This document shows positions 1-64,000 of a DNA stretch of 64,000 nt, piece by piece. Each line of letters begins with the position of its first letter. The stretch's first letter is position 1. The DNA is from Labilibaculum filiforme (GTDB taxonomy: Bacteria > Bacteroidota > Bacteroidia > Bacteroidales > Marinifilaceae). The position numbers and the translations under genes are program-made. The notes beneath the pieces are model-generated. The model did no database searches, was not told the DNA's origin, and was given only the letters and a program-made list of their open reading frames with translations. Location of the stretch: positions 62,001 to 126,000 of the forward strand of contig NZ_MVDD01000003.1 in NCBI RefSeq assembly GCF_002843315.1, in the 5' to 3' direction.

Positions 1-1059
1 TTTATTGATATCAAGTCATTCGCTGATTTATATTATTGCGAAAGTGAAAACAAGCTAATTGCTCTCACCTCTCAAGAGTCTAACTCTGAAGCCGAAACAT
101 ACGAAGTATCTTTATATTCTATAAGCTATGAACCTGGATCGAATGTAGAATCGGACCTGAATACGGGTTCTTTTTCTTTATTCCGAAAAATATTCTATTT
201 CTTTTTAGCAAGTATTCTTCTATTCTTACTAATTTTTGTGCTTAGAAAAGCAAAAATCAAAAATGAAAAAATACAGAAGCCTGCTATCTTAACAATCCCA
301 GACAAAATAGTGAGTTTTAAAATTCCACAGGTAAACTCCATCCTTTTATTTGGAGGCTTTCAGGTTTTCGACAAAAAAGGTAGAGATATTACCTATCGAT
401 TTAGTCCTACCTTAAAAGAATTGTTTCTTTTAATTTTATTGTATTCGCTTGAAGATGGAAAAGGAATTTCGTCGAGAAGAATTCAAGAATACCTTTGGCC
501 AGATAAACCAGAAAGTAAAGCCAAAAACAACAGAGGTGTAAATATTAAAAAACTACGTGGAATTATCGAAGATATTCAAGGAATCGAAATAACTTTCGAT
601 AATAATTACTGGAAAATTAAACTTGAAGAGAATGTATTCTGTGATTTAGCTAGTATTCAGACTAGTATGAAGTCGAATATATCACATACGAATGAAGAAA
701 AAATTGAAGAAATTATTCAAATTCTACACAAAGGAACCTTACTTAGAGATATCGCTCCCGAATGGTTAGATTCTATTAAAGACAAAACCACAGGAACCAT
801 AGTAAGTACTCTTGAAGAATTACTAAACAAACACGAATTTGAACCGTTTATTCGTTTATCAATTTCGAATGTAATTTTTGAATTCGACCAAATGAATGAA
901 ACCGCACTTCGAGTAAAGTGCAACCTACTTTCGATGCAAGGAAAACACAGTTTAGCCATGGAAACTTACGAAAGTTACATTAAACTCTATATGAAATTAT
1001 ACAACGAAAAGTATCAATTTTCGTTCAAAGAGATTATTGCTGAACATACCACAGCATAA
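1..1059 (+). CDS. Membrane-anchored transcription factor with SARP-like winged-helix and BTAD-like C-terminus (5' truncated by window edge)
   Basis: The frame is open from base 1 with no stop, so the gene begins outside the window; the GTG at 238 is internal. The visible part starts with an extracytoplasmic stretch, then one hydrophobic segment (about bases 180-240, FLASILLFLLIFVL), a basic linker, and a cytoplasmic domain. The region around YLWPDKPESKAKNNRGVNIKKL matches the recognition-helix part of OmpR/SARP-type winged helices in its leucine/tryptophan spacing and basic residues. The following helical region to the C-terminus (MQGKHSLAMETYESYIKLY near the end) looks like a BTAD/TPR-type helical domain. 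Known Bacteroidota proteins of this plan carry a periplasmic sensor N-terminus, so I infer a one-step membrane regulator. Its target is unknown. The mannosidase operon converges on it, so they are not co-transcribed. Confidence 0.7.
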   Translation, partial: FIDIKSFADLYYCESENKLIALTSQESNSEAETYEVSLYSISYEPGSNVESDLNTGSFSLFRKIFYFFLASILLFLLIFVLRKAKIKNEKIQKPAILTIPDKIVSFKIPQVNSILLFGGFQVFDKKGRDITYRFSPTLKELFLLILLYSLEDGKGISSRRIQEYLWPDKPESKAKNNRGVNIKKLRGIIEDIQGIEITFDNNYWKIKLEENVFCDLASIQTSMKSNISHTNEEKIEEIIQILHKGTLLRDIAPEWLDSIKDKTTGTIVSTLEELLNKHEFEPFIRLSISNVIFEFDQMNETALRVKCNLLSMQGKHSLAMETYESYIKLYMKLYNEKYQFSFKEIIAEHTTA

Positions 1060-1087
1060 AAAAACCAGGCTTTCGCCTGGTTTTTTT
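1059..1087 (+). terminator. Intrinsic terminator of the edge regulator gene
   Basis: The stem CCAGGC (1065-1070) pairs with GCCTGG (1075-1080) across a TTTC loop, extended by A/T pairs and followed by seven T residues. It begins at the stop codon. Confidence 0.85.
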
Positions 1088-1116
1088 ACACTAATCTAAC
1101 TTACTAACCTATTTCT

Positions 1117-1158
1117 AAAAAAATCCGGAAAGAGAAAGCTTTTCGCCTCCCAATCCGG
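1117..1158 (-). terminator. Possible terminator of the GH125 operon
   Basis: On the minus strand, CCGG arms (plus coordinates 1155-1158 and 1124-1127) flank an imperfect GGGAG.../...CTTTCTC stem, followed by a run of seven T. It lies 80-120 bases past the GH125 stop. The fold is imperfect, so this is tentative. Confidence 0.4.
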
Positions 1159-1239
1159 GATAGCACACTACTACTACATAATTTAAAAATTTCTTTCACT
1201 TTTATTCTCAATAACGTAGAGAACAAATACTATTTTCCC

Positions 1240-2667
1240 CTACACAATAGTTAAAACAGAAGGTCTTTCTCTAAACAATTTAAAAATTAATTCTCCAAAC
1301 AAAGTGTTTGCCCAAGCAAACCAAGATCGTGTAAATTTTTCAGGATTATTTTTATGAAATGTTTCATGCATAAATCCTGTTTCCGCATGAGTAGCAATCA
1401 GCATCTGTAAACAAGAAATTATTTCCTGTTCATCATTAGAGGTCATCGCTCTCATAATAATACTCATTGGCCAAATCATATCGACACCAACATGAGGACC
1501 GCCAATTCCTTCGGCATATTTTCCCTTATAAAACCAAGGATTATTCGTACTCAAAACAAACTTTCGAGTATTTATATAAAGAGAATCAGCTCCTTCCATT
1601 GCTCCTAAATAGGGAAGAGATAATAAACTAGGAATATTTGCATCATCCATAAATAGTTTATTTCCAAAACCATCTACTTCAAAAGCTAATATTTTACCAT
1701 AATGTAAATGATCCGAAATAGCATAATTCGTTAATGCGTCTTCTACTTCGCTTGCTAATAGTAATGCCTCCTCAGCCAATTTGCTTTCTAAATTCAAATG
1801 ACTTGCTATTTCGGCCAATTGTTTCAATGAAACCACTGCAAAATAATTTGAAGGAATTAAGAAAGGCAATACCGTTGCATCATCCGATGGACGAAAGGAA
1901 GAAACAATTAATCCAACAGGATTCACTGGATTTCCAAAACCTCCACCCGACAATGAATCGTATGGCTTGGTAGTTTTTCGCTGAAAAGAATAGGGTCCTT
2001 TGCCTTTTTTTCGCTGTTGTTCTTGAAATGTTTTTACAATTAATTTGGTAGCTTCTACCCATTTTGTATTAAAACAACTATCATCACCCGAAGTTTTCCA
2101 ATAATGATACGCCAAACGAATGGTATAGCACAAAGAATCTATTTCCCATTTTCGCTCATGTAACTCTGGCTTCATTTCAGTTTGATCACTTTCCCAATGA
2201 CTTCCTTCTGCTCCTTTGTTAAAAGCATTTGCATAAGGATCAATCAAAACACATTTAGTTTGTCGATTGATTAATCCTTTAAACAGTTTTTTTAACTCTT
2301 CGTCTTCTGCAACCAAAGGTAAATAAGGCCATACCTGAGCGGTTGAATCTCGCAACCACATGGCATCTATATCGCCAGTAATTACAAAAGTATCAGAAAT
2401 ACCAGATTGTTCAGAATATTGAACTGTTGTATCCAAGGTATTTGGAAAACAATTCTCAAACATCCATGATAGTTCAGGATTGGAAATCTGACCTTTTATT
2501 TTCTCAATAATTTTATCGACAGAAGGACTAATAAAATTACGATCCGCTTGCACTGGTCGTTTCGACACGTAGCTTAAGCCTTGTGCAGATGCAACAAAAC
2601 CAGCACCAGTTAATGCCAATCCTCCTGCGAATAAAACAGAGTTTCTTACAAAAGTTCTTCTTTCCAT
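1240..2667 (-). CDS. GH125 exo-alpha-1,6-mannosidase-like protein, Tat-type signal
   Basis: A 475-residue protein recognised as the GH125 (former DUF1237) metal-independent alpha-mannosidase family, an (alpha/alpha)6 barrel. Family-like blocks are ITGDIDAMWLRDSTAQVWPY (about 97-115), NPVNPVGLIVSSFRPSDDAT, and RSWFAWANTLFGELI near the C-terminus. The N-terminus MERRTFVRNS followed by a hydrophobic stretch is a twin-arginine-like export signal, pointing to the periplasm. It is last in a minus-strand operon: the ROK kinase stop lies 19 bases upstream of its start. Known family members release mannose from alpha-1,6-linked mannosides, so with the permease and kinase it probably forms a small manno-oligosaccharide module. 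Substrate linkage is inferred from the family, not seen. Confidence 0.85.
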   Translation of the reverse strand: MERRTFVRNSVLFAGGLALTGAGFVASAQGLSYVSKRPVQADRNFISPSVDKIIEKIKGQISNPELSWMFENCFPNTLDTTVQYSEQSGISDTFVITGDIDAMWLRDSTAQVWPYLPLVAEDEELKKLFKGLINRQTKCVLIDPYANAFNKGAEGSHWESDQTEMKPELHERKWEIDSLCYTIRLAYHYWKTSGDDSCFNTKWVEATKLIVKTFQEQQRKKGKGPYSFQRKTTKPYDSLSGGGFGNPVNPVGLIVSSFRPSDDATVLPFLIPSNYFAVVSLKQLAEIASHLNLESKLAEEALLLASEVEDALTNYAISDHLHYGKILAFEVDGFGNKLFMDDANIPSLLSLPYLGAMEGADSLYINTRKFVLSTNNPWFYKGKYAEGIGGPHVGVDMIWPMSIIMRAMTSNDEQEIISCLQMLIATHAETGFMHETFHKNNPEKFTRSWFAWANTLFGELIFKLFRERPSVLTIV

Positions 2668-2686
2668 AGCTTCAAACGAAAAAGTA

Positions 2687-3790
2687 TTACTTCAATTTTT
2701 TTAGTGCAAACGCATATGCTCCAATGGCAATTGCTTTACTTGCTCCCAACTTGCTGGAACAAACTGCTAAGCGAGGGTTTGGGTCGTATTTAATCGTTTT
2801 ATCAGTTCCAGGAATCTGAATATCCTTTGAATAATCGCCAGCAAACTCCTTAAATTCTGCTTCGTTATCGATATTGTAGATTTTCTGAACCAAACGAGGA
2901 AGTGACTCTCCACTTGCAGTATAACAATTTCCATTCATTTCTTTCAAAGCTGCTGGCATATACAATTCGTGAGCACCAGCTAATCCACCACCAATAACCG
3001 CAATTCCATCGGTAATAGTAAGTAAGTTTGCCAGACTATCGCCCAAGCATTTTCCGAACAACTCAAATGCTTTTAAAGCCGCTTTTTGATCTGGATTCTT
3101 GTCATCCACAGCTACATCATAAACATCTTTTGGCATTAATTCTTTAGGATAACTTCCTTTTGCCTCTTCGAGGAATGTTCTTTGAATCGCTCTAGTACTA
3201 ATTCCTTCCTCGGCAAATCGCTCCGGAAAAACACGAGAACTAGTTAACCATACCTCGGTGGCAATTGAATTATCACCAATAAGCAATTCGTTATTAGTAA
3301 CTAAACCACCACCAAAACCAGTACCTAGCGTTACTCCAATTAAATTTTTATAGCGTTTCGCACTATTTGCTTGCTCTAAACGGCTATTCATAGCTGGTAA
3401 TACTCCTCCCAAAGCTTCGCCGTAAGCAAATAAATCACCATCATTATTTATATAAACAGGCAGGTTAAAATGTGCCTCAAGCATTGGTCCTAAAGCAACA
3501 CCACCTCTAAATGCAGGTAAATTAGGCAAATCACCAATAATACCATTTTTATAATCTGCTGGACCAGGAAATGCAAAACTTATTGCAACAGGTTTCTCAG
3601 CTAGCAAATTAAGAACCTCCTGAAATCCATCAATAACCGTTTTCAAACACAAATCGAGTTGATCTGCATTAGAAGCCTTGCGAATTGGTTCAATAATCTC
3701 TTCTCCACTTCTCATTGCTGAAAAAACAAAATTTGTTCCTCCTGCATCAAGGGTCATCACCACTCTTTTATCACTCCAAATATTCATCAT
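2687..3790 (-). CDS. ROK-family sugar kinase
   Basis: A 367-residue ROK/hexokinase-fold kinase, expected to phosphorylate the hexose brought in by the neighbouring permease in the cytoplasm. The N-terminal phosphate loop TLDAGGTNFVFSA and the second glycine-rich motif GVTLGTGFGGGLV are clear, and an adenosine-type motif IAVIGGGLAGAHEL follows later. I do not see the CxCGxxGC zinc motif common in ROK repressors and glucokinases, and there is no N-terminal helix-turn-helix, so it is a kinase rather than a repressor. Two consecutive ATG codons open the frame; either may be used. It lies between the MFS gene (25-base gap) and GH125 (19-base gap). Glucose or mannose is the likely substrate, by context only. 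Confidence 0.85.
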   Translation of the reverse strand: MMNIWSDKRVVMTLDAGGTNFVFSAMRSGEEIIEPIRKASNADQLDLCLKTVIDGFQEVLNLLAEKPVAISFAFPGPADYKNGIIGDLPNLPAFRGGVALGPMLEAHFNLPVYINNDGDLFAYGEALGGVLPAMNSRLEQANSAKRYKNLIGVTLGTGFGGGLVTNNELLIGDNSIATEVWLTSSRVFPERFAEEGISTRAIQRTFLEEAKGSYPKELMPKDVYDVAVDDKNPDQKAALKAFELFGKCLGDSLANLLTITDGIAVIGGGLAGAHELYMPAALKEMNGNCYTASGESLPRLVQKIYNIDNEAEFKEFAGDYSKDIQIPGTDKTIKYDPNPRLAVCSSKLGASKAIAIGAYAFALKKLK

Positions 3791-3815
3791 ATTCTTTTGT
3801 TAGAAATTAATCAAG

Positions 3816-4973
3816 CTAGTTAGCATCTGTTTTCGTAAATAATCTTCCTAGATAAAAGAAGTAAAGCAGGCAAAGAAGTAAAACAACAATACCTCCAATT
3901 TGTGTTCCTACTGCATCCGAAACCATTCCTAAAAATAATGCGATTGCTCCTCCCGAAACTCCCATAATCATTAAACCAGAAACTTCATTTGCGCGCTCAG
4001 GCTGACGTTTCAAAGCATAAGAGAAAATGATTGAAAATAAATTTGCACAGGCAAATCCAACAATAAATATGAAGATGGATAATAAAACTAAATTACTCGA
4101 GAATAACATTCCGATAAAACCCAAAATACCTAAACTAACACTGTACTTAAATATCTTTCCTGGTGCATATTTTGCTAAAATAAGTGCTCCTAAAAACGTT
4201 CCAACTGTACGTGCAACAAAGTACAAACTAATACCAAGACCAGCCTGTTCTAAAGAAATACTGCAACGTTCCATTAAATATTTTGGAATCGTTACGTTTA
4301 ATCCTACATCAATTCCTACTACCAATAAAATTCCAATAAAAAATGCTAGAATGTAACGATCCTTAAGCAATCCGAAACAACTAACTATGGATACATTATT
4401 ACCTTCCTGAACCTCTTTTTTAATTGAAGTAGACCATAACCATATGGTGGAGATAATTGTAATACCAGCATAAAGTGGAAAAATTAACTTCCAATTACCT
4501 AAACTTACGGCAGCAAAACTAGCAATGATTGGTCCTAAAAATGCCGCAATTGCTTTTACAAACTGACCTAATGTTAAGCTACTGGCAAGTTTATCTCCTG
4601 CTACCACATTAGTCAATAATGGATTTAAGGCAACTTGAATAATAGTATTCCCAATTCCCAACAAGGCAAAAGCAAGTAAAACTATAGTGAAATTATAAGA
4701 AATCAATGGAACCAACATTGCTAAAAAAGTGATAAACATACTTAGCAACACTGTATTTTTTCTTCCTATTTTATTCATTAACAACCCGGTTGGTACCGAA
4801 AATACCAAAAACCAAAGAAACACCATTGCTGGTAAAATATTGGCAACCGTATCACTCAATGCAAAATCATGCTTTACGTAATTCGTGGCAATCCCCACAA
4901 CATCAACAAAACCCATGACAAAAAATCCAAACATTACCGGAAGGATTTTACCAATTGAAGCTTTCTCTTTCAT
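3816..4973 (-). CDS. MFS sugar transporter (FucP/glucose-galactose type)
   Basis: A 385-residue polytopic inner-membrane protein with about twelve hydrophobic helices. The loop between helices 2 and 3, GLLMNKIGRKNTVLL, carries the major-facilitator G-x-x-x-D/N-R/K-x-G-R-[RK] signature. The N-terminal MFGFFVMGFVDVVG and the ALLGIGNTIIQVALNPL block resemble the fucose/glucose-galactose:H+ symporter branch common in Bacteroidota glycan operons. It lies 63 bases downstream of lacI and 25 bases upstream of the ROK kinase on the same strand. It probably imports the monosaccharide released by the periplasmic GH125 enzyme; the exact sugar is not determinable from sequence. Confidence 0.85.
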   Translation of the reverse strand: MKEKASIGKILPVMFGFFVMGFVDVVGIATNYVKHDFALSDTVANILPAMVFLWFLVFSVPTGLLMNKIGRKNTVLLSMFITFLAMLVPLISYNFTIVLLAFALLGIGNTIIQVALNPLLTNVVAGDKLASSLTLGQFVKAIAAFLGPIIASFAAVSLGNWKLIFPLYAGITIISTIWLWSTSIKKEVQEGNNVSIVSCFGLLKDRYILAFFIGILLVVGIDVGLNVTIPKYLMERCSISLEQAGLGISLYFVARTVGTFLGALILAKYAPGKIFKYSVSLGILGFIGMLFSSNLVLLSIFIFIVGFACANLFSIIFSYALKRQPERANEVSGLMIMGVSGGAIALFLGMVSDAVGTQIGGIVVLLLCLLYFFYLGRLFTKTDAN

Positions 4974-5036
4974 AATTAATTTAAATCTAGTTTTTACTGC
5001 TTAATTAAAACAAGCTATTTGCTTTATTTAATCTCT

Positions 5037-6032
5037 TTAACGTACTATTAACTTAGGCTTTAATTCTATTCTTGTATTCTTAATCTTTTTGCTTTTAATT
5101 ACTTCCGCCAATATCTCTACGGATTGCTTAGCAATACTATCGATAGGTTGAGCAATTGAAATTACTTTTGGCATCGAATAATCGAAAATGTCCAAATTAT
5201 CAAAACTCACAAACGTAATTTCTTTTACCTTTTCAGGATAAAGCATATTCATTAACCAAATAGCGGTAGCTGTAATCTGATTATTGGTAAAAACCACTAC
5301 CTCTACCCCAGCCTCAATTAAGTATTTTAATTCTTTTTGAGCACTTTCTTTAATCCGATTGTGATCTACAATACGAAGCAAATTTTGGTCATATTCCAAT
5401 CCATTATCTAACAAAGCCTGCTTGTAACCATCTATTCTTAGTTTTAATGAATAAACATCTGGTGTAATCGATAATAAACCAATTTTTTTTGCTCCCTTGT
5501 CAATCGTTTTCTGGATTGCTTCCTTCATGGGTGTTTTATTTTCAACCAAAATATAATTGGCTAAACACCCAGGATCTTCGCGATCGAAAAAAACCATTGG
5601 GAAATTATGCTCCGACAAAGATTTCAACACCTCTCCTTTTATAAAACAGGAAGCAATGATTAATCCATCTACTTGTCGATTCAAAAACATATTGAGTAAA
5701 CGTTCCTCTTTTTCCTTTTTTTCGTCGGTACTACCAATAATTAAATGATATCCTTTCTCCCAAAGTAAATCTTCAATAGTGCGTCCTATTTTAGCATAAA
5801 AAGGATTCGAGATATCAGGAACCAAATAACCAATGGTATTCGTAGTACCATTTTTTAAACTCTTGGCAATTTGATTTGGCTGATAACCTACCTTCTTGAT
5901 ATAATCCAATATCATTTTTTGAGTTTTTTTACTAATGTTCTTTTCATCCCCTTTTTTGTTTAAAACAAAGGATACAGTAGTTTTTGAAACTCCTAAATCT
6001 TGGGCAATATCTTTAATTGATTTTTTTTTCAA
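5037..6032 (-). CDS. LacI-family transcriptional regulator (TTG start)
   Basis: A 331-residue LacI/GalR regulator. The N-terminal helix-turn-helix SIKDIAQDLGVSKTTVSFVL and hinge region GYQPNQIAKSLK are canonical, followed by a periplasmic-binding-protein-like effector domain (TNTIGYLVPDISNPFYAKIG onward). No ATG is available in frame: upstream lies a TAA eight codons before, and the first possible start is TTG at 6032, which gives the correct family N-terminus MKKKSIKDIA. It heads the minus-strand operon with the MFS, ROK and GH125 genes and is divergent from proC. The tandem 13-bp repeats right before its start look like its own operators, so autoregulation is likely. The effector is probably the imported sugar or its phosphate. 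Confidence 0.88.
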   Translation of the reverse strand: MKKKSIKDIAQDLGVSKTTVSFVLNKKGDEKNISKKTQKMILDYIKKVGYQPNQIAKSLKNGTTNTIGYLVPDISNPFYAKIGRTIEDLLWEKGYHLIIGSTDEKKEKEERLLNMFLNRQVDGLIIASCFIKGEVLKSLSEHNFPMVFFDREDPGCLANYILVENKTPMKEAIQKTIDKGAKKIGLLSITPDVYSLKLRIDGYKQALLDNGLEYDQNLLRIVDHNRIKESAQKELKYLIEAGVEVVVFTNNQITATAIWLMNMLYPEKVKEITFVSFDNLDIFDYSMPKVISIAQPIDSIAKQSVEILAEVIKSKKIKNTRIELKPKLIVR

Positions 6033-6034
6033 AG

Positions 6035-6073
6035 GTTTTCGGTTTGCTAAATCGGTTTACTAAATCGGTTTAC
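6035..6073 (-). promoter_or_regulatory. Tandem LacI-type operator half-palindromes
   Basis: Two exact 13-bp repeats TAAATCGGTTTAC (6048-6060 and 6061-6073) follow one degenerate copy (6035-6047, sharing TCGGTTT.C). Each contains AAATCGGTTT, which is palindromic at 8 of 10 positions around a central CG, the usual plan of LacI-family operators. They sit 3-41 bases upstream of the lacI start. Confidence 0.55.
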
Positions 6074-6329
6074 CAAAAATATGACTTTTTTTTCAAATTC
6101 AAAAAAAAATATTTCCAAACAGATTGCCTAAAATATAAAAACAACGCACGAAAAATAACAATCCACTCACTAGTAGACTTTTAAAAGCACACTGCACCTT
6201 AGCAATAAAGTAAACACATTATCTTTAAGTTCTGTTTTACTTTCAAAAATAATTGTACTTTTAGATCTTGTTACAGAATATTCACACCTCTTTACTTCCT
6301 CTTATAAATTTTTTAAGCTTGATTTTTAC

Positions 6330-6353
6330 AAGGTATTAAATACCTTATGTTTA
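6330..6353 (+). promoter_or_regulatory. proC promoter region with embedded palindrome
   Basis: TATGTTTA (6346-6353) matches seven of eight positions of the Bacteroidota -7 element TAnnTTTG. The odd-length palindrome AAGGTATTAAATACCTT (6330-6346) lies directly upstream, in the spacer, where a bound protein would block transcription. The predicted transcription start would fall near 6360, favouring ATG 6385 over ATG 6358 as the proC start. Confidence 0.45.
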
Positions 6354-6384
6354 GATTATGCTGATCAGACAAATTGGAATAAAT

Positions 6385-7182
6385 ATGAAAAATCAAAAAA
6401 TTTGTGTTATTGGTTGTGGTAATTTAGGACGATCAATTGTTAAAGGACTTTTGAATAAGAATACTTTTGATTCAAATCATGTAACCGCCACTAGAAGAAA
6501 CGTTGATTTAATTGCAGATTTAGCTACCGAAGGCGCACTTGTAACCTCTGATAACTGTGAAGCAGTTCGAAATTCGAATATTATTTTAGTGGCAGTAAAA
6601 CCATACAATGTTGGTAAAATAATCCATGAGATTAAGGGCGAAATTCGTAAAGGACAACATGTGCTTGTTTCCCTTGCCACCGGCTTAACAACAGAAGAAA
6701 TTTCGGAGATGCTGGATCACAAAATTCCGGTTTTTAGAGCGATGCCAAATATTGCTGCCAATATTTCGGAATCTGCCACTTGTATTTGCAGCAGAGACGC
6801 TTCTCCTCAGGAAACAAAAAACATTAAAGCTGTTTTCGATTGTGTGGGGGAAAGTCTTATTATCAATGAAGAGTTAATGGAAGCTGCCACCATTTTAGGT
6901 GCTTGTGGAATTGCTTTTGTATTCCGATTTATTCGTGCAATGATTCAAGGGGGAATTCAAATTGGTTTCGATGCAAATACTGCCAAACAAATTGTATCAC
7001 AAACTGTAAAAGGTGCTGCCGAAATGCTTCAAATTAACGATGACCATCCCGAATCGGAAATTGATAAGGTAACCACTCCCAAAGGTTGCACTATTGTTGG
7101 ATTAAATGAAATGGAACATCAAGGATTTTCATCCGCATTGATTAAAGGAATTGTAACGTCCTTTCAAAAAATCGAAAGATAA
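6385..7182 (+). CDS. proC: Pyrroline-5-carboxylate reductase
   Basis: Catalyses the last step of proline biosynthesis, NAD(P)H-dependent reduction of pyrroline-5-carboxylate, in the cytoplasm. The N-terminal Rossmann motif CVIGCGNLG and the C-terminal family signature VTTPKGCTIVGLNEMEHQGF are clear. An upstream in-frame ATG at 6358 would add nine residues before the Rossmann strand; the ATG at 6385 gives a 265-residue protein of usual length and fits the candidate promoter, so I prefer it. Divergent from lacI and convergent with the secreted protease gene. No other proline gene is adjacent, so it is probably monocistronic. Confidence 0.92.
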   Translation: MKNQKICVIGCGNLGRSIVKGLLNKNTFDSNHVTATRRNVDLIADLATEGALVTSDNCEAVRNSNIILVAVKPYNVGKIIHEIKGEIRKGQHVLVSLATGLTTEEISEMLDHKIPVFRAMPNIAANISESATCICSRDASPQETKNIKAVFDCVGESLIINEELMEAATILGACGIAFVFRFIRAMIQGGIQIGFDANTAKQIVSQTVKGAAEMLQINDDHPESEIDKVTTPKGCTIVGLNEMEHQGFSSALIKGIVTSFQKIER

Positions 7183-7193
7183 AAAATAAGCTT

Positions 7194-7230
7194 TCCATCC
7201 ATTCGGATTACCCGTTTGGATGGAGGACCT
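7194..7230. terminator. Shared hairpin between proC and the protease gene
   Basis: TCCATCCA (7194-7201) pairs with TGGATGGA (7217-7224), followed by ACCTTTTTAA. It sits in the 50-base convergent gap and could serve proC; the opposite strand lacks a strong T tract. Confidence 0.55.
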
Positions 7231-7232
7231 TT

Positions 7233-9320
7233 TTAATTGGTAAGCAACAGTTTCCTTTTTAAATCTACACCGTCGATATTGATGTTTAAAATATAAGATC
7301 CCGAAGCCAATCCTCCAAGATTAAATCGAATACTGCTTTCGTAGCTAGAAACAACTCCCGAGCGAATTTGAGCACCTTTAAGATCATAAACAGTCCATGT
7401 GCTGCGTAAAAAAATAATCTTGCTTAAATCAACGGTAAAAACGTCATTCGAAGGATTTGGATATATCGTTAATAAATTGTCGTATCGGGTACTTATTTCT
7501 TTTGTAATTGAATGTTCACCACAAAAATTTTCAGCAAGCATCGTCAACTTATAAATTCCTGTTTTATTATACGTATGAATTGGATTTTCCTCATCAGATA
7601 GGGAACCATCGCCAAAATTCCAATTGTACGCCATACCTTCTATCGACGTATTTGTAATTTGAACTTTATTAAGCTCTACAGTATAGCTAAAATCCGCTAC
7701 AGGAATATCCATTGCTAAAACTGAGCGAACAACACTATCAACAACAAACTCTTTTTTTACAATTAATTTAATTTTCTTAAGACCTGGACTACTATAACTC
7801 ACAACGTGCGGTCCTTTTTCTGTTGATGTTGCAGGAGTAGCTCCTTCGCCGAAATTCCAATAAAATGTTTCGGGTTCTCCTAAAGAAACATCTGTAATCG
7901 TAATTGGAGAATCGTAACAAATGCTATCCTGAGAGACAGCCACAACAGCTCTTAATCCTTTATAAGGATCAACACCATCAAGCGTTAATACTCCCAAATT
8001 TAATGGATCTAACCAAATTTTAAGTTGCTGATTGGAAGCCGAATAATTATCCCAACTTTCAGAAAATTTTGCAAAGTAATCATTTATGGAGCTTGAACAG
8101 CTAGCCTCGCCTCCTGTTAAATCACCAATTAAACGATGATTTTCGTCAAATAAAGGTGAGCCTGAAGACCCGCCTTCTGTTGTTCCTAAATCCCATTCTA
8201 AAATTCGCCAATGAGTATTCGAATCAAAAGTAAATTTTGTGTCAGAATAGGTAGCGGTTATAGGGGAATCCAGATCCAAGGATATTTTTTTTACATCTCC
8301 GCTAGGATGATGAATACAAGTTGTATTTACCGGCACTCTTCCAGATCGATCCCAACCAATGTAATAGGGTAAATAGGAAGCAGGAGGCATTACTGATAGT
8401 TCTAAAAGTGTAAAATCTAAATGATTCGTAGTCGCCAATAAATTAGCTCCTGAAATAGATTGTGATTTCGATCCAACGGTAGATTCACAATCCGCAGCTT
8501 CATAGTTAAAATAGAAAATTGCAGCATCTGCTTCTTCTTGAACGTTAATAGCATGATGCGCTGTTAATAAAAATGGTCTGCCATTAAAACTAGTATTATT
8601 TATTAACGCACCCGATGCAATATACCCATCATATAAAATATGACATACTGCTTTTTTTTCCACTTGCCAGGAATCGCCCTCAGCACAATTAATATTCACA
8701 TTACAAGTTCCTGATGATTTTAAAAGTGATACTTCTCCTCTTAACTGATTAAAAATATTTTTATAGTCGTGCAAAACACTTCCAATTTCCAGAACGGCAA
8801 TAAATTCGGGTTGTAAAGGTTCTATGTACTCCACAGTAATTTCGTCTCCTTGCAAAGGTTCAATCGAAAACTTACCCGATTCTTTATTGTTTTTTTCAGT
8901 GTATGCTCCTAATATTCGGTTCGATTGATTGTTGTAAACAAACATCTGACTTCCTGTCGGAATTCTAAATTTTGAGAAAATCAAACCTAAAGAATAAGCC
9001 CCCGACGAAGTAATAGATAATCGCCAAACTCTTCGCCCATCGTCTAAAACTTGCCATGTACCGGCGTTTAATGAATTAAAAGAAACCTGATACCGATAAG
9101 CATACTGAGCATTCTTCAGGAAACTTTTGCCTTCCGATTGTTCTTGACTCTTTAGCATTGTTGCTCTCTCGAAGCGAGGCAAGTAAACAGTCGATAATTC
9201 AGACTTTATTGTGCCCGTTTTAAGTAAAGGCTCCCCACCGTAAGAAATTTGAGCTTTGGTTGAAAGCCAAAAAAGACTTAAGCTAATCAATAGCCCGTAG
9301 CGAATAATTTTAGAAATCAT
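7233..9320 (-). CDS. Secreted trypsin-like serine endopeptidase with PKD domains and T9SS sorting domain
   Basis: The ATG at 9320 starts a 695-residue protein with a signal peptide (1 to about 23, MISKIIRYGLLISLSLFW); the longer frame would need a TTG. After an N-terminal beta-rich prodomain comes a lysyl-endopeptidase-like S1-type catalytic domain: His255 in FLLTAHHAI, Asp302 in NHLDFTLLEL, Ser386 in EGGSSGSPLF, with several cysteines likely in disulfides. Two PKD domains follow (FYWNFGEG near 490 and YNWNFGDG near 570). The last ~80 residues (LLTIYPNPSNDVFTVDL and a terminal KRKLLLTN) are a type A T9SS sorting domain. It should therefore be exported through the outer membrane and released or surface-anchored to digest protein. 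No operon partners. Confidence 0.88.
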   Translation of the reverse strand: MISKIIRYGLLISLSLFWLSTKAQISYGGEPLLKTGTIKSELSTVYLPRFERATMLKSQEQSEGKSFLKNAQYAYRYQVSFNSLNAGTWQVLDDGRRVWRLSITSSGAYSLGLIFSKFRIPTGSQMFVYNNQSNRILGAYTEKNNKESGKFSIEPLQGDEITVEYIEPLQPEFIAVLEIGSVLHDYKNIFNQLRGEVSLLKSSGTCNVNINCAEGDSWQVEKKAVCHILYDGYIASGALINNTSFNGRPFLLTAHHAINVQEEADAAIFYFNYEAADCESTVGSKSQSISGANLLATTNHLDFTLLELSVMPPASYLPYYIGWDRSGRVPVNTTCIHHPSGDVKKISLDLDSPITATYSDTKFTFDSNTHWRILEWDLGTTEGGSSGSPLFDENHRLIGDLTGGEASCSSSINDYFAKFSESWDNYSASNQQLKIWLDPLNLGVLTLDGVDPYKGLRAVVAVSQDSICYDSPITITDVSLGEPETFYWNFGEGATPATSTEKGPHVVSYSSPGLKKIKLIVKKEFVVDSVVRSVLAMDIPVADFSYTVELNKVQITNTSIEGMAYNWNFGDGSLSDEENPIHTYNKTGIYKLTMLAENFCGEHSITKEISTRYDNLLTIYPNPSNDVFTVDLSKIIFLRSTWTVYDLKGAQIRSGVVSSYESSIRFNLGGLASGSYILNINIDGVDLKRKLLLTN

Positions 9321-9577
9321 GCAGGTATTTTTCAATCAAATATTCTCAAAAATAGCAATTAAGTAAGGAATGCCAACCAATTACATAAAACAATTAAATT
9401 TTCATCAACAAAAGCATGTATTCTAAAGCGAACCTATTAGCAACACCCAATTCTCATTTTCCAATTTTGCCAAACATAAATTCTAATCAAACATTAAAAA
9501 AGAAAAAAAATAATTCCCCTATAAATTCAGAGTAAATCTATATTAAGTAAGTACTTTTAAATTCTGATTATTTTATA

Positions 9578-9585
9578 TAAATTTG
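9578..9585 (+). promoter_or_regulatory. Candidate -7 element for the response-regulator gene
   Basis: TAAATTTG matches TAnnTTTG exactly, 44 bases upstream of the ATG at 9629. No convincing TTTG -33 element is visible. The rest of the 9336-9628 gap is AT-rich with no other signal seen. Confidence 0.4.
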
Positions 9586-9628
9586 ATTGAAGTGAAAAAA
9601 ACCATTTATTTACACCAAATATAACTAC

Positions 9629-10009
9629 ATGACTCTTAGAGAACGTAATTGGTCCTCAAAAACTATTCTTATTGCTGAAGATGTAGAATCCAATTTTCTT
9701 TTTTTGGAAGAAGTAATTCGTAAAACAGGAGCGGAAGTTCTTTGGGCTAAAAATGGTAAAGATGCTATTGAAATGTTTAACAACAATAAGGTGGACCTTA
9801 TTTTAATGGACATTCAAATGCCACTAATGAACGGTTTCGAGGCAACAAAAGTGATCAAGAAACAAAATCCTAAAATTCCAATTATTTCGCAAACAGCATA
9901 TGCCATGTCCGAAGACCGTGTGAAGAGTTTAAGTGCAGGTTGCGACGACTATATTGCAAAACCAATACCAAGCCAAAAATTGTTAGATTTACTCTCGATT
10001 TACATTTAA
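9629..10009 (+). CDS. Single-domain response regulator (CheY-like receiver)
   Basis: A 126-residue receiver domain with no output domain. The acidic pocket is Glu17/Asp18 (IAEDVESN), the phospho-acceptor is Asp61 in LILMDIQMPLMNGF, and the conserved switch residues are Thr89 (SQTAYA) and Lys111 (IAKPIP). Such stand-alone receivers relay phosphate to another protein or act by direct binding; the sequence resembles receivers normally attached to hybrid sensor kinases. It converges with the SpoIIE phosphatase gene (16-base gap), so it is not in that operon; a functional link to the phosphatase/hydrogenase-like system is possible but unsupported beyond proximity. Confidence 0.85.
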   Translation: MTLRERNWSSKTILIAEDVESNFLFLEEVIRKTGAEVLWAKNGKDAIEMFNNNKVDLILMDIQMPLMNGFEATKVIKKQNPKIPIISQTAYAMSEDRVKSLSAGCDDYIAKPIPSQKLLDLLSIYI

Positions 10010-10025
10010 TGAGAGGCAATTCAAA

Positions 10026-11210
10026 CTAAATAAAGGTAAGTGTAACGTCTTTTAAAAACTTATCTTCAAGCAGACTTACTATTCTTTTCACCACTGTTCT
10101 TCTTATTTCCAATTCGATAGGTAGGCTAGGATCCTGGTGAGCAAAATTAATTCTTGTTCCCGAAATAATAGAAATTTTATCGCTTTGCAATAGGTAATGA
10201 ACAATCTGATCAGCAGGACCATCGCCCAAATTATAATCACTATTGTAATCCCCGAGAATACGGGAAACCTTACCAATTGTTAAAATACCTTCGGTAACCA
10301 AATTAATACTTTCCATATAGGAAGCTGGAGGAAGTTCCGGATCTGTAATTTTCATTCCAGCGGCAAATTTCAAATTTAATTCTCGTCCCAAAATTTCGGC
10401 AGTAGTTCCTCCGCAAATAATTTTTTTCCCTTTAAAATGATACACTCTCATGGCAAGTTCCGCATCCTTATCTTTTTCGAAGGGAGGTCCTGTACAAATT
10501 AAAAGTTTTCGAGGTTCTCTATAATAGATAACTCCTGCGCTAGTATCGTCCTTTAACTCATCCTGATCGTTTTTTGCAGCTCTTTTCACTAACTGTATTC
10601 CTAAATTACGAGCCGAAATATAAGGGGTCGATTTTACGATACTAGTAACATACTTTAAAGCACTCTCATGTCCCCATCCGAAAGGCAATTCTCTGCTTCC
10701 CATTCCCGACTGCATTATTCCATCGGACCAAAAAAGAATGCGATCCTCTTTCCGAGCTATAAATTCGCAGGTACGAAGTTCCTTTCCTTGATTTTCTTCG
10801 CTATCGAGCAAAATGGTTCTCCATCCCGGATCGAACACTTCTGAACCACGCATTACAACACACAAAGGATTATCGAATTCAATAATTCGAGTGGTTCCAT
10901 CAAATTCTATATCTATAATGGTAAAGGTGGAATAACTTACTTTTCGAACACTGCATACGGGGAGCGTATTCATGATTATTTCGGCAATAGTTTTTACATC
11001 TTTATGTTCTGCGGTAAAATTCATTGCCATAGATGCCGTTAAAGTTGCGAGAACATTTGCTTTCACACCACTTCCCATTCCATCGCTCAATACCGCAATA
11101 GTCCGGTTCTCTTCTTTAATTCGTTTCGAAAGAAAAACATCTCCACAAATCATTTCACCATGATGAAAAAGTTGCTGACAATCAATATCAATATGAAATT
11201 TTTCTTCCAT
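10026..11210 (-). CDS. SpoIIE/PP2C-type phosphatase with conserved C-terminal extension (copy B)
   Basis: A 394-residue cytoplasmic protein. The first ~230 residues form a SpoIIE-like PPM phosphatase: metal-binding acidic motifs at Asp24 (CGDVF), Asp43 (VLSDGMGSGVKA), Asp163 (WSDGIMQSG) and Asp221/222 (KDDTSAGV). Residues ~231-394 are an extra domain, starting RKLLICTGPPFEK with a GKKIICGGTTAEI block and ending in an FAHQDPSLPIELEIRRTV helix region; I cannot assign it. Its ATG overlaps the stop of the upstream hydrogenase-like gene by one base (TAATG), implying translational coupling. It closely resembles the copy at 13478-14662, of identical length. By family it dephosphorylates a serine/threonine-phosphorylated partner; no kinase or anti-sigma partner is encoded nearby. 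Confidence 0.85.
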   Translation of the reverse strand: MEEKFHIDIDCQQLFHHGEMICGDVFLSKRIKEENRTIAVLSDGMGSGVKANVLATLTASMAMNFTAEHKDVKTIAEIIMNTLPVCSVRKVSYSTFTIIDIEFDGTTRIIEFDNPLCVVMRGSEVFDPGWRTILLDSEENQGKELRTCEFIARKEDRILFWSDGIMQSGMGSRELPFGWGHESALKYVTSIVKSTPYISARNLGIQLVKRAAKNDQDELKDDTSAGVIYYREPRKLLICTGPPFEKDKDAELAMRVYHFKGKKIICGGTTAEILGRELNLKFAAGMKITDPELPPASYMESINLVTEGILTIGKVSRILGDYNSDYNLGDGPADQIVHYLLQSDKISIISGTRINFAHQDPSLPIELEIRRTVVKRIVSLLEDKFLKDVTLTFI

Positions 11211-13063
11211 TATTCGCCTTTCCCTTCTTCCCCCGAAGCATGGGATTTAATGATAGAACTCAATAATTTTTCCGTTTTAGAGGCACTTTCACCCAATAAA
11301 AATGCAATTTGTTGTACCGTCTGTAAATTCTCTTTTATTACCGCCCTTGCTCGTCCAATCACTTCTTCCCTTCTTACTTCCGGAGCATACAAATCGCGAA
11401 TAATACCTCCAACAATTTTATTCTTTTTAATAGTGAAAACCGAAACATTAAACAATCGATTACCAAAATGAACATCCTTATTCAAAATATCTTCTCCATT
11501 TAAAACTACCGTGGAAAAAAATTTGTGAAAACTGATCAATTTGGTTAAATCTGCATCCACTAATCCGGGAATAATATCATTCAGGATTCTTGCCTCTTCG
11601 CCCAGCAAATCAACGAAAGTTTTGTTTGCTTCAATCACTTTCAAGCTCTCATTAACAATTACTACTCCCGATGGAAGCTTCTGAAGCATAGCCGATACGG
11701 TTTCTGAAGCCTCCTGTGCTAAAATTCTTTCTTCGTTGGCAATTCGTTCCGACTCCTTTAAGGCTGCCTTTGTTTTTGTAAGCTGTAAATTTGTATTCCC
11801 CAGCTCTTTAATGTAGTTGTTCATGTTTTTGATGGTATAGGAAGAACACATCTCGTAATTGGCTAATCCTTGGCACTTTGCTATCGCAAATTCCCTGCAC
11901 GATTCATAACCGCAAGAACCACAACCCAATTGATCCTCAATTTTTCCTTTTCCCATCTCTACCAAAACATCTGATATTTCCTGTTCGTTTGGTATTGGTA
12001 ACTCTCTTCCCTTCGACTTAAAAGTCCGACTTAAATCAAGATCACTGTATTCTTCAATTTCTTTCCTCCAAATAGCTTCGTCGAGCGTTTTTAATCTTTT
12101 ACGAACGTATCGTATAACTTTCGAGCGACGAGAAAATTTTCGTCCACCTGGCGAAGTTCCCGGTCCCATGATACAACCTTCACAATAAAATAAATCCAGA
12201 TGCTGATATAAATCGTGTTGCGTGGTAAACTCATTTACCGACCTCAGAAAATTGTTTCGTCCTTCGGTACTAATAATTCCTCCATTTAACATGGATATAT
12301 CAATATCAGCAGCTTGAAACAGACCGTGACTAATTGGAAATAATCCGCCTAAGCGAGCAAAAGGAGGATCGAACTCCGAAAATTCAACTGAGTTTTCCGA
12401 AACTCCATACTCTTTAAATAACTTTCTTAATTCTGCAAAACTTAAAACTGCATGCACACATCCATCGGTACCATTAAATACTTTCACATCATCTTTACTG
12501 GCAACACAAGGCGATAAAGACACAATTTTAACATTTTTGCCATACTTTTTTCGTACGACTTTTGCCATAGCAATACCTGGAGGTACTATTGGTGCCAGAT
12601 TATCAACCAATCCGGAATGAAAATTCTCAACATTATTTACAACAGCTGGGCATTTTGTTGATATATAATATTTTCCATGAAAATTATCGAATAATTCCTT
12701 ATAGCGATAAGCCACCAAATCTGCTCCAAAGGCAGCCTCCACCACATAATCAAAACCCAAAGCCCGAATCATCCCAACAAAATTTCTAAAATCAAGAATA
12801 TCATCAAACTCTCCAGAAATACTAGGATCGCAAATTGCAACAACGGGCTCGGTTCCTGCCAACAATTGCTTCACCAAATCTTCCGAACTTCTATATTCTA
12901 TTGCATTTTGAGCACAAACGGTAACACAATTTCCACAACCAATACATCTGCTTTTTATAATATTTGCAAAATCATCCTTTATCTTAATTGCTTTGGCAGG
13001 ACATACCCGAATACATGTATAACTAAGATTACATTTATTCTTATTGGTTACAATTAGTGGCAT
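11210..13063 (-). CDS. [FeFe]-hydrogenase-like iron-sulfur PAS sensor protein (copy B, degenerate)
   Basis: 617 residues. Order: ferredoxin-like domain (Cys11, Cys17, Cys21, then Cys40/43/46/50); [FeFe]-hydrogenase large-subunit-like domain (~70-330); a four-cysteine Fe-S domain (Cys381, 384, 389, 406; CGSCGYESCREFA); a coiled linker (~415-455); a PAS domain (~455-560); a helical tail. H-cluster motifs are reduced: STKCPAVV (Cys138, Lys137 where catalytic enzymes have the proton-relay Cys), LSPCVASK (Cys186; Ser189 where CpI has Lys358) and FYCEGCIMGPG (Cys294, Cys297, spaced C-x2-C instead of C-x3-C). Residue 14 is Ser where a fourth ligand of the first ferredoxin cluster is expected. This resembles sensory/uncharacterised hydrogenase groups rather than H2-producing enzymes. 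It is translationally coupled to the phosphatase and lies 36 bases after the [2Fe-2S] gene. Confidence 0.85.
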   Translation of the reverse strand: MPLIVTNKNKCNLSYTCIRVCPAKAIKIKDDFANIIKSRCIGCGNCVTVCAQNAIEYRSSEDLVKQLLAGTEPVVAICDPSISGEFDDILDFRNFVGMIRALGFDYVVEAAFGADLVAYRYKELFDNFHGKYYISTKCPAVVNNVENFHSGLVDNLAPIVPPGIAMAKVVRKKYGKNVKIVSLSPCVASKDDVKVFNGTDGCVHAVLSFAELRKLFKEYGVSENSVEFSEFDPPFARLGGLFPISHGLFQAADIDISMLNGGIISTEGRNNFLRSVNEFTTQHDLYQHLDLFYCEGCIMGPGTSPGGRKFSRRSKVIRYVRKRLKTLDEAIWRKEIEEYSDLDLSRTFKSKGRELPIPNEQEISDVLVEMGKGKIEDQLGCGSCGYESCREFAIAKCQGLANYEMCSSYTIKNMNNYIKELGNTNLQLTKTKAALKESERIANEERILAQEASETVSAMLQKLPSGVVIVNESLKVIEANKTFVDLLGEEARILNDIIPGLVDADLTKLISFHKFFSTVVLNGEDILNKDVHFGNRLFNVSVFTIKKNKIVGGIIRDLYAPEVRREEVIGRARAVIKENLQTVQQIAFLLGESASKTEKLLSSIIKSHASGEEGKGE

Positions 13064-13099
13064 AATGAGGTGTTTTTTAGGATGGAAAGACAGTATTAG

Positions 13100-13351
13100 T
13101 TAAACGAGCCCAAAAACTCCGTTTAATATTTCAACTACATTATCTGGATCGACTTCCTCATGTAGTTCATCTCCAACTTTTAAAATTGGCCCTTTGGCAC
13201 AATTCCCTGTGCATAATTCCCCATGAAAGAACACTTTATCTTTCAACTTATTTTCTTCGAGAAAGGTATTAATCGTCTTTAAAGCCTTTCCGTTACCCCT
13301 TGAGAAACAAGAGCTTCCCAAACAAATGGTAATTTCGATTTTTTCAGCCAT
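13100..13351 (-). CDS. Small thioredoxin-fold [2Fe-2S] ferredoxin (NuoE/HydA-associated type)
   Basis: An 83-residue protein with Cys10 and Cys15 (CLGSSC) and Cys47 and Cys51 (CTGNC), the C-x4-C...C-x3-C pattern of thioredoxin-like [2Fe-2S] proteins related to the C-terminal half of NuoE. These carry electrons to or from larger redox proteins. It lies between the two hydrogenase-like/phosphatase modules, 36 bases upstream of copy B and 126 bases after the copy A phosphatase, on the same strand. I infer it delivers electrons to, or senses redox with, the hydrogenase-like proteins. Firmicute hydrogenase clusters with a similar small protein, PAS hydrogenase and PP2C phosphatase (the hfs cluster of Thermoanaerobacterium, from memory) support this. 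Confidence 0.85.
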   Translation of the reverse strand: MAEKIEITICLGSSCFSRGNGKALKTINTFLEENKLKDKVFFHGELCTGNCAKGPILKVGDELHEEVDPDNVVEILNGVFGLV

Positions 13352-13477
13352 TTAGTTATTGTCTTTATTATCTGTTTCATGAGGATTGTTACTTACTTCC
13401 AATTCACCAATAAAACTAATCACCAAATGGAAACTTAATCAACAATGCCCCATGTTACATATGGGTTAGATTTCATT

Positions 13478-14662
13478 TTAAATATAACTAAGATCTACTT
13501 CTTTTAAAAACTTTTCCTCTAGTAGTGTAACAATATTCTTTACTACTGTTCTACGTATCTCTAACTCCATTGGTAATTTAGGATCTTGATGTGCAATATT
13601 GATGCCCGTACCATTCACAATAAATATTTTATCGCTTTCCAAAAGAACTCGAACAATTCGATCGGCAGGACCATACCGAAAGGAAGAATTTTGCTTGTAG
13701 TTCTTAAGTAAACGATGTACTTTTCCTAAAGTCAGTATTCCTTCTGTGACCAAATCGACTCCGGTAATATAAGATATTGGTGGCAATTCTGCATCTGCAG
13801 ATTGTAGTTCCATTTTAATGGGACGATGCAATTCTCGAGAAATAATTCCCGCTGTAGTTCCTCCACATATAATCTTCTTTCCCTTAAACTCGGTTACTTG
13901 TTTAGCCAGTTGACTATCCTTCGACTTTTCATAGGGCGGACCGGTACAAATCAGCAAGTTACGTGGCTCCCGAAAATAAAGTACCCCACAAGAGGTATCA
14001 TCTTTGGGTTTATTGCCGTAGTTCGCACATGCTCTATTAACCACTGCTTCGGAAAGCTGTCGCGCCGACAAGGAATTTTGTTTTCTGATCAAAGCTTTTA
14101 CAAAAGCATCTAAATTTTCCAATCCCCAACCAAAAGGCATTCGTATTGCGCCCATTCCCGAATTGGTTACTCCATCGGAACAAAATACGATTCTATCCTC
14201 TTTCTGTGCTTTAAAGCGATAAGAATAGAGTATCTTCCCCTTGTTATGATCTCCTTCGAGAAGCAACTCCTCGCATTCTGGTGCCAGATTCTCTTCTCCT
14301 CGTAAAATAAGACATTCTGGATTATCGTAACGGATGATTCGAGTTTCCCCATCGCACTCAATATCAACAATAGTAAAAGTGGAATAACTAGCTTTTCGCT
14401 TGCTGCAAACCGGAAGTGTCTGCATGATAATCTCGGCTGCTTTACGAATATCCTTGTTCACCTTCATGTAATTCAAAATCATCGAAGCCGTTAAGGTACC
14501 CAACACATTTGCTTTTACGCCACTTCCCAATCCATCCGATAAAACAAGAATGGTTCGTCCCTCCTCTTTTATTTTTCGCGACATAAATACATCTCCACAA
14601 ATAGACTGTCCTTCGAAGCTTTTTTGCTGGCATTCTACTTCTATGTAATAATCAGATGTCAT
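13478..14662 (-). CDS. SpoIIE/PP2C-type phosphatase with conserved C-terminal extension (copy A)
   Basis: The ATG at 14662 gives 394 residues, exactly the length of its paralogue at 10026-11210; the longer reading would start at a TTG at 14668. The PPM metal motifs are ICGDVFMS, VLSDGLGSGVKA, CSDGVTNSGMG and KDDTSCGV. The unassigned C-terminal domain (RNLLICTGPPYEKSKD, GKKIICGGTTAGI, NIAHQDPKLPMELEIRRTV) is conserved with copy B, so it is under selection. It starts nine bases after the stop of the copy A hydrogenase-like gene, forming a coupled pair. Expected role: serine/threonine phosphatase output of an iron-sulfur/PAS sensor. The direct target is unknown. Confidence 0.85.
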   Translation of the reverse strand: MTSDYYIEVECQQKSFEGQSICGDVFMSRKIKEEGRTILVLSDGLGSGVKANVLGTLTASMILNYMKVNKDIRKAAEIIMQTLPVCSKRKASYSTFTIVDIECDGETRIIRYDNPECLILRGEENLAPECEELLLEGDHNKGKILYSYRFKAQKEDRIVFCSDGVTNSGMGAIRMPFGWGLENLDAFVKALIRKQNSLSARQLSEAVVNRACANYGNKPKDDTSCGVLYFREPRNLLICTGPPYEKSKDSQLAKQVTEFKGKKIICGGTTAGIISRELHRPIKMELQSADAELPPISYITGVDLVTEGILTLGKVHRLLKNYKQNSSFRYGPADRIVRVLLESDKIFIVNGTGINIAHQDPKLPMELEIRRTVVKNIVTLLEEKFLKEVDLSYI

Positions 14663-14671
14663 AAGCAACTA

Positions 14672-16387
14672 TTAATCCTGCGATAAACTATAAAATTCGA
14701 CAATAGAATTCAGCATTTCCTCTGTTTCGGAAGCATTCTCTCCTAATAAATATGCAATTTTTTGAACGGTCTCTAAGTTTTTCTTATTTACCGATTTAGC
14801 TCTTGATATTACCTCTTCGCGCTGAATAAAAGGTTGCGACATATCTCGAAGAATAGCTCCTACAATTTTGTGTTTATGAATACTAAAAATAGTAATATGA
14901 AACATTTTATTTCCAAAACGAATGTCTTTCTCCAAATTATCAATACCAGTAGAAAGTGCCGATGAAAATAGCTTATAAAAAGGAGCTATTTTATGCAAAT
15001 CGGCATCGACCAAACCAGGAATGGCCTCGTACAATTCTTCAATCTCAGATCCCATCATTTTGGCAAAACTCAAATTCGCTTCGCGTATTTTTAATTCCTG
15101 ATTTACGATTACAACACCCGAAGGAATCTTACTCAATAAAGCTGCCGACTTATCGAAGGCAATTTTACGCATGTAGGAAACACACATATTGGGCTCCGAC
15201 CGATCCTCAAGCATTGCCGCAGCAAACTCTTTACAGCTATTATATCCACATCCCCCGCAATTCATCTCATCTTTTTCAGAATATTTTCCAATCCTACTAA
15301 GCGCCTCCTTAATTCGATTTGAAGAATGACTGTTTTTTTTGACTGCCTCGATAGAATTAAAATTGCGTTCCAAAGAAAAATCCGTTTCAATCTCAAATCC
15401 TTCCTCCTTATTCTGCCTTTTTATTACCTCTAAACGCTTTATTGCGGTAGAGTACGATTTATCGGTTCCCGGACCATTTACACATCCTCCGCTACAGGCT
15501 AATAACTCTAAGAATAGAATATCCGACTTTTTATACTTATCTAAATCCTTCAAAACCGATTGAATAGTACTTATTCCCGAAAATGTCATACAAACAGCAT
15601 CGGTTGCCGTTGTATTATTCTTAACGCCCATAATCATGCCGCCATCAATTGGGTACAAAGCCCCTTTCCCTGCTTTTCCAGGCACAAATACCTCCGCATT
15701 TTTTTCTTCTCCAAACAAGTAAGGATCTATATTTTCCTCTTCAAACCATTTTCTTATGTCGGAGAACGTAAGTACTGCATCTAGCAATTCGGGAAATTCA
15801 TCGCTCTCTGTTTTTTTGGCAATGCATGGTCCTATAAATACAACTGGCGTACCTTCGCCATAAGTTTTTTTAAGATATTTCGCATGTGTTAATAATGGTG
15901 ACAAAAAGGGCGTAATGTTATTTCTATATTGCGGATAATGCTTACAAATCATCTCTACCACCGAAGGACAGGCAGAAGAAATATACACTCCACTCTCATT
16001 ATTTGCTATAAATTTAGACACTTGCTTCGAAACTTCCTGTGCACCCAAAGCAGTTTCGGATACATGAGCAAAACCCAATGCCTGCAAGGCAAACACCATT
16101 TGCTGATCGGACAAATTTGGAAACTCGGTTACAAAAGAAGGAGCGAGAGAAACTATCACATTCTTATTTCGATGCAACAAGCTCTTCACTTTTTTTACAT
16201 CATCGCGTAACTTTTTTGCCGAAACCGGACAAACAAGAACACAAGCTCCACAATAAATGCAGTCGCTATGAAGAATTTGAGCCGCATTATTCAGCACTTT
16301 TATGGCTTTTAATTCGCATTCCCGAATGCATTTATAACAATCCTGACAATCGTTTTGCTCGGTATAAATCGGTTTTAAAATATCCAT
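14672..16387 (-). CDS. [FeFe]-hydrogenase-like iron-sulfur PAS sensor protein (copy A)
   Basis: 571 residues with the same order as copy B: two complete [4Fe-4S] ferredoxin motifs (Cys14/17/20/24 and 43/46/49/53), hydrogenase-like domain (~70-320), four-cysteine Fe-S domain (Cys377, 380, 385, 402; NCGGCGYNSCKEFA), PAS (~410-510) and helical tail. Here all four H-cluster cysteine positions are present: Cys140 (SSACPSVV), Cys188 (GPCIAKK, with Lys191 at the CpI Lys358 position), Cys298 and Cys302 (LLACSGGCVNGPG). The proton-relay cysteine before Cys140 is Ala139, as in slow or sensory hydrogenases. It could thus hold an H-cluster if HydEFG maturases exist elsewhere; none are in the window. First gene of the operon, preceded by AGGAG seven bases from the ATG, a Shine-Dalgarno unusual for this phylum. 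Confidence 0.85.
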   Translation of the reverse strand: MDILKPIYTEQNDCQDCYKCIRECELKAIKVLNNAAQILHSDCIYCGACVLVCPVSAKKLRDDVKKVKSLLHRNKNVIVSLAPSFVTEFPNLSDQQMVFALQALGFAHVSETALGAQEVSKQVSKFIANNESGVYISSACPSVVEMICKHYPQYRNNITPFLSPLLTHAKYLKKTYGEGTPVVFIGPCIAKKTESDEFPELLDAVLTFSDIRKWFEEENIDPYLFGEEKNAEVFVPGKAGKGALYPIDGGMIMGVKNNTTATDAVCMTFSGISTIQSVLKDLDKYKKSDILFLELLACSGGCVNGPGTDKSYSTAIKRLEVIKRQNKEEGFEIETDFSLERNFNSIEAVKKNSHSSNRIKEALSRIGKYSEKDEMNCGGCGYNSCKEFAAAMLEDRSEPNMCVSYMRKIAFDKSAALLSKIPSGVVIVNQELKIREANLSFAKMMGSEIEELYEAIPGLVDADLHKIAPFYKLFSSALSTGIDNLEKDIRFGNKMFHITIFSIHKHKIVGAILRDMSQPFIQREEVISRAKSVNKKNLETVQKIAYLLGENASETEEMLNSIVEFYSLSQD

Positions 16388-17071
16388 ATTATTCTCCTCG
16401 TATTATTCTGAATAGTAGCCAATATTCCTTTTTAACTTTTCGACCTTTCGTCCTACAAATCTCTTAATTTATGTTTTAGATAGATGATTTAGAAAGCTAT
16501 TTTAGAACACATTAATACTATTCATATGTATTTTAAATAATTCGCAATAGACTGCGTAAAATCTAAAAAGACGAACTTTTCCTACATCCTAACAGATACT
16601 GTTCATAACAGCATAACCTCTTGCGTAATATAACCAATGTCCTTCGTGACCAATTCAGTTTATTCGTCAACATTACCTATCGTAACATCACAGAAAAGAT
16701 ATTGGTTCTGTAGAATACTAAAATCAGCTTTACGGGTGAGAAAATCCATTAAAAAAAAAATCAATAATTCGTATCTACTAAGTTCTACGAGTAATATCTT
16801 GTCGTATTTTTTTATAGTTAGCTGAAATACAGCTTGTTTTATAATTGTTAATTACCCGTTATTAATTTCTAATTACTTAATTATTGATATTAACAGATGA
16901 GCCTTCGATTTTTTATTTTAAATTTCGCCTAAATATACTTATTGAAAAAGCCTTTCTCCTCTATCATAATTTAGATCGATTATAGATTTCAATTCACTAT
17001 ATTATGATTACATTTAAACTCTTACACTTACAAGCTAAATAAGTCTTTCAGAAAACCTTATTACTATAAAT
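16388..17071. other. 684-bp intergenic region upstream of the hydrogenase-like operon
   Basis: AT-rich divergent spacer. It must hold the promoter of the minus-strand hydrogenase-like/phosphatase operon and that of the plus-strand small membrane protein. The only clear element is a consensus AGGAG (plus-strand CTCCT at 16392-16396) before the copy A start. A 62-codon frame at 16637-16825 has no recognisable features and I do not call it. No tRNA or repeat was seen. Confidence 0.5.
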
Positions 17072-17278
17072 ATGAACAATCTATTCACCATATTTACATT
17101 TGCTCTTCATCTGTTTGCCATCATCGATGCCCTTAGTCACATAAAAGAACGGAATGGAGGTTTCAGAATGGTATTGGCAGTTCTGCCTCCTTTAATTGGA
17201 CCCATAATATATTTTTTAACCAAAAGAAGCAAAACAGTAAAACGAGGATTTATGCAGAATAAAAAAAGATATTCTTAA
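17072..17278 (+). CDS. Small PLDc_N-like membrane protein
   Basis: 68 residues with two hydrophobic helices (about 3-20 and 32-50) joined by a short charged loop (SHIKERNGGFR), ending in a basic tail. The second helix AVLPPLIGPIIYFLTKR resembles the PLDc_N domain found at the N-terminus of cardiolipin synthases and in free-standing small proteins. Function of stand-alone versions is unknown; inner-membrane location is expected. It lies 31 bases upstream of the FtsX-type permease on the same strand and may be co-transcribed. Confidence 0.6.
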   Translation: MNNLFTIFTFALHLFAIIDALSHIKERNGGFRMVLAVLPPLIGPIIYFLTKRSKTVKRGFMQNKKRYS

Positions 17279-17309
17279 ATGTACAAAACCAAGAAAAGCA
17301 AATTAGTCC

Positions 17310-19679
17310 ATGATCAAGAACTATATAAAATCGGCACTGCGAAACCTCAAACAAAACTATGTATTTACAGGAATCAATATTGTAGGACTATCAATAGCCT
17401 TAGCTGCTTCCTTCATCATTATTCTATTTGTAATTAATGAATTTAGCTACAATAATTGTCACAATAACAGAAAAACTGTTTACAGGGTTCTTAACTATTA
17501 CAAAGGATTCGATCGTACTTTAACCGGAACTCCTTATATTTTAGCTTCCACTTTAAAAGAAGAATTTCCTCAAATAGAACATGCTATTAACATCAGAGAT
17601 ATAAAAGATCTTACAATTCGGCACAAAGGGGAGGATATTCAAGTAAAGGATGTAATAGGAAGTAGCTCCGAAGTATTTGATATTTTTACACTTCCACTGA
17701 TCAACGGTAAAAGTACGAAGACATTGCTCAGTGATAAAAATTCAATTTGCCTTTCGAGTAGCCTTGCAAACAAAATATTTTCGGGAACAGATGCAATTGG
17801 GAAAGAAATTGTTGCAACTATAAATAAGCAAGAACATGTATTAACAGTAACAGCTGTATTCGAAGATATCCCCAAAAACTCCACCTTCAGAGCAGAATGT
17901 TTGGTAAACGACTCTTTTTCGATCACCTACTTCAATAAGAAATTTGAAACTATAAATGCCGAAACAAGTTGGGAGGAGAATTACTGGCAAACTTGGGTGC
18001 GATTGATTCCAGGTAGCAATCCCTCCCTAATTGATAGTCAGTTCGCAATGCTTGAAAATAAATACATGGGCGAAAATCCGGTGTATCACTATACTTTGCA
18101 GAATTTATCGGATGTTTATTTGGGATCCGAAAAGGTGATAAATAACAGCATACAAGGAAATTGGAACAGTATTGAAATATTTTCGGCTATTGCTTTACTA
18201 ATCGTGTTGGTTGCCATGATCAACTACATCATTCTCTCTACAGCAGTTTCATCGGGCCAATCAAAAGAAATTGGCATCCGAAAAACATTTGGTGCTAAAA
18301 ACAATCAAATAAAGTGTCAACTTCTTACAGAATCGGTTCTGCTCACAATGATTGTATTACCACTTGCAATTGCATTTATGATTCTGGGCTTACCTTGCGC
18401 CGAAGAACTTTTCCAAACCAATCTGCCAATAATCGAAGCTAACATTTTATATTACATCCTATTCTATTTCATTTTAACTGTTTCAATCGGAATAATTTCA
18501 GGGCTATACACATCTGTTGGATTATCAAAATTAACGATTCTAAATGTGTTGAAAAATCAGAATCTGGCGGGCAGGAAGAAGAGCTATGTTCGTTCATCCC
18601 TAATCATATTTCAATTGGTTATTTTTTGTTTCTTTGTTGCATCGGCATTAGTTATTCGGGCACAATATCAATATTCTTTAGAGAAGAATCCCGGCTTTCA
18701 CAACAAAAATGTGCTTCTGATAGATATCAACGACAGTAAAAACTACACTCCATTTTTAAACGAAATACAAGCCAACTCCAATGTAATTATGGCTTCCGGA
18801 GCTTATAGCGGTCTTCCCACCTATAGTTTTATGGCAATGATGCTTCCTCATCATCAAGACAGGGAGAAAAAGGTGGAGGTAGAAGGCATGTCTGTTGATT
18901 TTGGTTTTTTACAAACCATGGGCATTTCGCTTACTGAAGGGCGTTACTTCTCTACTGATTACGGAAGTGATCTTGCAAATTCATGCATTCTGAACGAAAT
19001 GGCAGTGAAAGCTCTTGGAATTAAAGATCCCATCGGCAAAAAAATTGGAGAACAGACCATCGTTGGTATAGTAAATAACTTTCATCTTCATTCCTTTCGC
19101 TCTGATATTCCTCCTTTAAAAATCAGTTTAACAGAGAAATACCTTAAACAAATAGCCATTTATTACAGTGATCGAACTGGAAAAGATCTAATCCCCATGC
19201 TCGAAAAATCCTGGGAAAAGATTGCTCCTGAACAGGCATTTTCTTATTCTACTGTTGAGGAAATTATAGAAGGAATGTATTCCGAAGAAAAAAGCAGATT
19301 TAGTCTCGTGAGTATATTTGCCTTTTTTACCATGCTAATTGCCTCTTTTGGTCTGTTTGGATTAACCCTTTTCATCGCTAAAACCCGCACAAAGGAAATC
19401 GGAATAAAAAAAGTATTGGGATGCTCCGACACAATTATCATTCTCTCCTTTTTACGGATCAATATTCTTTATGTAGCTATAGCTTCGTTTATCTCCATTC
19501 CAATTACATTTTATGCCATGACTGAATGGTTAAGTGAGTATTCGGTAAGAACAGAAATTCATTGGTGGATATTTGCTCTTTCTTTTCTATTTGCCGGAAT
19601 CGTGGTAACAACAACTGTATTCATCCACGCCTACCGTGTAAGCAAGTTAAATCCAATTGAGTCTCTACGATATGAATAA
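17310..19679 (+). CDS. ABC transporter permease, MacB/FtsX type
   Basis: 789 residues: N-terminal transmembrane helix (IVGLSIALAASFIIILFVI), a periplasmic MacB_PCD-like domain, three FtsX helices (~290-410), a second copy of helix plus periplasmic domain (~430-650), and a final FtsX block with FTMLIASFGLFGLTLF and the typical KTRTKEIGIKKVLGCSD, ending SKLNPIESLRYE. This duplicated plan is standard for Bacteroidota permeases that act with a separate ATPase in lipoprotein, antimicrobial peptide or signalling functions. No ATPase gene is adjacent, so the partner must be elsewhere. The N-terminal MIKNYIKSALRNLKQN start is the family norm. Confidence 0.88.
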   Translation: MIKNYIKSALRNLKQNYVFTGINIVGLSIALAASFIIILFVINEFSYNNCHNNRKTVYRVLNYYKGFDRTLTGTPYILASTLKEEFPQIEHAINIRDIKDLTIRHKGEDIQVKDVIGSSSEVFDIFTLPLINGKSTKTLLSDKNSICLSSSLANKIFSGTDAIGKEIVATINKQEHVLTVTAVFEDIPKNSTFRAECLVNDSFSITYFNKKFETINAETSWEENYWQTWVRLIPGSNPSLIDSQFAMLENKYMGENPVYHYTLQNLSDVYLGSEKVINNSIQGNWNSIEIFSAIALLIVLVAMINYIILSTAVSSGQSKEIGIRKTFGAKNNQIKCQLLTESVLLTMIVLPLAIAFMILGLPCAEELFQTNLPIIEANILYYILFYFILTVSIGIISGLYTSVGLSKLTILNVLKNQNLAGRKKSYVRSSLIIFQLVIFCFFVASALVIRAQYQYSLEKNPGFHNKNVLLIDINDSKNYTPFLNEIQANSNVIMASGAYSGLPTYSFMAMMLPHHQDREKKVEVEGMSVDFGFLQTMGISLTEGRYFSTDYGSDLANSCILNEMAVKALGIKDPIGKKIGEQTIVGIVNNFHLHSFRSDIPPLKISLTEKYLKQIAIYYSDRTGKDLIPMLEKSWEKIAPEQAFSYSTVEEIIEGMYSEEKSRFSLVSIFAFFTMLIASFGLFGLTLFIAKTRTKEIGIKKVLGCSDTIIILSFLRINILYVAIASFISIPITFYAMTEWLSEYSVRTEIHWWIFALSFLFAGIVVTTTVFIHAYRVSKLNPIESLRYE

Positions 19680-19703
19680 CTGAACTAAAAGAACAGTCAA
19701 AAA

Positions 19704-19735
19704 AAAGGCTACTAATCTAAAAATCAGTAGCCTTT
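19704..19735. terminator. Bidirectional terminator between permease and ridA
   Basis: AAAGGCTACT (19704-19713) pairs with AGTAGCCTTT (19726-19735). The flanking A run serves the minus strand (ridA) and the T-rich end serves the plus strand. Confidence 0.75.
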
Positions 19736-19757
19736 CCTATATTACCTTTCTGTGAAA

Positions 19758-20135
19758 TTATTTCACTGCGATGGTCTCTATTTCAATTAACGCTCCTAAA
19801 GGAAGATCTTTAACTGCAAAGGCTGCACGTGCAGGACATTCTTCTTTGTAATATTCACCGTAAACAGCATTCATAGTTGCAAAATTAGAAATGTCACTTA
19901 ATAAACAAGTCGATTTAACAACATCTTTAAACGAATAACCTGCCTCTTCTAAAATATAACCGATATTTTTCATTACTTGTACGGTTTGCTCCTTAACGCC
20001 ACCGTCAACAAATTTTCCAGTTGTAACATCTACTGGAAGTTGCCCTGAAATGTAAAGAGTTCCGTTCGCTTCGACAGCTTGACTGTATGGTCCGATTGCT
20101 TTTGGAGCTTTTTCTGAATTAATAGTTTTTTTCAT
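19758..20135 (-). CDS. ridA: RidA-family enamine/imine deaminase
   Basis: RidA hydrolyses reactive 2-aminoacrylate and related enamines/imines in the cytoplasm. Starting at the ATG at 20135 gives 125 residues, the usual length; a longer frame adds eleven unlikely residues (MIFLQTLRLKK). Family motifs: KAPKAIGPYSQAVEANGTLYISGQLP split across the N-terminus, and the C-terminal CPARAAFAVKDLPLGALIEI with the conserved substrate-carboxylate arginine. Divergent from the glutamine amidotransferase gene. No operon partner is visible. Confidence 0.93.
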   Translation of the reverse strand: MKKTINSEKAPKAIGPYSQAVEANGTLYISGQLPVDVTTGKFVDGGVKEQTVQVMKNIGYILEEAGYSFKDVVKSTCLLSDISNFATMNAVYGEYYKEECPARAAFAVKDLPLGALIEIETIAVK

Positions 20136-20206
20136 TTTTTTTAATCTTAGTGTTTGTAAAAAAATCACTTATTTTGCGACAGCAAAGTTAAAATAAAAAA
20201 GCTTGA

Positions 20207-20779
20207 ATGAGAATAGTAATCATAGATAATTACGACTCCTTTACGTACAATTTGGTTCATATAGTTGAGCCGTTTTGCAAGCAAGTAATTGTGATGCGAA
20301 ATGATCACATAAACTGGGAACAAATAGAAAAATGTGATAAACTTATTTTTTCTCCTGGTCCTGGCCTTCCCTCCGAAGTAAATGCAATGAGAGAAATTAT
20401 GAATCAATATGCTAAAAAAAAACCAATACTCGGCGTTTGCCTGGGAATGCAGTTCATTGGTGAATACTTTGGTGCCGAGTTAATCAACCTAAAAAACATT
20501 GTTCACGGCGTACCTAAAGCTACCTTAATTACAGATAAAAATGAAGCTATCTTTAAAAATGTACCAACAATATTTGATTCTGGAAGGTATCATTCTTGGG
20601 CATTATCAACTCTTAATTTTCCGGAATGCTTACGCATAACAGCAATTGATGAGCAAAAGGTAATTATGGCTATTCGTCACAAAGAATTCGATTTATGCGG
20701 TGTTCAATTTCACCCAGAATCTATTATGACCCAGAATGGAAAAGAAATTCTTAAGAATTGGATACAAAGTGGCACATAA
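20207..20779 (+). CDS. pabA: Anthranilate/aminodeoxychorismate synthase glutamine amidotransferase subunit
   Basis: 190 residues, class I glutamine amidotransferase supplying ammonia to a chorismate-using partner. The N-terminal IVIIDNYDSFTYNLVH is the diagnostic TrpG/PabA start; catalytic triad Cys78 (GVCLGMQF), His169 and Glu171 (FHPESI). No trpE, trpD or pabB is adjacent; an isolated gene away from the trp operon favours pabA (folate) over trpG, but sequence alone cannot decide and it may serve both. Ends at a good intrinsic terminator. Confidence 0.82.
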   Translation: MRIVIIDNYDSFTYNLVHIVEPFCKQVIVMRNDHINWEQIEKCDKLIFSPGPGLPSEVNAMREIMNQYAKKKPILGVCLGMQFIGEYFGAELINLKNIVHGVPKATLITDKNEAIFKNVPTIFDSGRYHSWALSTLNFPECLRITAIDEQKVIMAIRHKEFDLCGVQFHPESIMTQNGKEILKNWIQSGT

Positions 20780-20782
20780 AAG

Positions 20783-20811
20783 AAAACCAGTCTGACTTCA
20801 AACTGGTTTTA
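20783..20811 (+). terminator. Terminator after the amidotransferase gene
   Basis: AAAACCAGT (20783-20791) pairs with ACTGGTTTT (20802-20810), and T/A-rich sequence follows. It lies in the convergent gap with lptD and may act in both directions. Confidence 0.75.
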
Positions 20812-20834
20812 ATTATATCATCAACTACTCGACT

Positions 20835-23477
20835 TTAAAAACTAACATCTTGCCAAGCCTGTTTTTTCTCATATTTTAGATCTTGAAGAATAGAGGATTC
20901 CACATTAATTCGGAAATTATAGGATTGATACGTTCCAAATGGAATCGCATTAAAAGACATTTGCCAACAGTGCAAATCACGAGTAACCGTAAACTGTGAA
21001 GACGTAACCTCTTTATCCGTAAAATCATATCCCGTAGAAAAACTCACCTTCCATTTTGGGGTTAAGCTAACATTACCGGTTACACCAATATTTTGCCGTA
21101 CTGTACTGGTTGTTGTTGGCTTTGAATAAGTCCATCCATAATCAATAGAAAACGACCATGGAATATCAAAATCAACATATCGGGTATCTCGCCAAGGCTT
21201 CGCTGACTTATCATCTTTATCGCCCTTGCCACTTTCTCCTTTCGCATCGCTTGCCGAAAAACTAAAATCTAAATCGATAGAAGCATTTGTTAAACGTGGA
21301 CCAAACTCATTTATTTTAACTTTATTAGCATTTAATTTATACGGATCTACAGTCGACCCCACACTTAAACCTAATTTTTTATTAAAGAGCTTCGTTCTAC
21401 CAGACATTCTAATAGTGGACCAGTTTAACGAATCGGCAAACATATTATAGGAGGTAGAAAATTTTAAACTCTCAATAATTTTCACTTTCTTAAATTCTTC
21501 GGTTCCAGTAGTATCATTTGCTGTTCGAACTTTTGCTTCCACATTATTGTCCAAACCAAAGCTTACACTTCCCGATTCCATAGCTCCACTCGGAGTTCCG
21601 TAAAGACTTCCTTCAAACATAGAATACTCTACATCCGTTCCAGTAGCATCGTTTCGATAGGTTTTATAATATTTACTTCTTCGAACTCCCATTTCAGGCG
21701 TATAACTTACACTCACACTTGGAGTCATTACGTGTCGAATAGCCGCCAATTTAGAACTTTCCTTAAAGGTGTACATTCCATAAATTTTCGGACTTAAAGA
21801 AAGGGAGGCACTTGTAGAATAATTGTGCGCATAATTAAACCCCTGAATGGTATCGGTATGAACTCCACCATCGCCATCATTCAAATCTTGATCCCAACTT
21901 TTTCGAATCGATTTTGTATAGGCAACCCCCTGATAATTTAAGGTTGGAGAAAGAGTAAGGTCTTTTGTTAATTTAAAATTTGTACTAATTGGAATACTGT
22001 GCTGATATCCATTCGTCCAGTCCTTAGCCAAGGATGAATTCATTAACTCACTCTCCTTTGTATTAATTCTATTTTCCATTTTTGAAGAATAGCTAATTCC
22101 TACCTTATCGTACCATCTTAAATTAGTACTTTTTCCTTTCGCTCGAAACGGATAAATTTGTGTCATATTTAATGACATACTTGGCAGTGTAAGTGAAATA
22201 GTAGTATCGATACTATTCTGAGAGTGACGCAAACTGGCATTTAAACTAAACGGACTATCTGGCCATTTTTTACTGTAAGAAATACTAGATTGCTTTTGGT
22301 TATTTGTAATCCGTTGAATGGATTGTGAGTTATTTCTATCGTTATTACTAGTAGAAAAGTTTACCGAGGCAGAAAAAGTTCGATATGGATTTGCCTTAGA
22401 ATCTTGAGTGTGTGTCCATCGAACTGCAAAATCGGTTGATTCCGAATAATCTGCTAAACCTTTATCACCATAAGTATTAGAATGGTATTCTGTTGCAAGA
22501 TTACCACTATATCGATATCTTGTTTTGTAGGATGATTCTACATATCCACCCCATGATCCATTGGCGAAAATATCTCCGGTAACGGCCAAATCTAAATATT
22601 CGTTAATTGCCCAATAGTAACCACCACCGCGTAGGTTAAATCCTCTTCGTTGCTCCTCCCCATAACTAGGAACAATTACACCTGACGAATAAGAGGAACT
22701 AAAAGGAAACATGGCGAAAGGCAAACCAACTGGCATCGGCACATCTTCAATAACTAAATACAAAGGACCCGAAACAATTTTATCGTCCTTAATCATCTTT
22801 GCCTTAGTCATTTTTACATAGTAATGAGGATGCTCGTGATCGCAAGTAGTATATTTTCCATTTTTTAGATAAAAGGTTTTATCATCAATTCGTTTCGTAA
22901 TCTCCGAATGAACAAATCCTCCCTCTTGCTCGGTAATAATTTCATGCACCAACCCCTTGCCCGTATCAAAATTATATTTCAGCTCCTTACAGGTAAACTC
23001 TTCTGCACCATCTTTAAATTCGGGAGTATCAATAAAAGTGCCAGTTGTATCTTTTATTCCGTAAGCGAAAGCTTCTTTCTTTTCCAAGTCCAGCTCAATA
23101 AAGTATGCTTTTAATTCAATCTCACCATATTTTACAAAAGCATTCTTAGTTAAGAATACCTTTTGCCCCGTCAACGAAAAAACAATTGTATCGTCAGCAT
23201 TGTATTCAATTGTTGCTTCAAAAAAGGCTTTTTTCTCCTTTTTCACTGAATCAGAAACGATAGAATCAGACCTTAATGTATCGGAGGTGGTTTTTAACAA
23301 AGTATCTTTTTCAGATATTTCAAAATTCAACAAGTGGGTAAAATCCTCACTATTCCAATTTGTAATAGGCTGATAATTACCATAATCATAAGCTGAATTA
23401 GTGAACGCGAAGCTACTCAATGGAAGTGTTATTCCAATGAAAATAATAAAAACCTTTTGTAGTAATTTCAATTGCAA
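20835..23477 (-). CDS. lptD: Outer-membrane LPS-assembly protein LptD
   Basis: 880 residues. The N-terminus has a signal-like segment (LLQKVFIIFIGITLPLSSFAF), then an OstA/LptA-like beta-jellyroll (~90-230: GQKVFLTKNAFVKYGEIELK) and a long beta-barrel rich in alternating aromatic strands ending in phenylalanine (WQDVSF), as expected for BAM substrates. In Bacteroidota the LptD homologue is usually beside an N-acetylmuramoyl-L-alanine amidase and an MlaD protein, exactly as here. It would insert lipopolysaccharide into the outer leaflet. No ATG is available: an in-frame stop precedes the TTG at 23477, so TTG (there or six bases on) must start it. Confidence 0.85.
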   Translation of the reverse strand: MQLKLLQKVFIIFIGITLPLSSFAFTNSAYDYGNYQPITNWNSEDFTHLLNFEISEKDTLLKTTSDTLRSDSIVSDSVKKEKKAFFEATIEYNADDTIVFSLTGQKVFLTKNAFVKYGEIELKAYFIELDLEKKEAFAYGIKDTTGTFIDTPEFKDGAEEFTCKELKYNFDTGKGLVHEIITEQEGGFVHSEITKRIDDKTFYLKNGKYTTCDHEHPHYYVKMTKAKMIKDDKIVSGPLYLVIEDVPMPVGLPFAMFPFSSSYSSGVIVPSYGEEQRRGFNLRGGGYYWAINEYLDLAVTGDIFANGSWGGYVESSYKTRYRYSGNLATEYHSNTYGDKGLADYSESTDFAVRWTHTQDSKANPYRTFSASVNFSTSNNDRNNSQSIQRITNNQKQSSISYSKKWPDSPFSLNASLRHSQNSIDTTISLTLPSMSLNMTQIYPFRAKGKSTNLRWYDKVGISYSSKMENRINTKESELMNSSLAKDWTNGYQHSIPISTNFKLTKDLTLSPTLNYQGVAYTKSIRKSWDQDLNDGDGGVHTDTIQGFNYAHNYSTSASLSLSPKIYGMYTFKESSKLAAIRHVMTPSVSVSYTPEMGVRRSKYYKTYRNDATGTDVEYSMFEGSLYGTPSGAMESGSVSFGLDNNVEAKVRTANDTTGTEEFKKVKIIESLKFSTSYNMFADSLNWSTIRMSGRTKLFNKKLGLSVGSTVDPYKLNANKVKINEFGPRLTNASIDLDFSFSASDAKGESGKGDKDDKSAKPWRDTRYVDFDIPWSFSIDYGWTYSKPTTTSTVRQNIGVTGNVSLTPKWKVSFSTGYDFTDKEVTSSQFTVTRDLHCWQMSFNAIPFGTYQSYNFRINVESSILQDLKYEKKQAWQDVSF

Positions 23478-23635
23478 TTTTTATCTGTTATTTTTGTAAA
23501 ATAATCGAATTAAATGGCGCTAAGCTAGTTTGAGCAAATTTAACAGTCACACTTTCTTAGGACGCCAAAAATACAAATAAAAGTGCTATATTCCCTAATC
23601 GAAACGAACTTCAAAAACATTTTTTAAGTTCTTTT

Positions 23636-24814
23636 ATGAAGATTTTTCTAATGAACATTATTCAAGAATATATATATCGTGGTCTAAATATAAGATCATC
23701 AGTGATTTTATTGTTGCTGGGAGCTCTTGTTCTTCAACCTCTTGTTGGAGTATCGCAAAGTAATCATTCCATGATTAATACGGTAGTAATTGATGCCGGC
23801 CATGGAGGAAAAGACCCTGGAGCCGTAAGCAAGATTGTTAACGAAAAGGACGTTGTTTTAAGTATAGCACTTAAATTAGGTACTTATATCGAAAAATACT
23901 TTCCTGCGGTTCATGTTATTTATACCCGTGATACGGATGTTTTTATTCCTTTAAATAGAAGATCGGAAATTGCCAACCAAAATAAGGCCGATTTATTTAT
24001 TTCCATTCATGCAAATGCAAATAACAACACTTCTATTAGTGGAACAGAAACCTACACATTGGGATTGCATAAAACTCAAGAAAATTTAGAGGTTGCAATG
24101 AAAGAAAATGCGGTAATGCTCTACGAAGATGATTACAGCACCAAATACGAAGGCTTCGACCCACAAAACCCTGCCTCTTATATCATATTTAATTTAATGC
24201 AAGGTATGAATAGGGAAAAGAGTATTAATTTGGCTGAATTAACCGAATTTCAATTTAAAACAAGAGTTGGCCGTCACTCGCGAGGTGTTCGGGAAGCAGG
24301 ATTCTGGGTTTTGAAACAAGTTAGTATGCCCTCTATATTAGTGGAAGTTGGTTTCGTATCCAATCCAACCGAAGCAAACTACTTAAAACATTCCGATAAT
24401 CAAGATTACCTTGCCAGCGCTATTTTTAGAGCTTTTCGCGATTACAAAACCAAAGTGGAAGAATCGAGTGTTGTACTAGAAAAGAAAGAAGAATTGGTGC
24501 AAGCAGATACAAGTTTAATAGTTCCAGAAACAACGGAGCCAAAAACCGATTCCCTTATAGAATTCTGTGTTCAAGTAAAATCATCCTCAAAACAAATACC
24601 TTTAAATTCTGTTGCTTTTAATAATCTTGAAGATGTAAAAGAACGAATTAGTGATGGTATCTATAAATATACTGTTGGCTCAACAAACCAATACAACGAA
24701 ATTGTTCAGCTACAAAAAGAAGTAAGAAAAGTAATTAGCGACTGTTTTGTTGTCGTATTTTATAATGGAGAACGTATTTCTCTCTCAAAAGCAAGAAAAC
24801 TTCAAAAAACATAG
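23636..24814 (+). CDS. N-acetylmuramoyl-L-alanine amidase with C-terminal SPOR-like domain
   Basis: 392 residues. A hydrophobic N-terminal export segment (~22-42) precedes an Amidase_3 zinc domain that cleaves the lactyl-amide bond of peptidoglycan in the periplasm: VIDAGHGGKDPGA with the first zinc His, NEKD with the zinc Glu, SIHANANN with the second His, and the catalytic Glu in ILVEVGFVSNPTE. After a linker comes a ~80-residue C-terminal domain (311-392, starting CVQVKSSSKQIPL) that is homologous to the end of the next gene product and looks SPOR-like. Divergent from lptD and 56 bases upstream of the MlaD gene: an envelope cluster conserved in the phylum. Confidence 0.9.
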   Translation: MKIFLMNIIQEYIYRGLNIRSSVILLLLGALVLQPLVGVSQSNHSMINTVVIDAGHGGKDPGAVSKIVNEKDVVLSIALKLGTYIEKYFPAVHVIYTRDTDVFIPLNRRSEIANQNKADLFISIHANANNNTSISGTETYTLGLHKTQENLEVAMKENAVMLYEDDYSTKYEGFDPQNPASYIIFNLMQGMNREKSINLAELTEFQFKTRVGRHSRGVREAGFWVLKQVSMPSILVEVGFVSNPTEANYLKHSDNQDYLASAIFRAFRDYKTKVEESSVVLEKKEELVQADTSLIVPETTEPKTDSLIEFCVQVKSSSKQIPLNSVAFNNLEDVKERISDGIYKYTVGSTNQYNEIVQLQKEVRKVISDCFVVVFYNGERISLSKARKLQKT

Positions 24815-24870
24815 GTAGTTTTACTTAAAATTACCTCCATCCACTCAATCTGAAATTAAAACACCAAAAA

Positions 24871-26100
24871 ATGAAATTTTCAAAAGACGCAAAAATTGGA
24901 CTTGTTGTTATTGGAGCTATAGTAATTTTAATTTGGGGTGTGAATTTTCTCAAAGGATTTAATATATTTTCAAGCGAACAAGTTTTTTACGCGAGATACG
25001 AACGAGTCGACGGACTAAAGAAATCTAGTTCGGTAACACTAAAAGGTTACAAAGTTGGTCAAATAAAATCTATTCAATTTAGTAGTTCCTCTGCAGATCA
25101 TCTTTTGGTTGCATTTGCAATATCAGATCAATTTAAACTTCCTGCCAACTCTGTTGCCCATATAGAAAGTGCAGATATTATGGGTACAAAGGTGATTAAA
25201 ATTATCCCTGGAAAAGGAAATACCTTTGTTCAATCGGGGGATACAATTAAAGGCAGTATTGAAGGGGATTTGAAAGAACAGGTTAGCATGCAAATGTTAC
25301 CCCTAAAGAAAAAAGCCGAAAAATTAATGTCAGGAGTTGATTCGGTTCTTACCGTAATACAATATATATTTAACAAGGATACCCGTGATAATTTAACCCG
25401 AAGTTTTGGTAGCATTGAACAAACCCTTCAGAAACTTGAAAATGCCTCTGGAACTTTGGATACAATAATTACCGGACAAAAAAGTCATTTAGAAAATATT
25501 TTCGCCAATGTAGATTCAATCACTGGTAATTTAAAAGACAATAATAAAAACGTTTCAAGCATTCTTACTAATTTTTCTAGTATTAGTGATTCTCTATCGG
25601 CATCGGATATTAGCCAAACCATTAATAATGCCAAGACAACCCTTAAACAAACCAATGAAATTCTTGCGAAGATAAACTCTGGAGAAGGCTCTATGGGCAT
25701 GCTTATAAATAATGATACATTATATACAAATCTAGAAGCAGCCTCGAACGGATTAACCAATCTTTTAATCGATGTAAAAAACAATCCAAAAAAATACATG
25801 CACTTTTCCTTATTTGATACTGGAAAAACTGTTTACATGGATTCCGAGAAATCACAAAAAAAACGAGATAAGGAAAATCAAATTTACTACAAGGTTCAAA
25901 TTATGTCTTCTTCCACACAAATCCCTTTGGACTCCCCTGCCTTTAAGGGACACAAAAAAATTGAAGAAATCTATTTTAATGGAAAGTATAAATATACCAT
26001 TGGCGACACTCAAAACTATAAGGATATTATCCGCCAACAGAAAAAAATACGTGATGATTTCCCAGATGCCTTTGTAATTAAGATCAGCCCAAAGAATTAA
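24871..26100 (+). CDS. MlaD/MCE-family lipid-transport protein with SPOR-like C-terminus
   Basis: 409 residues: short N-terminus, one membrane anchor (~9-27, IGLVVIGAIVILIWGVNFL), an MCE/MlaD domain (~36-115: VFYARYERVDGLKKSSSVTL, IMGTKVIKIIPG), a long helical region with Ser/Asn-rich heptads (~130-300), and a ~70-residue end (339-409, starting YYKVQIMSSSTQIPL). MCE proteins form hexameric rings moving phospholipids between membranes. No MlaE/MlaF genes follow. The C-terminal domain matches that of the amidase next door, an unusual addition to an MCE protein. Probably co-transcribed with the amidase. Confidence 0.88.
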   Translation: MKFSKDAKIGLVVIGAIVILIWGVNFLKGFNIFSSEQVFYARYERVDGLKKSSSVTLKGYKVGQIKSIQFSSSSADHLLVAFAISDQFKLPANSVAHIESADIMGTKVIKIIPGKGNTFVQSGDTIKGSIEGDLKEQVSMQMLPLKKKAEKLMSGVDSVLTVIQYIFNKDTRDNLTRSFGSIEQTLQKLENASGTLDTIITGQKSHLENIFANVDSITGNLKDNNKNVSSILTNFSSISDSLSASDISQTINNAKTTLKQTNEILAKINSGEGSMGMLINNDTLYTNLEAASNGLTNLLIDVKNNPKKYMHFSLFDTGKTVYMDSEKSQKKRDKENQIYYKVQIMSSSTQIPLDSPAFKGHKKIEEIYFNGKYKYTIGDTQNYKDIIRQQKKIRDDFPDAFVIKISPKN

Positions 26101-26489
26101 TTTTTATTTAACCTCCATAATTATAGTAAATCAAAATAGCTTAAACAACTGAAACTCTAGAGCCTAAGTCCTTACCGAACTTCTATTTAACGAACCTTTA
26201 GTTATGTTCGATTTAGACTCATTATAGATTGCGCTAAAAAGACCTTAAAGTATCGTATTTCGAAACCACTATTAACCAGAAAGTTAAGCTACTAGCGCAT
26301 TTATTAGGTTGATTATTAGAACTTTAAAAAATTTCATTTTTTTTACATTTCTGTATCCCTTGTTTTATATAGAATAGCAAATGTTTTGTAAAAGTCAATA
26401 GCTAAATAATTTTTTTTTCAATTTTTTTTTGACAATCTTGCATGAGCAAAATTTAGCACACCCTACATTTTTAAAACACTGACACAGAA
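26101..26489. other. 389-bp region upstream of dnaA; no origin signature
   Basis: AT-rich, with long T runs at 26409-26430. I looked for DnaA boxes (TTATCCACA and close variants on both strands) and found none. It probably only holds the dnaA promoter. Confidence 0.5.
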
Positions 26490-27920
26490 ATGAATAATAA
26501 TCACCTCCAGGTCTGGAATAATTGCTTGGCTGTAATAAAGGACAACGTGCCCCCAATAAGTTACAAAACATGGTTCGAACCTATCGTACCATTAAACTTG
26601 GAGAATCAAATCCTGACGTTGCAAGTCCCAAGCCATTTTTTCTACGAATATTTGGAGGAGCAATACATTGATATTCTAAGAAAAACATTGAGAAAAGAAA
26701 TTGGCAACAGCGCCAAATTGGAATACAATGTTGTGATGGAGAATAATCACATTGCTAATTCAAAACCATTTTCTGTTGTTGTACCAGGTAATAATGGTAC
26801 AAGCCCAAAAAATCGTCCGGTTAGTATGCCTTCCGATAAGGAAGAACTAACCATTCGAAATCCTTTTGTAATTCCAGGAATTAAGAAATTACATATCGAT
26901 TCTCAACTAAATCCGGATTATTCTTTTGCAAACTTTATTGAAGGAGATTGCAACAGACTTGCCAGATCAGCAGGTGTGGCTGTTTCTGAAAATCCGGGAG
27001 GTACTGCTTTTAATCCATTAGTATTGTATGGTGATTCCGGTTTAGGAAAAACACATCTTGCTCAGGCTATTGGAATTAAAACAAAAGAATTACATCAGGA
27101 CAAAACAGTACTTTATGTAAGTGCTAATAAATTCCAAACACAATTTACAGAAGCAATCAGGAATAATAATAAAAATGACTTTCTTCATTTTTATCAAATG
27201 ATTGATGTTCTAATTATTGATGATATTCAAGAATTGGCAGGAAAAGAAAAAACACAAAATACATTTTTCCATATTTTCAACCATCTTCATCAATCAGGTA
27301 AGCAATTAATTCTTACTTCTGATAAAGCTCCAATCGAGTTAAAGGGAATGGAGAATCGTTTACTTTCTAGATTTAAATGGGGACTTTCGGCTGATCTTCA
27401 GAATCCTGATTACGAAACAAGAGTTCGTATTTTACATCAGAAAGCATATAAAGATGGTATTGTTTTAGATAATGAAGTTATTGAATACATAGCCAGTCAT
27501 GTTACCAATAATGTTAGAGAATTGGAAGGAGCATTAATTTCACTATTAGCTCAGTCTACTTTAAATAAAAAAGAGCTTAATCTTGAACTAGCTATTAGTA
27601 TTATCGATAGACTAGTAAAAAACACCAAGCGTGAGCTTTCTATTGATTACATTCAAAAAGTAGTGTGTGATCATTTTTCATTGCCGATTGATGTATTACA
27701 GGTAAAAACAAGAAAAAGAGAAATTGTACAAGCCAGACAAATTGCAATGTACTTCTCTAAAACACTAACAAAAGCTTCTTTAGCTTCCATAGGTTCGCAA
27801 ATTGGAAAAAAAGATCATGCTACGGTGTTACATGCCTGCAAAACAGTAAACAATTTGATTGATACCGATAGAGGTTTCAAAACTCAGATTGATGAAATTG
27901 ACAAAAAACTAAAAATGTAA
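26490..27920 (+). CDS. dnaA: Chromosomal replication initiator DnaA
   Basis: 476 residues, full length. Domain I (1 to ~85, VWNNCLAVIKDNVPPISYKTWFEP split) recruits helicase; domain III has Walker A GDSGLGKTH and Walker B VLIIDDIQ; domain IV ends with the DnaA signature region KKDHATVLHACKTVNNLI. It binds DnaA boxes and opens oriC. Flanked upstream by the MCE gene and downstream by a strong terminator, so it is monocistronic. In this phylum dnaA is often not next to oriC, consistent with the box-free upstream region. Confidence 0.97.
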   Translation: MNNNHLQVWNNCLAVIKDNVPPISYKTWFEPIVPLNLENQILTLQVPSHFFYEYLEEQYIDILRKTLRKEIGNSAKLEYNVVMENNHIANSKPFSVVVPGNNGTSPKNRPVSMPSDKEELTIRNPFVIPGIKKLHIDSQLNPDYSFANFIEGDCNRLARSAGVAVSENPGGTAFNPLVLYGDSGLGKTHLAQAIGIKTKELHQDKTVLYVSANKFQTQFTEAIRNNNKNDFLHFYQMIDVLIIDDIQELAGKEKTQNTFFHIFNHLHQSGKQLILTSDKAPIELKGMENRLLSRFKWGLSADLQNPDYETRVRILHQKAYKDGIVLDNEVIEYIASHVTNNVRELEGALISLLAQSTLNKKELNLELAISIIDRLVKNTKRELSIDYIQKVVCDHFSLPIDVLQVKTRKREIVQARQIAMYFSKTLTKASLASIGSQIGKKDHATVLHACKTVNNLIDTDRGFKTQIDEIDKKLKM

Positions 27921-27948
27921 TTATTACTAACTATTATATTACGCCCGG

Positions 27949-27978
27949 AAAGCAGATTCAATTTGAATCTGCTTTTTA
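27949..27978 (+). terminator. dnaA terminator
   Basis: A perfect 28-base palindrome AAAGCAGATTCA/TGAATCTGCTTT (27949-27976) is followed by TTAATTTT. Confidence 0.85.
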
Positions 27979-28024
27979 ATTTTAGCTAAAGTATTTTTTA
28001 TTATTTTGCGCAAAAATTACAACT

Positions 28025-28885
28025 ATGCTTAACCTACTATTTGCAATTCTTACTTCCACAGGAATTTTTATCACCTTTAAATATCTGGAAAAATTCAAAA
28101 TTGATATTCTATACGCAATAATTATCAATTACCTTACCGCCTCATTATGTGGCTTTTTTCTATCTGACACAAGCTTTAATTTTACCGCTATAATTAAGCA
28201 AGATTGGTTTAACCTATCCATAATAATAGGTGTTCTTTTTATTATCGTATTCTTTATTATTGGACGTTCTACCCAAAAAGCAGGAATATCAGTAACCATA
28301 TTGGCAAGTAAAATGTCTTTTGTGCTCCCTTTGCTTTTCTCTATTATGTACTACCAAGAAGCACTTACAGCGAAAAAAGTATTAGGAATTTTAATCGCGG
28401 TTAGTGCCGTGTTGCTTAGTATTTATAAAGAACAAGGTGCTAAAGTGAATCGTAGGTATATTTGGTTGCCAATTCTTCTCTTTTTTGGTGCCGGAACTGT
28501 TGATTCCTTAGTAAAATATGCTCAGCAAGAATACCTACATACTACCGGAACCGAACAATTTTCCACCCTACTTTTTGCAATTGCAGGCATAGCTGGATTA
28601 ATCACTTTACTAATTCGAAAAGATAAATTCAAAGAGTTGTTTCAGCTAAAAGTTTTGATTGGAGGGTGTATTTTGGGACTTGTTAATTTTGGTTCTCTTT
28701 ACTTTCTAATTGCATCCTTAAATAACTCTGGACTAGATAGTTCTGTTGTTTTTAGCATTGTAAATATTGGCATAGTAGCCTGTTCGGTATTTATTGGATT
28801 AAGCATTTTTAGAGAAAAACTGAACAAAGTAAATATATTGGGAATACTACTAGCTTTTATTGCTATTTTTATTCTAACAAATTAA
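28025..28885 (+). CDS. EamA/DMT-family transporter
   Basis: 286 residues with about ten hydrophobic helices in two repeated halves, the plan of the drug/metabolite transporter superfamily. An EamA-like end of half one is KKVLGILIAVSAVLLSIYK, mirrored at the C-terminus by KVNILGILLAFIAIFILTN. Inner-membrane exporter or importer of a small metabolite; substrate not predictable. Lies 24 bases before the yigZ-type gene on the same strand and is probably co-transcribed with it. Confidence 0.85.
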   Translation: MLNLLFAILTSTGIFITFKYLEKFKIDILYAIIINYLTASLCGFFLSDTSFNFTAIIKQDWFNLSIIIGVLFIIVFFIIGRSTQKAGISVTILASKMSFVLPLLFSIMYYQEALTAKKVLGILIAVSAVLLSIYKEQGAKVNRRYIWLPILLFFGAGTVDSLVKYAQQEYLHTTGTEQFSTLLFAIAGIAGLITLLIRKDKFKELFQLKVLIGGCILGLVNFGSLYFLIASLNNSGLDSSVVFSIVNIGIVACSVFIGLSIFREKLNKVNILGILLAFIAIFILTN

Positions 28886-28909
28886 TTCAACGAGTATTTG
28901 GAATAAGGA

Positions 28910-29521
28910 ATGAGCAACGATACCTATAATACAATCCATCTTGCTTCCGAAGGAATATACAAGGAGAAAGGAAGTAAATTCATTGCATATGCCTATCCGG
29001 TAAGCAATGAAGAGGAGATAAAAGAACAAATAGCAACTCTTAAAAAAGAATACTACGATGCCCGTCATCATTGCTATGCTTATATGCTTGGTGCCGCAAA
29101 ATTAGAATATCGCGCCAATGATGATGGGGAACCATCCTCGACAGCGGGAAAACCCATATTAGGTCAAATTTTATCGAATGATATCACCAATATACTAATA
29201 GTGGTAGTGCGTTATTTTGGAGGAACTAAATTAGGTGTAAGTGGTTTAATTCAAGCTTACAAAAGTGCTGCCGCCGATGCCATTGCTAATGCTGAAATCA
29301 TTGAAAAAACAGTGAATGATATTTACGATGTAAATTTCGATTACTTGGCTATGAATGATGTTATGAAAATTATTAAAGAAGACCAACCCGAACAGTTAGC
29401 TCAAGATTTTAATTTAACCTGTCAAATCACTTTAAGTATCCGCCAAAGTGAGGTTGATAAAATTATCGAGAAATTTTCAAAAATTGAAAGCGTAAAAACA
29501 GAATTCGTAAAAACTATTTAG
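28910..29521 (+). CDS. YigZ/IMPACT-family protein
   Basis: 203 residues. The N-terminal UPF0029 domain is clear: KGSKFIAYAYPV, DARHHCYAYMLG, NDDGEPSSTAGKPILGQI, VVVRYFGGTKLGVSGLIQAY. A short C-terminal domain with alternating beta/alpha elements (DUF1949-like) follows. Eukaryotic IMPACT relatives regulate translation via GCN2; the bacterial role is unsettled. Probably the second gene of a pair with the EamA transporter. Confidence 0.9.
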   Translation: MSNDTYNTIHLASEGIYKEKGSKFIAYAYPVSNEEEIKEQIATLKKEYYDARHHCYAYMLGAAKLEYRANDDGEPSSTAGKPILGQILSNDITNILIVVVRYFGGTKLGVSGLIQAYKSAAADAIANAEIIEKTVNDIYDVNFDYLAMNDVMKIIKEDQPEQLAQDFNLTCQITLSIRQSEVDKIIEKFSKIESVKTEFVKTI

Positions 29522-29608
29522 TTTATTCGATATCAACCCAATACACTGGTACATCATCCTGCTTCTTTTTCCGGCAAAAAAAAATGTTAATAATTAATCG
29601 ATTGTTGA

Positions 29609-29641
29609 TTTGATTTAGAGTATAATTTATACCTATATTTG
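29609..29641 (+). promoter_or_regulatory. Promoter of the pyrB leader
   Basis: TTTG (29609-29612), a 21-base spacer and TATATTTG (29634-29641) match the Bacteroidota consensus TTTG-N19-21-TAnnTTTG fully. Transcription should start near 29647, only a few bases before the leader ORF ATG at 29651. Confidence 0.75.
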
Positions 29642-29650
29642 TAATCTAGA

Positions 29651-29905
29651 ATGGAGATACAACTAATTCAATCTAGAACTGCAAATTATACCAAGAGAAG
29701 TAAGAATCTTTACTTCTTTATAGTCATTTTCCATTATTTATTTCGAAGCAAACACGAATTAAGGACTAATCCCCGATTTTGTTATTTGGATTATCCTTTT
29801 CCAAAATATTTATTAAAATATCCAACATTACTATCCATTATAGTAATTGTTGGATTTTTTTTGTGCCAAAAAAACAATCATATTATAAACACACTTAATT
29901 TTTAA
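29651..29905 (+). CDS. Candidate pyrB leader peptide (pyrL-like)
   Basis: An 84-codon frame starting a few bases after the predicted transcription start and ending three bases before the pyrB ATG. It has no recognisable domain; two hydrophobic patches occur (LYFFIVIFHYLF and LLSIIVIVGFFL). It runs through a U-rich tract, a pause-type hairpin and an intrinsic terminator. In enterobacteria a leader ORF translated across the pyrBI attenuator lets the ribosome prevent terminator folding when UTP is scarce; position and layout here are the same. I infer a regulatory rather than functional peptide. It could also be a chance open frame. Confidence 0.5.
   Translation: MEIQLIQSRTANYTKRSKNLYFFIVIFHYLFRSKHELRTNPRFCYLDYPFPKYLLKYPTLLSIIVIVGFFLCQKNNHIINTLNF
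29763..29862 (+). promoter_or_regulatory. Transcription attenuator of the pyrBI operon
   Basis: Two consecutive hairpins. First: GGACTAATCC (29763-29772) with GGATTATCC (29788-29796), nine pairs and one bulged C, followed by a T/A-rich tract (29797-29819), a likely pause site. Second: ATCCAACATTACTA (29820-29833) with TAGTAATTGTTGGAT (29841-29855), 14 pairs with one bulge, followed by eight T (29855-29862): an intrinsic terminator 46 bases before the pyrB start. Confidence 0.75.
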
Positions 29906-29908
29906 TCA

Positions 29909-30814
29909 ATGGATAACAAAAGTTTAGTATCGATCGACGACTACTCAAAAGAGGAAATCCTGGAAGTATTAGCGAGAGCTGCTCAGTTTGAAAAAAATCC
30001 GAACTGCAACTTACTGGAGGGTAAAGTGGTTGCCTCCTTATTTTTTGAGCCATCTACCCGTACACGTCTTAGTTTCGAAACTGCCATTAGTCGAATGGGA
30101 GGAAGAATTGTTGGTTTTACCGATTCGTCATCTTCCAGTGTTACTAAAGGAGAAACTTTAAAGGATACCACAAAAATGGTAAGTAACTATTGCGACCTGA
30201 TTGTAATGCGTCATCCTATTGAAGGTTCTGCCCGTTATGCTTCCGAAGTATCTGATGTACCTATTATTAATGCAGGCGATGGTGCCAACCAGCATCCTAC
30301 TCAAACCATGCTCGATCTTTATTCCATCATGAAAACTCAGGGGACTCTTGAAAACCTGAATATATTTATGGTTGGAGATCTTAAATACGGGCGTACTGTT
30401 CATTCTCTATTAATGGCACTTTCTCACTTCAATCCTACCTTCCATTTTATTGCTCCTCCCGAATTAGAAATTCCTCGCGGATACAAAATTTTTATGGAGA
30501 AAAACAATATCAAATATTTCGAACATTCGGAATTTAACGATATTATTAACGATGCGGATATCCTATATATGACTCGTGTTCAGAAAGAACGATTTGCAGA
30601 TCCATTGGAATATGAGAAAGTGAAAAACGTGTACATTCTAAAAAATGATATGCTAGACAATACGAAAGCTAACATGAGAATTCTTCACCCGCTTCCAAGA
30701 GTAAATGAAATTGCTGTGGATGTTGATAACAACCCAAAAGCTTACTATTTTCAACAAGCTTTAAATGGCGTTTATGCTCGACAAGCAATCATAGCAAAAG
30801 CTCTTAATCTATAA
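29909..30814 (+). CDS. pyrB: Aspartate carbamoyltransferase catalytic subunit
   Basis: 301 residues. Makes N-carbamoyl-aspartate from carbamoyl phosphate and aspartate, the committed pyrimidine step. Carbamoyl-phosphate motif [15 protein letters not shown], the [10 protein letters not shown] motif and the aspartate-side [11 protein letters not shown] are all intact. Followed after 32 bases by pyrI, so the holoenzyme is the allosteric class B (E. coli-like) type. The upstream leader ORF, pause hairpin and terminator suggest UTP-dependent attenuation. Confidence 0.97.
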
Positions 30815-30846
30815 ATTCATACTCACGAATAAAAGCACATCATCAT

Positions 30847-31305
30847 ATGAACACAAAAAAAGAATTGCAAGTAAGCGCTATTGAGAACGGAACTGTAATC
30901 GATCACATTCCTGCTGAATATCTTTTTCAGGTAATTACTATTTTAGGATTGGATAAAAGTAAAAACTCGGTGACTTTTGGAAATAATCTAGAGAGTAAAA
31001 TATTAGGAAAAAAAGCTATTATTAAAATTTCTGACAAATTTTTTAAAGATGAAGAAATCAACAAAATTTCATTAATCGCTCCTCACGCAAAATTAAATAT
31101 CATTCGCGATTACAAAGTTGCGGAAAAGAAAATTGTAGAATCGCCTAAAAAAGTGGTAGGCATTGCTAAGTGTATGAATCCAAAATGCATTACAAATGTT
31201 GAAGCTGTAACTACTCGCTTTCAAGTGATAAATAACGCTCCAATTACTTTAAAATGTCACTATTGTGAAAAAATAACTGATCACAAAAACATTGAAATTG
31301 TATAA
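30847..31305 (+). CDS. pyrI: Aspartate carbamoyltransferase regulatory subunit
   Basis: 152 residues. Binds the allosteric nucleotides CTP/ATP and, through a structural zinc, the catalytic trimers. Zinc ligands Cys109 and Cys114 (CMNPKC) and Cys137 and Cys140 (CHYC) are present in E. coli-like spacing, and the N-terminal allosteric domain includes NGTVIDHIPA. Second gene of the pyrBI operon, ended by a strong terminator. Confidence 0.97.
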   Translation: MNTKKELQVSAIENGTVIDHIPAEYLFQVITILGLDKSKNSVTFGNNLESKILGKKAIIKISDKFFKDEEINKISLIAPHAKLNIIRDYKVAEKKIVESPKKVVGIAKCMNPKCITNVEAVTTRFQVINNAPITLKCHYCEKITDHKNIEIV

Positions 31306-31331
31306 ATTGCCTGTTTTTGTTTCTCCACTAA

Positions 31332-31362
31332 AAAAAAGAAGTCCGTTTGGACTTCTTTTTTT
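31332..31362 (+). terminator. pyrBI terminator
   Basis: AAAAAAGAAGTCC (31332-31344), GTTT loop, GGACTTCTTTTTTT (31349-31362). Confidence 0.9.
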
Positions 31363-31403
31363 ATAGAATATAAGTTAATTTCCTTAGATAAACAGATAAT
31401 TGC

Positions 31404-31411
31404 TAACTTTG
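31404..31411 (+). promoter_or_regulatory. -7 element for the hypothetical gene at 31436
   Basis: TAACTTTG matches TAnnTTTG, with TTTC 21 bases upstream in place of the -33 TTTG. It supports the start at ATG 31436 rather than an upstream non-ATG codon. Confidence 0.55.
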
Positions 31412-31435
31412 CCAGCTCTAAAAAAACACGCATAC

Positions 31436-32095
31436 ATGACATCTTCAGTTGAACAACTTAGAAAACTTACTGTACAAGCAATTGAAAAAGGACAAAATGG
31501 TAAAATAAGAGCTTGTAAAAAAGACTTGAATACCATTTATATGATTCTTAAAAAAGATCCATTCTTGCTTTGGGATGATAATGCTATTTCGCAATTGGGG
31601 AAAGCAATAATTATGATGCTTCATTTCGATTTAATTGATGATGAAGAACAAAACATAGGCTTAGCTCATCTCTCCTATCTGTATATAAGTAAAGGAATTG
31701 AACAAGAGGAAAGTTTATCTCCAGAAGAAAACCCTGCTGAACTATTTCGTTTAAGAAAGGATCGTGTTATTCTGATGAAAAGTTGTGATGATTCGTTCGT
31801 AGATAGTTTACAGGAATTCTATTTTGCAGATAGTAAAGCCAAAGATTTAGATGAATACAACGAGCAGAGAAAAGCGGTTTTAAGCCGTCTTCCCTACCTT
31901 CAATTTGCTGATATACATTTAATTGAACAAGAATATAAAAATCTTAAAGATGATGTATATTTGTTGGAAACAGCAAATTATATTGAACACGAAAATAACA
32001 TTAGCAACGAGAATTTAAAGGAGGGACTTTTACTTCATAAGATATTGTACAAACATACGCATCAGAAATTAAGAGAAGGCAGATTGTTATTTTAA
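31436..32095 (+). CDS. Hypothetical helical protein
   Basis: 219 residues from ATG 31436 (the longer frame to 31400 uses a non-ATG start and would overlap the promoter). I do not recognise it. It is predicted soluble and mostly helical, with no signal peptide or membrane segment, rich in acidic and lysine residues, and contains a repeated-looking pattern of Leu/Ile with Asp/Glu (AIIMMLHFDLIDDEEQNIGL; FRLRKDRVILMKSCDD). It follows pyrBI but has its own promoter. A TPR-like helical scaffold is possible but no TPR consensus is evident. Confidence 0.6.
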   Translation: MTSSVEQLRKLTVQAIEKGQNGKIRACKKDLNTIYMILKKDPFLLWDDNAISQLGKAIIMMLHFDLIDDEEQNIGLAHLSYLYISKGIEQEESLSPEENPAELFRLRKDRVILMKSCDDSFVDSLQEFYFADSKAKDLDEYNEQRKAVLSRLPYLQFADIHLIEQEYKNLKDDVYLLETANYIEHENNISNENLKEGLLLHKILYKHTHQKLREGRLLF

Positions 32096-32170
32096 AAAGC
32101 CACACAATTAAGCTCGTAAAATACTGAATACTATTCTGTTTGTGCTTTACGTGTGAAAATGAAATTAGAA

Positions 32171-32178
32171 TATATTTG
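32171..32178 (+). promoter_or_regulatory. Possible -7 element for the candidate RNA
   Basis: TATATTTG matches TAnnTTTG exactly, about 48 bases before the structured segment at 32226. No good -33 element lies at the right distance. Confidence 0.35.
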
Positions 32179-32225
32179 CGTACTACCAAATTCCTTATAT
32201 GTTGTGCCGCTTCATAAACAGACTT

Positions 32226-32304
32226 GGGTGAGGGATAGCAGCGATATCCTTTTTTGAGGAACGAAAAAAAGATTTAGCGAATAGCCCGGCCCGAAGGGAC
32301 ACCC
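32226..32304 (+). ncRNA. Candidate structured RNA element
   Basis: Within an otherwise AT-rich 403-bp gap this stretch is G+C-rich and foldable: GGGTG (32226-32230) with CACCC (32300-32304) closes GGATA/TATCC (32233-32237/32245-32249), CTTTTTT/AAAAAAAG (32249-32255/32264-32271) and CCC/GGG (32290-32292/32296-32298). From memory it resembles a dispersed element in Flavobacteriia and relatives (GATAGC...TAGCCCGGCCCGAAGGG); I cannot confirm an Rfam class such as Flavo-1. An A9-G-A-C-T6 tract after it could end transcription. Nothing else was seen in 32096-32498. Confidence 0.5.
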
Positions 32305-32498
32305 CCGAACATAAAAAAAAAGACTTTTTTATCCGCAAAACATATAAAAGCTTATCGGTTTGCAGTTTTATTTATATCTTTCTACTAGATTTTACAGAAA
32401 GCAAAAAATGGCTGCAATTCTTACCAAAACGAGTTCGTTTTATGCCTCACGAAGGGTAATTAAAAATCAGCCAATTAAACAATAAACTAAAATTTTTT

Positions 32499-33986
32499 AT
32501 GAGTATAGAAAAATACGACCTTGTTGTTTTGGGAAGTGGCCCGGCTGGTTTCTCGGCAGCAATGCGTGCCATTGATTTTAATAAGTCTGTTTGTTTAATC
32601 GAGGCCAATCATTTGGGTGGTGCTGGAATTATGAATGGTGCTTTAACTTCGAAAGCAATGTGGGAATTATCGCGCGATTTTTCCATTGCATCATCGGTGA
32701 TGAGAGGCTATCGAGCTTCGGGCTTAAATGTTGACTACAAAAAAGTACAACAAACTGTGATACAAGCTGCCAAACAAAAGCAGCTACAAATGCTATCGCA
32801 AATTGAAACTTATTCGAAAACGGCTGAAAAATGCGGAAATATTACCTTAAAATATGGTTGGGGAAAATTTATTGATTCGCATACGGTAGAAATAATATCG
32901 AAGGATAAAACCGAACAAATAAAAGGCGATAATTTTATTATAGCGACAGGTTCTCGACCACGACCATTACCCGATGTAGAGATTGATAATGAACGAATTA
33001 TAGATTCGGAAGGAATTATTAAATTGAAAGAATTCCCAGAACGAATGATTATTATTGGTTCGGGAATTATTGGTTGCGAGTACGCTACTATTTTTTCCAA
33101 TTACAGTCAGACAGAAGTTCATTTGCTCGACCGACAACACAAGGTAATTCCTTATGAGGATGATGATTTAAGTAATTTTGTATCGAAAAACCTAGAAAGT
33201 AACGGTGTAACAATTCACCATACGGCAAACTTGAGAACCATTCGAAAACGCCCAGATTTTTTAGAAGTTGTTCTCGATTATCAAGACGGTCATTCGACAG
33301 TTTTAGAAGTGGATGTTGCCATTGTTGCTATTGGTCGAATGCCAAATCTTGATAATATTGGTTTGGAAAATGTAGGTATCTCGACTACAAATCGTGGTTT
33401 TCTTGATATTAATGAGGTATGTGCTACCGACAATTTTCAATCGTGCAACATTTTTGCGGCTGGAGATGTTTCTGGTCATGCTCAATTGTATTCAGTTGCC
33501 GAACTTCAGGGAAGATATATTGTAGAAGCTCTATACGGCAATTTGGAGTATCCGCTAGATTACTCGAACATGTCGACACTCATGTTTTTTAAGCCTGAAG
33601 TGGCTGCAGTGGGTTTAAACGAGAAAGCTTGCCGAAAAAAAGGGATTCCCTACAAGGTTGCTATCTATTCTAACTCGCTAGTTAATAGAGCGGTTGCCAT
33701 GAGAGCTACCGATGGTTTTGTAAAAATTATTGTTAGCGATGATGGCAAAGATCGAATATTGGGAATGCGTGCTGCCGGTCCGCAAGCCTCTACGCTAATT
33801 ACCTCAATTGCCTATCAAATTACACAAAAAGGAACCTTAAAAGATATTCGTCAAAATGTACATCCACATCCTAGTATTAGTGAAGGAATACAAGAATGCT
33901 TACGAGTATTTGAGGGAAAATCGATTTATAAACCCAAAGCTTTTCCAGATTTAATTAAATTGGATACTTGGAAACCTGAAAGTTAA
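32499..33986 (+). CDS. Pyridine nucleotide-disulfide oxidoreductase-like flavoprotein lacking the redox cysteines
   Basis: 495 residues of the dihydrolipoamide dehydrogenase/SthA superfamily: FAD motif VVLGSGPAGFSAAM, second nucleotide motif IIGSGIIGCEYATIF, FAD-binding IFAAGDVSG and C-terminal dimer domain with HPHPSISE, in place of the usual His-x4-Glu. The active-site segment, normally GGTCLNVGCIPSK, reads GGAGIMNGALTSK (40-52): Gly43 and Ala48 replace both cysteines. It therefore cannot do disulfide chemistry and is more likely an NAD(P)H:quinone, transhydrogenase-like or other flavin reductase. It has no obvious operon partner; a terminator follows at 34019. Confidence 0.85.
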   Translation: MSIEKYDLVVLGSGPAGFSAAMRAIDFNKSVCLIEANHLGGAGIMNGALTSKAMWELSRDFSIASSVMRGYRASGLNVDYKKVQQTVIQAAKQKQLQMLSQIETYSKTAEKCGNITLKYGWGKFIDSHTVEIISKDKTEQIKGDNFIIATGSRPRPLPDVEIDNERIIDSEGIIKLKEFPERMIIIGSGIIGCEYATIFSNYSQTEVHLLDRQHKVIPYEDDDLSNFVSKNLESNGVTIHHTANLRTIRKRPDFLEVVLDYQDGHSTVLEVDVAIVAIGRMPNLDNIGLENVGISTTNRGFLDINEVCATDNFQSCNIFAAGDVSGHAQLYSVAELQGRYIVEALYGNLEYPLDYSNMSTLMFFKPEVAAVGLNEKACRKKGIPYKVAIYSNSLVNRAVAMRATDGFVKIIVSDDGKDRILGMRAAGPQASTLITSIAYQITQKGTLKDIRQNVHPHPSISEGIQECLRVFEGKSIYKPKAFPDLIKLDTWKPES

Positions 33987-34018
33987 ACATTAAACTGATA
34001 CTTACTTAGAAGCAAAAG

Positions 34019-34043
34019 AACGCAAGTTAAATTGCGTTTTTTT
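34019..34043 (+). terminator. Terminator after the flavoprotein gene
   Basis: AACGCAA (34019-34025) pairs with TTGCGTT (34032-34038), followed by a T tract. Confidence 0.8.
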
Positions 34044-34142
34044 GTGCCCTGTTTTTTCTTGCTATTGTTGAAAAAATGTTTTGATAGAAATTGCAGAAGA
34101 TTTCGTAACTTATATAAAATCAAAATATTAAAATAACAAGCT

Positions 34143-34454
34143 ATGAACTCAACAGAAATGATGCGTATTATTGTGAGCGGTGAATGGCGAAATACAGAAA
34201 CAGATGAGATATGCTCTTTTTCTTGGACTGATTCGGATCATTCCATCGGCATAGAATATAAGTTGGGCAAGAAAGTAGGTCAAAGTAGTTCTCATCAATC
34301 TGTAAAACTATATCATGATGCCGAATATTTAAAAAATTGCAATCATCTTCGATATCAGAGTAATTTGTTTACCAGCGAATTTACCCTTGATTCGGAAAAT
34401 GGTCCGCTATTGGTAGTGTCGAATGTATTTGGAAAATTAAACTTAGTGCGGTAA
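34143..34454 (+). CDS. Hypothetical small protein
   Basis: 103 residues, no signal peptide or membrane helix, predicted mostly beta (alternating SFSWTDSDHSIGIEYKLG, FTSEFTLDSENGPLLVV). I do not recognise the family. Single-gene unit followed by a terminator. Confidence 0.5.
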   Translation: MNSTEMMRIIVSGEWRNTETDEICSFSWTDSDHSIGIEYKLGKKVGQSSSHQSVKLYHDAEYLKNCNHLRYQSNLFTSEFTLDSENGPLLVVSNVFGKLNLVR

Positions 34455-34500
34455 AGTAAATGAATGAAAATTGCATTTCCCAAATTATAGGTAAATGATA

Positions 34501-34543
34501 AAAAGGGAACAAACGGCAATTTACTGCACTTGTTCCCCTTTTT
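34501..34543. terminator. Bidirectional terminator
   Basis: AAAAGGGAACAA (34501-34512) pairs with TTGTTCCCCTTTT (34531-34543), with one bulge. It lies between the small hypothetical gene and the convergent membrane-protein gene. Confidence 0.75.
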
Positions 34544-34618
34544 ATTCGCTAAAAATTGTTACAACCACAATTTAAAACATATATTCTTAACTAGACTTAT
34601 TCTTAAAACAATTGCTTT

Positions 34619-35134
34619 TCATCGTCTTGCCGCTTCTGCAACAACAAATTCTGAGTCATTTAATTTAGTCTGCTCTTCCTTATTTAATTCTAATTCCCGA
34701 ACTAATTTATCTTTACTTGGATAATAAGTCGCAAAGAGTAGCATAATTATTACTGCAAAACCCAACAACAGCATTTCGCCGGTAAGCAAATAGGTGATGA
34801 TAGCAAAGAATGCACTTCCTTCCAACATTGCATATTTAATAATATTTAAAGATCGATAGGATTCGATTTTTGTTTTTAACTCGGTTTCCACTATTGCAAA
34901 TTTAAGTTTTTTACCTACAACTATTTTGCTAACACTAAAGGTTCCCAAGAAAAATAATGGAACAATAATCATAAACAAAGTACGTAACTCTTCAGCATCT
35001 GCAACGAGTGGGCCTTGTGTTTGATGGAAAAACACCGTAAATGCAGTAAAAAAAACTTGTCCCATGAGTAAGGCTACGTGAATAAGTATGCTACTTTTTA
35101 GATACTGCTGAAAATTTTGTTCGTTTTTATTCAT
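34619..35134 (-). CDS. Hypothetical four-helix membrane protein
   Basis: 171 residues with about four hydrophobic segments (ILIHVALLMGQVFFTAFTVFF; LFMIIVPLFFLGTF; YAMLEGSAFFAIITYLL; MLLLGFAVIIMLLFATYY), a charged middle loop and an acidic C-terminal tail. Inner-membrane location expected. Family not recognised. Downstream of another small membrane-protein gene (51-base gap), probably the same transcript. Confidence 0.6.
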   Translation of the reverse strand: MNKNEQNFQQYLKSSILIHVALLMGQVFFTAFTVFFHQTQGPLVADAEELRTLFMIIVPLFFLGTFSVSKIVVGKKLKFAIVETELKTKIESYRSLNIIKYAMLEGSAFFAIITYLLTGEMLLLGFAVIIMLLFATYYPSKDKLVRELELNKEEQTKLNDSEFVVAEAARR

Positions 35135-35185
35135 ATTGATTTAAAATTTTTTTGGAGATAGATACTATTTCTTAAGCAATCAACT

Positions 35186-35545
35186 CTACTTTGAATTCAA
35201 ATAAAAAGCAACTGATTTCGATTTTAACAATACCGCAAGTACAATTAAAGTGATAAACAATAGTGAATACGCAATAGCGTAATTAATGCCCATTGCAAAA
35301 GCCATAAATATAGTGGCAAACAATATAAATCCAACAAATATTCCTGTAAGGTACCAAGCAAATTTCCACTTACGAAGCAAGCCAATTGCCAAAATAATAC
35401 TTAAGCCACCCATTATTTTAAAGTGTCCGGTTGCACCCACAAAAGAATCTTTATACATATCAGTTACAATAGGAATTGCAATAAGAATAAGGGCTGCAAA
35501 TAAAGTGGAGAAAAATCCTTTGTGTTTTAAAAATTGTAAATTCAT
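35186..35545 (-). CDS. Hypothetical four-helix membrane protein, DoxX-like in size
   Basis: 119 residues, four hydrophobic helices with Gly-rich packing (GGLSIILAIGLL, YLTGIFVGFILFATIFMAF). Size and helix number recall small DoxX/SdpI-like membrane proteins but I see no decisive motif. First gene of a likely two-gene unit with the 171-residue membrane protein. Confidence 0.55.
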   Translation of the reverse strand: MNLQFLKHKGFFSTLFAALILIAIPIVTDMYKDSFVGATGHFKIMGGLSIILAIGLLRKWKFAWYLTGIFVGFILFATIFMAFAMGINYAIAYSLLFITLIVLAVLLKSKSVAFYLNSK

Positions 35546-35732
35546 CAGTTTATAATTACCAATTTGTATTTATCCGTAATAATTTTAATTCTAGTTTCAA
35601 TTTCCTAAACTACAAAAACAAACCTAAGCAACAAAATATTTATATCGAAAACTTAAACTATCCAATTAGATCCCCTGAAAAATGATTTTTCAGCCTATTT
35701 ATCAAATCATTAAAATAAAATATTGGAGCAAC

Positions 35733-35762
35733 AAAAAACCCGATTCCTTACAAAATCGGGTT
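35733..35762 (-). terminator. Terminator of the gene at 35793
   Basis: Plus-strand AACCCGATT (35737-35745) and AATCGGGTT (35754-35762), with an A run at 35733-35738 that becomes the T tract on the minus strand. Confidence 0.8.
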
Positions 35763-35792
35763 GTATAATATTATTTTTAGCTACTAATTAGT

Positions 35793-36113
35793 TTAAGACA
35801 CTAGTCTATTTCCATCATTAGAATTAAAAGCATCGGTATTCCTATTGAAATAATTGATAAGAATTTCACCGGACAACTCGTTGCCGTTGTGATCCCAGCC
35901 ATATAATCTATTTTTCGCAATTTCATGTGAAAGCTCACAAATAAGATATCCTTTTTCCGAATCGAATAGATAAGTGAATTGCCAAGGCGAAAATTTGTAA
36001 AATTCATTATTGTATGGCTTGCTGGTAAAAAATCGTCCATTTAATTCAGTTAATAGACAAGGTTCTCCACATAAATTAAAGTAATTCTGTTTTTGTATTT
36101 CGGATAAAATCAT
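35793..36113 (-). CDS. Hypothetical small protein
   Basis: 106 residues, aromatic-rich (YKFSPWQFTYLFDSEKGYLI), no signal peptide or membrane segment. Not recognised. Own terminator downstream; the 860-bp gap upstream must hold its promoter. Confidence 0.5.
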   Translation of the reverse strand: MILSEIQKQNYFNLCGEPCLLTELNGRFFTSKPYNNEFYKFSPWQFTYLFDSEKGYLICELSHEIAKNRLYGWDHNGNELSGEILINYFNRNTDAFNSNDGNRLVS

Positions 36114-36973
36114 AGTCTAATTTTTTCTTTACTGTTTACATTAAATTTACTCCTAAAAACTTGCTTACCATACCATTTACGGAAGAATTACTATAAGGTT
36201 TCTTAATTCATAAGAAACAAAATTTTGTGAAATTAATATCACAATGGAAAAGTGCGGAAAGTGTAGTAATTCTTAATTATTTTGCTCTTGAATAATTTTA
36301 AGCAGAGCGAGGCTACTAGTTTAGCCCCTGCATTTCTAAGCAAAAACTATTAGTACTTTTAATTGCTATTTTCGGTTTGCGATACATTATTCTGACTAAA
36401 GAAAAAAGACGATCACATTTACTAATTCCAAATTGTCTCGATGGATAATGTTGTTTTAAAATTTACCAAATAGCAAGAAGAACAGACGAAACTTGTAAAG
36501 TTTTAATGAAATCTTGTAAAGTTTTTGTGGCTATAAAACGCTATATCCAAAAGTTCGTTTCCAAATTAATTCTATTCAACCACAAGTAGAATTAACATCA
36601 ATGTAATTTGCATCAATTCTTTTTTTGACGACAACAAACCTTTAATGTGTTGATTATATGATATTTGAAGTAGACATACTAAAATTTGTAATTACTATTC
36701 CAAAAATAAATAGTTGATTAATAAATTCATTATTCAACTATTTTTAAATCAGAAAATAGAAAACTAAATTCTTTACATTTAATTTTATCAGCGTATTAAA
36801 ATAAATTGAAAACGCCCCAGCAAAACCTATGAATTAACACCCAAGCTTCGGACGTAAAAAACTTACCTTACCTCCTGAAAAAGGCAATTGTATAGAAACA
36901 AATACACCACTATTATTTTTGAAGTTTAAATTCATCTGCTATTCAGCAAAAATTACTCATTCTTTTTTTAACC
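36114..36973. other. 860-bp intergenic region with direct repeats, hairpin and a possible kinase remnant
   Basis: No complete gene. Three items seen: (1) an exact 13-base repeat CTTGTAAAGTTTT at 36492-36504 and 36513-36525, period 21 bp; (2) a hairpin AAATAGTTGA (36708-36717)/TCAACTATTT (36734-36743); (3) a minus-strand 33-codon frame from 36935 reading MNLNFKNNSGVFVSIQLPFS, whose end resembles the last strand of a histidine-kinase ATPase domain. The repeats have the two-turn spacing of LytTR-type sites. These are weak signals. Confidence 0.35.
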
Positions 36974-39319
36974 ATGAAAATTACCATACTTACTCTTATT
37001 ACTTTTCTATTATTGGTTTGGAGCAATACAATGCTTTTGGGGCAAAAACTGGAAATTAAAGGACAGGTTTTCGAAAACAAAAGAAACGAATCTCTCCCCT
37101 TTACACAAGTTGCTTTGTTTGAAAAAGAATCGAATGTATCCTTAAGTGGCACTTTGACCGATGATTTAGGAAATTTTACCCTGCCAGTACTTTCGAAAAC
37201 CAGCTATCGAATTCAAATTCAATTTTTAGGTTACGAAAGCCATGTTTCTGAAATTCAGGTAGACACAACTTCGGTTGATTTGGGTAAAATAATTCTTCAA
37301 GCATCAGCACAAAATTTAGCTGAGATTATTGTTACCGCCGAAAAGAAAACTATTGGTAAAGAAGATGGTAACTGGGTTCTTTATCCCGATAAATTACCTG
37401 ATGGAGGTACAAATACCACTATCGAATTATTGAGTACCCTACCTGCTGTTGCAGTAGATATGGATGATAATGTAAGTATTCGTGGTAGACAAGTTACTAT
37501 TTTGATTGATGGTGTGAAAAGCGACGATTTAGGAGCATTAGATCAGATTTCGCCCTCTTCCATCGCAAAAATTGAGGTTATTCAAAATCCTTCTGCCAAA
37601 TACGATGCCGAAGGAAGTGTAATTAATATTCAATTAAAATCGCCATTACAATCGAGTTCCTCTACCCGATTAAAGGCTAACGTTGATCATTTTGGTAATC
37701 ATCAGGAAAGCTTTATAACCAACAAAAGATATAAAAATTGGGGTGGGTTTCTTCAGGGATCTTCGAATCGTAATCAATTTGATTCGAAAATATATTCGGT
37801 ACGAGAAAATTTCATTAACCAGTACACCCCTTTCATTCTGGAACATAGAACTGATAATGTTGAAAATAATTCGATTCAGTTTAGAGGCGGAATTAACCAT
37901 CGTTTTTCAAAAAATCATTTCATAAAATTTGATGCTCAGTGGCAAGAAAATGATTATTCTCCGAATTTATCTTCGGATAAAGAGAATCGAAATCAGGAAA
38001 TGGAATTGTTAAAATCTACGCTACAAAATCAACAAACGGATAAGGACAAAAATATGAACTTACTTCGTGCCCAATACATTGGAAATTGGGATACTCAAAC
38101 ACTAAAAATTAGACTGAATTATCGGAATCAGAAAGAAACTGAAGATAGAAATTTTCAAAGTGAAGATTTTCTGCCAAACGGAGATCGCTCTAGCGCTAAT
38201 CCATATCTTAGAAATGATTACCAGGACATAAAGATTAACGACCTTCAAACAGCAGTAGATTACGAGAAAAGCTGGACTGAGGGATTAAAACTTGAGGCTG
38301 GAGCTGATTACAGCATAGAGGAACAAAATCAAAATTCGCTTCAGGAAAAATTTGATTATAATTTAAACGACTGGAAAAACAACCCTAGCAAAACATTTGA
38401 TTATCAATATAATAAGAGCACTTCGGCAATTTATGGTATTCTTAATGGAAAAAAGAACAATTGGCATGCCTTTGTTGGTGCGCGTTTGCGATCTATTCAA
38501 CTGAAAACAGAAAATTTTGGAGACGAAATTACAAATAAACAAAGCAACGCCTACCTTTCTGTTTTGCCAAGCATCACTTTAGGGCACGAAAGTGAATTTA
38601 GTGGCATTTCTTTTTCCTACAAAAAAAGTCAAAAAATACCACATGCAAACCGTTTAAATTCTTACCGAAATGATGCAAACCCATTAAACGTAACTTTTGG
38701 AAATCCAGATTTAAAACCGGAAAAAGAACACTCGTTATCTCTTGATTTTTCGTGGCACAATGAAAAATATCAGATGAGTATTGCTGCTTTCGAGAGAATT
38801 ATAAAAGATGTTGTAATGACAGAGTATAGTTTTGTTGGGGATACGCTGTTTAGAACCTATAAGAACATGGCAACTCAATATCTTCATGGTAGTGAATACA
38901 CGTTTACCTACAAATTGATAAAATGGTGTCGTTTAAATGGTAGTGCAAGTATATTTCATCAAACTTTTTCGGGAGAATCTCTTTCGATACCACAAAAAAG
39001 TATCTGGAGTTATAACGCAAAAATAGCTGCATACGTTCAATTGCCGAAAAATTATTCGATGCAAGCCAATTACACAAACAATTCAAAAACTATTTCTACC
39101 TATGGATTGAAAGGGAAACTGTATAATTTAGATCTTGGAATAAGTAAGAGTCTGCTCGATAAAAAATTACAGTTATCGCTTCGAGGAGTGAATTTATTGG
39201 ATAGTAAAAAGCAGTGGAATGAATCGGAAAACATGCAATTTACCTCACGTTCTACGAAATATCAGGATACCCGCAGATTGGTGTTGGGTGTAATCTACAA
39301 ATGGAGTCATTCGCAGTAA
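36974..39319 (+). CDS. Outer-membrane beta-barrel receptor (TonB-dependent-like, OMP_b-brl_3 type)
   Basis: 781 residues: signal peptide (1 to ~23), carboxypeptidase-regulatory-like beta domain (~27-110, EIKGQVFENKRNESLPFTQV), plug domain (~115-220: TTIELLSTLPAVAVDMDDNV, VTILIDGVKSDDL, KIEVIQNPSAKYDAEGSVI) and a beta-barrel to the aromatic C-terminus. This is the common Bacteroidota outer-membrane receptor type without a SusD partner. Ligand unknown. Stand-alone plus-strand gene facing the polysaccharide locus. Confidence 0.85.
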   Translation: MKITILTLITFLLLVWSNTMLLGQKLEIKGQVFENKRNESLPFTQVALFEKESNVSLSGTLTDDLGNFTLPVLSKTSYRIQIQFLGYESHVSEIQVDTTSVDLGKIILQASAQNLAEIIVTAEKKTIGKEDGNWVLYPDKLPDGGTNTTIELLSTLPAVAVDMDDNVSIRGRQVTILIDGVKSDDLGALDQISPSSIAKIEVIQNPSAKYDAEGSVINIQLKSPLQSSSSTRLKANVDHFGNHQESFITNKRYKNWGGFLQGSSNRNQFDSKIYSVRENFINQYTPFILEHRTDNVENNSIQFRGGINHRFSKNHFIKFDAQWQENDYSPNLSSDKENRNQEMELLKSTLQNQQTDKDKNMNLLRAQYIGNWDTQTLKIRLNYRNQKETEDRNFQSEDFLPNGDRSSANPYLRNDYQDIKINDLQTAVDYEKSWTEGLKLEAGADYSIEEQNQNSLQEKFDYNLNDWKNNPSKTFDYQYNKSTSAIYGILNGKKNNWHAFVGARLRSIQLKTENFGDEITNKQSNAYLSVLPSITLGHESEFSGISFSYKKSQKIPHANRLNSYRNDANPLNVTFGNPDLKPEKEHSLSLDFSWHNEKYQMSIAAFERIIKDVVMTEYSFVGDTLFRTYKNMATQYLHGSEYTFTYKLIKWCRLNGSASIFHQTFSGESLSIPQKSIWSYNAKIAAYVQLPKNYSMQANYTNNSKTISTYGLKGKLYNLDLGISKSLLDKKLQLSLRGVNLLDSKKQWNESENMQFTSRSTKYQDTRRLVLGVIYKWSHSQ

Positions 39320-39336
39320 CGGGTTTAAAATAGGAA

Positions 39337-39366
39337 ACAACAAGCCCAAATTTGAGCTTGTTGTAT
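39337..39366. terminator. Hairpin between receptor and GH16 genes
   Basis: ACAACAAGC (39337-39345) pairs with GCTTGTTGT (39356-39364). The T tract is poor, so efficiency is uncertain. Confidence 0.45.
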
Positions 39367-39378
39367 TGTAAATTTGTA

Positions 39379-40248
39379 TTACTCTTTTTCCCAAACTCTA
39401 AAATAGTTCACTTTATATTCTCCATCCAAACGATCATCATCGGGCAATGCACCAAACCATTTATTCGATTCGCAATTAAAATTGATTTCCAATGCTTGGT
39501 GCCAATGGGTATTTTCAGCTTCGCGAAACAAGATTCCATCGATATAAAAACGGATAGTTTCCGGAGTCCATTCTAAACCCCATGTATGGTAATCGGCTTG
39601 CAATTCTTCTGGGAAATAATATTTTTTTGTCCGTGAAAAATGCTTTTTTACGTCGCCTTTGTCTTTAGGTGCTTTAAACACATGAATATTGGAATTTAAA
39701 TCGTGACGATTGTAATACAATCCAGGTGCATTCTCACAAATATCAATCTCGGTCCACCAATCTTTACTAACATTTGTCATCCAAAAACCCGAAACCCATG
39801 GCGCATCCATTAACTTCACTTCTGCCTCGAAATATCCGTACAAGAATTTTTGTTTACTTTTAATAAAGCCCGTAGAATGAGTAAAACCTTCGGGAAGTAG
39901 CTCTTTCCCATGCTGATTTACACGAATAACAAGTTTTCCATCCTCTAATTTCACATTGGAAGCATGAAAATAGGTTGGTGCTCTGCCTTTCCATTTCGGA
40001 TTATTTGGATACCATTTTACCTCGTTCAATTTATGATCGTTGAACTCATCTGAAAATTTCTCCAACTTTTTCCAGCCTGTTTCGTTTTTTTGATCCGAAA
40101 GAGGAAGCTCAGGCGTAAGCCTATCCACCCTATTTTCCAGCTTAACCGAATCTACATAATTTTTAGGCGGAATAGTTAAATCTTGAGAATGAGCAACACC
40201 AGCAAATCCAATTACCAATGTCATTAATATGATTTTTTTTACTTTCAT
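39379..40248 (-). CDS. GH16-family endo-glycosidase (agarase/porphyranase/carrageenase-like)
   Basis: 289 residues. Signal peptide MKVKKIILMTLVIGFAGVAHS, then a GH16 jellyroll. The catalytic signature ExDxxE is WTEIDICENAP: Glu167 nucleophile, Asp169, Glu172 acid/base. Upstream STGFIKSKQKFLYGYFEAEV and downstream DYHTWGLEWTPETIRFYIDG are typical GH16 strands. With GH86 and sulfatases nearby I infer cleavage of a red-algal galactan, but the subfamily (agarase, porphyranase or other) cannot be fixed by eye. It is last in a probable operon, and an 88-95 bp structured repeat separates it from the plug-protein gene. Confidence 0.85.
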   Translation of the reverse strand: MKVKKIILMTLVIGFAGVAHSQDLTIPPKNYVDSVKLENRVDRLTPELPLSDQKNETGWKKLEKFSDEFNDHKLNEVKWYPNNPKWKGRAPTYFHASNVKLEDGKLVIRVNQHGKELLPEGFTHSTGFIKSKQKFLYGYFEAEVKLMDAPWVSGFWMTNVSKDWWTEIDICENAPGLYYNRHDLNSNIHVFKAPKDKGDVKKHFSRTKKYYFPEELQADYHTWGLEWTPETIRFYIDGILFREAENTHWHQALEINFNCESNKWFGALPDDDRLDGEYKVNYFRVWEKE

Positions 40249-40342
40249 ATGATTATAATTTCAAGTTTTTGCCATATGGAACTTACCATGCTGGGATAAT
40301 CATTTCCCTGTGTGTATAAAGCTTTATACATGGACGTTTCAT
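40249..40342 (-). repeat. Structured intercistronic element, copy 1 of 3
   Basis: 94 bp ending at the GH16 start. Minus-strand fold: CCATG/CATGG (plus 40329-40333/40286-40290) closes a hairpin with the 16-base palindrome GTATAAAGCTTTATAC (40314-40329) and a hairpin GGGA/TCCC (40305-40308/40293-40296); CCATATGG (40272-40279) follows. The unit begins with ATGAAACGTCC and is followed by the gene's own ATATGAAA, so a TATGAAA direct repeat flanks it. Confidence 0.7.
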
Positions 40343-40355
40343 ACTGCGATTTAAT

Positions 40356-41033
40356 TTAGTTCTTTAGCTTAATAATCACCACTCCGTTGGCTGCACGCGA
40401 TCCATAATCTGCAGCTTCATTCCCAAGTAAAACTTCTACCGATTTCACCTGACCAGGACTAATTCCTGTAATATCCTCGGTAATAATTCCATTTACAACT
40501 AATAAAGCTTGCAAACCCGACGAAACGGAACTAGGACCTCTGGAAGTAAGAAAAACCTGATTCATTCCATTCACACTTTCCATTTTAGAAGAAGGATAAA
40601 CGTATTGTATAACTTGAAAAATAGAAGACATGCGATCGAAATTGTTATTCTCCTCCAAACAATTTTTGATACAATAATCCAAGTTTTCCTCCGTCAAGGT
40701 CTTATTGTTTATCACATTGTAATGAGAACTTTCGTTATTGATATAAAGAAGGTTAACAGAAGATTCGGTTTCCCCTTTTATACGAATTGTTTGTCCGACA
40801 AAACCATCTGCTCTAAACTTCACCACATCCTTTTTAGCATTTATAGTAATTTCATAATTGCCATTTTCATCAGTAAGAGTATTCTGCTTACTTTTCGAGG
40901 ATTCTATCAACACCTTGTTTAACGGGTAAGTTTTAAAGGCAGTAACCTTTCCTTTTAATACTGTTGTTTGCGCATGGAGAGTTGCAAAACCACATGCCAG
41001 CAAAAAGACAATAATACCTAGTTTTAGTTTCAT
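40356..41033 (-). CDS. Plug-only TonB-receptor-like protein
   Basis: 225 residues: signal peptide (1 to ~21), a carboxypeptidase-regulatory-like beta domain (~25-95, VLKGKVTAFKTYPLNKVLIE) and a TonB plug-like domain (~145-225) ending YGSRAANGVVIIKLKN, the exact point where SusC-type receptors pass into the barrel. No barrel follows: the stop at 40356 is followed by a structured repeat and then GH16. It may be a periplasmic regulator or binding partner of SusC, or a truncated receptor. Since the signal, both domains and the stop are tidy, I favour a real short protein. Confidence 0.7.
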   Translation of the reverse strand: MKLKLGIIVFLLACGFATLHAQTTVLKGKVTAFKTYPLNKVLIESSKSKQNTLTDENGNYEITINAKKDVVKFRADGFVGQTIRIKGETESSVNLLYINNESSHYNVINNKTLTEENLDYCIKNCLEENNNFDRMSSIFQVIQYVYPSSKMESVNGMNQVFLTSRGPSSVSSGLQALLVVNGIITEDITGISPGQVKSVEVLLGNEAADYGSRAANGVVIIKLKN

Positions 41034-41155
41034 ATTTAGTGTTTAGATGTTGATTTAATCAACGATTTGTATTGTTTTTTACTAATAAACCTTCATTGGG
41101 ATCTTCTAAAATTCAACAGAAATAAACAAAATAAAGGCTATTCTTATTTCGTAGC

Positions 41156-42700
41156 TTATTTTCTACTTTGTTCTTGAACTCTAATTTTCTTGATTTTTTC
41201 GTTCAGCTTTTTTACCAATTTGGGATATGAAGCTGCAAGGTTGTTTTGCTCGCTAGGATCCTCTTCCAAATTAAATAGTTGTGCTTCGGTACTTAATCCG
41301 CCTTCGATATCTTTCAACTCCATAATCCAAGAACCTGTATTTTTCGATGGCTCGATATACTTCCATTTCCCTTCTCGAATCGATAAAGCATAGGCCTCTT
41401 CTATCAATTCTGATCGTCCTTTGCTATCATTTCCTAAATAAGTATCCAGTTGATTAAAACTGTCTGGAGCTTCCCCATTTTTCAATTCATAATTCAGTAA
41501 AGACGCAATAGAAGCATATAAATCGACATGCCCAACCAAAGCATTGCTAGTTTGTCCGCCTTTAATTTTATTTGGCCAGTAGGCAATGGTTGGCACGCGC
41601 GTACCCGCTTCGTAGCAAGAGTATTTTCCCCCGCGATAAATTCCACCTGGCTTATGCTCTCCAACCAATTCTACCGCTTTATCAGAGTATCCATCGTTTA
41701 AAACCGGACCATTATCCGATGAAAAAATAATTAAGGTATTGTTTAAAACTCCCTTTTCCTCTAAATAATCAACCAATTGTCCGGTAATGTAATCCATTTG
41801 AGCAATAGCATCGCCACGAACGCCTAAAGTACTTTTACCAGCAAAACGAAGATCCGGCAAACGAGGAACATGTATATCGTGGAAAGCAAAATACAAGAAA
41901 AATGGTCTGTCCTGATTTTCATCAATAAAATTTCTAGCTTTTGAAAGCATTTGATAAGGTATTGTTTCATCTTTCCAGCGAGCAGAATTTCCTCCTGTCA
42001 TATATCCAATACGACTCACTCCGTTCACAATGGTATTTGCGTGTTGCGTATCTGCGCCATAGCGCAATAAATCAGGATTTTCGGTTCCGGTAGGATCGTT
42101 TCCCACTTTATCGCCATAGCTAACTGTGATCGGATCTTTTTGATCGAGACCAAGCACTCTATGATTTTCTAACAATACACAAGGCACACGATCTCCGGTT
42201 GCCGGAATTAAATAAGAATAGTCGAAACCAATCTCAAGCGGACCAGGTTTTACATCACCATTCCAATCTACATTACCATTCCCTAAACCCAAATGCCATT
42301 TTCCAATTACTGCCGTTTTGTAACCATTCTGTTGTAACATAGAAGGTATAGTAGGTGTTCCTGGTGCAATTAACATCGGAGCATCTCCCTTTAAAACAGC
42401 GGCATTTATTCTAAATGCATAACTTCCCGTAAGAAGAGAATAACGAGATGGTGTACAGGTTGCTGCAGAGCAATGTGCATCGGTAAACAGAATACCACCT
42501 TTTGCCAATTTATCCACATTAGGAGTTTCTACACCTTTTGCTCCGGTACACGACAAATCACCATATCCTAAATCGTCTACATAAACTACTACAATATTAG
42601 GCTTGTCGCCCTCTGCTTTCTTTTGTGCATAAGTTAATGTACTTGCACCTATTATGGCTGTAACCGCCAAAGAACAAACGATACTTTGTTTCCAATTCAT
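41156..42700 (-). CDS. Sulfatase (type I, formylglycine-dependent)
   Basis: 514 residues with a signal peptide (1 to ~25). The sulfatase signature CTPSR (Cys82 to Arg86, in CSAATCTPSRYSLLTGS) gives the formylglycine precursor cysteine; calcium ligands are at Asp42/Asp43 (VYVDDLGYGD) and later FSSDNGPV; GKWHLG is present. Arylsulfatase A/GALNS-like. Maturation needs an anaerobic or aerobic formylglycine-generating enzyme not in the window. Its ATG overlaps the stop of the DUF5060 gene by one base (TAATG), so the two are coupled. Likely removes sulfate from algal galactan fragments in the periplasm. Confidence 0.92.
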   Translation of the reverse strand: MNWKQSIVCSLAVTAIIGASTLTYAQKKAEGDKPNIVVVYVDDLGYGDLSCTGAKGVETPNVDKLAKGGILFTDAHCSAATCTPSRYSLLTGSYAFRINAAVLKGDAPMLIAPGTPTIPSMLQQNGYKTAVIGKWHLGLGNGNVDWNGDVKPGPLEIGFDYSYLIPATGDRVPCVLLENHRVLGLDQKDPITVSYGDKVGNDPTGTENPDLLRYGADTQHANTIVNGVSRIGYMTGGNSARWKDETIPYQMLSKARNFIDENQDRPFFLYFAFHDIHVPRLPDLRFAGKSTLGVRGDAIAQMDYITGQLVDYLEEKGVLNNTLIIFSSDNGPVLNDGYSDKAVELVGEHKPGGIYRGGKYSCYEAGTRVPTIAYWPNKIKGGQTSNALVGHVDLYASIASLLNYELKNGEAPDSFNQLDTYLGNDSKGRSELIEEAYALSIREGKWKYIEPSKNTGSWIMELKDIEGGLSTEAQLFNLEEDPSEQNNLAASYPKLVKKLNEKIKKIRVQEQSRK

Positions 42701-44325
42701 TACTTCTTCTTTGTTTTAATTATTAATACCGCATCCGCTTTTCCATACCAAGGCGATTCAAAATCTTGTTTTTTACTCACTTCTACTAATTCGCTGTACT
42801 CCCCACTTAAAGTGTTCATCCATTGAAATGTAATAGATGAATTTTCCTTAAATAAAAATTCCCCTCTAAATTGATAACTATCCATGGGAACATAAAAAAG
42901 GTAAGTATCATCGCTTTTTAGGCAATATCCCGACTGGTTGTGCCAAGGCGTTGGTGTAAATTCACTAAAATTGTACTTGGCAAATAAATCTGTCATGTAT
43001 TTAAAATATTCAAACTTTGGTTTGATAAAAGCTTCTGATTGCTCGTAAGGATTATAAATTACGACATTCCAGCTAGCCGCTTGCCAGTAGTAAGTTGAGT
43101 AAACACCGGCAAAAATACATTGATAATTTCTTCGTAAACAAGTTTCGGGCTTGATATAACTCCCAACAAAAACTTCGTAGGGAGCATCTTCATATCCTCC
43201 GTGCTCTATATTAAATACTGGCTTAGTTTTATATTGATTGTGATCCTCCAGCATATTATTGTAGAGTGAATAAGTCCAATCCTGACGAGAGATAAAATCA
43301 ACAGAATCGGAATGACGTTTGCAGAAACCATAATCGTGAACGGTTACCAATCTATTGAACGCATTTGCTTCGCGCAACCTTTTTATGCGCTCCAATATGT
43401 AGTTATCATCGGCTCTGCCATAGTAAAGTGCTTCTTTCGAAACATCCCACATTACATTTGGAAAAGCACCGTAACGTTTCACTACATAATCGTAGTACAT
43501 GTTATCGGCATCGGAATTCATTTCGGGCCAAGCTACCAACTTATTCCATACGTAAATCATTAAATGAGAAACGATGTTCTTATCGTGCATTAAGGAAATA
43601 GTACGATCTAACTTTTTAAAAAACTCAACATTCAAACTGGAATAATCAGGCTTTTCATTGTTCCCTAGAAAAGGAAATATGTCTTTCGGTGCTCCATATT
43701 CATGTTCTGGATAATTCTTAAGTTTCTCATCTTTTTTCCAGCTAACATCATAAGAGAACACATTCATTACCACCTGATTGAAACCATTCTCGTTTAGTAA
43801 ATTGAGTAAATGTTCCGTTTTAGGCAAAGCTTCTTCGTTGTGATAGTCCAAAGCATATAGCCAATCACATTCAAATGCCATTAGGAAGTATGGATCGCCA
43901 TTCTCATAAAAAAAATGAGTTGGTTTTTCTTCATTCAGTACAATTGCCCCTTTTTGTGCTTGTAAAGCTTCCTGGTGAACAAGTAGTTTCCCTTTTTTAC
44001 CATTCAAGGCTTTTATTTCGGAATGAGTTTCGTAAGTCCAATTTCCAGCTACGGCGGCCGAAAAACGAAGTAACCAAGTATTGTCTCCGTTATAAAATCC
44101 CGGAACCGTTTGCAGTTTGCCATCTGGGTTGGTGAACTCCGCAAAAAATTTAATCTGAAATGGATCTTTGTTTTTGACATCGGCCTTAAAAGTAATGTCA
44201 ATCACCTCCCATTTTTTGATGCTGGTAATTTTCGTTGAATGCTTGGTGTTTCTTAATTCCGCTTGGGTAGCATTAAAATAAAGTAAACCCAAAAGAACAA
44301 GAACAAATTGTTTCATTGTAGACAT
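42700..44325 (-). CDS. DUF5060 / apiosidase-like putative glycoside hydrolase
   Basis: 541 residues. Signal peptide (MKQFVLVLLGLLYFNATQA; the second ATG, 44316, may be the true start). An N-terminal DUF5060 beta-sandwich (~25-105: WEVIDITFKADVKNKDPFQI, AAVAGNWTYETHS) precedes a TIM-barrel domain (~130-470) resembling DUF4038/GH140-type enzymes, with candidate catalytic acids in WDVSKEALYYG and FNIEHGGYED, and a small C-terminal beta domain. The substrate is unknown; by context it attacks a side chain or oligomer of a sulfated algal glycan. First gene of a coupled pair with the sulfatase; its upstream region carries the shared GGGGG motif and a TAATTTTG -7 element. Confidence 0.8.
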   Translation of the reverse strand: MSTMKQFVLVLLGLLYFNATQAELRNTKHSTKITSIKKWEVIDITFKADVKNKDPFQIKFFAEFTNPDGKLQTVPGFYNGDNTWLLRFSAAVAGNWTYETHSEIKALNGKKGKLLVHQEALQAQKGAIVLNEEKPTHFFYENGDPYFLMAFECDWLYALDYHNEEALPKTEHLLNLLNENGFNQVVMNVFSYDVSWKKDEKLKNYPEHEYGAPKDIFPFLGNNEKPDYSSLNVEFFKKLDRTISLMHDKNIVSHLMIYVWNKLVAWPEMNSDADNMYYDYVVKRYGAFPNVMWDVSKEALYYGRADDNYILERIKRLREANAFNRLVTVHDYGFCKRHSDSVDFISRQDWTYSLYNNMLEDHNQYKTKPVFNIEHGGYEDAPYEVFVGSYIKPETCLRRNYQCIFAGVYSTYYWQAASWNVVIYNPYEQSEAFIKPKFEYFKYMTDLFAKYNFSEFTPTPWHNQSGYCLKSDDTYLFYVPMDSYQFRGEFLFKENSSITFQWMNTLSGEYSELVEVSKKQDFESPWYGKADAVLIIKTKKK

Positions 44326-44355
44326 AGGAATAAGTATAAGCTGTTAATATGTTCT

Positions 44356-44426
44356 CAAAATTACTCAAGCTATGACTGGCATAGCGGAATAGAATCGACT
44401 AAAAATAGGGGGCATTTAAAAATACC
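44356..44426 (-). promoter_or_regulatory. Promoter and GGGGG motif upstream of the DUF5060/sulfatase operon
   Basis: On the minus strand TAATTTTG (plus 44356-44363) matches TAnnTTTG. About 45 bases further upstream lies plus-strand AGGGGGCATTTAAAAATACC (44407-44426), of which GGGGCATTT recurs before GH86. The G run is 83-87 bp before the start codon. Confidence 0.5.
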
Positions 44427-44579
44427 AAATCCCTTTCCCTGCGAATCTTTTCATTTATCCGTGCTTCAGAAATATTGGAGCTACTTAATTGGCTGGCTAA
44501 TAAAAACAATTTATGTCTCTGTTTATTGATGAAAAAATGCGAAATTGCGTTTCATAATTTCAACTCAAGTCGATTAATC

Positions 44580-45671
44580 ATGATGAAATACTTTATCGCT
44601 TTAGCGATCTCCCTCTCGGTATTCGTTTCCTGTACCAATACAAAAAAGCCCATACTTGTTCCCGCAAAATCGGAAGCCTTATCGTATATGGGGCGAACGG
44701 TTTGGACTGCTGATTCGCTAATCGCTGAATTGTGTTGGTCGGGAGCTTCAGTAGCTATTAATTTTGAAGGCAAAAGTTTAAAAGCAAGCCTGAAAAATAG
44801 TGAGCGAGACAATTTTTACAACGTAATTATTGATGGCATAGTAGATACCATTTTACACATTGACACTGTAAAAACGGAATATCTTTTGGCTAATAATCTA
44901 TCCAAGGGAGCGCATCAGGTTGAATTGTTTAGAAGAACAGAATGGACCTTTGGTAAAACTCAGTTCTTTGGTTTTGAAGTAGATGGAGATGCTCTCCTTC
45001 TTCCTGCCTCGCCTAAAAAGAAACGAAGCATCGAATTTTACGGAAATTCAATTACCGCTGGACATGGTGTTGACGATCCAACAGATCAGGATAGATGGGA
45101 TAGTATTTATTCGAACAACTTTCATACCTACGCTTCGATTACTGCACGCCACTTTAATGCTGATTATAGTTGTATTGCCCGTGGTGGTATTGGCATAATG
45201 CTTAGCTGGTTCGATCAAATTATGCCTGAATTATACTATCGCCAAGATCCTACTAAAATAAACAGCCAATGGGATTTTACAGCCAGCCCTAAAGATATTA
45301 TTGTGGTAAATTTATTCCAAAACGATTCTTGGTTAGTGGAAAATCCAGAATATGAGCAATACAAAAAACGATTTGCCAAGCAACAGCCTACAAAGGAATT
45401 TATTATTAATTCCTATGCTAGTTTTGTATCTAAAATTCGTTCTCACTATCCCGATGCAAACATTATTTGCATGTTGGGCAATATGGATATCACTAAAGAA
45501 GGTTCGGAATGGCCGAATTACGTAGAAGAAGCCGTTTTGAGCTTAAAAGATGATAAGATTCACACCTTTTTTATGCCTTATAAAAACAGCAAAGGCCATC
45601 CTAAAATCGCAGACCAAAAATTGATGGGAGATGCTCTTATTCAATTCATTGAAAGTAAACTAAACTGGTAA
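44580..45671 (+). CDS. SGNH/GDSL-family lipoprotein esterase (CE2-like)
   Basis: From ATG 44580, 363 residues; the longer frame adds 35 unlikely residues. The N-terminus MMKYFIALAISLSVFVSC is a lipoprotein signal with the lipidated Cys. A beta-sandwich domain (~25-140) precedes an SGNH hydrolase: nucleophile motif FYGNSITAGHG, oxyanion glycine in ARGGIGIM, Asn in LFQNDSW and the catalytic His near the end in KGHPKIADQ. This two-domain order is that of CE2 acetyl-esterases. It probably deacylates a glycan substituent at the membrane. It is the only plus-strand enzyme in this part of the locus, divergent from the DUF5060 operon. Confidence 0.82.
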   Translation: MMKYFIALAISLSVFVSCTNTKKPILVPAKSEALSYMGRTVWTADSLIAELCWSGASVAINFEGKSLKASLKNSERDNFYNVIIDGIVDTILHIDTVKTEYLLANNLSKGAHQVELFRRTEWTFGKTQFFGFEVDGDALLLPASPKKKRSIEFYGNSITAGHGVDDPTDQDRWDSIYSNNFHTYASITARHFNADYSCIARGGIGIMLSWFDQIMPELYYRQDPTKINSQWDFTASPKDIIVVNLFQNDSWLVENPEYEQYKKRFAKQQPTKEFIINSYASFVSKIRSHYPDANIICMLGNMDITKEGSEWPNYVEEAVLSLKDDKIHTFFMPYKNSKGHPKIADQKLMGDALIQFIESKLNW

Positions 45672-45691
45672 ATGTGTTTTACAAATAAAAA

Positions 45692-45726
45692 AAAACTCAC
45701 ACCGCAAGGATGTGAGTTTTCTCTTT
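45692..45726. terminator. Bidirectional terminator between esterase and GH86
   Basis: AAAACTCACA (45692-45701) pairs with TGTGAGTTTT (45711-45720), with A and T runs on either side. Confidence 0.8.
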
Positions 45727-45749
45727 CTAATTTATTGAACTAAACTTTA

Positions 45750-47891
45750 CTAATTAACCACTATTTTTTGAGTGTAAACTGCATTCTCTCCTGTTAACCG
45801 TACAATATAGATTCCTTTCGTCGACGGCATGTCTGAAATATACAGTTCGGATAATCCTCGGCTTATGGTTTCTGATTTCACTACATTTCCATTTATTCCC
45901 ACAAGCTCATATTTATCGAAACTATTTTCTTTCATAATCACCTTCATCCATCCTTCATCGATTAAAGTAGGATAAATTGAAATTCCATATTCCTCTGCAT
46001 CTACAATACCTACTGCAACTGCTACTGCTTTTTCGTACACGCCAATTTCCAGAACAACAGAACTCACCCTTCCCTCCGAGTCAGAAAACTGTATACTTAC
46101 TTCGTTCTCTTCTTTTAAATATTCAAAAGGTACAGGAATGCTGATCATGCCAAAAAAATCGTCGCGATTAGCCTGATCTCCACCAGCCCAATTATTAGGA
46201 ACCTCCACTTGGTTGCCATTGACGTAAACAATTGGTTTTTTAGACTTACTATGCTTTCGCCCGATGGACATTCTCAAATTTGCAGTCCCTCCATTGCTTC
46301 CTATTTCAACATCGTTAAAATTAAATTTTAAACTTCCTGAAATAGTTTGTAAATGCTGGCTGGTATAATACTTTTTATTTTTTAAGCTATTGGTAAATTC
46401 AACAGTGCTACCAAAGGTATATTCAAGAACAACCGTTTCGTCGGGAATTAATGTTAGTTGAGAAGGTGATGTTGATTGTGTATTATCCTTGTACTCCGGA
46501 TTTTTATCGTCCCAAATTTTTAGACTTTTAATTCTTACGCTTGTAACCTCCTCCTGACCTTCAAATTGATCTAAATCCACCACTAAACTATTTTCATCGA
46601 GATTACTCAAAGCTACATAAAGCTTATCCTTATCAACAAAAGCCTGAGTTTGAATATCTGGGTTGTTGGCCGAAATTTGAACCCGTTTTCCTTTTACCTC
46701 TTGCCACAACTCAAAAAAGTGAACTCTTGGCGTAAAAATCCATTCGGTGCTTGCGCTAAGAGGCACTCCTAACTCTTTTGGCCGCCAAAGTACAGATCCA
46801 TAAGGTTGGTAGTTATTTGCTTCTGTAATATGCCAAGTGGCTTTTGAACCAATAAATGGAATAGCAATCAGCAAATTATTCTCCCGATCTAATAAATTGA
46901 AAAGAATGTGATTTATTGATTTAATGGACTGTACGCTTCGAATATCGCTATAATCATCACCAAAGCCTTTTTCAATTCCTCCAAACTCTGAAATTGCATG
47001 AGGTTTCACAGCACCCCATTTTGTATAACTATAGGTTTCAATCAAATCTAATATTGCCTCAGAGTTTGATCCTGACCTTTTACTATCGGCTCCGGTTACA
47101 TTTATACCATCGTAAAGATGCGTTGCAAAAGCATCCATGTGATCGCCTGCCACATCCATAAACATTTTCATTCTTGTGTTCCAATGTTCAAAATCCCATA
47201 ACTCAACCGATGGCCAAGCACTAGAGTAGCCAATAACGTTAACATTCTCTAATTCTGGCGTTTCATCAAATTTCTTTCCAATTGCACCAAACCATTCTGC
47301 CATTCGTTCTCGCATTTTCTGATCATCAGGCTGTTCTGCACTAAAGTCGGCATCGCCAGCATGAACAAATGGTTCGTTCATTGGCTCAAACCATAAAGGT
47401 CTATCTTCATTTGTAAAAAAATGCTTAAAATATTGCGCCGACCAAGTTGCCGCCTTTTCTTTATCAATGCTCCAGCGAACAACATTTCCTGGGTGTTCGG
47501 TAACGATCTGACGATTGGAATGCCGCCACCAAGTAGATAGAGATTGCGTATAATTTTTTTGACCATTCCCTTGACTTATGATCGAAGCTTCATCTTCGGG
47601 ATAAACTCCTACAACCCCTTTTGCTTTTGATTTAGCTACAGAAAACGGCCCCCAAAATCCGCGTCCAAAACCAGCATTTAATTCTTCCGTATAAAATTCG
47701 TATTCATCATCTGTAATTTCACCTTCCCCCCAAGTAGCATGCATGTTAAAAAACTTGGTTCGATCCAGTTCTGAAACATCACCAATATAACGTTGTATTG
47801 ATGGCACAACAGTCACCTTATTTTGTGCATTAATGGAAGTGCTGCAAACAAGTAAAATTAAAAAAGCACAAAAAATAAAAATTCTATTCAT
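45750..47891 (-). CDS. GH86 beta-agarase/beta-porphyranase, T9SS-exported
   Basis: 713 residues with signal peptide (1 to ~22). The N-terminal catalytic TIM barrel is GH86-like: HATWGEGEITDDEYEFY, acid/base Glu173 in WFEPMNEPF and nucleophile Glu302 in HAISEFGGIEKG. Beta-sandwich domains follow (~400-625), and the last ~80 residues (YGISIYPTLIDEGWMKVIM; terminal VYTQKIVVN) are a type A T9SS sorting domain. GH86 enzymes cleave beta-1,4 bonds of agarose or porphyran at the cell surface. Single gene, with the shared GGGG motif 84-87 bp upstream of its start. It is the strongest indicator that the locus targets red-algal galactan. Confidence 0.88.
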   Translation of the reverse strand: MNRIFIFCAFLILLVCSTSINAQNKVTVVPSIQRYIGDVSELDRTKFFNMHATWGEGEITDDEYEFYTEELNAGFGRGFWGPFSVAKSKAKGVVGVYPEDEASIISQGNGQKNYTQSLSTWWRHSNRQIVTEHPGNVVRWSIDKEKAATWSAQYFKHFFTNEDRPLWFEPMNEPFVHAGDADFSAEQPDDQKMRERMAEWFGAIGKKFDETPELENVNVIGYSSAWPSVELWDFEHWNTRMKMFMDVAGDHMDAFATHLYDGINVTGADSKRSGSNSEAILDLIETYSYTKWGAVKPHAISEFGGIEKGFGDDYSDIRSVQSIKSINHILFNLLDRENNLLIAIPFIGSKATWHITEANNYQPYGSVLWRPKELGVPLSASTEWIFTPRVHFFELWQEVKGKRVQISANNPDIQTQAFVDKDKLYVALSNLDENSLVVDLDQFEGQEEVTSVRIKSLKIWDDKNPEYKDNTQSTSPSQLTLIPDETVVLEYTFGSTVEFTNSLKNKKYYTSQHLQTISGSLKFNFNDVEIGSNGGTANLRMSIGRKHSKSKKPIVYVNGNQVEVPNNWAGGDQANRDDFFGMISIPVPFEYLKEENEVSIQFSDSEGRVSSVVLEIGVYEKAVAVAVGIVDAEEYGISIYPTLIDEGWMKVIMKENSFDKYELVGINGNVVKSETISRGLSELYISDMPSTKGIYIVRLTGENAVYTQKIVVN

Positions 47892-47971
47892 ACAAACTAT
47901 TTTAAATCGTTTTCGATACTACAAAGAGGTAAAAAACTGATCATAGTTCAGGAAAAAAAATCGAAGCAATT

Positions 47972-47990
47972 ACAGGGGCATTTTCAAACC
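47972..47990 (-). promoter_or_regulatory. GGGG motif upstream of GH86
   Basis: Plus-strand ACAGGGGCATTTTCAAACC shares GGGGCATTT with the site before the DUF5060 gene. The G run (47975-47978) is 84-87 bp upstream of the start. Confidence 0.4.
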
Positions 47991-48020
47991 AATTTGTATA
48001 AATAGTTAAATAACCCAAGC

Positions 48021-48060
48021 TAAAAAGCATGGGTTCCTTACTGTTTAAGAGACCCATGCT
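48021..48060 (-). terminator. GH105 terminator
   Basis: AGCATGGGT (48026-48034) pairs with ACCCATGCT (48052-48060); the plus-strand A run at 48022-48026 gives a minus-strand T tract. Confidence 0.75.
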
Positions 48061-48187
48061 ATAAAAATAGAGTAATTTGTTAATGTCTAACTAATTTCAA
48101 TGAAAACTTAACAGCAACAAACTAACACATAGTATTTATTTCATCATTGGTAGTCTATTTTTTTAAGTTAAAACTGTTCCAAGCTTC

Positions 48188-49306
48188 TTATTTCTGATTT
48201 TCAGAGTACAACTTGTATACTTCGGAACCGGCACTTAAAAATGCACCACTTCCATATACTTCCGATTGATCAGCCCAAGCTTTACCCGGTGCCGCACCTA
48301 TTGGTTGTACGAATCCTAACATCCCCTCTTTTGTAATGTGACTGCACATTGCATTCCATCCTTTACTAACAGCAGGCTCGTAGGTTTCACGATCTAAAAT
48401 TCCTTGATTAATTCCCCACGCCAAACCAAAAACATAAAAGGAAGAACCACTGGTTTCTGGTGTTGGATAAAATTCCTGACCTAATAAACTCATGGCCCAA
48501 TGACCTTGTGGAGTTTGTATTTGCAGCAATTTTTTAGCCATTTTTTTATAGATGCTTAAAAAATACTTGTACTCCTTTGTTTTTGGATCCAATTCATTTA
48601 AAATATTCGCTAAACCTGCAAATACCCAACCGTTACCTCGCGACCAAAATATCTTTGTTCCGTTATCCAATTTCCCCATATAACTTTGATCTCTGTAGTA
48701 CAGATTTTCTTTCTTATCGAATAAAAAATCGGTAGTCGCTTTGTATTCCTTCACCATAAAATTGAGGTATTCCTTCTCTCCTGTAATTTGATACAACTTG
48801 GCCCAAACTGGTGGCGACATAAATAATGCATCGCACCAATTCCATCTGTCTTGGTGAAATTTTGTTCTCCACTCTAAAGAACTTTTGGATGGATGATACA
48901 TGATAAAATCGAACTGCTTGATCATTGGAGCCAGCATTTCTTTATCATCATATTTTCGATACAACTCGCAATACAACTGCCCAACTGTATGATCGTCGGC
49001 ATGATATTGTCTGTGATGCAATTTCCACTCATTCTCTTCTCCAATCTTCCTCAACCACTCGTAATAACGTTCATCACCAGCCATTTCTGCCCATTTCACC
49101 ATTCCAACATAAAGTGCACCGTTGGTCCAGTCGAGCGGATGGTGCGCTTTCTCTCTTCCACTATATGAATCGCTGAAATGTTCTATTTGCCAATCGGCAA
49201 CACGTTTCATTTCCTTTTTCACCTCTTCGCACTTACTTCCTTGTGAAAAGCCAGGCAGAATTAATAATAGCAATAGGTTCAGTAAAATAAATTTATTTAG
49301 TTTCAT
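48188..49306 (-). CDS. GH105 unsaturated uronyl hydrolase
   Basis: 372 residues, signal peptide MKLNKFILLNLLLLLILPGFS then an (alpha/alpha)6 barrel of the GH88/GH105 type. Family blocks: HHPLDWTNGALYVGM, HADDHTVGQLYCELY, WNWCDALFMSPPVWAK (Asp159 at the catalytic acid position known from YteR), FWSRGNGWVFAGLANIL. It hydrates and releases 4,5-unsaturated uronic acids produced by polysaccharide lyases. That fits a lyase partner, for which the upstream BNR_4 gene is the only candidate here. Two tandem structured repeats separate the two genes. Confidence 0.88.
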   Translation of the reverse strand: MKLNKFILLNLLLLLILPGFSQGSKCEEVKKEMKRVADWQIEHFSDSYSGREKAHHPLDWTNGALYVGMVKWAEMAGDERYYEWLRKIGEENEWKLHHRQYHADDHTVGQLYCELYRKYDDKEMLAPMIKQFDFIMYHPSKSSLEWRTKFHQDRWNWCDALFMSPPVWAKLYQITGEKEYLNFMVKEYKATTDFLFDKKENLYYRDQSYMGKLDNGTKIFWSRGNGWVFAGLANILNELDPKTKEYKYFLSIYKKMAKKLLQIQTPQGHWAMSLLGQEFYPTPETSGSSFYVFGLAWGINQGILDRETYEPAVSKGWNAMCSHITKEGMLGFVQPIGAAPGKAWADQSEVYGSGAFLSAGSEVYKLYSENQK

Positions 49307-49401
49307 ATGTTTATAATTTTAAGTTTTTGCCATATGGAACTTACCATGTTGGGATAATCATTTCCCTGTGTGTCAAAATTGCTTTGACATGGACGTTTCA
49401 T
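49307..49401 (-). repeat. Structured intercistronic element, copy 2 of 3
   Basis: 95 bp ending at the GH105 start. CCATG/CATGG and GGGA/TCCC stems are as in copy 1, but the middle hairpin is GTCAAA...TTTGAC instead of GTATAAAGCTTTATAC: both arms changed together, preserving pairing. Flanked by ATATGAAAC repeats. Confidence 0.7.
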
Positions 49402-49489
49402 ATGTTTATAATTTTAAGTTTTTGCCATATGGAACTTACCATATAATCATCTCCCTGTGTGTAGAAAGCTTTATACATGGACGTTTCAT
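49402..49489 (-). repeat. Structured intercistronic element, copy 3 of 3
   Basis: 88 bp, directly adjoining copy 2. The middle hairpin has one mismatch, and a deletion removes the TCCC arm and part of the junction, so it may be a decaying copy. Confidence 0.65.
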
Positions 49490-49525
49490 ATCAACTGCAT
49501 TAATGGTTTGATTTTTAAAATCTAA

Positions 49526-50821
49526 CTAGTCTAAAATATAATCAATTCGTGTTTTATAATTGGAATAATGAACATATTTCTCGTTTACCATCCAAAGCAA
49601 GACCATCTTATCTCCTTGTTTCATATTTTTAGGAACAACAGGTCTAACATTATCGTATTTTGAATTTTCAGTAATAGCAGTAGTGTCCCACGACTTTCCA
49701 TGATCAGAAGTAACTCTTTTTTCAATTTCAAAAATTCCATTCACTTCTCTCGAAATATAAATCGTGTTTGCCTGTAAAGGGTGAATAGTCATTCCAGCCG
49801 AATAGTGAGGTTCTTTTTCAATTTCGCCCTCTTGTGTTTGCGGAAACCACTTTCCCGAATTACAAATTTCATTATCGATCCATTCTCCTTTTACATATTG
49901 GGCATAATGATACAAATGCTCAGTTTCTTTCGGATATTGTGCATATAAAATAACCGGATTTCCTTTTTTATCAGCACTAAGATCGTAAACCCATGCTCTA
50001 CCCTGCTCTTCGGTAGCTTTATAAACAACCGATGCATCTTTAGGCTCGAAAGGCAATTGGTCTACGTCACATATTTTTGCCCCATCAATTCTCCAAAAAG
50101 CACCCTTCTCGTAACAGGCATAATATAACGAATTGGTTTTCTCATTTCGCGGGTGACCATCGGTAAAAACAATATGAATTTTAGAATTTCCGTCGGAATA
50201 GTAGCGCACATACGGGCGATTCCCTCCACTAAACGGATGATTTGTGATAAATACTTTAGCATCCGAGAAGGTTTTTCCATTGTCATCCGACCACATCATG
50301 TTTGGCTTAAAACCGGTCCATCGTCCAAAACAATAAACACGCCCATTTTCCTTTTTTAATTGAAACGGGTTTGCATAAGTGACACACTTTCGTGGATATA
50401 ATTTAAACTGATCGTCATTCAACACCTTTTTTGTATGAAGAGACGAGAAATTAGTTTCTCCCCTTTTCAAATGATGAAAACGAACAACAGTATCCATGTG
50501 CTTTGTGTAGGTCATTAAGACATCACCATTGTTCAATTCTAAAAAAGCAGGATTGGCATGATCATCCTTATCCAGTTTTGAGCTTACAATTTGAGTTTTC
50601 TTCTCGCCAGTTTTCAAATTAAGAATTGCTGTTTCAATAGAACCATTTTCACTCACCCAACCTGTTACTATTTCATCGGCAGCATTGTGATTATAAATAG
50701 CCCTTGGTGCAGTAAACCAACACCAAGCACCATCGTCGGTTAACGTTTTTTGTTGAGCAAATAAATGGTTTGATAGCACTATCAAACTAACAATTGATAA
50801 AATAGTTCTTATCTTTTTCAT
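49526..50821 (-). CDS. BNR_4 beta-propeller protein, possible polysaccharide lyase
   Basis: 431 residues, signal peptide MKKIRTILSIVSLIVLSNHLFA, then repeated beta-propeller blades (DDGAWCWFTAPRAIYN; WSDDNGKTFSDA; TSDHGKSWDT, BNR-type Asp-box repeats). The BNR_4 family includes ulvan lyases of PL24/PL25, and a GH105 gene follows, which would use the unsaturated products. I could not verify catalytic His/Tyr/Arg residues by eye, so lyase activity is an inference; an uncharacterised sialidase-like or carbohydrate-binding role remains possible. Divergent from the winged-helix membrane regulator, with a perfect inverted repeat between them. Confidence 0.7.
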   Translation of the reverse strand: MKKIRTILSIVSLIVLSNHLFAQQKTLTDDGAWCWFTAPRAIYNHNAADEIVTGWVSENGSIETAILNLKTGEKKTQIVSSKLDKDDHANPAFLELNNGDVLMTYTKHMDTVVRFHHLKRGETNFSSLHTKKVLNDDQFKLYPRKCVTYANPFQLKKENGRVYCFGRWTGFKPNMMWSDDNGKTFSDAKVFITNHPFSGGNRPYVRYYSDGNSKIHIVFTDGHPRNEKTNSLYYACYEKGAFWRIDGAKICDVDQLPFEPKDASVVYKATEEQGRAWVYDLSADKKGNPVILYAQYPKETEHLYHYAQYVKGEWIDNEICNSGKWFPQTQEGEIEKEPHYSAGMTIHPLQANTIYISREVNGIFEIEKRVTSDHGKSWDTTAITENSKYDNVRPVVPKNMKQGDKMVLLWMVNEKYVHYSNYKTRIDYILD

Positions 50822-50933
50822 AAATTTTAATGGTTTAGAGTACGAATAAAAGAAGGCTTAGTTGAAACTACAATTCTGTTCAATACCTGATCCCAAAAGA
50901 ACACTAACTAAAGCATTTTGTTTATATTTAACA

Positions 50934-50966
50934 CACATTTAACGGTACTCATAACGGTTAAATGTG
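50934..50966. promoter_or_regulatory. Inverted-repeat operator between BNR_4 and regulator genes
   Basis: CACATTTAAC (50934-50943) and GTTAAATGTG (50957-50966) form a perfect 10-bp inverted repeat, centre-to-centre 23 bp, in the 209-bp divergent spacer. AACGGT also occurs twice within it (50941-50946, 50953-50958). Confidence 0.6.
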
Positions 50967-51030
50967 AATGCAATTAACTAAATATTAATCGATTATAAAC
51001 CACAGCAATAACTCATTTCACCTTTGATTA

Positions 51031-52182
51031 ATGAATATATCTACAGATAAAAAACGATTAATAATTGCAGAAATACGTAAATGTAGAACTTTTACGAAGG
51101 CTCCAACTAGTAGTTCCATGCTACAATACCTATTCGAGGAAACACTAAAAGGAACCGATTTAAAAGAAAAGCTTATTGAGATAGATTTTTTTGGAAAATC
51201 AAAAAGTACAGATAAAGGCAACCCACGAGTTCGTGTAAATATTTACAACCTAAGAAAAAAGCTGACTTCCTATTATGAGAAAGAAGGTAAAAATGATAGC
51301 TGGCAAGTCGTAATTGACAAAGGACAATACCAAGTAAAATTTGTTGCAAAGAATCCTAAGAAGCGTTTAATTAAGATGGGAAAACCCTCTATCCTAATCC
51401 CTTACTTACTTCTGTTTATTGTTCTATTATTACTTGTCCTACAAAACCTGCCTAAAAAGGCTCCAATGCTATGGAATTCTTTTCTAAGCGAAAAAAGTAC
51501 CACAACTTTATTTATTGGCGATGTGTTTGGTATAATGGGAACCACTGCAACAGGAAATAGAGGATGGAACCGCGATTACAGCATTAATAAATTAGAAGAT
51601 TTTTATGCATTTTGCGACCACAACCCTGAAATGGCCACTAACATTGAGCCATCAAACTACACCTATACCAATGGAATGGCTGCATTTTCAACTCAACGAC
51701 TCACTCTTTTATTTAAAGAATACGAAAAAGAGTTTCCGATTCGCTTTTCGATGCAAAGTACCATCGAAGATATCACAGATGGCAATTCTATCTATATTGG
51801 CCCTATCAAAAACAACAATAAATTTGTTTACTTTTTTAATAAAGAAAATCCCTACTTTAAAATTGCTGAAGATGATCTTTTATTTTCGAATCATCCTACG
51901 ATAAAAGATACTGTATTCCATCTTAATTCTGATGGAACTGAATCTGATTACGCAATTGTTTCTAAAGTCTCAGGTCCAAATAATAGCGAACAGTTCATTT
52001 TCTTTTCCAATCATGATATTGGTGTTCGATCTACGGTTGAATTCTTTACAAACACCGATTCCATAAAGCATTTTACAAATCAGTATTTAAAAACAAAAAC
52101 TCATTTTACAGCACTATTTTTAACAAAAGGAGTTAGCAGAACCAATACTGATTTAGATCTAATTTGGGCAGTAGCACACTAA
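51031..52182 (+). CDS. Membrane-anchored winged-helix regulator with extracytoplasmic C-terminus
   Basis: 383 residues. N-terminal DNA-binding domain (~10-107) resembles the winged helix found in front of TolB/TPR or adenylate-cyclase proteins of other phyla: LQYLFEETLKGTDLKEKLIE, FFGKS, then NPRVRVNIYNLRKKLTSYYE and the wing WQVVIDKGQYQVKF. One transmembrane helix follows (120-140). The remaining ~240 residues lie outside the cytoplasm and match no family I know (LFIGDVFGIMGTTATGNRGW; many aromatic and Asn residues). I infer a one-component sensor that binds glycan or signal outside and DNA inside. It lies between the BNR_4/GH105 operon and SusD, so it is the best candidate local regulator. 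Confidence 0.7.
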   Translation: MNISTDKKRLIIAEIRKCRTFTKAPTSSSMLQYLFEETLKGTDLKEKLIEIDFFGKSKSTDKGNPRVRVNIYNLRKKLTSYYEKEGKNDSWQVVIDKGQYQVKFVAKNPKKRLIKMGKPSILIPYLLLFIVLLLLVLQNLPKKAPMLWNSFLSEKSTTTLFIGDVFGIMGTTATGNRGWNRDYSINKLEDFYAFCDHNPEMATNIEPSNYTYTNGMAAFSTQRLTLLFKEYEKEFPIRFSMQSTIEDITDGNSIYIGPIKNNNKFVYFFNKENPYFKIAEDDLLFSNHPTIKDTVFHLNSDGTESDYAIVSKVSGPNNSEQFIFFSNHDIGVRSTVEFFTNTDSIKHFTNQYLKTKTHFTALFLTKGVSRTNTDLDLIWAVAH

Positions 52183-52202
52183 ATAAATCAATTGTACGCC
52201 AT

Positions 52203-52245
52203 AAAAAAAAAGAGAGTATTCCAAACAGAATACCCTCTTTTTTTA
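52203..52245. terminator. Bidirectional terminator between regulator and susD
   Basis: AGAGAGTATT (52211-52220) pairs with AATACCCTCT (52229-52238), with one mismatch, between A and T runs. Confidence 0.8.
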
Positions 52246-52259
52246 CTATTTCGTACTTA

Positions 52260-53783
52260 TTATTTTAAATTTGGATTTAAATCAATTTCTGTTTCAGGAA
52301 TTGGCGCATACCAAAGGTCCTTATTGCTAGGATCTCCTACCAAAGGAATCTCACGAGCATCCCGTAAAGCAGTAACTTCACCAACTTTATTTAAACGAAC
52401 AAGATCCAACCATCTGTTTCCACCAACTTCAGAAACAAATTCACATGCACGTTCATGAACAATAGCATCAATAATAGCCTGTGTTGAACTTAAGTCCGCT
52501 GCTGTATAATCAACAGATGCATCAGCATTTTCCCAGAAACCAGCACCTAAAGCCAAAACCTCTTTGGAGGTAGTAACACCACCAGCATAAGCTCTGCGTT
52601 TTACCATATTCAAATAATTAATTGCATCAGCTTCAGAACCTGTATTTGCACATGCTTCAGCATACATTAACAATACCTCTGCATAACGCATGGCTGGCAT
52701 GTCATTATTAGTTTTGAAAATATTTACAAATTCAGGAGTTCCTTGAATCGTACCATAAAGTAGTTTTGTATTTACAGGATGCGCATAGGTAATTGCATTA
52801 GCAGAAATTGTAGATGTTGTTGCATTTTTACGATATCCTTCAGGAAAATTATCATAAAAAGTCCATTCTAAAAACATATCCATCCAATTGGTCCAAAATG
52901 CACCATACCAACGACACTCTGTATTAATTGGCCAAGCCTCCAGCTTGAATTGATGAGCAAAAATGGTTTCCTTATTATTCTCCCAAGGCTCTCCAAAATT
53001 GTGCATATAATCATCCATCAATGAATAAACACCTGCATCAACAATCTGCTTTGTGTAAGACTTTACTTGAGTCCATTTGTCTGTTTCGTTGTAAGGATAT
53101 CCTGTTAACTGCATGTATGTTTTCGCTAAAAAAGCTCTTGCTGCAGTTTTTGTTGCATGTCCATCGGCAATTGTAACATCAGTATCGCGCGCAGTGGTAG
53201 ACCATTTTTCCACATATTCTAAATCGCTAATTACCTGACTTAAAACCGCTCTACTTGAAGTTTTTTCCATTTCATAATCTGGAATAGAACTTAATGGCAT
53301 GGGAATATCACCAAAAATTGTTGTTAATCGAAAATATAACAAAGCTCTAACAAAGTAAACATTTGCATGTGCATTATTTACAATTGCTTCGTCAACTCCC
53401 TCTGGATGTGCCTTTTCAATAAAAGCATTTGCGGCATTAATAGCTCTGTAATAATTTTCCCAGATTCCAATAAGACGTGAATTACCACCTGTTAGTGCAA
53501 AAGTATCACCTTCGCTAAAAACCCATTTATTACCACCACTATGAGTAGATAAATCATCGGCGCCAGTATAAGCGGCCAATACATCAACACCCCAGTTTGC
53601 AAATTCCAATAAACCATACACACCAGTAACACCAGCTTCAAGGCTTAATTCATCGGCATAATATGAATCTCCAGTAACTGCTCCCAGCGATCCTTCGTCT
53701 AAATCTTCACAGGACACCATACTCGACAGCATCATTCCTCCGAAGAAAAATATGATTAAATATGAATATATATTTCGTTTCAT
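52260..53783 (-). CDS. SusD/RagB-family glycan-binding lipoprotein
   Basis: 507 residues. Lipoprotein signal with Cys25 (SSMVSCEDLDEG) places it on the outer-membrane surface. The SusD fold is indicated by TPR-like helices and the family phrases NAANAFIEKA, NAHANVYFVRALLYFRL, MPAMRYAEVLLMYAEACANT and HERACEFVSEVGGNRWLDLVRL. SusD caps the SusC barrel and captures oligosaccharide. Encoded 13 bases after susC; a terminator follows. It gives the locus its polysaccharide-utilisation identity. Confidence 0.95.
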   Translation of the reverse strand: MKRNIYSYLIIFFFGGMMLSSMVSCEDLDEGSLGAVTGDSYYADELSLEAGVTGVYGLLEFANWGVDVLAAYTGADDLSTHSGGNKWVFSEGDTFALTGGNSRLIGIWENYYRAINAANAFIEKAHPEGVDEAIVNNAHANVYFVRALLYFRLTTIFGDIPMPLSSIPDYEMEKTSSRAVLSQVISDLEYVEKWSTTARDTDVTIADGHATKTAARAFLAKTYMQLTGYPYNETDKWTQVKSYTKQIVDAGVYSLMDDYMHNFGEPWENNKETIFAHQFKLEAWPINTECRWYGAFWTNWMDMFLEWTFYDNFPEGYRKNATTSTISANAITYAHPVNTKLLYGTIQGTPEFVNIFKTNNDMPAMRYAEVLLMYAEACANTGSEADAINYLNMVKRRAYAGGVTTSKEVLALGAGFWENADASVDYTAADLSSTQAIIDAIVHERACEFVSEVGGNRWLDLVRLNKVGEVTALRDAREIPLVGDPSNKDLWYAPIPETEIDLNPNLK

Positions 53784-53796
53784 AACTATTTTATTT

Positions 53797-56700
53797 TTAG
53801 AATGTTACTTTTAAACCTGCTGAAAATGTTCTAACAAGAGGATATGAAAATGCATCGATACCTGCTTGAGAATCACTGTCAATACTCGTACTTGATCCCT
53901 CTGGATCGATACCTGAATAATCTGTAATTGTTAATAGATTATTTACACTTCCGTAAAGTCTTAGTCGACTAATACCCATTTGTTTCAACATGTTATCAGG
54001 CAATGTATATCCAATCGTTAAGTTACTTACTTTAAAAAATGAACCATCCTCGATATATTGACTTACTACATTCGTTAAAGAATGATCTATTCCAATAGGC
54101 ATAATTTGTTGAGAAGAACCCGAATTAGAAGGAGACCATCTGTTAAGGTAATCAGGATTAAGAATTTTTTGGTTCAAAATATTTGCTGAATAGTTGTAAA
54201 TATCATTTCCTACTTGTCCAACACACTGAACGCTAAAATCAAAGTTTTTGTAATACAAGTTTGTACTAAATCCATACACAAAATCAGGTGCTGTATTTCC
54301 AATAATTTGCTTATCGGTACCTTCAATAGAACCACTATTATCCAAATCTTCATATCTTGTTTCACCAGGATTAGCTCCATAAGTTGCTGCTAAAGCTGCT
54401 TCGCTCTCTTTCCAAAGACCAATTGCTTTCAATCCATATAAAGATCCCATAGATTTACCTTCCTGAACGATAAATTTATTGCTGGTATTCCAAATTCCTA
54501 AAGCTTCTTCTGAAGCAATAAAAATATGATCTGAATTAACTCCTAAATCCTTCACCTTATTTTTATTACTAGACAGGTTAAAATCAGCAGTCCATCTAAA
54601 ATCATTTTTATCCAAAATATTCCAGTTCAAACTAAATTCAAATCCACTATTTTCAATATCTGCAAAATTATCTGTGTATGAAGATTGACCTGTATAGGTA
54701 GGAATACTTCTTGCAATAATTACATCAGATGATTCTTTTCTGTACACATCGAAAATAGCAGACAACTTCCCTTTTAACACACTAAAATCAATACCCATAT
54801 TCATTTGAGATGTTGACTCCCACTGTAATTCAGGATTAGTTATTGCTCCAGGTATTACTCCTGAGCTTAGTGTTTGATTATCCCACTGATAATGTATTGG
54901 TTGATCCGTACTTACATCTAATTTAGACTGTGTAGCATAGGCTCCAATAGCTCTGTTACCAGTAACACCATAACCCGCTCTTACTTTCAAATTGTAAATC
55001 CAATCGATATTCTGGATAAAACTTTCTTCTGAAGCTCTCCAGGCTATGGCTGCAGATGGAAAATAACCCCATTGGTTATCGTCTTGAAAAACTGAAGCTC
55101 CATCAGCACGCAATGAAGCAGTCACTAAATATTTATCAGCGAAACTATAATTAATACGTCCCATATAAGAACGCATTTTTGACTCAGAATATGTCGATGC
55201 TATAGTGGATGGCGTTCCATTATTTAATATGTTCCATTCGTTTGCAAGAGTTGACAAGTCATTTACTTTAGACTGATTTGATCGCCATGAACTCTTCGAA
55301 AATTCATAAACCGCAGATACCTTTAAATGATGTTTGTCAAAATCGTTTTCGTAAGTTAAGATATCCGTATTCAAGTATGAGCTACCTCTACTATAAGTCT
55401 GTTGTGCACCAACATTATCTCTAGTATATGTTACGTTGTCAATTAAATCTCTACTACCGTAAAATCCTGTAGAAAAACTACCTGCATTGGAGATAAATAA
55501 AGATAAATTATGTCCTAAGTCAATGGTCAAATCTAAATTCGAAGTAATTTTCTCACCATACGATTCCTGATTCTGCATGATGAATTGCTCAGGATTCGTC
55601 TCTTGACCAGGATTATATCGGCCATAATCCTTGTAGGTTGAAGGAACAATGAAATCACCATTCTCATCTTTACTTTCCCAAAACTGCGGAAAAATAACAG
55701 AACGTCCGTATGCATTGGAAACACCATTATTCTGACGTCCATTGCCCTGAGAGTCAGTATGCGTAGCAAATGTATTAAATTTCATATCGATACGATCAGA
55801 TATTTGTGCAGAAATATTTGATCGTACAGAATAACGTTTGTAGTAAGATTCTTTTATTACTCCCTGATCGTCAAGCATACTTCCAGAAAAGAAATACTTT
55901 AATTTATCAGAACCACCCGTTAAATTTACGGTGTAATTTTGTTTTGTAGCCTTACGAGTAATTAAATCACTCCAATTGGTTCCACCATTTTGTTTAAAAT
56001 AAGCTATTTCTTCGGCTGTAAAAGCATCTGGTTGCCCCTTAGAAGCATTTTGAATGTTCATTAATTCTGCCTGATCGCCAGCAGATAATAAATCGTACTC
56101 GTTGATCATTGAACTCGATCCTGCATTAGCTTCAAACGAAACCTTCAAGACTCCTTCTTTAGGAGCATTTGTAGTAATTAAGATAACACCATTAGCACCT
56201 CTAGAACCATAAATAGCAGTTGCCGATGCATCTTTCAATACATCAATACTTGCAATGTCATTTGGATTAATGTCCGAGATATTCGCACCAATAAAACCGT
56301 CAATAACATACAAAGGAGCATTACTAAAATTAATAGAACTACCACCACGTACTCTAATTTTCATTTGTTGTCCAGGTGCACCCGTAGTTTGCTGAATGCT
56401 AACACCAGCAATTTTTCCTTTAAGACCTGCATCAATAGATGAAATAGGAGCTTGTAAAAGATCTTCAGATGAAATAGAAGCTACAGAACCTGTAATGTCC
56501 TTCTTTTTAACGGTTCCATAACCAATGGCTACAATCTCCTCTAAAGAAATAACATCAGCATCTAAAGCAATATCAATGACTGATTGCCCTCCAATGCTTA
56601 CTTCGCTAGGCGTAAAACCAACAAATGAGAAAACTAAAACAGAATTTGCATCTGCATTAATAGAGTACTTACCATCCATATTGGTAACTGTACCATTCGT

Positions 56701-56862
56701 ACTCCCTTTTTCGTAAACCGTTACTCCAGGTAATGGATCGCCTGATAACTTCTCAGTCACAGTTCCAGTCACCTGAGGACTTTGAGCGTACGAATAACTG
56801 TTCATAATAAATAAAACAAAAGCTATCACAATGGATATACTTTTTCCTCGCATTTTTTTCAT
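53797..56862 (-). CDS. SusC/RagA-family TonB-dependent outer-membrane transporter
   Basis: 1021 residues: signal peptide (to ~26), carboxypeptidase-regulatory-like domain (~28-105: VTGTVTEKLSGDPLPGVTVY), SusC signature and plug (~110-230: GTVKKKDITGSVASIS, VLKDASATAIYGSRGANGVI) and a large barrel ending RTFSAGLKVTF with terminal Phe. It imports oligosaccharides across the outer membrane using TonB energy, with the SusD protein encoded 13 bases downstream. No STN domain is present, so anti-sigma signalling through it is unlikely. A second in-frame ATG lies nine bases in. Confidence 0.95.
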   Translation of the reverse strand: MKKMRGKSISIVIAFVLFIMNSYSYAQSPQVTGTVTEKLSGDPLPGVTVYEKGSTNGTVTNMDGKYSINADANSVLVFSFVGFTPSEVSIGGQSVIDIALDADVISLEEIVAIGYGTVKKKDITGSVASISSEDLLQAPISSIDAGLKGKIAGVSIQQTTGAPGQQMKIRVRGGSSINFSNAPLYVIDGFIGANISDINPNDIASIDVLKDASATAIYGSRGANGVILITTNAPKEGVLKVSFEANAGSSSMINEYDLLSAGDQAELMNIQNASKGQPDAFTAEEIAYFKQNGGTNWSDLITRKATKQNYTVNLTGGSDKLKYFFSGSMLDDQGVIKESYYKRYSVRSNISAQISDRIDMKFNTFATHTDSQGNGRQNNGVSNAYGRSVIFPQFWESKDENGDFIVPSTYKDYGRYNPGQETNPEQFIMQNQESYGEKITSNLDLTIDLGHNLSLFISNAGSFSTGFYGSRDLIDNVTYTRDNVGAQQTYSRGSSYLNTDILTYENDFDKHHLKVSAVYEFSKSSWRSNQSKVNDLSTLANEWNILNNGTPSTIASTYSESKMRSYMGRINYSFADKYLVTASLRADGASVFQDDNQWGYFPSAAIAWRASEESFIQNIDWIYNLKVRAGYGVTGNRAIGAYATQSKLDVSTDQPIHYQWDNQTLSSGVIPGAITNPELQWESTSQMNMGIDFSVLKGKLSAIFDVYRKESSDVIIARSIPTYTGQSSYTDNFADIENSGFEFSLNWNILDKNDFRWTADFNLSSNKNKVKDLGVNSDHIFIASEEALGIWNTSNKFIVQEGKSMGSLYGLKAIGLWKESEAALAATYGANPGETRYEDLDNSGSIEGTDKQIIGNTAPDFVYGFSTNLYYKNFDFSVQCVGQVGNDIYNYSANILNQKILNPDYLNRWSPSNSGSSQQIMPIGIDHSLTNVVSQYIEDGSFFKVSNLTIGYTLPDNMLKQMGISRLRLYGSVNNLLTITDYSGIDPEGSSTSIDSDSQAGIDAFSYPLVRTFSAGLKVTF

Positions 56863-57228
56863 ATTTCTTGTTATAGTTAATAATAAATACTAAACTATTA
56901 TAAATTTATGTTGTGCTACGGGGTTATTTGAAACAAACAAGGGGTGAAATAAGATCGTAAACGGGGGATATTAAAGGATAAGAAAGGTATATTTACGCAC
57001 ATAAAAAAGCGCAAGCACCTAACAATCTTACTACTTACCGCCTTTTTTCTTTAGCTCCTAAGAAAAACATAAAATTATAGTAAAACTTCAATAAAAAAAG
57101 ATCATAATTTATTATTAAACTATTATTTCCAAATATTATTTTGTTATTCTAAAACAAAAAAAAAAGGTTAGAACAAATTTCTAACCTTTAATACATTTCT
57201 AAACTTTTTCTAAGTTCTTCAAAATTAG
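56863..57228. promoter_or_regulatory. susC upstream region with GGGGG motif
   Basis: 366 bp containing ACGGGGGATATTAAAGG (plus 56961-56977; G run 101-105 bp before the susC start) and two further G4 blocks nearer the gene (ACGGGGTTATTT near 56918 and AGGGGTGAAATAA near 56940). A TAGTTTAG on the minus strand is a 7/8 match to the -7 element. The far end holds the sulfatase terminator. No gene seen. Confidence 0.45.
57163..57189 (-). terminator. Terminator of the second sulfatase gene
   Basis: AAAGGTTAG (57163-57171) pairs with CTAACCTTT (57181-57189); the A11 run before it is a T tract on the minus strand. Confidence 0.85.
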
Positions 57229-58914
57229 TTACTCGTGCTTAACAACACCATACTGTTCCAGCATACTATCAGCAGTATATCTCAATACTTTTGGTTTATC
57301 CGTTCCTCTTGCCTCTTTAATCAGAATTTTCCATTGCGATTTAAGAGATTCCAAAACCTCTTTATTTTCAGACTTAGATATTAGATTCTGCATCTCTTGA
57401 GGATCATTTTTCAGATTATAAAGTTCTTCGTAAACTGCTTGCTCTCCATGTAAAGGTCCGTCAATAAAAGACCGATACAAAGCAATATCCGGATCGTGCA
57501 CAGAATACAACATTGTATTTACATTAATGCCCAATTCTTTTGCTGCTGCAATTTTTACACCTGCAGAAAGATTTTCATTTTTATAGTAGCGAATGTACTT
57601 CCACTCTTTATTTTGTACGGATTCACATCGAGGATTTCCAAATTGAGTAGACCAAAGATTTTCAGTAAATAAATATTCTCTTACTTTTTCAGAGGAAGCA
57701 TCTACCAAACCTGAGATATTCTTTCCCTGATAACTTTTAGGAATTTCAACTCCCCCATATTGTAATATAGTTGGTGCAATATCAATAGTTTGCACCAACT
57801 CTTCAACTACTCGGCCTCTTGCTTTACGCGAAGTTGTAGGATTGTAAATAATCATTGGAACATGCGTACATTGTTCGTAACACAATGCTTTACCTCCTAG
57901 TCCTTGTTGTCCCATAAATAGGCCATGATCAGAAGTATAAATTATAATAGTGTTTTTATCCAAACCTTGCTCCTTTAGTCCGGCTCTAAGTTTTCCCAAC
58001 AAACCATCAATACCTGTCATTGCTTGCATTTGACGAATTGTTCGCTCTTTATTGTCTGCTATATTATCAACGTAATCGTAACCTTGCTGACGATCTTCCG
58101 CCCTTAATAAACCGGCAGGTAATTTTGGGCTTACAATATCCTTTTTAGCAATATAATTTGGCTCTACAGGTATGGGAATATTACGATACAATTCTCGGTA
58201 AATAATTGAATCGGTGGCTAACTGTTTCATTGTACCAGTGCTAGCACCATGCGGCAAATTAAAACAAATACTCAAACAAAATGGTTGATCCTCTGGTCGA
58301 GATTCCAAAAAGTGAAAAGCTCCATCTAAACGATATTCGTTACTATTTAAAAAATCGGTGACACCTTCTTCTAAAATTTCAACCTGTGTATCGTGCTTTG
58401 CACCTTTAAAAATTTCGTGTCGCTTTTTGGGATAAAAACTTAGGTGTCCATGCCCACCATACCAGTAATCAAAAGATTTATCCATTAAACCACTCTGATA
58501 CCCTCCTTCGCCAATAGGAGAATGATTTTTTCCAATATAGCCGGTATAATAACCATTGTTTTTCATCACAACAGGATAAGACTCCTCCCAAGCCTCCGGA
58601 GCAACACTGGTTCCAGAATTAAAATTTACACCATGCTTACGCTCAAACTGACTAAGAAGTATGGAAACCCTACTAGGCGTACAAATTGCACTTGTTACGT
58701 GGGCATTGGTAAAACGAACCCCCTCGGCCGCCATTTTATCGAACTGAGGTGTTTTAAGAATTTTATTCCCATTACATCCTAATAAATCAAACTGCTGATC
58801 ATCTGTTAAAATAAAGATAACATTGGGTTTGCCTTCTTTTTTTACAGATTTCGCATTAACATTAAATAAAGCTCCTACAGCTAAAAATAATGTAATAAAT
58901 ATCGTATTTCTCAT
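57229..58914 (-). CDS. Sulfatase (type I, formylglycine-dependent)
   Basis: 561 residues from ATG 58914 (58917 is also ATG; upstream residues are unlikely). Signal peptide MRNTIFITLFLAVGALFNVNA. Signature CTPSR (Cys78, in TSAICTPSRVSILLSQF), metal-binding LTDDQQFDLLG and TSDHGLFMGQQGLGGK are intact. It is unlike the first sulfatase in its longer C-terminus and probably acts on a different sulfate position. Single-gene unit with its own terminator and a copy of the shared GGGGG motif. Confidence 0.92.
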   Translation of the reverse strand: MRNTIFITLFLAVGALFNVNAKSVKKEGKPNVIFILTDDQQFDLLGCNGNKILKTPQFDKMAAEGVRFTNAHVTSAICTPSRVSILLSQFERKHGVNFNSGTSVAPEAWEESYPVVMKNNGYYTGYIGKNHSPIGEGGYQSGLMDKSFDYWYGGHGHLSFYPKKRHEIFKGAKHDTQVEILEEGVTDFLNSNEYRLDGAFHFLESRPEDQPFCLSICFNLPHGASTGTMKQLATDSIIYRELYRNIPIPVEPNYIAKKDIVSPKLPAGLLRAEDRQQGYDYVDNIADNKERTIRQMQAMTGIDGLLGKLRAGLKEQGLDKNTIIIYTSDHGLFMGQQGLGGKALCYEQCTHVPMIIYNPTTSRKARGRVVEELVQTIDIAPTILQYGGVEIPKSYQGKNISGLVDASSEKVREYLFTENLWSTQFGNPRCESVQNKEWKYIRYYKNENLSAGVKIAAAKELGINVNTMLYSVHDPDIALYRSFIDGPLHGEQAVYEELYNLKNDPQEMQNLISKSENKEVLESLKSQWKILIKEARGTDKPKVLRYTADSMLEQYGVVKHE

Positions 58915-58998
58915 CATTATATAAACTAATAACATTATTTACACAAGTTCAAATTGACTATTTTTTATCATATTTAGGAGAAACAAAATGGAATTAAT

Positions 58999-59021
58999 AA
59001 AAGGGGGATAATCCTAAATAC
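58999..59021 (-). promoter_or_regulatory. GGGGG motif upstream of the second sulfatase
   Basis: Plus-strand AAAAGGGGGATAATCCTAAA; the G run (59003-59007) is 89-93 bp upstream of ATG 58914. GGGGGATA is shared with the susC site. Confidence 0.4.
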
Positions 59022-59126
59022 AAGACACAAAACACGACAATTAATGATGGCATAGCATAAAAATAATTAAACAATAACAATACTGATAGAACCGATGTAA
59101 TTTTTAAAGCCGTAAGCTTATATTAT

Positions 59127-59151
59127 AAAAAAAGGTGGCTTAGCCACCTTT
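59127..59151 (-). terminator. Terminator of the small membrane protein gene
   Basis: AAAGGTGGC (59131-59139) and GCCACCTTT (59143-59151) with an A run before it, giving a T tract on the minus strand. Confidence 0.8.
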
Positions 59152-59182
59152 ACATTACCTTTACATTAGCTTTCGGCATATT

Positions 59183-59410
59183 TTATTTTACTAATTTAAT
59201 TCCTTTTAATACTAACCTTACAACAAGCGCTACCAAATAAAATAACAGAGCAAAAATCACAACAAATCCTAAGGAAGTTATCAATTCAGTCCATGGTGTT
59301 TGATATGCTATAATTGAGTACATGTTAAGAGCAAAAGCAATAATTAAAGCAACAATAAAGATTATCAATTCTCTTTTAAGGACAGCTTTTTTTTTTACGA
59401 TATCTTTCAT
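59183..59410 (-). CDS. Hypothetical small membrane protein
   Basis: 75 residues, basic N-terminus (MKDIVKKKAVLKRE), two hydrophobic helices (~15-34 and ~42-66). No family recognised. It lies 55 bases after the oxidoreductase stop and has its own terminator, so it may be the tail of the oxidoreductase operon. Confidence 0.55.
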   Translation of the reverse strand: MKDIVKKKAVLKRELIIFIVALIIAFALNMYSIIAYQTPWTELITSLGFVVIFALLFYLVALVVRLVLKGIKLVK

Positions 59411-59465
59411 AATAAATAAACTATTAGACTACAGCTAAACTTAAATTTACCCGTAGTATCGATTA

Positions 59466-60740
59466 TTAAATTCTATATTTTTCCGGCATAGTAACTAGCG
59501 TGCCGGTATCAATTGCTTGTTCTGTTAATAAGGTCCAAATACTAGCATAATACCCTTCTTTAAGCAGCCAATTTGGCATTTTTCCTTTTTTAACGAATTG
59601 TACAAACTCCACTAACTCCTCTTTTGTTCCATCACCCTTTCGACCTTCAAATATTGGTTCACCCGTGTATTTTAACTTTGTTTCAGGAGCCCAACTAGGC
59701 CCACCGATCGGTACACTTTTAAACATTCCATTTTGAATATCTCCAACCAATTGAGCAATGCCTGGAGCGGGTTCTGGTTTTGGTGGAGTTGTTGAATAAT
59801 ACCTGTTGGTTTCTAATTCAAAACTTCCTTTATCTCCTATAATTTCTTCTTCACAACCATACCTTTTATTAATGGTTTGGGTATCGTAAGTAAACTTTGT
59901 TCCATCTGCATATGAAAATATTGCTGCAAAATTATCGTTGACTTCACGCCCATCATTCCAATAACGAATACTTCCTGTACCCATTACCGAAACTGGTATT
60001 TGCTGCTTAGCCCAATTGGCAACCTGAATTTGATGCGACATTAATTCGGTTAGCAATCCTGCTGAATATTCTTTGTACAATCTCCAATTTATTTGACGCT
60101 CTAAGTTTGGTTTATCTGCAGGTACGGGTCGACGCCAATCATTTCCTCTGTGCCAATGTGCATGCATTTGACTCACAATTCCCAAATCGCCATTGTGAAT
60201 TCTCTGCATCGCATTATTATACTTACTGCTAAACAATCGCTGATGTCCAATCAATAAAACGCTACCTGTAGCTATATGCGTATCATACATTGCCTTAGTA
60301 TCCTCTAAAGTACGCGCCATCGATTTTTCACACAAGACATGAATTCCTGCCTTCATACAATCAATTGCAATATGTGCATGTTGAAATAAAGGAGTGGCTA
60401 TAATTACTCCATCCACTTCATTATCGCTAATTAGTTTCGTATGATCGCTATAAGTTTTGCATTGAACTTTGTAATGTTGAGCTTTCTTTATAGCGTTATT
60501 CAAGTTTGGTTCGTAGTTATCGCATAAAGCCACAATTTCAAATCCCCCAAACTCTTCCTTAATTCTAAGTAGATGCTCTAATAAATAATTCCCCCTACTT
60601 CCTGTTCCGATTATTCCAATACGAACATTTTTATTCATTTCTTGTGCAGATAAGGCCTGAACAAATGGATTCATCATTATGGCCATTCCAGCACCTGCTA
60701 TGCCTATTTTTTTTAAAAATTCCCTTCTGTCATCTTTCAT
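59466..60740 (-). CDS. Gfo/Idh/MocA-family oxidoreductase, Tat-exported
   Basis: 424 residues from ATG 60740; a longer frame would overlap the ApbE gene. Twin-arginine signal (KDDRREFLKKIGIAGAGMA), then Rossmann motif IGIIGTGSRGNYLLEHLL and the family's catalytic-lysine region HVLCEKSMARTLEDTKAM (usual EKP is EKS here). Acts with NAD(P) on sugars, here exported to the periplasm with bound cofactor. Adjacent genes (ApbE, a second Gfo/Idh/MocA, DUF1080) suggest a 3-keto-glycoside cleavage route. Substrate unknown. Confidence 0.85.
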   Translation of the reverse strand: MKDDRREFLKKIGIAGAGMAIMMNPFVQALSAQEMNKNVRIGIIGTGSRGNYLLEHLLRIKEEFGGFEIVALCDNYEPNLNNAIKKAQHYKVQCKTYSDHTKLISDNEVDGVIIATPLFQHAHIAIDCMKAGIHVLCEKSMARTLEDTKAMYDTHIATGSVLLIGHQRLFSSKYNNAMQRIHNGDLGIVSQMHAHWHRGNDWRRPVPADKPNLERQINWRLYKEYSAGLLTELMSHQIQVANWAKQQIPVSVMGTGSIRYWNDGREVNDNFAAIFSYADGTKFTYDTQTINKRYGCEEEIIGDKGSFELETNRYYSTTPPKPEPAPGIAQLVGDIQNGMFKSVPIGGPSWAPETKLKYTGEPIFEGRKGDGTKEELVEFVQFVKKGKMPNWLLKEGYYASIWTLLTEQAIDTGTLVTMPEKYRI

Positions 60741-60756
60741 AGTTATCTTCTTAATA

Positions 60757-61566
60757 TCAAGACAATTGTAAAGGTATCCTGATGCATTTTTCAGGATTAA
60801 ACCTGTTAATAATTTGTTGCTGTTCCAGTTCTGGAGCAATTAATAAAGTTGTAGAAAGTACTTCAGCATCGATAGGACAATCGAGTTGCACTTGCACTTG
60901 CTTTAATCTATGTTTAAATGCTCCTATTTTAGGATTTACCACATGACTAATCTCTTCGCTCGCATGGAAGCCACTAATCGAAATCGAAGAATTATTCAGT
61001 TTCAAATTGGTGGCTCCATCCTCTAATGCTAATGGCCAATAATCCCCGTAAGGGTGTCGACCTCGGGTAAGAATTGAACTTTCGCCGAAGCTAATGAAGG
61101 CATTTGCTATCCTCTCCTTTTCTAGAAATAATGCAATTTCACTTAATGCAATTCCTTTTCCTATTCCTCCAAAATCAAGAAGAACCTCCTCCGAAGCATA
61201 TTGCACTGTCTTTTGTTCATTATCCAAAATTAACTGATCTGATAATTCCATCCCAAAACTACCAGTAGCTTCGTATCCAATGTTAAAATATCCATTGGTT
61301 TTTTGGGAATACAAAATACTTTGCTTAATATAACTAAAGAGCTTTTCGCTGATTTGCACTGCAGATTTGGCTGCTTGTTGATTCAAATTATAAACTTCAG
61401 CATCCTGATCATACCTACTCAACATGCTCTCCAGATCTCTTACAATTTTTTCCATTTTTATGCAAATCTGGTCGAACAAAGTGTTTTGGTCTTTACTCCA
61501 AAGCACGATGTCTAATCTGGAATTCATGGCGGCAATGGTATTATTACAGAGATTTACTGAAGACAT
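60757..61566 (-). CDS. ApbE-like FAD:protein FMN transferase
   Basis: 269 residues from ATG 61566 (the longer frame starts at TTG). Motifs of ApbE: the DFGGIGKGIALSE block, FISFGESSILTRG, SHVVNPKIG and the metal-binding DAEVLSTTLLIA. ApbE covalently attaches FMN to a threonine/serine of target proteins. There is no recognisable signal peptide or lipobox, which is unusual for ApbE acting outside the cytoplasm, and no obvious flavinylation target is seen in the window. Set between two exported Gfo/Idh/MocA enzymes with gaps of 16 and 34 bases, so co-transcribed. Confidence 0.82.
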   Translation of the reverse strand: MSSVNLCNNTIAAMNSRLDIVLWSKDQNTLFDQICIKMEKIVRDLESMLSRYDQDAEVYNLNQQAAKSAVQISEKLFSYIKQSILYSQKTNGYFNIGYEATGSFGMELSDQLILDNEQKTVQYASEEVLLDFGGIGKGIALSEIALFLEKERIANAFISFGESSILTRGRHPYGDYWPLALEDGATNLKLNNSSISISGFHASEEISHVVNPKIGAFKHRLKQVQVQLDCPIDAEVLSTTLLIAPELEQQQIINRFNPEKCIRIPLQLS

Positions 61567-61600
61567 ATTAGTCGATTTTTCGAATATCAATTTTATAGCA

Positions 61601-62929
61601 TTACAATTTTAACTCCCAACCTTTCTCATAATCACGTTTCCACATTTTCATGGCTTTCTCATTATTCAAAACCCTTCCTGTTTTTGGATCAATAAGCAAA
61701 CTTTCTTGAAGATCTTGAGCGATATTACCAAGATGACACAATTGAGTAGAAATAGCAGCTTCGGCAATTGGTGAATTCTGTTGCTCATTTTCACGAATAG
61801 CGGCAATAAAATTATCCATATGAGTTACCGTTAACCCATCAAATCCTTTTGTATCAGAAGTATCATTTGAGGATCCCTGATTTTTCTCCCACTCCTGCTT
61901 TATCTTTTTTCCATCTAAATCGAATAAAGTATAATTAGAACGATCTAATCGTATTGTACCATTAGTCCCGTATATAGTAGCACTTCGTCCACCATTTGGT
62001 TTATAACCATTACAACTTCTACCTTCCCAAGTAATTGTTTTACCTCCATCAAACTCATAACTAGCCATTTGTGTATCGAACCATTCCCAATCGTCATCAG
62101 AATGGTGTAAACGACCACCTGTACTAACCACCCGTGTAGGATAGTTAACACCTAAAGCCCAACGACAAATATCAATTTCGTGCGTTCCATTGTTGTGAAT
62201 TTCTCCTGTTCCCCAAGTTCTAAACCAATGCCAATTATAAGGATGAATATTATCCCGATAATCTTCACGAGGTGCAGGTCCTTGCCATAAATCCCAATTT
62301 AATGAGGATGGAATATTAACAACTTTGCCCTTACCGATAGGTTTACGAGTATTCGCATAAAAAGCCTTAGCTGCGTAAACATCTCCAATTACTCCTTCTC
62401 CAATTTCTTTCACTGCCAAAGCGGAAGTAAAAGAAGATCGTTGTTGATTGCCCATTTGCACCACTTTATTGTACTTTTTTTGTGCTGCTACTAATAATTC
62501 ATTTTCGTGAGGATTGTGACTACACGGTTTTTCAACATATACATGTTTACCCGCTTGCAAAGCCATAATTGCCATTGGTGCATGCCAATGTTCTGGTGTA
62601 GCAATCACTACAGCGTCCACCTCTTTATCTTCCAATATTTTTCGAAAATCCTGCTCCATTTTAGGAGAGTAACCGATATTTTGCTCACAATATCCTTGGA
62701 ATTTCTCCATGCGGGATTTATCTGCATCACAAATATAAATTACTCGTGCATTTTTATTGCCTGCTACAGCTGGAACTAATCCATGAGATCGCCCACCTGT
62801 GCCTAATATTGCAACATTAACCATTTCGTTTGAACCTAAAATACTTCCAAAGGCACTTGTTGAACTTAGTAAACTTATACCCGCTGCACCTACTGCTGCA
62901 TTTCTTATAAAATTTCTTCTCGAGACCAT
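61601..62929 (-). CDS. Gfo/Idh/MocA-family oxidoreductase, Tat-exported
   Basis: 442 residues. Twin-arginine signal MVSRRNFIRNAAVGAAGISL, Rossmann motif VAILGTGGRSHGLVPAV and the canonical HVYVEKPCSHNPHENELL with the catalytic lysine, then HNNGTHEIDICRWALGV. Distantly related to the enzyme at 59466-60740, not a recent duplicate. Encoded 29 bases after the DUF1080 gene. Role inferred: oxidation or reduction at C3 of a glycoside in the periplasm. Confidence 0.87.
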   Translation of the reverse strand: MVSRRNFIRNAAVGAAGISLLSSTSAFGSILGSNEMVNVAILGTGGRSHGLVPAVAGNKNARVIYICDADKSRMEKFQGYCEQNIGYSPKMEQDFRKILEDKEVDAVVIATPEHWHAPMAIMALQAGKHVYVEKPCSHNPHENELLVAAQKKYNKVVQMGNQQRSSFTSALAVKEIGEGVIGDVYAAKAFYANTRKPIGKGKVVNIPSSLNWDLWQGPAPREDYRDNIHPYNWHWFRTWGTGEIHNNGTHEIDICRWALGVNYPTRVVSTGGRLHHSDDDWEWFDTQMASYEFDGGKTITWEGRSCNGYKPNGGRSATIYGTNGTIRLDRSNYTLFDLDGKKIKQEWEKNQGSSNDTSDTKGFDGLTVTHMDNFIAAIRENEQQNSPIAEAAISTQLCHLGNIAQDLQESLLIDPKTGRVLNNEKAMKMWKRDYEKGWELKL

Positions 62930-62958
62930 TTTGTAATAATTATTTTATAGATGAAAGT

Positions 62959-64000
62959 TTACAACTCCTTAATTTTAATGTTCTTAAAATGAACCTCATC
63001 GCCATGATCCTGAAGCAAGAGTAAGCCCTCTTTCGCCTCTCCAAAATTTGGCCACTTGGCATATTTACTATAAACTACCAATTCCCTCCATTCTTGGGTT
63101 CCTCTTTCATACTCGACCACTTTACAACCGTTCAACCAGTGCTGAACATGTTTACCATCTACCACAATTCTTGCGCGATTCCAGCTGTTTCCATTCACAT
63201 ACTTATTCGTATACAATGATGGAATATATTCTTGAGCATTTGCTTTCATTAAATCATACAATGAACCAAGAGTACGTTTGCCTCCAACACCCATTTTTGC
63301 ATCTGGATGGTTTTTATCATCCAATATCTGGAACTCACAACCAATTGCCGATCCTTTTCCTTTATTTAATTCTGTATCCACAAAATATTTGATTCCACTG
63401 TTTGCACCTTCTGTAATTTTAAAATCCAGCTCAAGAATAAAATTTGAATAAGCTCTTGTAGTTACAATATCGCCTCCGTTCTCAGATTCTCCACCACCAG
63501 AAGCATGTACTGTTAAAATACCATCATTCATGCTCCATCCTTTGGCAGGAAAATCATCTTTTTTAGCTCCACGCCATCCCTTAGTAGATTTACCATCCCA
63601 AAGCATTTTCCATCCACTATGTTTTTCTTCTTCGCTTAAAGTGTTTAGCAAATAACTAACAACAGGAGCTGTTGTTTTAAATTTATAATCTTCTGCTATT
63701 TCTTTAATTGTAATGTTTTTCCATCTAGTCGCTTTTCCAATTTTTGCACCTCCACCAGCATGAACCTGTAATGCAACAAATCCTTTTTCAGAGTTTTCCT
63801 CGATAAGATTTGCACAATTTACACCGTTTACCCATGTTGAAATTCGATTTCCGGCTGCAATTACTTTTACCTTATTCCACTCTTGGTTTTTATATGCTTT
63901 TTTTCCTTCTTCATTCAATTCCAAATTATATCGCCAACCTTTTCGACTTTGATCATAAATTCCACCTGTCCATGCACGTGGTGAATCATCTGCCTCAACC
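62959..64000 (-). CDS. DUF1080 (3-keto-disaccharide hydrolase-type) protein, N-terminus beyond the window
   Basis: The frame stays open to base 64000; the leftmost residues visible upstream read [15 protein letters not shown], so the gene starts outside and the TTG at 63924 is internal. Two jellyroll DUF1080 modules are seen: the end of one (to about [12 protein letters not shown]) and a full second one ([18 protein letters not shown] through [21 protein letters not shown]). DUF1080 proteins include lyases/hydrolases that split 3-keto-glycosides. With two Gfo/Idh/MocA genes next door, this fits oxidise-eliminate-reduce glycoside cleavage. Confidence 0.85.

Follow-up and report, generated by a model that had tools for sequence, protein, structure and literature searches.

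Two phosphatase-linked, hydrogenase-type sensors stand in tandem at this locus, one with an intact [FeFe]-hydrogenase active-site signature and one in which that signature is degenerate. Based on sequence comparison, and with a probability of about 0.5, we favour a reading in which the intact protein, HydA, reads H2, its neighbour HydB reads another redox-type cue, and two similar phosphatases act on a shared target. The conservation of a degenerate sensor beside an intact one points to one kind of protein switch with two inputs, hydrogen and another cue. The locus stands out by its two lineages in tandem, one of them degenerate; single modules of the type concerned (group C3) are already known.

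Organisation of the locus

In the window, i.e. the whole stretch of 64,000 nucleotides of Labilibaculum filiforme DNA that was analysed, five minus-strand genes form two sensor-phosphatase pairs with a [2Fe-2S] thioredoxin-fold gene between them (Table 1). The initial annotation had proposed this layout, and the ORF list and Pfam agree with it, as they do with its statements that both phosphatases have 394 residues and that both large proteins share one domain order. Its gene junctions also survived re-reading: the hydB stop and phosB start overlap by one base (TAATG), and nine bases separate the hydA stop from the phosA ATG. phosA has 394 aa if the ATG at 14662 is taken as its start; the ORF list gives 396 aa, beginning with a TTG at 14668.

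Table 1 Features of the tandem locus (window coordinates).
Feature	Position	Strand	Description	Basis
hydA	14672..16387	(-)	571 aa	ORF list, Pfam, motif reading
phosA	13478..14662	(-)	394 aa, SpoIIE-type PP2C phosphatase	ORF list, Pfam, alignment
Thioredoxin-fold [2Fe-2S] gene	13100..13351	(-)	83 aa, resembles the C-terminal part of NuoE/HydC; module B starts with this gene	
hydB	11210..13063	(-)	617 aa	ORF list, Pfam, motif reading
phosB	10026..11210	(-)	394 aa, SpoIIE-type PP2C phosphatase	ORF list, Pfam, alignment
84-bp block upstream of hydA	16456..16539	(-)	Candidate promoter/operator; conserved in most tandem loci	

HydA consists of a ferredoxin part with two [4Fe-4S] clusters, the [FeFe]-hydrogenase H-domain, a C-terminal [4Fe-4S] domain, a PAS domain and a helical tail, and HydB has the same order. 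Both match Fe_hyd_lg_C, Fer4-type, FeS (PF04060) and PAS_8 in Pfam; for PAS_8 (cut-off 21.8 bits) HydA scores just below at 20.8 bits and HydB above at 22.8 bits, and PF04060 is above its cut-off in HydA. The small protein between the pairs matches 2Fe-2S_thioredx. A PP2C output for both pairs, likewise anticipated in the annotation, is borne out by SpoIIE matches in both phosphatases (41 and 52.8 bits, cut-off 25) and by the acidic metal-binding residues D24, D43, D163, D221 and D222, which are kept in 14/14 phosA-like and 73/73 scorable phosB-like proteins (one truncated). The C-terminal ~160 aa of phosA have no Pfam match, and a profile search with phosB returned RsbX as the sole solved-structure match (E 2.8e-5, residues 2-81).

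HydF, a maturation gene of the kind that the annotation had proposed to look for, is present in the source genome, and the ORF list and locus map show no gene for a catalytic hydrogenase at the window locus, either after the phosphatase or elsewhere beside it. SpoIIAA/anti-sigma-like partners, also suggested there, do not lie beside the locus: no STAS or kinase gene is found among 20 ORFs of at least 80 aa at 5-21 kb (read by eye, with Pfam on six). Elsewhere in the genome there are four STAS matches, two of them in small ORFs, and RsbW-like ORFs. A regulon search with a pattern from the block upstream of hydA gave, apart from the hydA site itself, a single further site with three mismatches.

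Active-site motifs of HydA and HydB

The H-cluster signature is intact in HydA, with C140 in L1, C188 and K191 in L2 and C298-X3-C302 in L3, as is the C-terminal cluster Cx2Cx4Cx16C (C377/C380/C385/C402). HydB retains C138, C186 and its own C-terminal cluster (C381/C384/C389/C406); S189 occupies the Lys358 position, L3 reads CX2C with C294 and C297 kept and Y293 where Cys499 would stand, and in the first ferredoxin cluster S14 takes the place of the second Cys. Lys358 is an important residue of [FeFe]-hydrogenases, and Cys499 is named in the numbering used for them.

Across 80 HydB-type proteins there is no case of Lys at the Lys358 position (S28, A33, T13, N5, H1) or of Cys four residues before the bridging Cys (Y69, F10, L1), and the residue following that -4 position is Cys in 67, Asn in 10 and Asp in 3. 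C300, C355 and C503 and the C-terminal cluster cysteines are present in all 80. The motifs look alike in 30 further loci (partly from the same genomes) and in 9/9 distant loci. K359, too, is present in all 80. The L3 counts are taken at a fixed distance, four residues ahead of the bridging Cys, and not by alignment column; a column count shows Ala in HydA at the Y293 column because MAFFT inserts a gap in L3. HydA-type proteins of tandem loci have K358 and CX3C in 13/13.

Our group names (C3, C1, D and others) rest on motif, size and neighbours, not on the HydDB classifier. On this basis HydA has the features of group C, namely the L1, L2 and L3 cysteines with K358, the C-terminal cluster and the near-threshold PAS_8 match, and its downstream Ser/Thr phosphatase gene places it in C3. 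HydB has the C-terminal cluster, the PAS domain and the overlapping phosB of a C3 protein and lacks the H-cluster signature; it appears to work like a C3 module and is not classed here as an H2 sensor. K358 as an absolute mark of a hydrogenase is weakened by the 63 scorable group-A-like HydA proteins from these loci (misaligned fused ORF L202 dropped), ten of which have R, N, M or A instead. Among neighbouring C1 sensors, 7/38 have K358 together with a CX2C motif, their -4 residue being S or G, so that CX2C alone need not abolish the H-cluster, and HydB may use a shifted ligand.

These observations bear on a sensor of H2 in two ranges, in which both proteins would hold an H-cluster, that of HydB in a rearranged CX2C site, and would differ in affinity or speed. 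Such a sensor could draw on the invariant C300, C355, C503 and K359, on the C1 neighbours just mentioned, and on HydF, which occurs in all 27 HydB-carrying genomes tested among the named loci and in 4/5 G-numbered genomes that have HydB-type genes without hydA. We nevertheless consider it unlikely, given the complete absence of Lys at the Lys358 position, where the replacements are as unlike as S, A, T, N and H, and given a HydB-type protein (G424) in which the cysteines of L1 and L2 and the two of L3 are missing although its phosphatase gene still follows. The two-channel redox or H2 sensor of the initial annotation stands as regards two sensor-phosphatase pairs, whereas two H2 channels are unlikely in simple form because the H-cluster signature of HydB is incomplete. 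G420 was discarded as an example of a HydB carrier without HydF; it has a group-A-like hydrogenase, and HydF is therefore probably absent from the assembly only.

Distribution, coupling and divergence of the two modules

The five-gene order is found in 7/8 further Labilibaculum genomes (the exception, G399, has a completeness of 63%), in 4/15 other genomes of the family and in 13/80 named loci retained, and this recurrence in relatives indicates that the arrangement is not due to chance. The search for relatives matched 16 other genomes, with G156 and G333 left out of the locus comparison; tandem A and B modules occur in Labilibaculum, Marinifilum and Ancylomarina. Some genomes have a HydA-type module only and some a HydB-type module only. 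Single modules are not restricted to the Firmicutes hydrogenase loci that the initial annotation named and are frequent in Bacteroidales, and a HydB-type match at E < 1e-180 is present in 118/393 sampled genomes of the order. Another sensor hydrogenase gene (C3, C1 or D type) is located at 56/60 HydB loci for which 5.9 kb or more of upstream sequence is available and at 59/80 overall, many of which are cut by contig ends; for loci with both flanks complete the figure is 44/44, but this owes something to the filter applied downstream, and the wider count of 56/60 is the one used here.

The thioredoxin-fold gene is part of module B, being directly upstream of the HydB-type gene in 65/78 loci; single A modules elsewhere carry their own copy. 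A phosphatase gene directly follows at 75/80 HydB-type loci (five have no adjacent phosphatase), and a single-chain hydrogenase-PAS-SpoIIE protein is present in G433 by Pfam and in G427 as judged by length and partial alignment only, all of which supports the coupling of sensor and phosphatase proposed earlier. Phosphatases without a hydrogenase-like protein, which the annotation had held to argue against coupling, do exist in part: 3/14 phylum-sample phosphatase loci have a PAS-only gene alongside, in genomes without a hydrogenase domain or HydF.

Such loci in G006, G011 and G016, where a trx gene, a 168-aa PAS gene and a phosphatase occur without a PF02906 match and without HydF, and G420, where the gene preceding HydB encodes an NfnAB-like flavoprotein, would fit a general redox switch unrelated to H2, with the thioredoxin-like ferredoxin and Fe-S domains feeding PAS and the hydrogenase fold a scaffold in both proteins. 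This is distinctly unlikely in view of the H-cluster signature in all 13 tandem HydA-type proteins and of the group-B-like hydrogenase gene alongside single A modules in 4/5 maps, the fifth (G415) having such a match ~2 kb downstream.

The modules are not recent copies of each other. In the hydrogenase tree hydA and hydB fall into two separate lineages, which also occur apart, and an AU test rejects hydA grouping with HydB (p = 4.8e-7), ruling out a recent tandem duplication; the "doubled" single module of the annotation is instead two anciently diverged lineages side by side. HydA and HydB are 38% identical overall, with values of 43% (28/65) for the ferredoxin part, 27% (79/288) for the H-domain, 37% (19/52) for FeS and 52% (81/156) for PAS and tail, and phosA and phosB are 58% identical over 394 columns. 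Since the PAS tails and phosphatases are far more alike than the H-domains, the inputs probably converge on one target. A different use of the similar tails would be a HydB that senses nothing and sets a baseline as heterodimer partner of HydA, or of a C1 or D sensor elsewhere, consistent with the other sensor gene near most HydB loci. We find this quite improbable: HydB has its own phosphatase at 75/80 loci, each module is found without the other, and C1 partners end in a histidine kinase and not in a HydB-like PAS tail.

The phosphatase tree groups tandem phosA with B-type phosphatases (support 96/91), favouring a partner swap that we do not claim; a single phosA clade is compatible with the AU test when every phosA row is included (p 0.129), which leaves homogenisation of a shared output unproven. 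Without the G413 row p becomes 0.0084 for a row set chosen post hoc from the tree. The PAS tree groups A with A, weakly and with bootstrap not settled. Values of dN to the nearest relative are 0.031 for hydB and 0.013 for phosB vs. 0.118 for hydA and 0.104 for phosA, and dN/dS over the five genes is 0.011-0.103 where computable, dS being saturated in many pairs. By these estimates all five genes are under purifying selection and module B evolves more slowly than A. Simple redundancy, with the hydB module a leftover paralogue without a separate role, has only paralogy in its favour and can hardly be reconciled with this slower evolution and with the spread of HydB-type proteins through the order.

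Possible function and relation to known systems

Under the favoured reading of an intact and a degenerate sensor, module A would be an ordinary group C3 H2 sensor: HydA would carry the H-cluster, H2 oxidation would shift its iron-sulfur chain and its C-terminal [4Fe-4S] domain to another redox state, and the PAS domain and helical tail would pass this change to PhosA, presumably activating it. Module B would have the same fold and tail around an active-site pocket that no longer fits a standard diiron site, in which three of the H-cluster cysteines persist and a fourth is displaced, while the C-terminal domain retains all its clusters. With its pocket altered and its clusters kept, HydB most likely reads a cue other than H2, e.g. 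ferredoxin or [2Fe-2S] redox state, for which the 83-aa thioredoxin-fold ferredoxin would be the obvious donor. The common target may be one phosphoserine/threonine protein adjusting hydrogen or fermentation genes; candidates are the two small STAS proteins, the RsbW-like ATPases and DRTGG proteins that neighbour the group D sensor.

Module A resembles several described systems. Group C3 is listed in HydDB as a single, phosphatase-linked putative sensor (PMC5037454); HydA shares its hydrogenase domain, C-terminal cluster, PAS and downstream PP2C phosphatase, but here, by an assignment not from the HydDB classifier, two lineages stand in tandem and one is degenerate. For Ruminococcus albus, a putative sensory hydrogenase with PAS and a putative Ser/Thr phosphatase subunit have been described and an H2-responsive operon proposed (PMC6776011). 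That sensor, with H-cluster and PAS, and its phosphatase correspond to module A, but they form one module cotranscribed with a catalytic hydrogenase, and no such gene is adjacent at the window locus. In Thermoanaerobacterium hfsABCD, hfsB (hydrogenase-PAS), hfsC (serine phosphatase homologue) and hfsD (catalytic) have the order of hydA, phosA and the group-B-like gene in single A modules of related genera (PMC5707799, PMC11837493); the downstream catalytic hydrogenase is absent at the window locus and present in 4/5 single A maps. Deletion of hfsB, a HydS homologue, changes fermentation (PMC5707799). HfsA has no HydB-type features by our tests, and the available parts of both papers do not describe a tandem.

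Sensory enzymes are reported to retain the H-cluster cysteines and H-bonding residues (PMC10055695), not all of which HydB keeps. Two characterised proteins share with HydA the Cx2Cx4Cx16C C-terminal cluster, PAS (group C) and replacements at C299/M353 (in HydA, Ala139 and Gly) and hold a working H-cluster, whereas HydB lacks K358 and CX3C. A precedent for sensory-group proteins lacking recognisable H-cluster motifs is provided by Hydrogenedentota group C1 proteins, in which such motifs are hard to find; those belong to another phylum, have a histidine kinase, and are not analysed for a paired intact sensor in the available parts of that source (PMC11406978). RsbX/SpoIIE partner-switching shares the PP2C domain, but here there is no adjacent STAS or anti-sigma gene and the phosphatase has ~160 extra C-terminal residues. 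Our search of the open-access literature found no paper that deals with C3 pairs in tandem or with HydB-type proteins, though such work may exist.

More tentatively, HydB-type proteins could be widespread Bacteroidales pseudo-hydrogenase sensors without a diiron site, with a cysteine-poor, possibly site-differentiated Fe-S cluster whose fourth ligand is Cys, Asn or Asp. As neighbours of an intact H2 sensor, they would signal a second variable (ferredoxin potential, O2 or NO) through the phosphatase output that both sensors share, and the cell would compute the ratio of H2 to the other redox signal. With HydB-type matches so common in the order, a protein cannot be taken to sense H2 on the strength of a Pfam or group C label. 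How product switching is tied to H2 sensing in fermenters is unsettled even for single phosphatase-linked systems, and a pair of one intact and one degenerate sensor would provide a natural control for telling apart what in the response depends on H2 chemistry and what does not.

Anatomy and distribution of the tandem

The locus consists of module A (hydA, phosA) and module B (the gene for an 83-residue thioredoxin-fold [2Fe-2S] protein, hydB, phosB), side by side. The ORF listing of the window places the five genes where the initial annotation had put them, its gene junctions (an overlap in module B, a nine-base gap in module A) were borne out on re-reading of the sequence, and each domain it named is backed by Pfam, with PAS_8 of hydA scoring slightly under the cut-off. 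The phosphatases share 58% identity and the large proteins, HydA and HydB, 38%, the latter value differing by domain (27% in the H-domain, 52% in PAS plus tail). Upstream of hydA lies an 84-bp block whose strict pattern occurs in 7/12 tandem and 0/3 single-module upstreams, and whose core has one exact occurrence in the whole genome. A response regulator gene convergent with phosB is present in 11/13 named tandem loci (best 80 of 397 loci), which may be mere synteny.

Coordinates of the locus and of related features (L-numbers are individual loci of comparison or named genomes)
Feature	Location	Strand	Remark
phosB	10026-11210	-	
Phosphatase C-terminal ~165 aa	10029-10523	-	
hydB	11210-13063	-	
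[2Fe-2S] protein gene	13100-13351	-	
phosA	13478-14662	-	
hydA	14672-16387	-	
84-bp block	16456-16539	-	conserved in alignment of 7 tandem loci
Response regulator gene	9629-10009	+	REC-only
Single chain with hydrogenase domain	L092 292-4077		four PAS stretches and SpoIIE domain (Pfam)
Long single chain with hydrogenase domain	L093 1568-5590		
Thioredoxin-like, 168-aa PAS and PP2C phosphatase genes	L095 7521-9470; L096 6512-8455; L097 6751-8694		no hydrogenase domain; genomes without PF02906 or HydF
Group-A-like HydA	L158 1593-3305		divergent operons
NfnAB-like flavoprotein gene, just before a HydB-type gene	L086 2926-5193		
Two HydB-type modules	L248 2908-10532		

In a comparison set of 40 genomes, own genome included, the tandem is present in the own genome, in 7/8 others of the genus and in 4/15 others of the family. 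Elsewhere in the family, the two modules lie on separate contigs in G413, module A occurs alone in four genomes and both are absent from six. The B type occurs alone in 5/16 other genomes of the order, and two of the 16 encode long single chains with a hydrogenase domain. Among HydB-type loci from a scan of named genomes (best 80 of 397), 13/80 are tandems, from Labilibaculum, Marinifilum, Ancylomarina and one Marinifilaceae MAG. In an order sample, 173/393 genomes gave a match at E <= 1e-100 and 118/393 at E < 1e-180; matches weaker than the latter resemble C1-type relatives in score range and aligned span. One genome (G740) holds two HydB-type modules, divergent about a 758-aa gene.

H-cluster signatures and lineages

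The hydA-type proteins keep K358 and CX3C in 13/13 tandem loci (from the best 80 of 397). In the 80 HydB-type proteins (best 80 of 397), the Lys358 position is occupied by S28, A33, T13, N5 and H1, the position four before the bridging Cys of L3 (-4) by Y69, F10 and L1, and the residue after it by Cys (67), Asn (10) or Asp (3). All 80 of this set (best 80 of 397) retain C300, C355 and C503, the C-terminal Cx2Cx4Cx16C cluster and the complete second ferredoxin cluster, and in 43/80 the first ferredoxin cluster lacks its second Cys. The same pattern recurs in two further sets, one of 30 proteins that partly come from genomes already counted and one of nine; one HydB-type protein (G424) is without the L1 cysteine, the L2 cysteine and both L3 cysteines. 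Among control proteins, neighbouring C1 proteins (loci from the best 80 of 397; one fragment dropped) have K358 in 38/38 full rows and the -4 Cys in only 31/38 (S5, G2). Both residues are present in group B (4/4), group D (9/9) and other C-type rows (18/18). Group-A-like HydA (e.g. that of L158) has the -4 Cys in 63/63 scorable proteins and Lys in 53/63, with R6, N2, M1 and A1 in the remaining 10. On these counts, it is the double loss that marks HydB, either change occurring singly in other proteins too.

The tree of the hydrogenase part separates a clade of 17 hydA-type rows (100/100) from a clade of 18 HydB-type rows (100/99), with C1-type proteins of two genomes (G430, G424) as sisters of the latter (100/97); the phosphatase tree is less clear. 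A forced topology grouping tandem hydA with HydB was rejected (p 4.8e-7).

PP2C acidic residues are retained in 14/14 phosA-like and 73/73 scorable phosB-like proteins (loci from the best 80 of 397), and dN/dS ranges from 0.011 to 0.103 over all computable values, with synonymous sites saturated in many pairs. The genes are still under selection, and module B evolves more slowly than A.

Neighbours and partners

Among the best 80 of 397 HydB loci, the phosphatase gene directly follows the HydB-type gene in 75/80, a thioredoxin-like gene directly precedes it in 65/78, and a group A HydA gene is present at 50/80. In 38 loci of this set (best 80 of 397) an operon HydC-HydB-HydA-C1 sensor diverges from the B module; the C1 proteins of L084 and L189 (cut by the locus end) have a HisKA domain. 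In eight of the best 80 of 397 the B module is followed on the same strand by genes of the DRTGG, RsbW-like ATPase and group D sensor types. Of the HydB loci that extend 5.9 kb or more upstream (best 80 of 397), 56/60 contain a further sensor hydrogenase gene, the exceptions being L136, L155, L165 and L179. In G420, an NfnAB-like flavoprotein gene lies immediately 5' of the HydB-type gene. Among phosphatase loci taken from a phylum sample, 11/14 hold a hydrogenase-linked A-type pair (9/11 near HydABC-like genes), and 3/14 have a PAS-only gene in its place, in genomes without PF02906 or HydF.

The 5.2-Mb genome has six PF02906 matches, which size, motif and neighbours sort into hydA, hydB, two members of group A, one group B-like match and one group D-like sensor, the gene of the last adjoining HydABC, with DRTGG and RsbW-like ATPase genes. 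The maturase HydF is encoded, as are small STAS and RsbW-like proteins, none of them beside the locus.

Known systems and a possible signalling scheme

Excerpts of PMC5037454 define group C3 [FeFe]-hydrogenases as phosphatase-linked. In the portions available of their reports, the Ruminococcus albus system (PMC6776011) and the hfs systems (PMC5707799, PMC11837493), with regulatory phenotypes or proposals, are single modules, unlike the tandem. Phosphatase-linked, single-module C3 systems are known; our search of the open-access literature turned up no paper describing the tandem or HydB-type proteins. Degeneracy has a precedent in Hydrogenedentota C1 proteins, in which, according to part of PMC11406978, H-cluster motifs could hardly be found by the authors.

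The anatomy, signatures, lineages and linkage are the observed parts of a scheme whose signals, direction and target we infer. In the reading that fits best, HydA would sense H2, and HydB with its own [2Fe-2S] protein would read another redox-type cue, both acting through their PAS tails on similar PP2C phosphatases. The C-terminal ~165 aa of the phosphatase matched no Pfam family when the whole protein was scanned, and no relative of known structure scored better than E 1.1. The phosphatase has RsbX as its nearest relative of known structure, which fits a phosphoserine substrate, and the RsbW-like ATPase gene after the phosphatase in the eight loci noted above (best 80 of 397) provides a lead for the kinase side.
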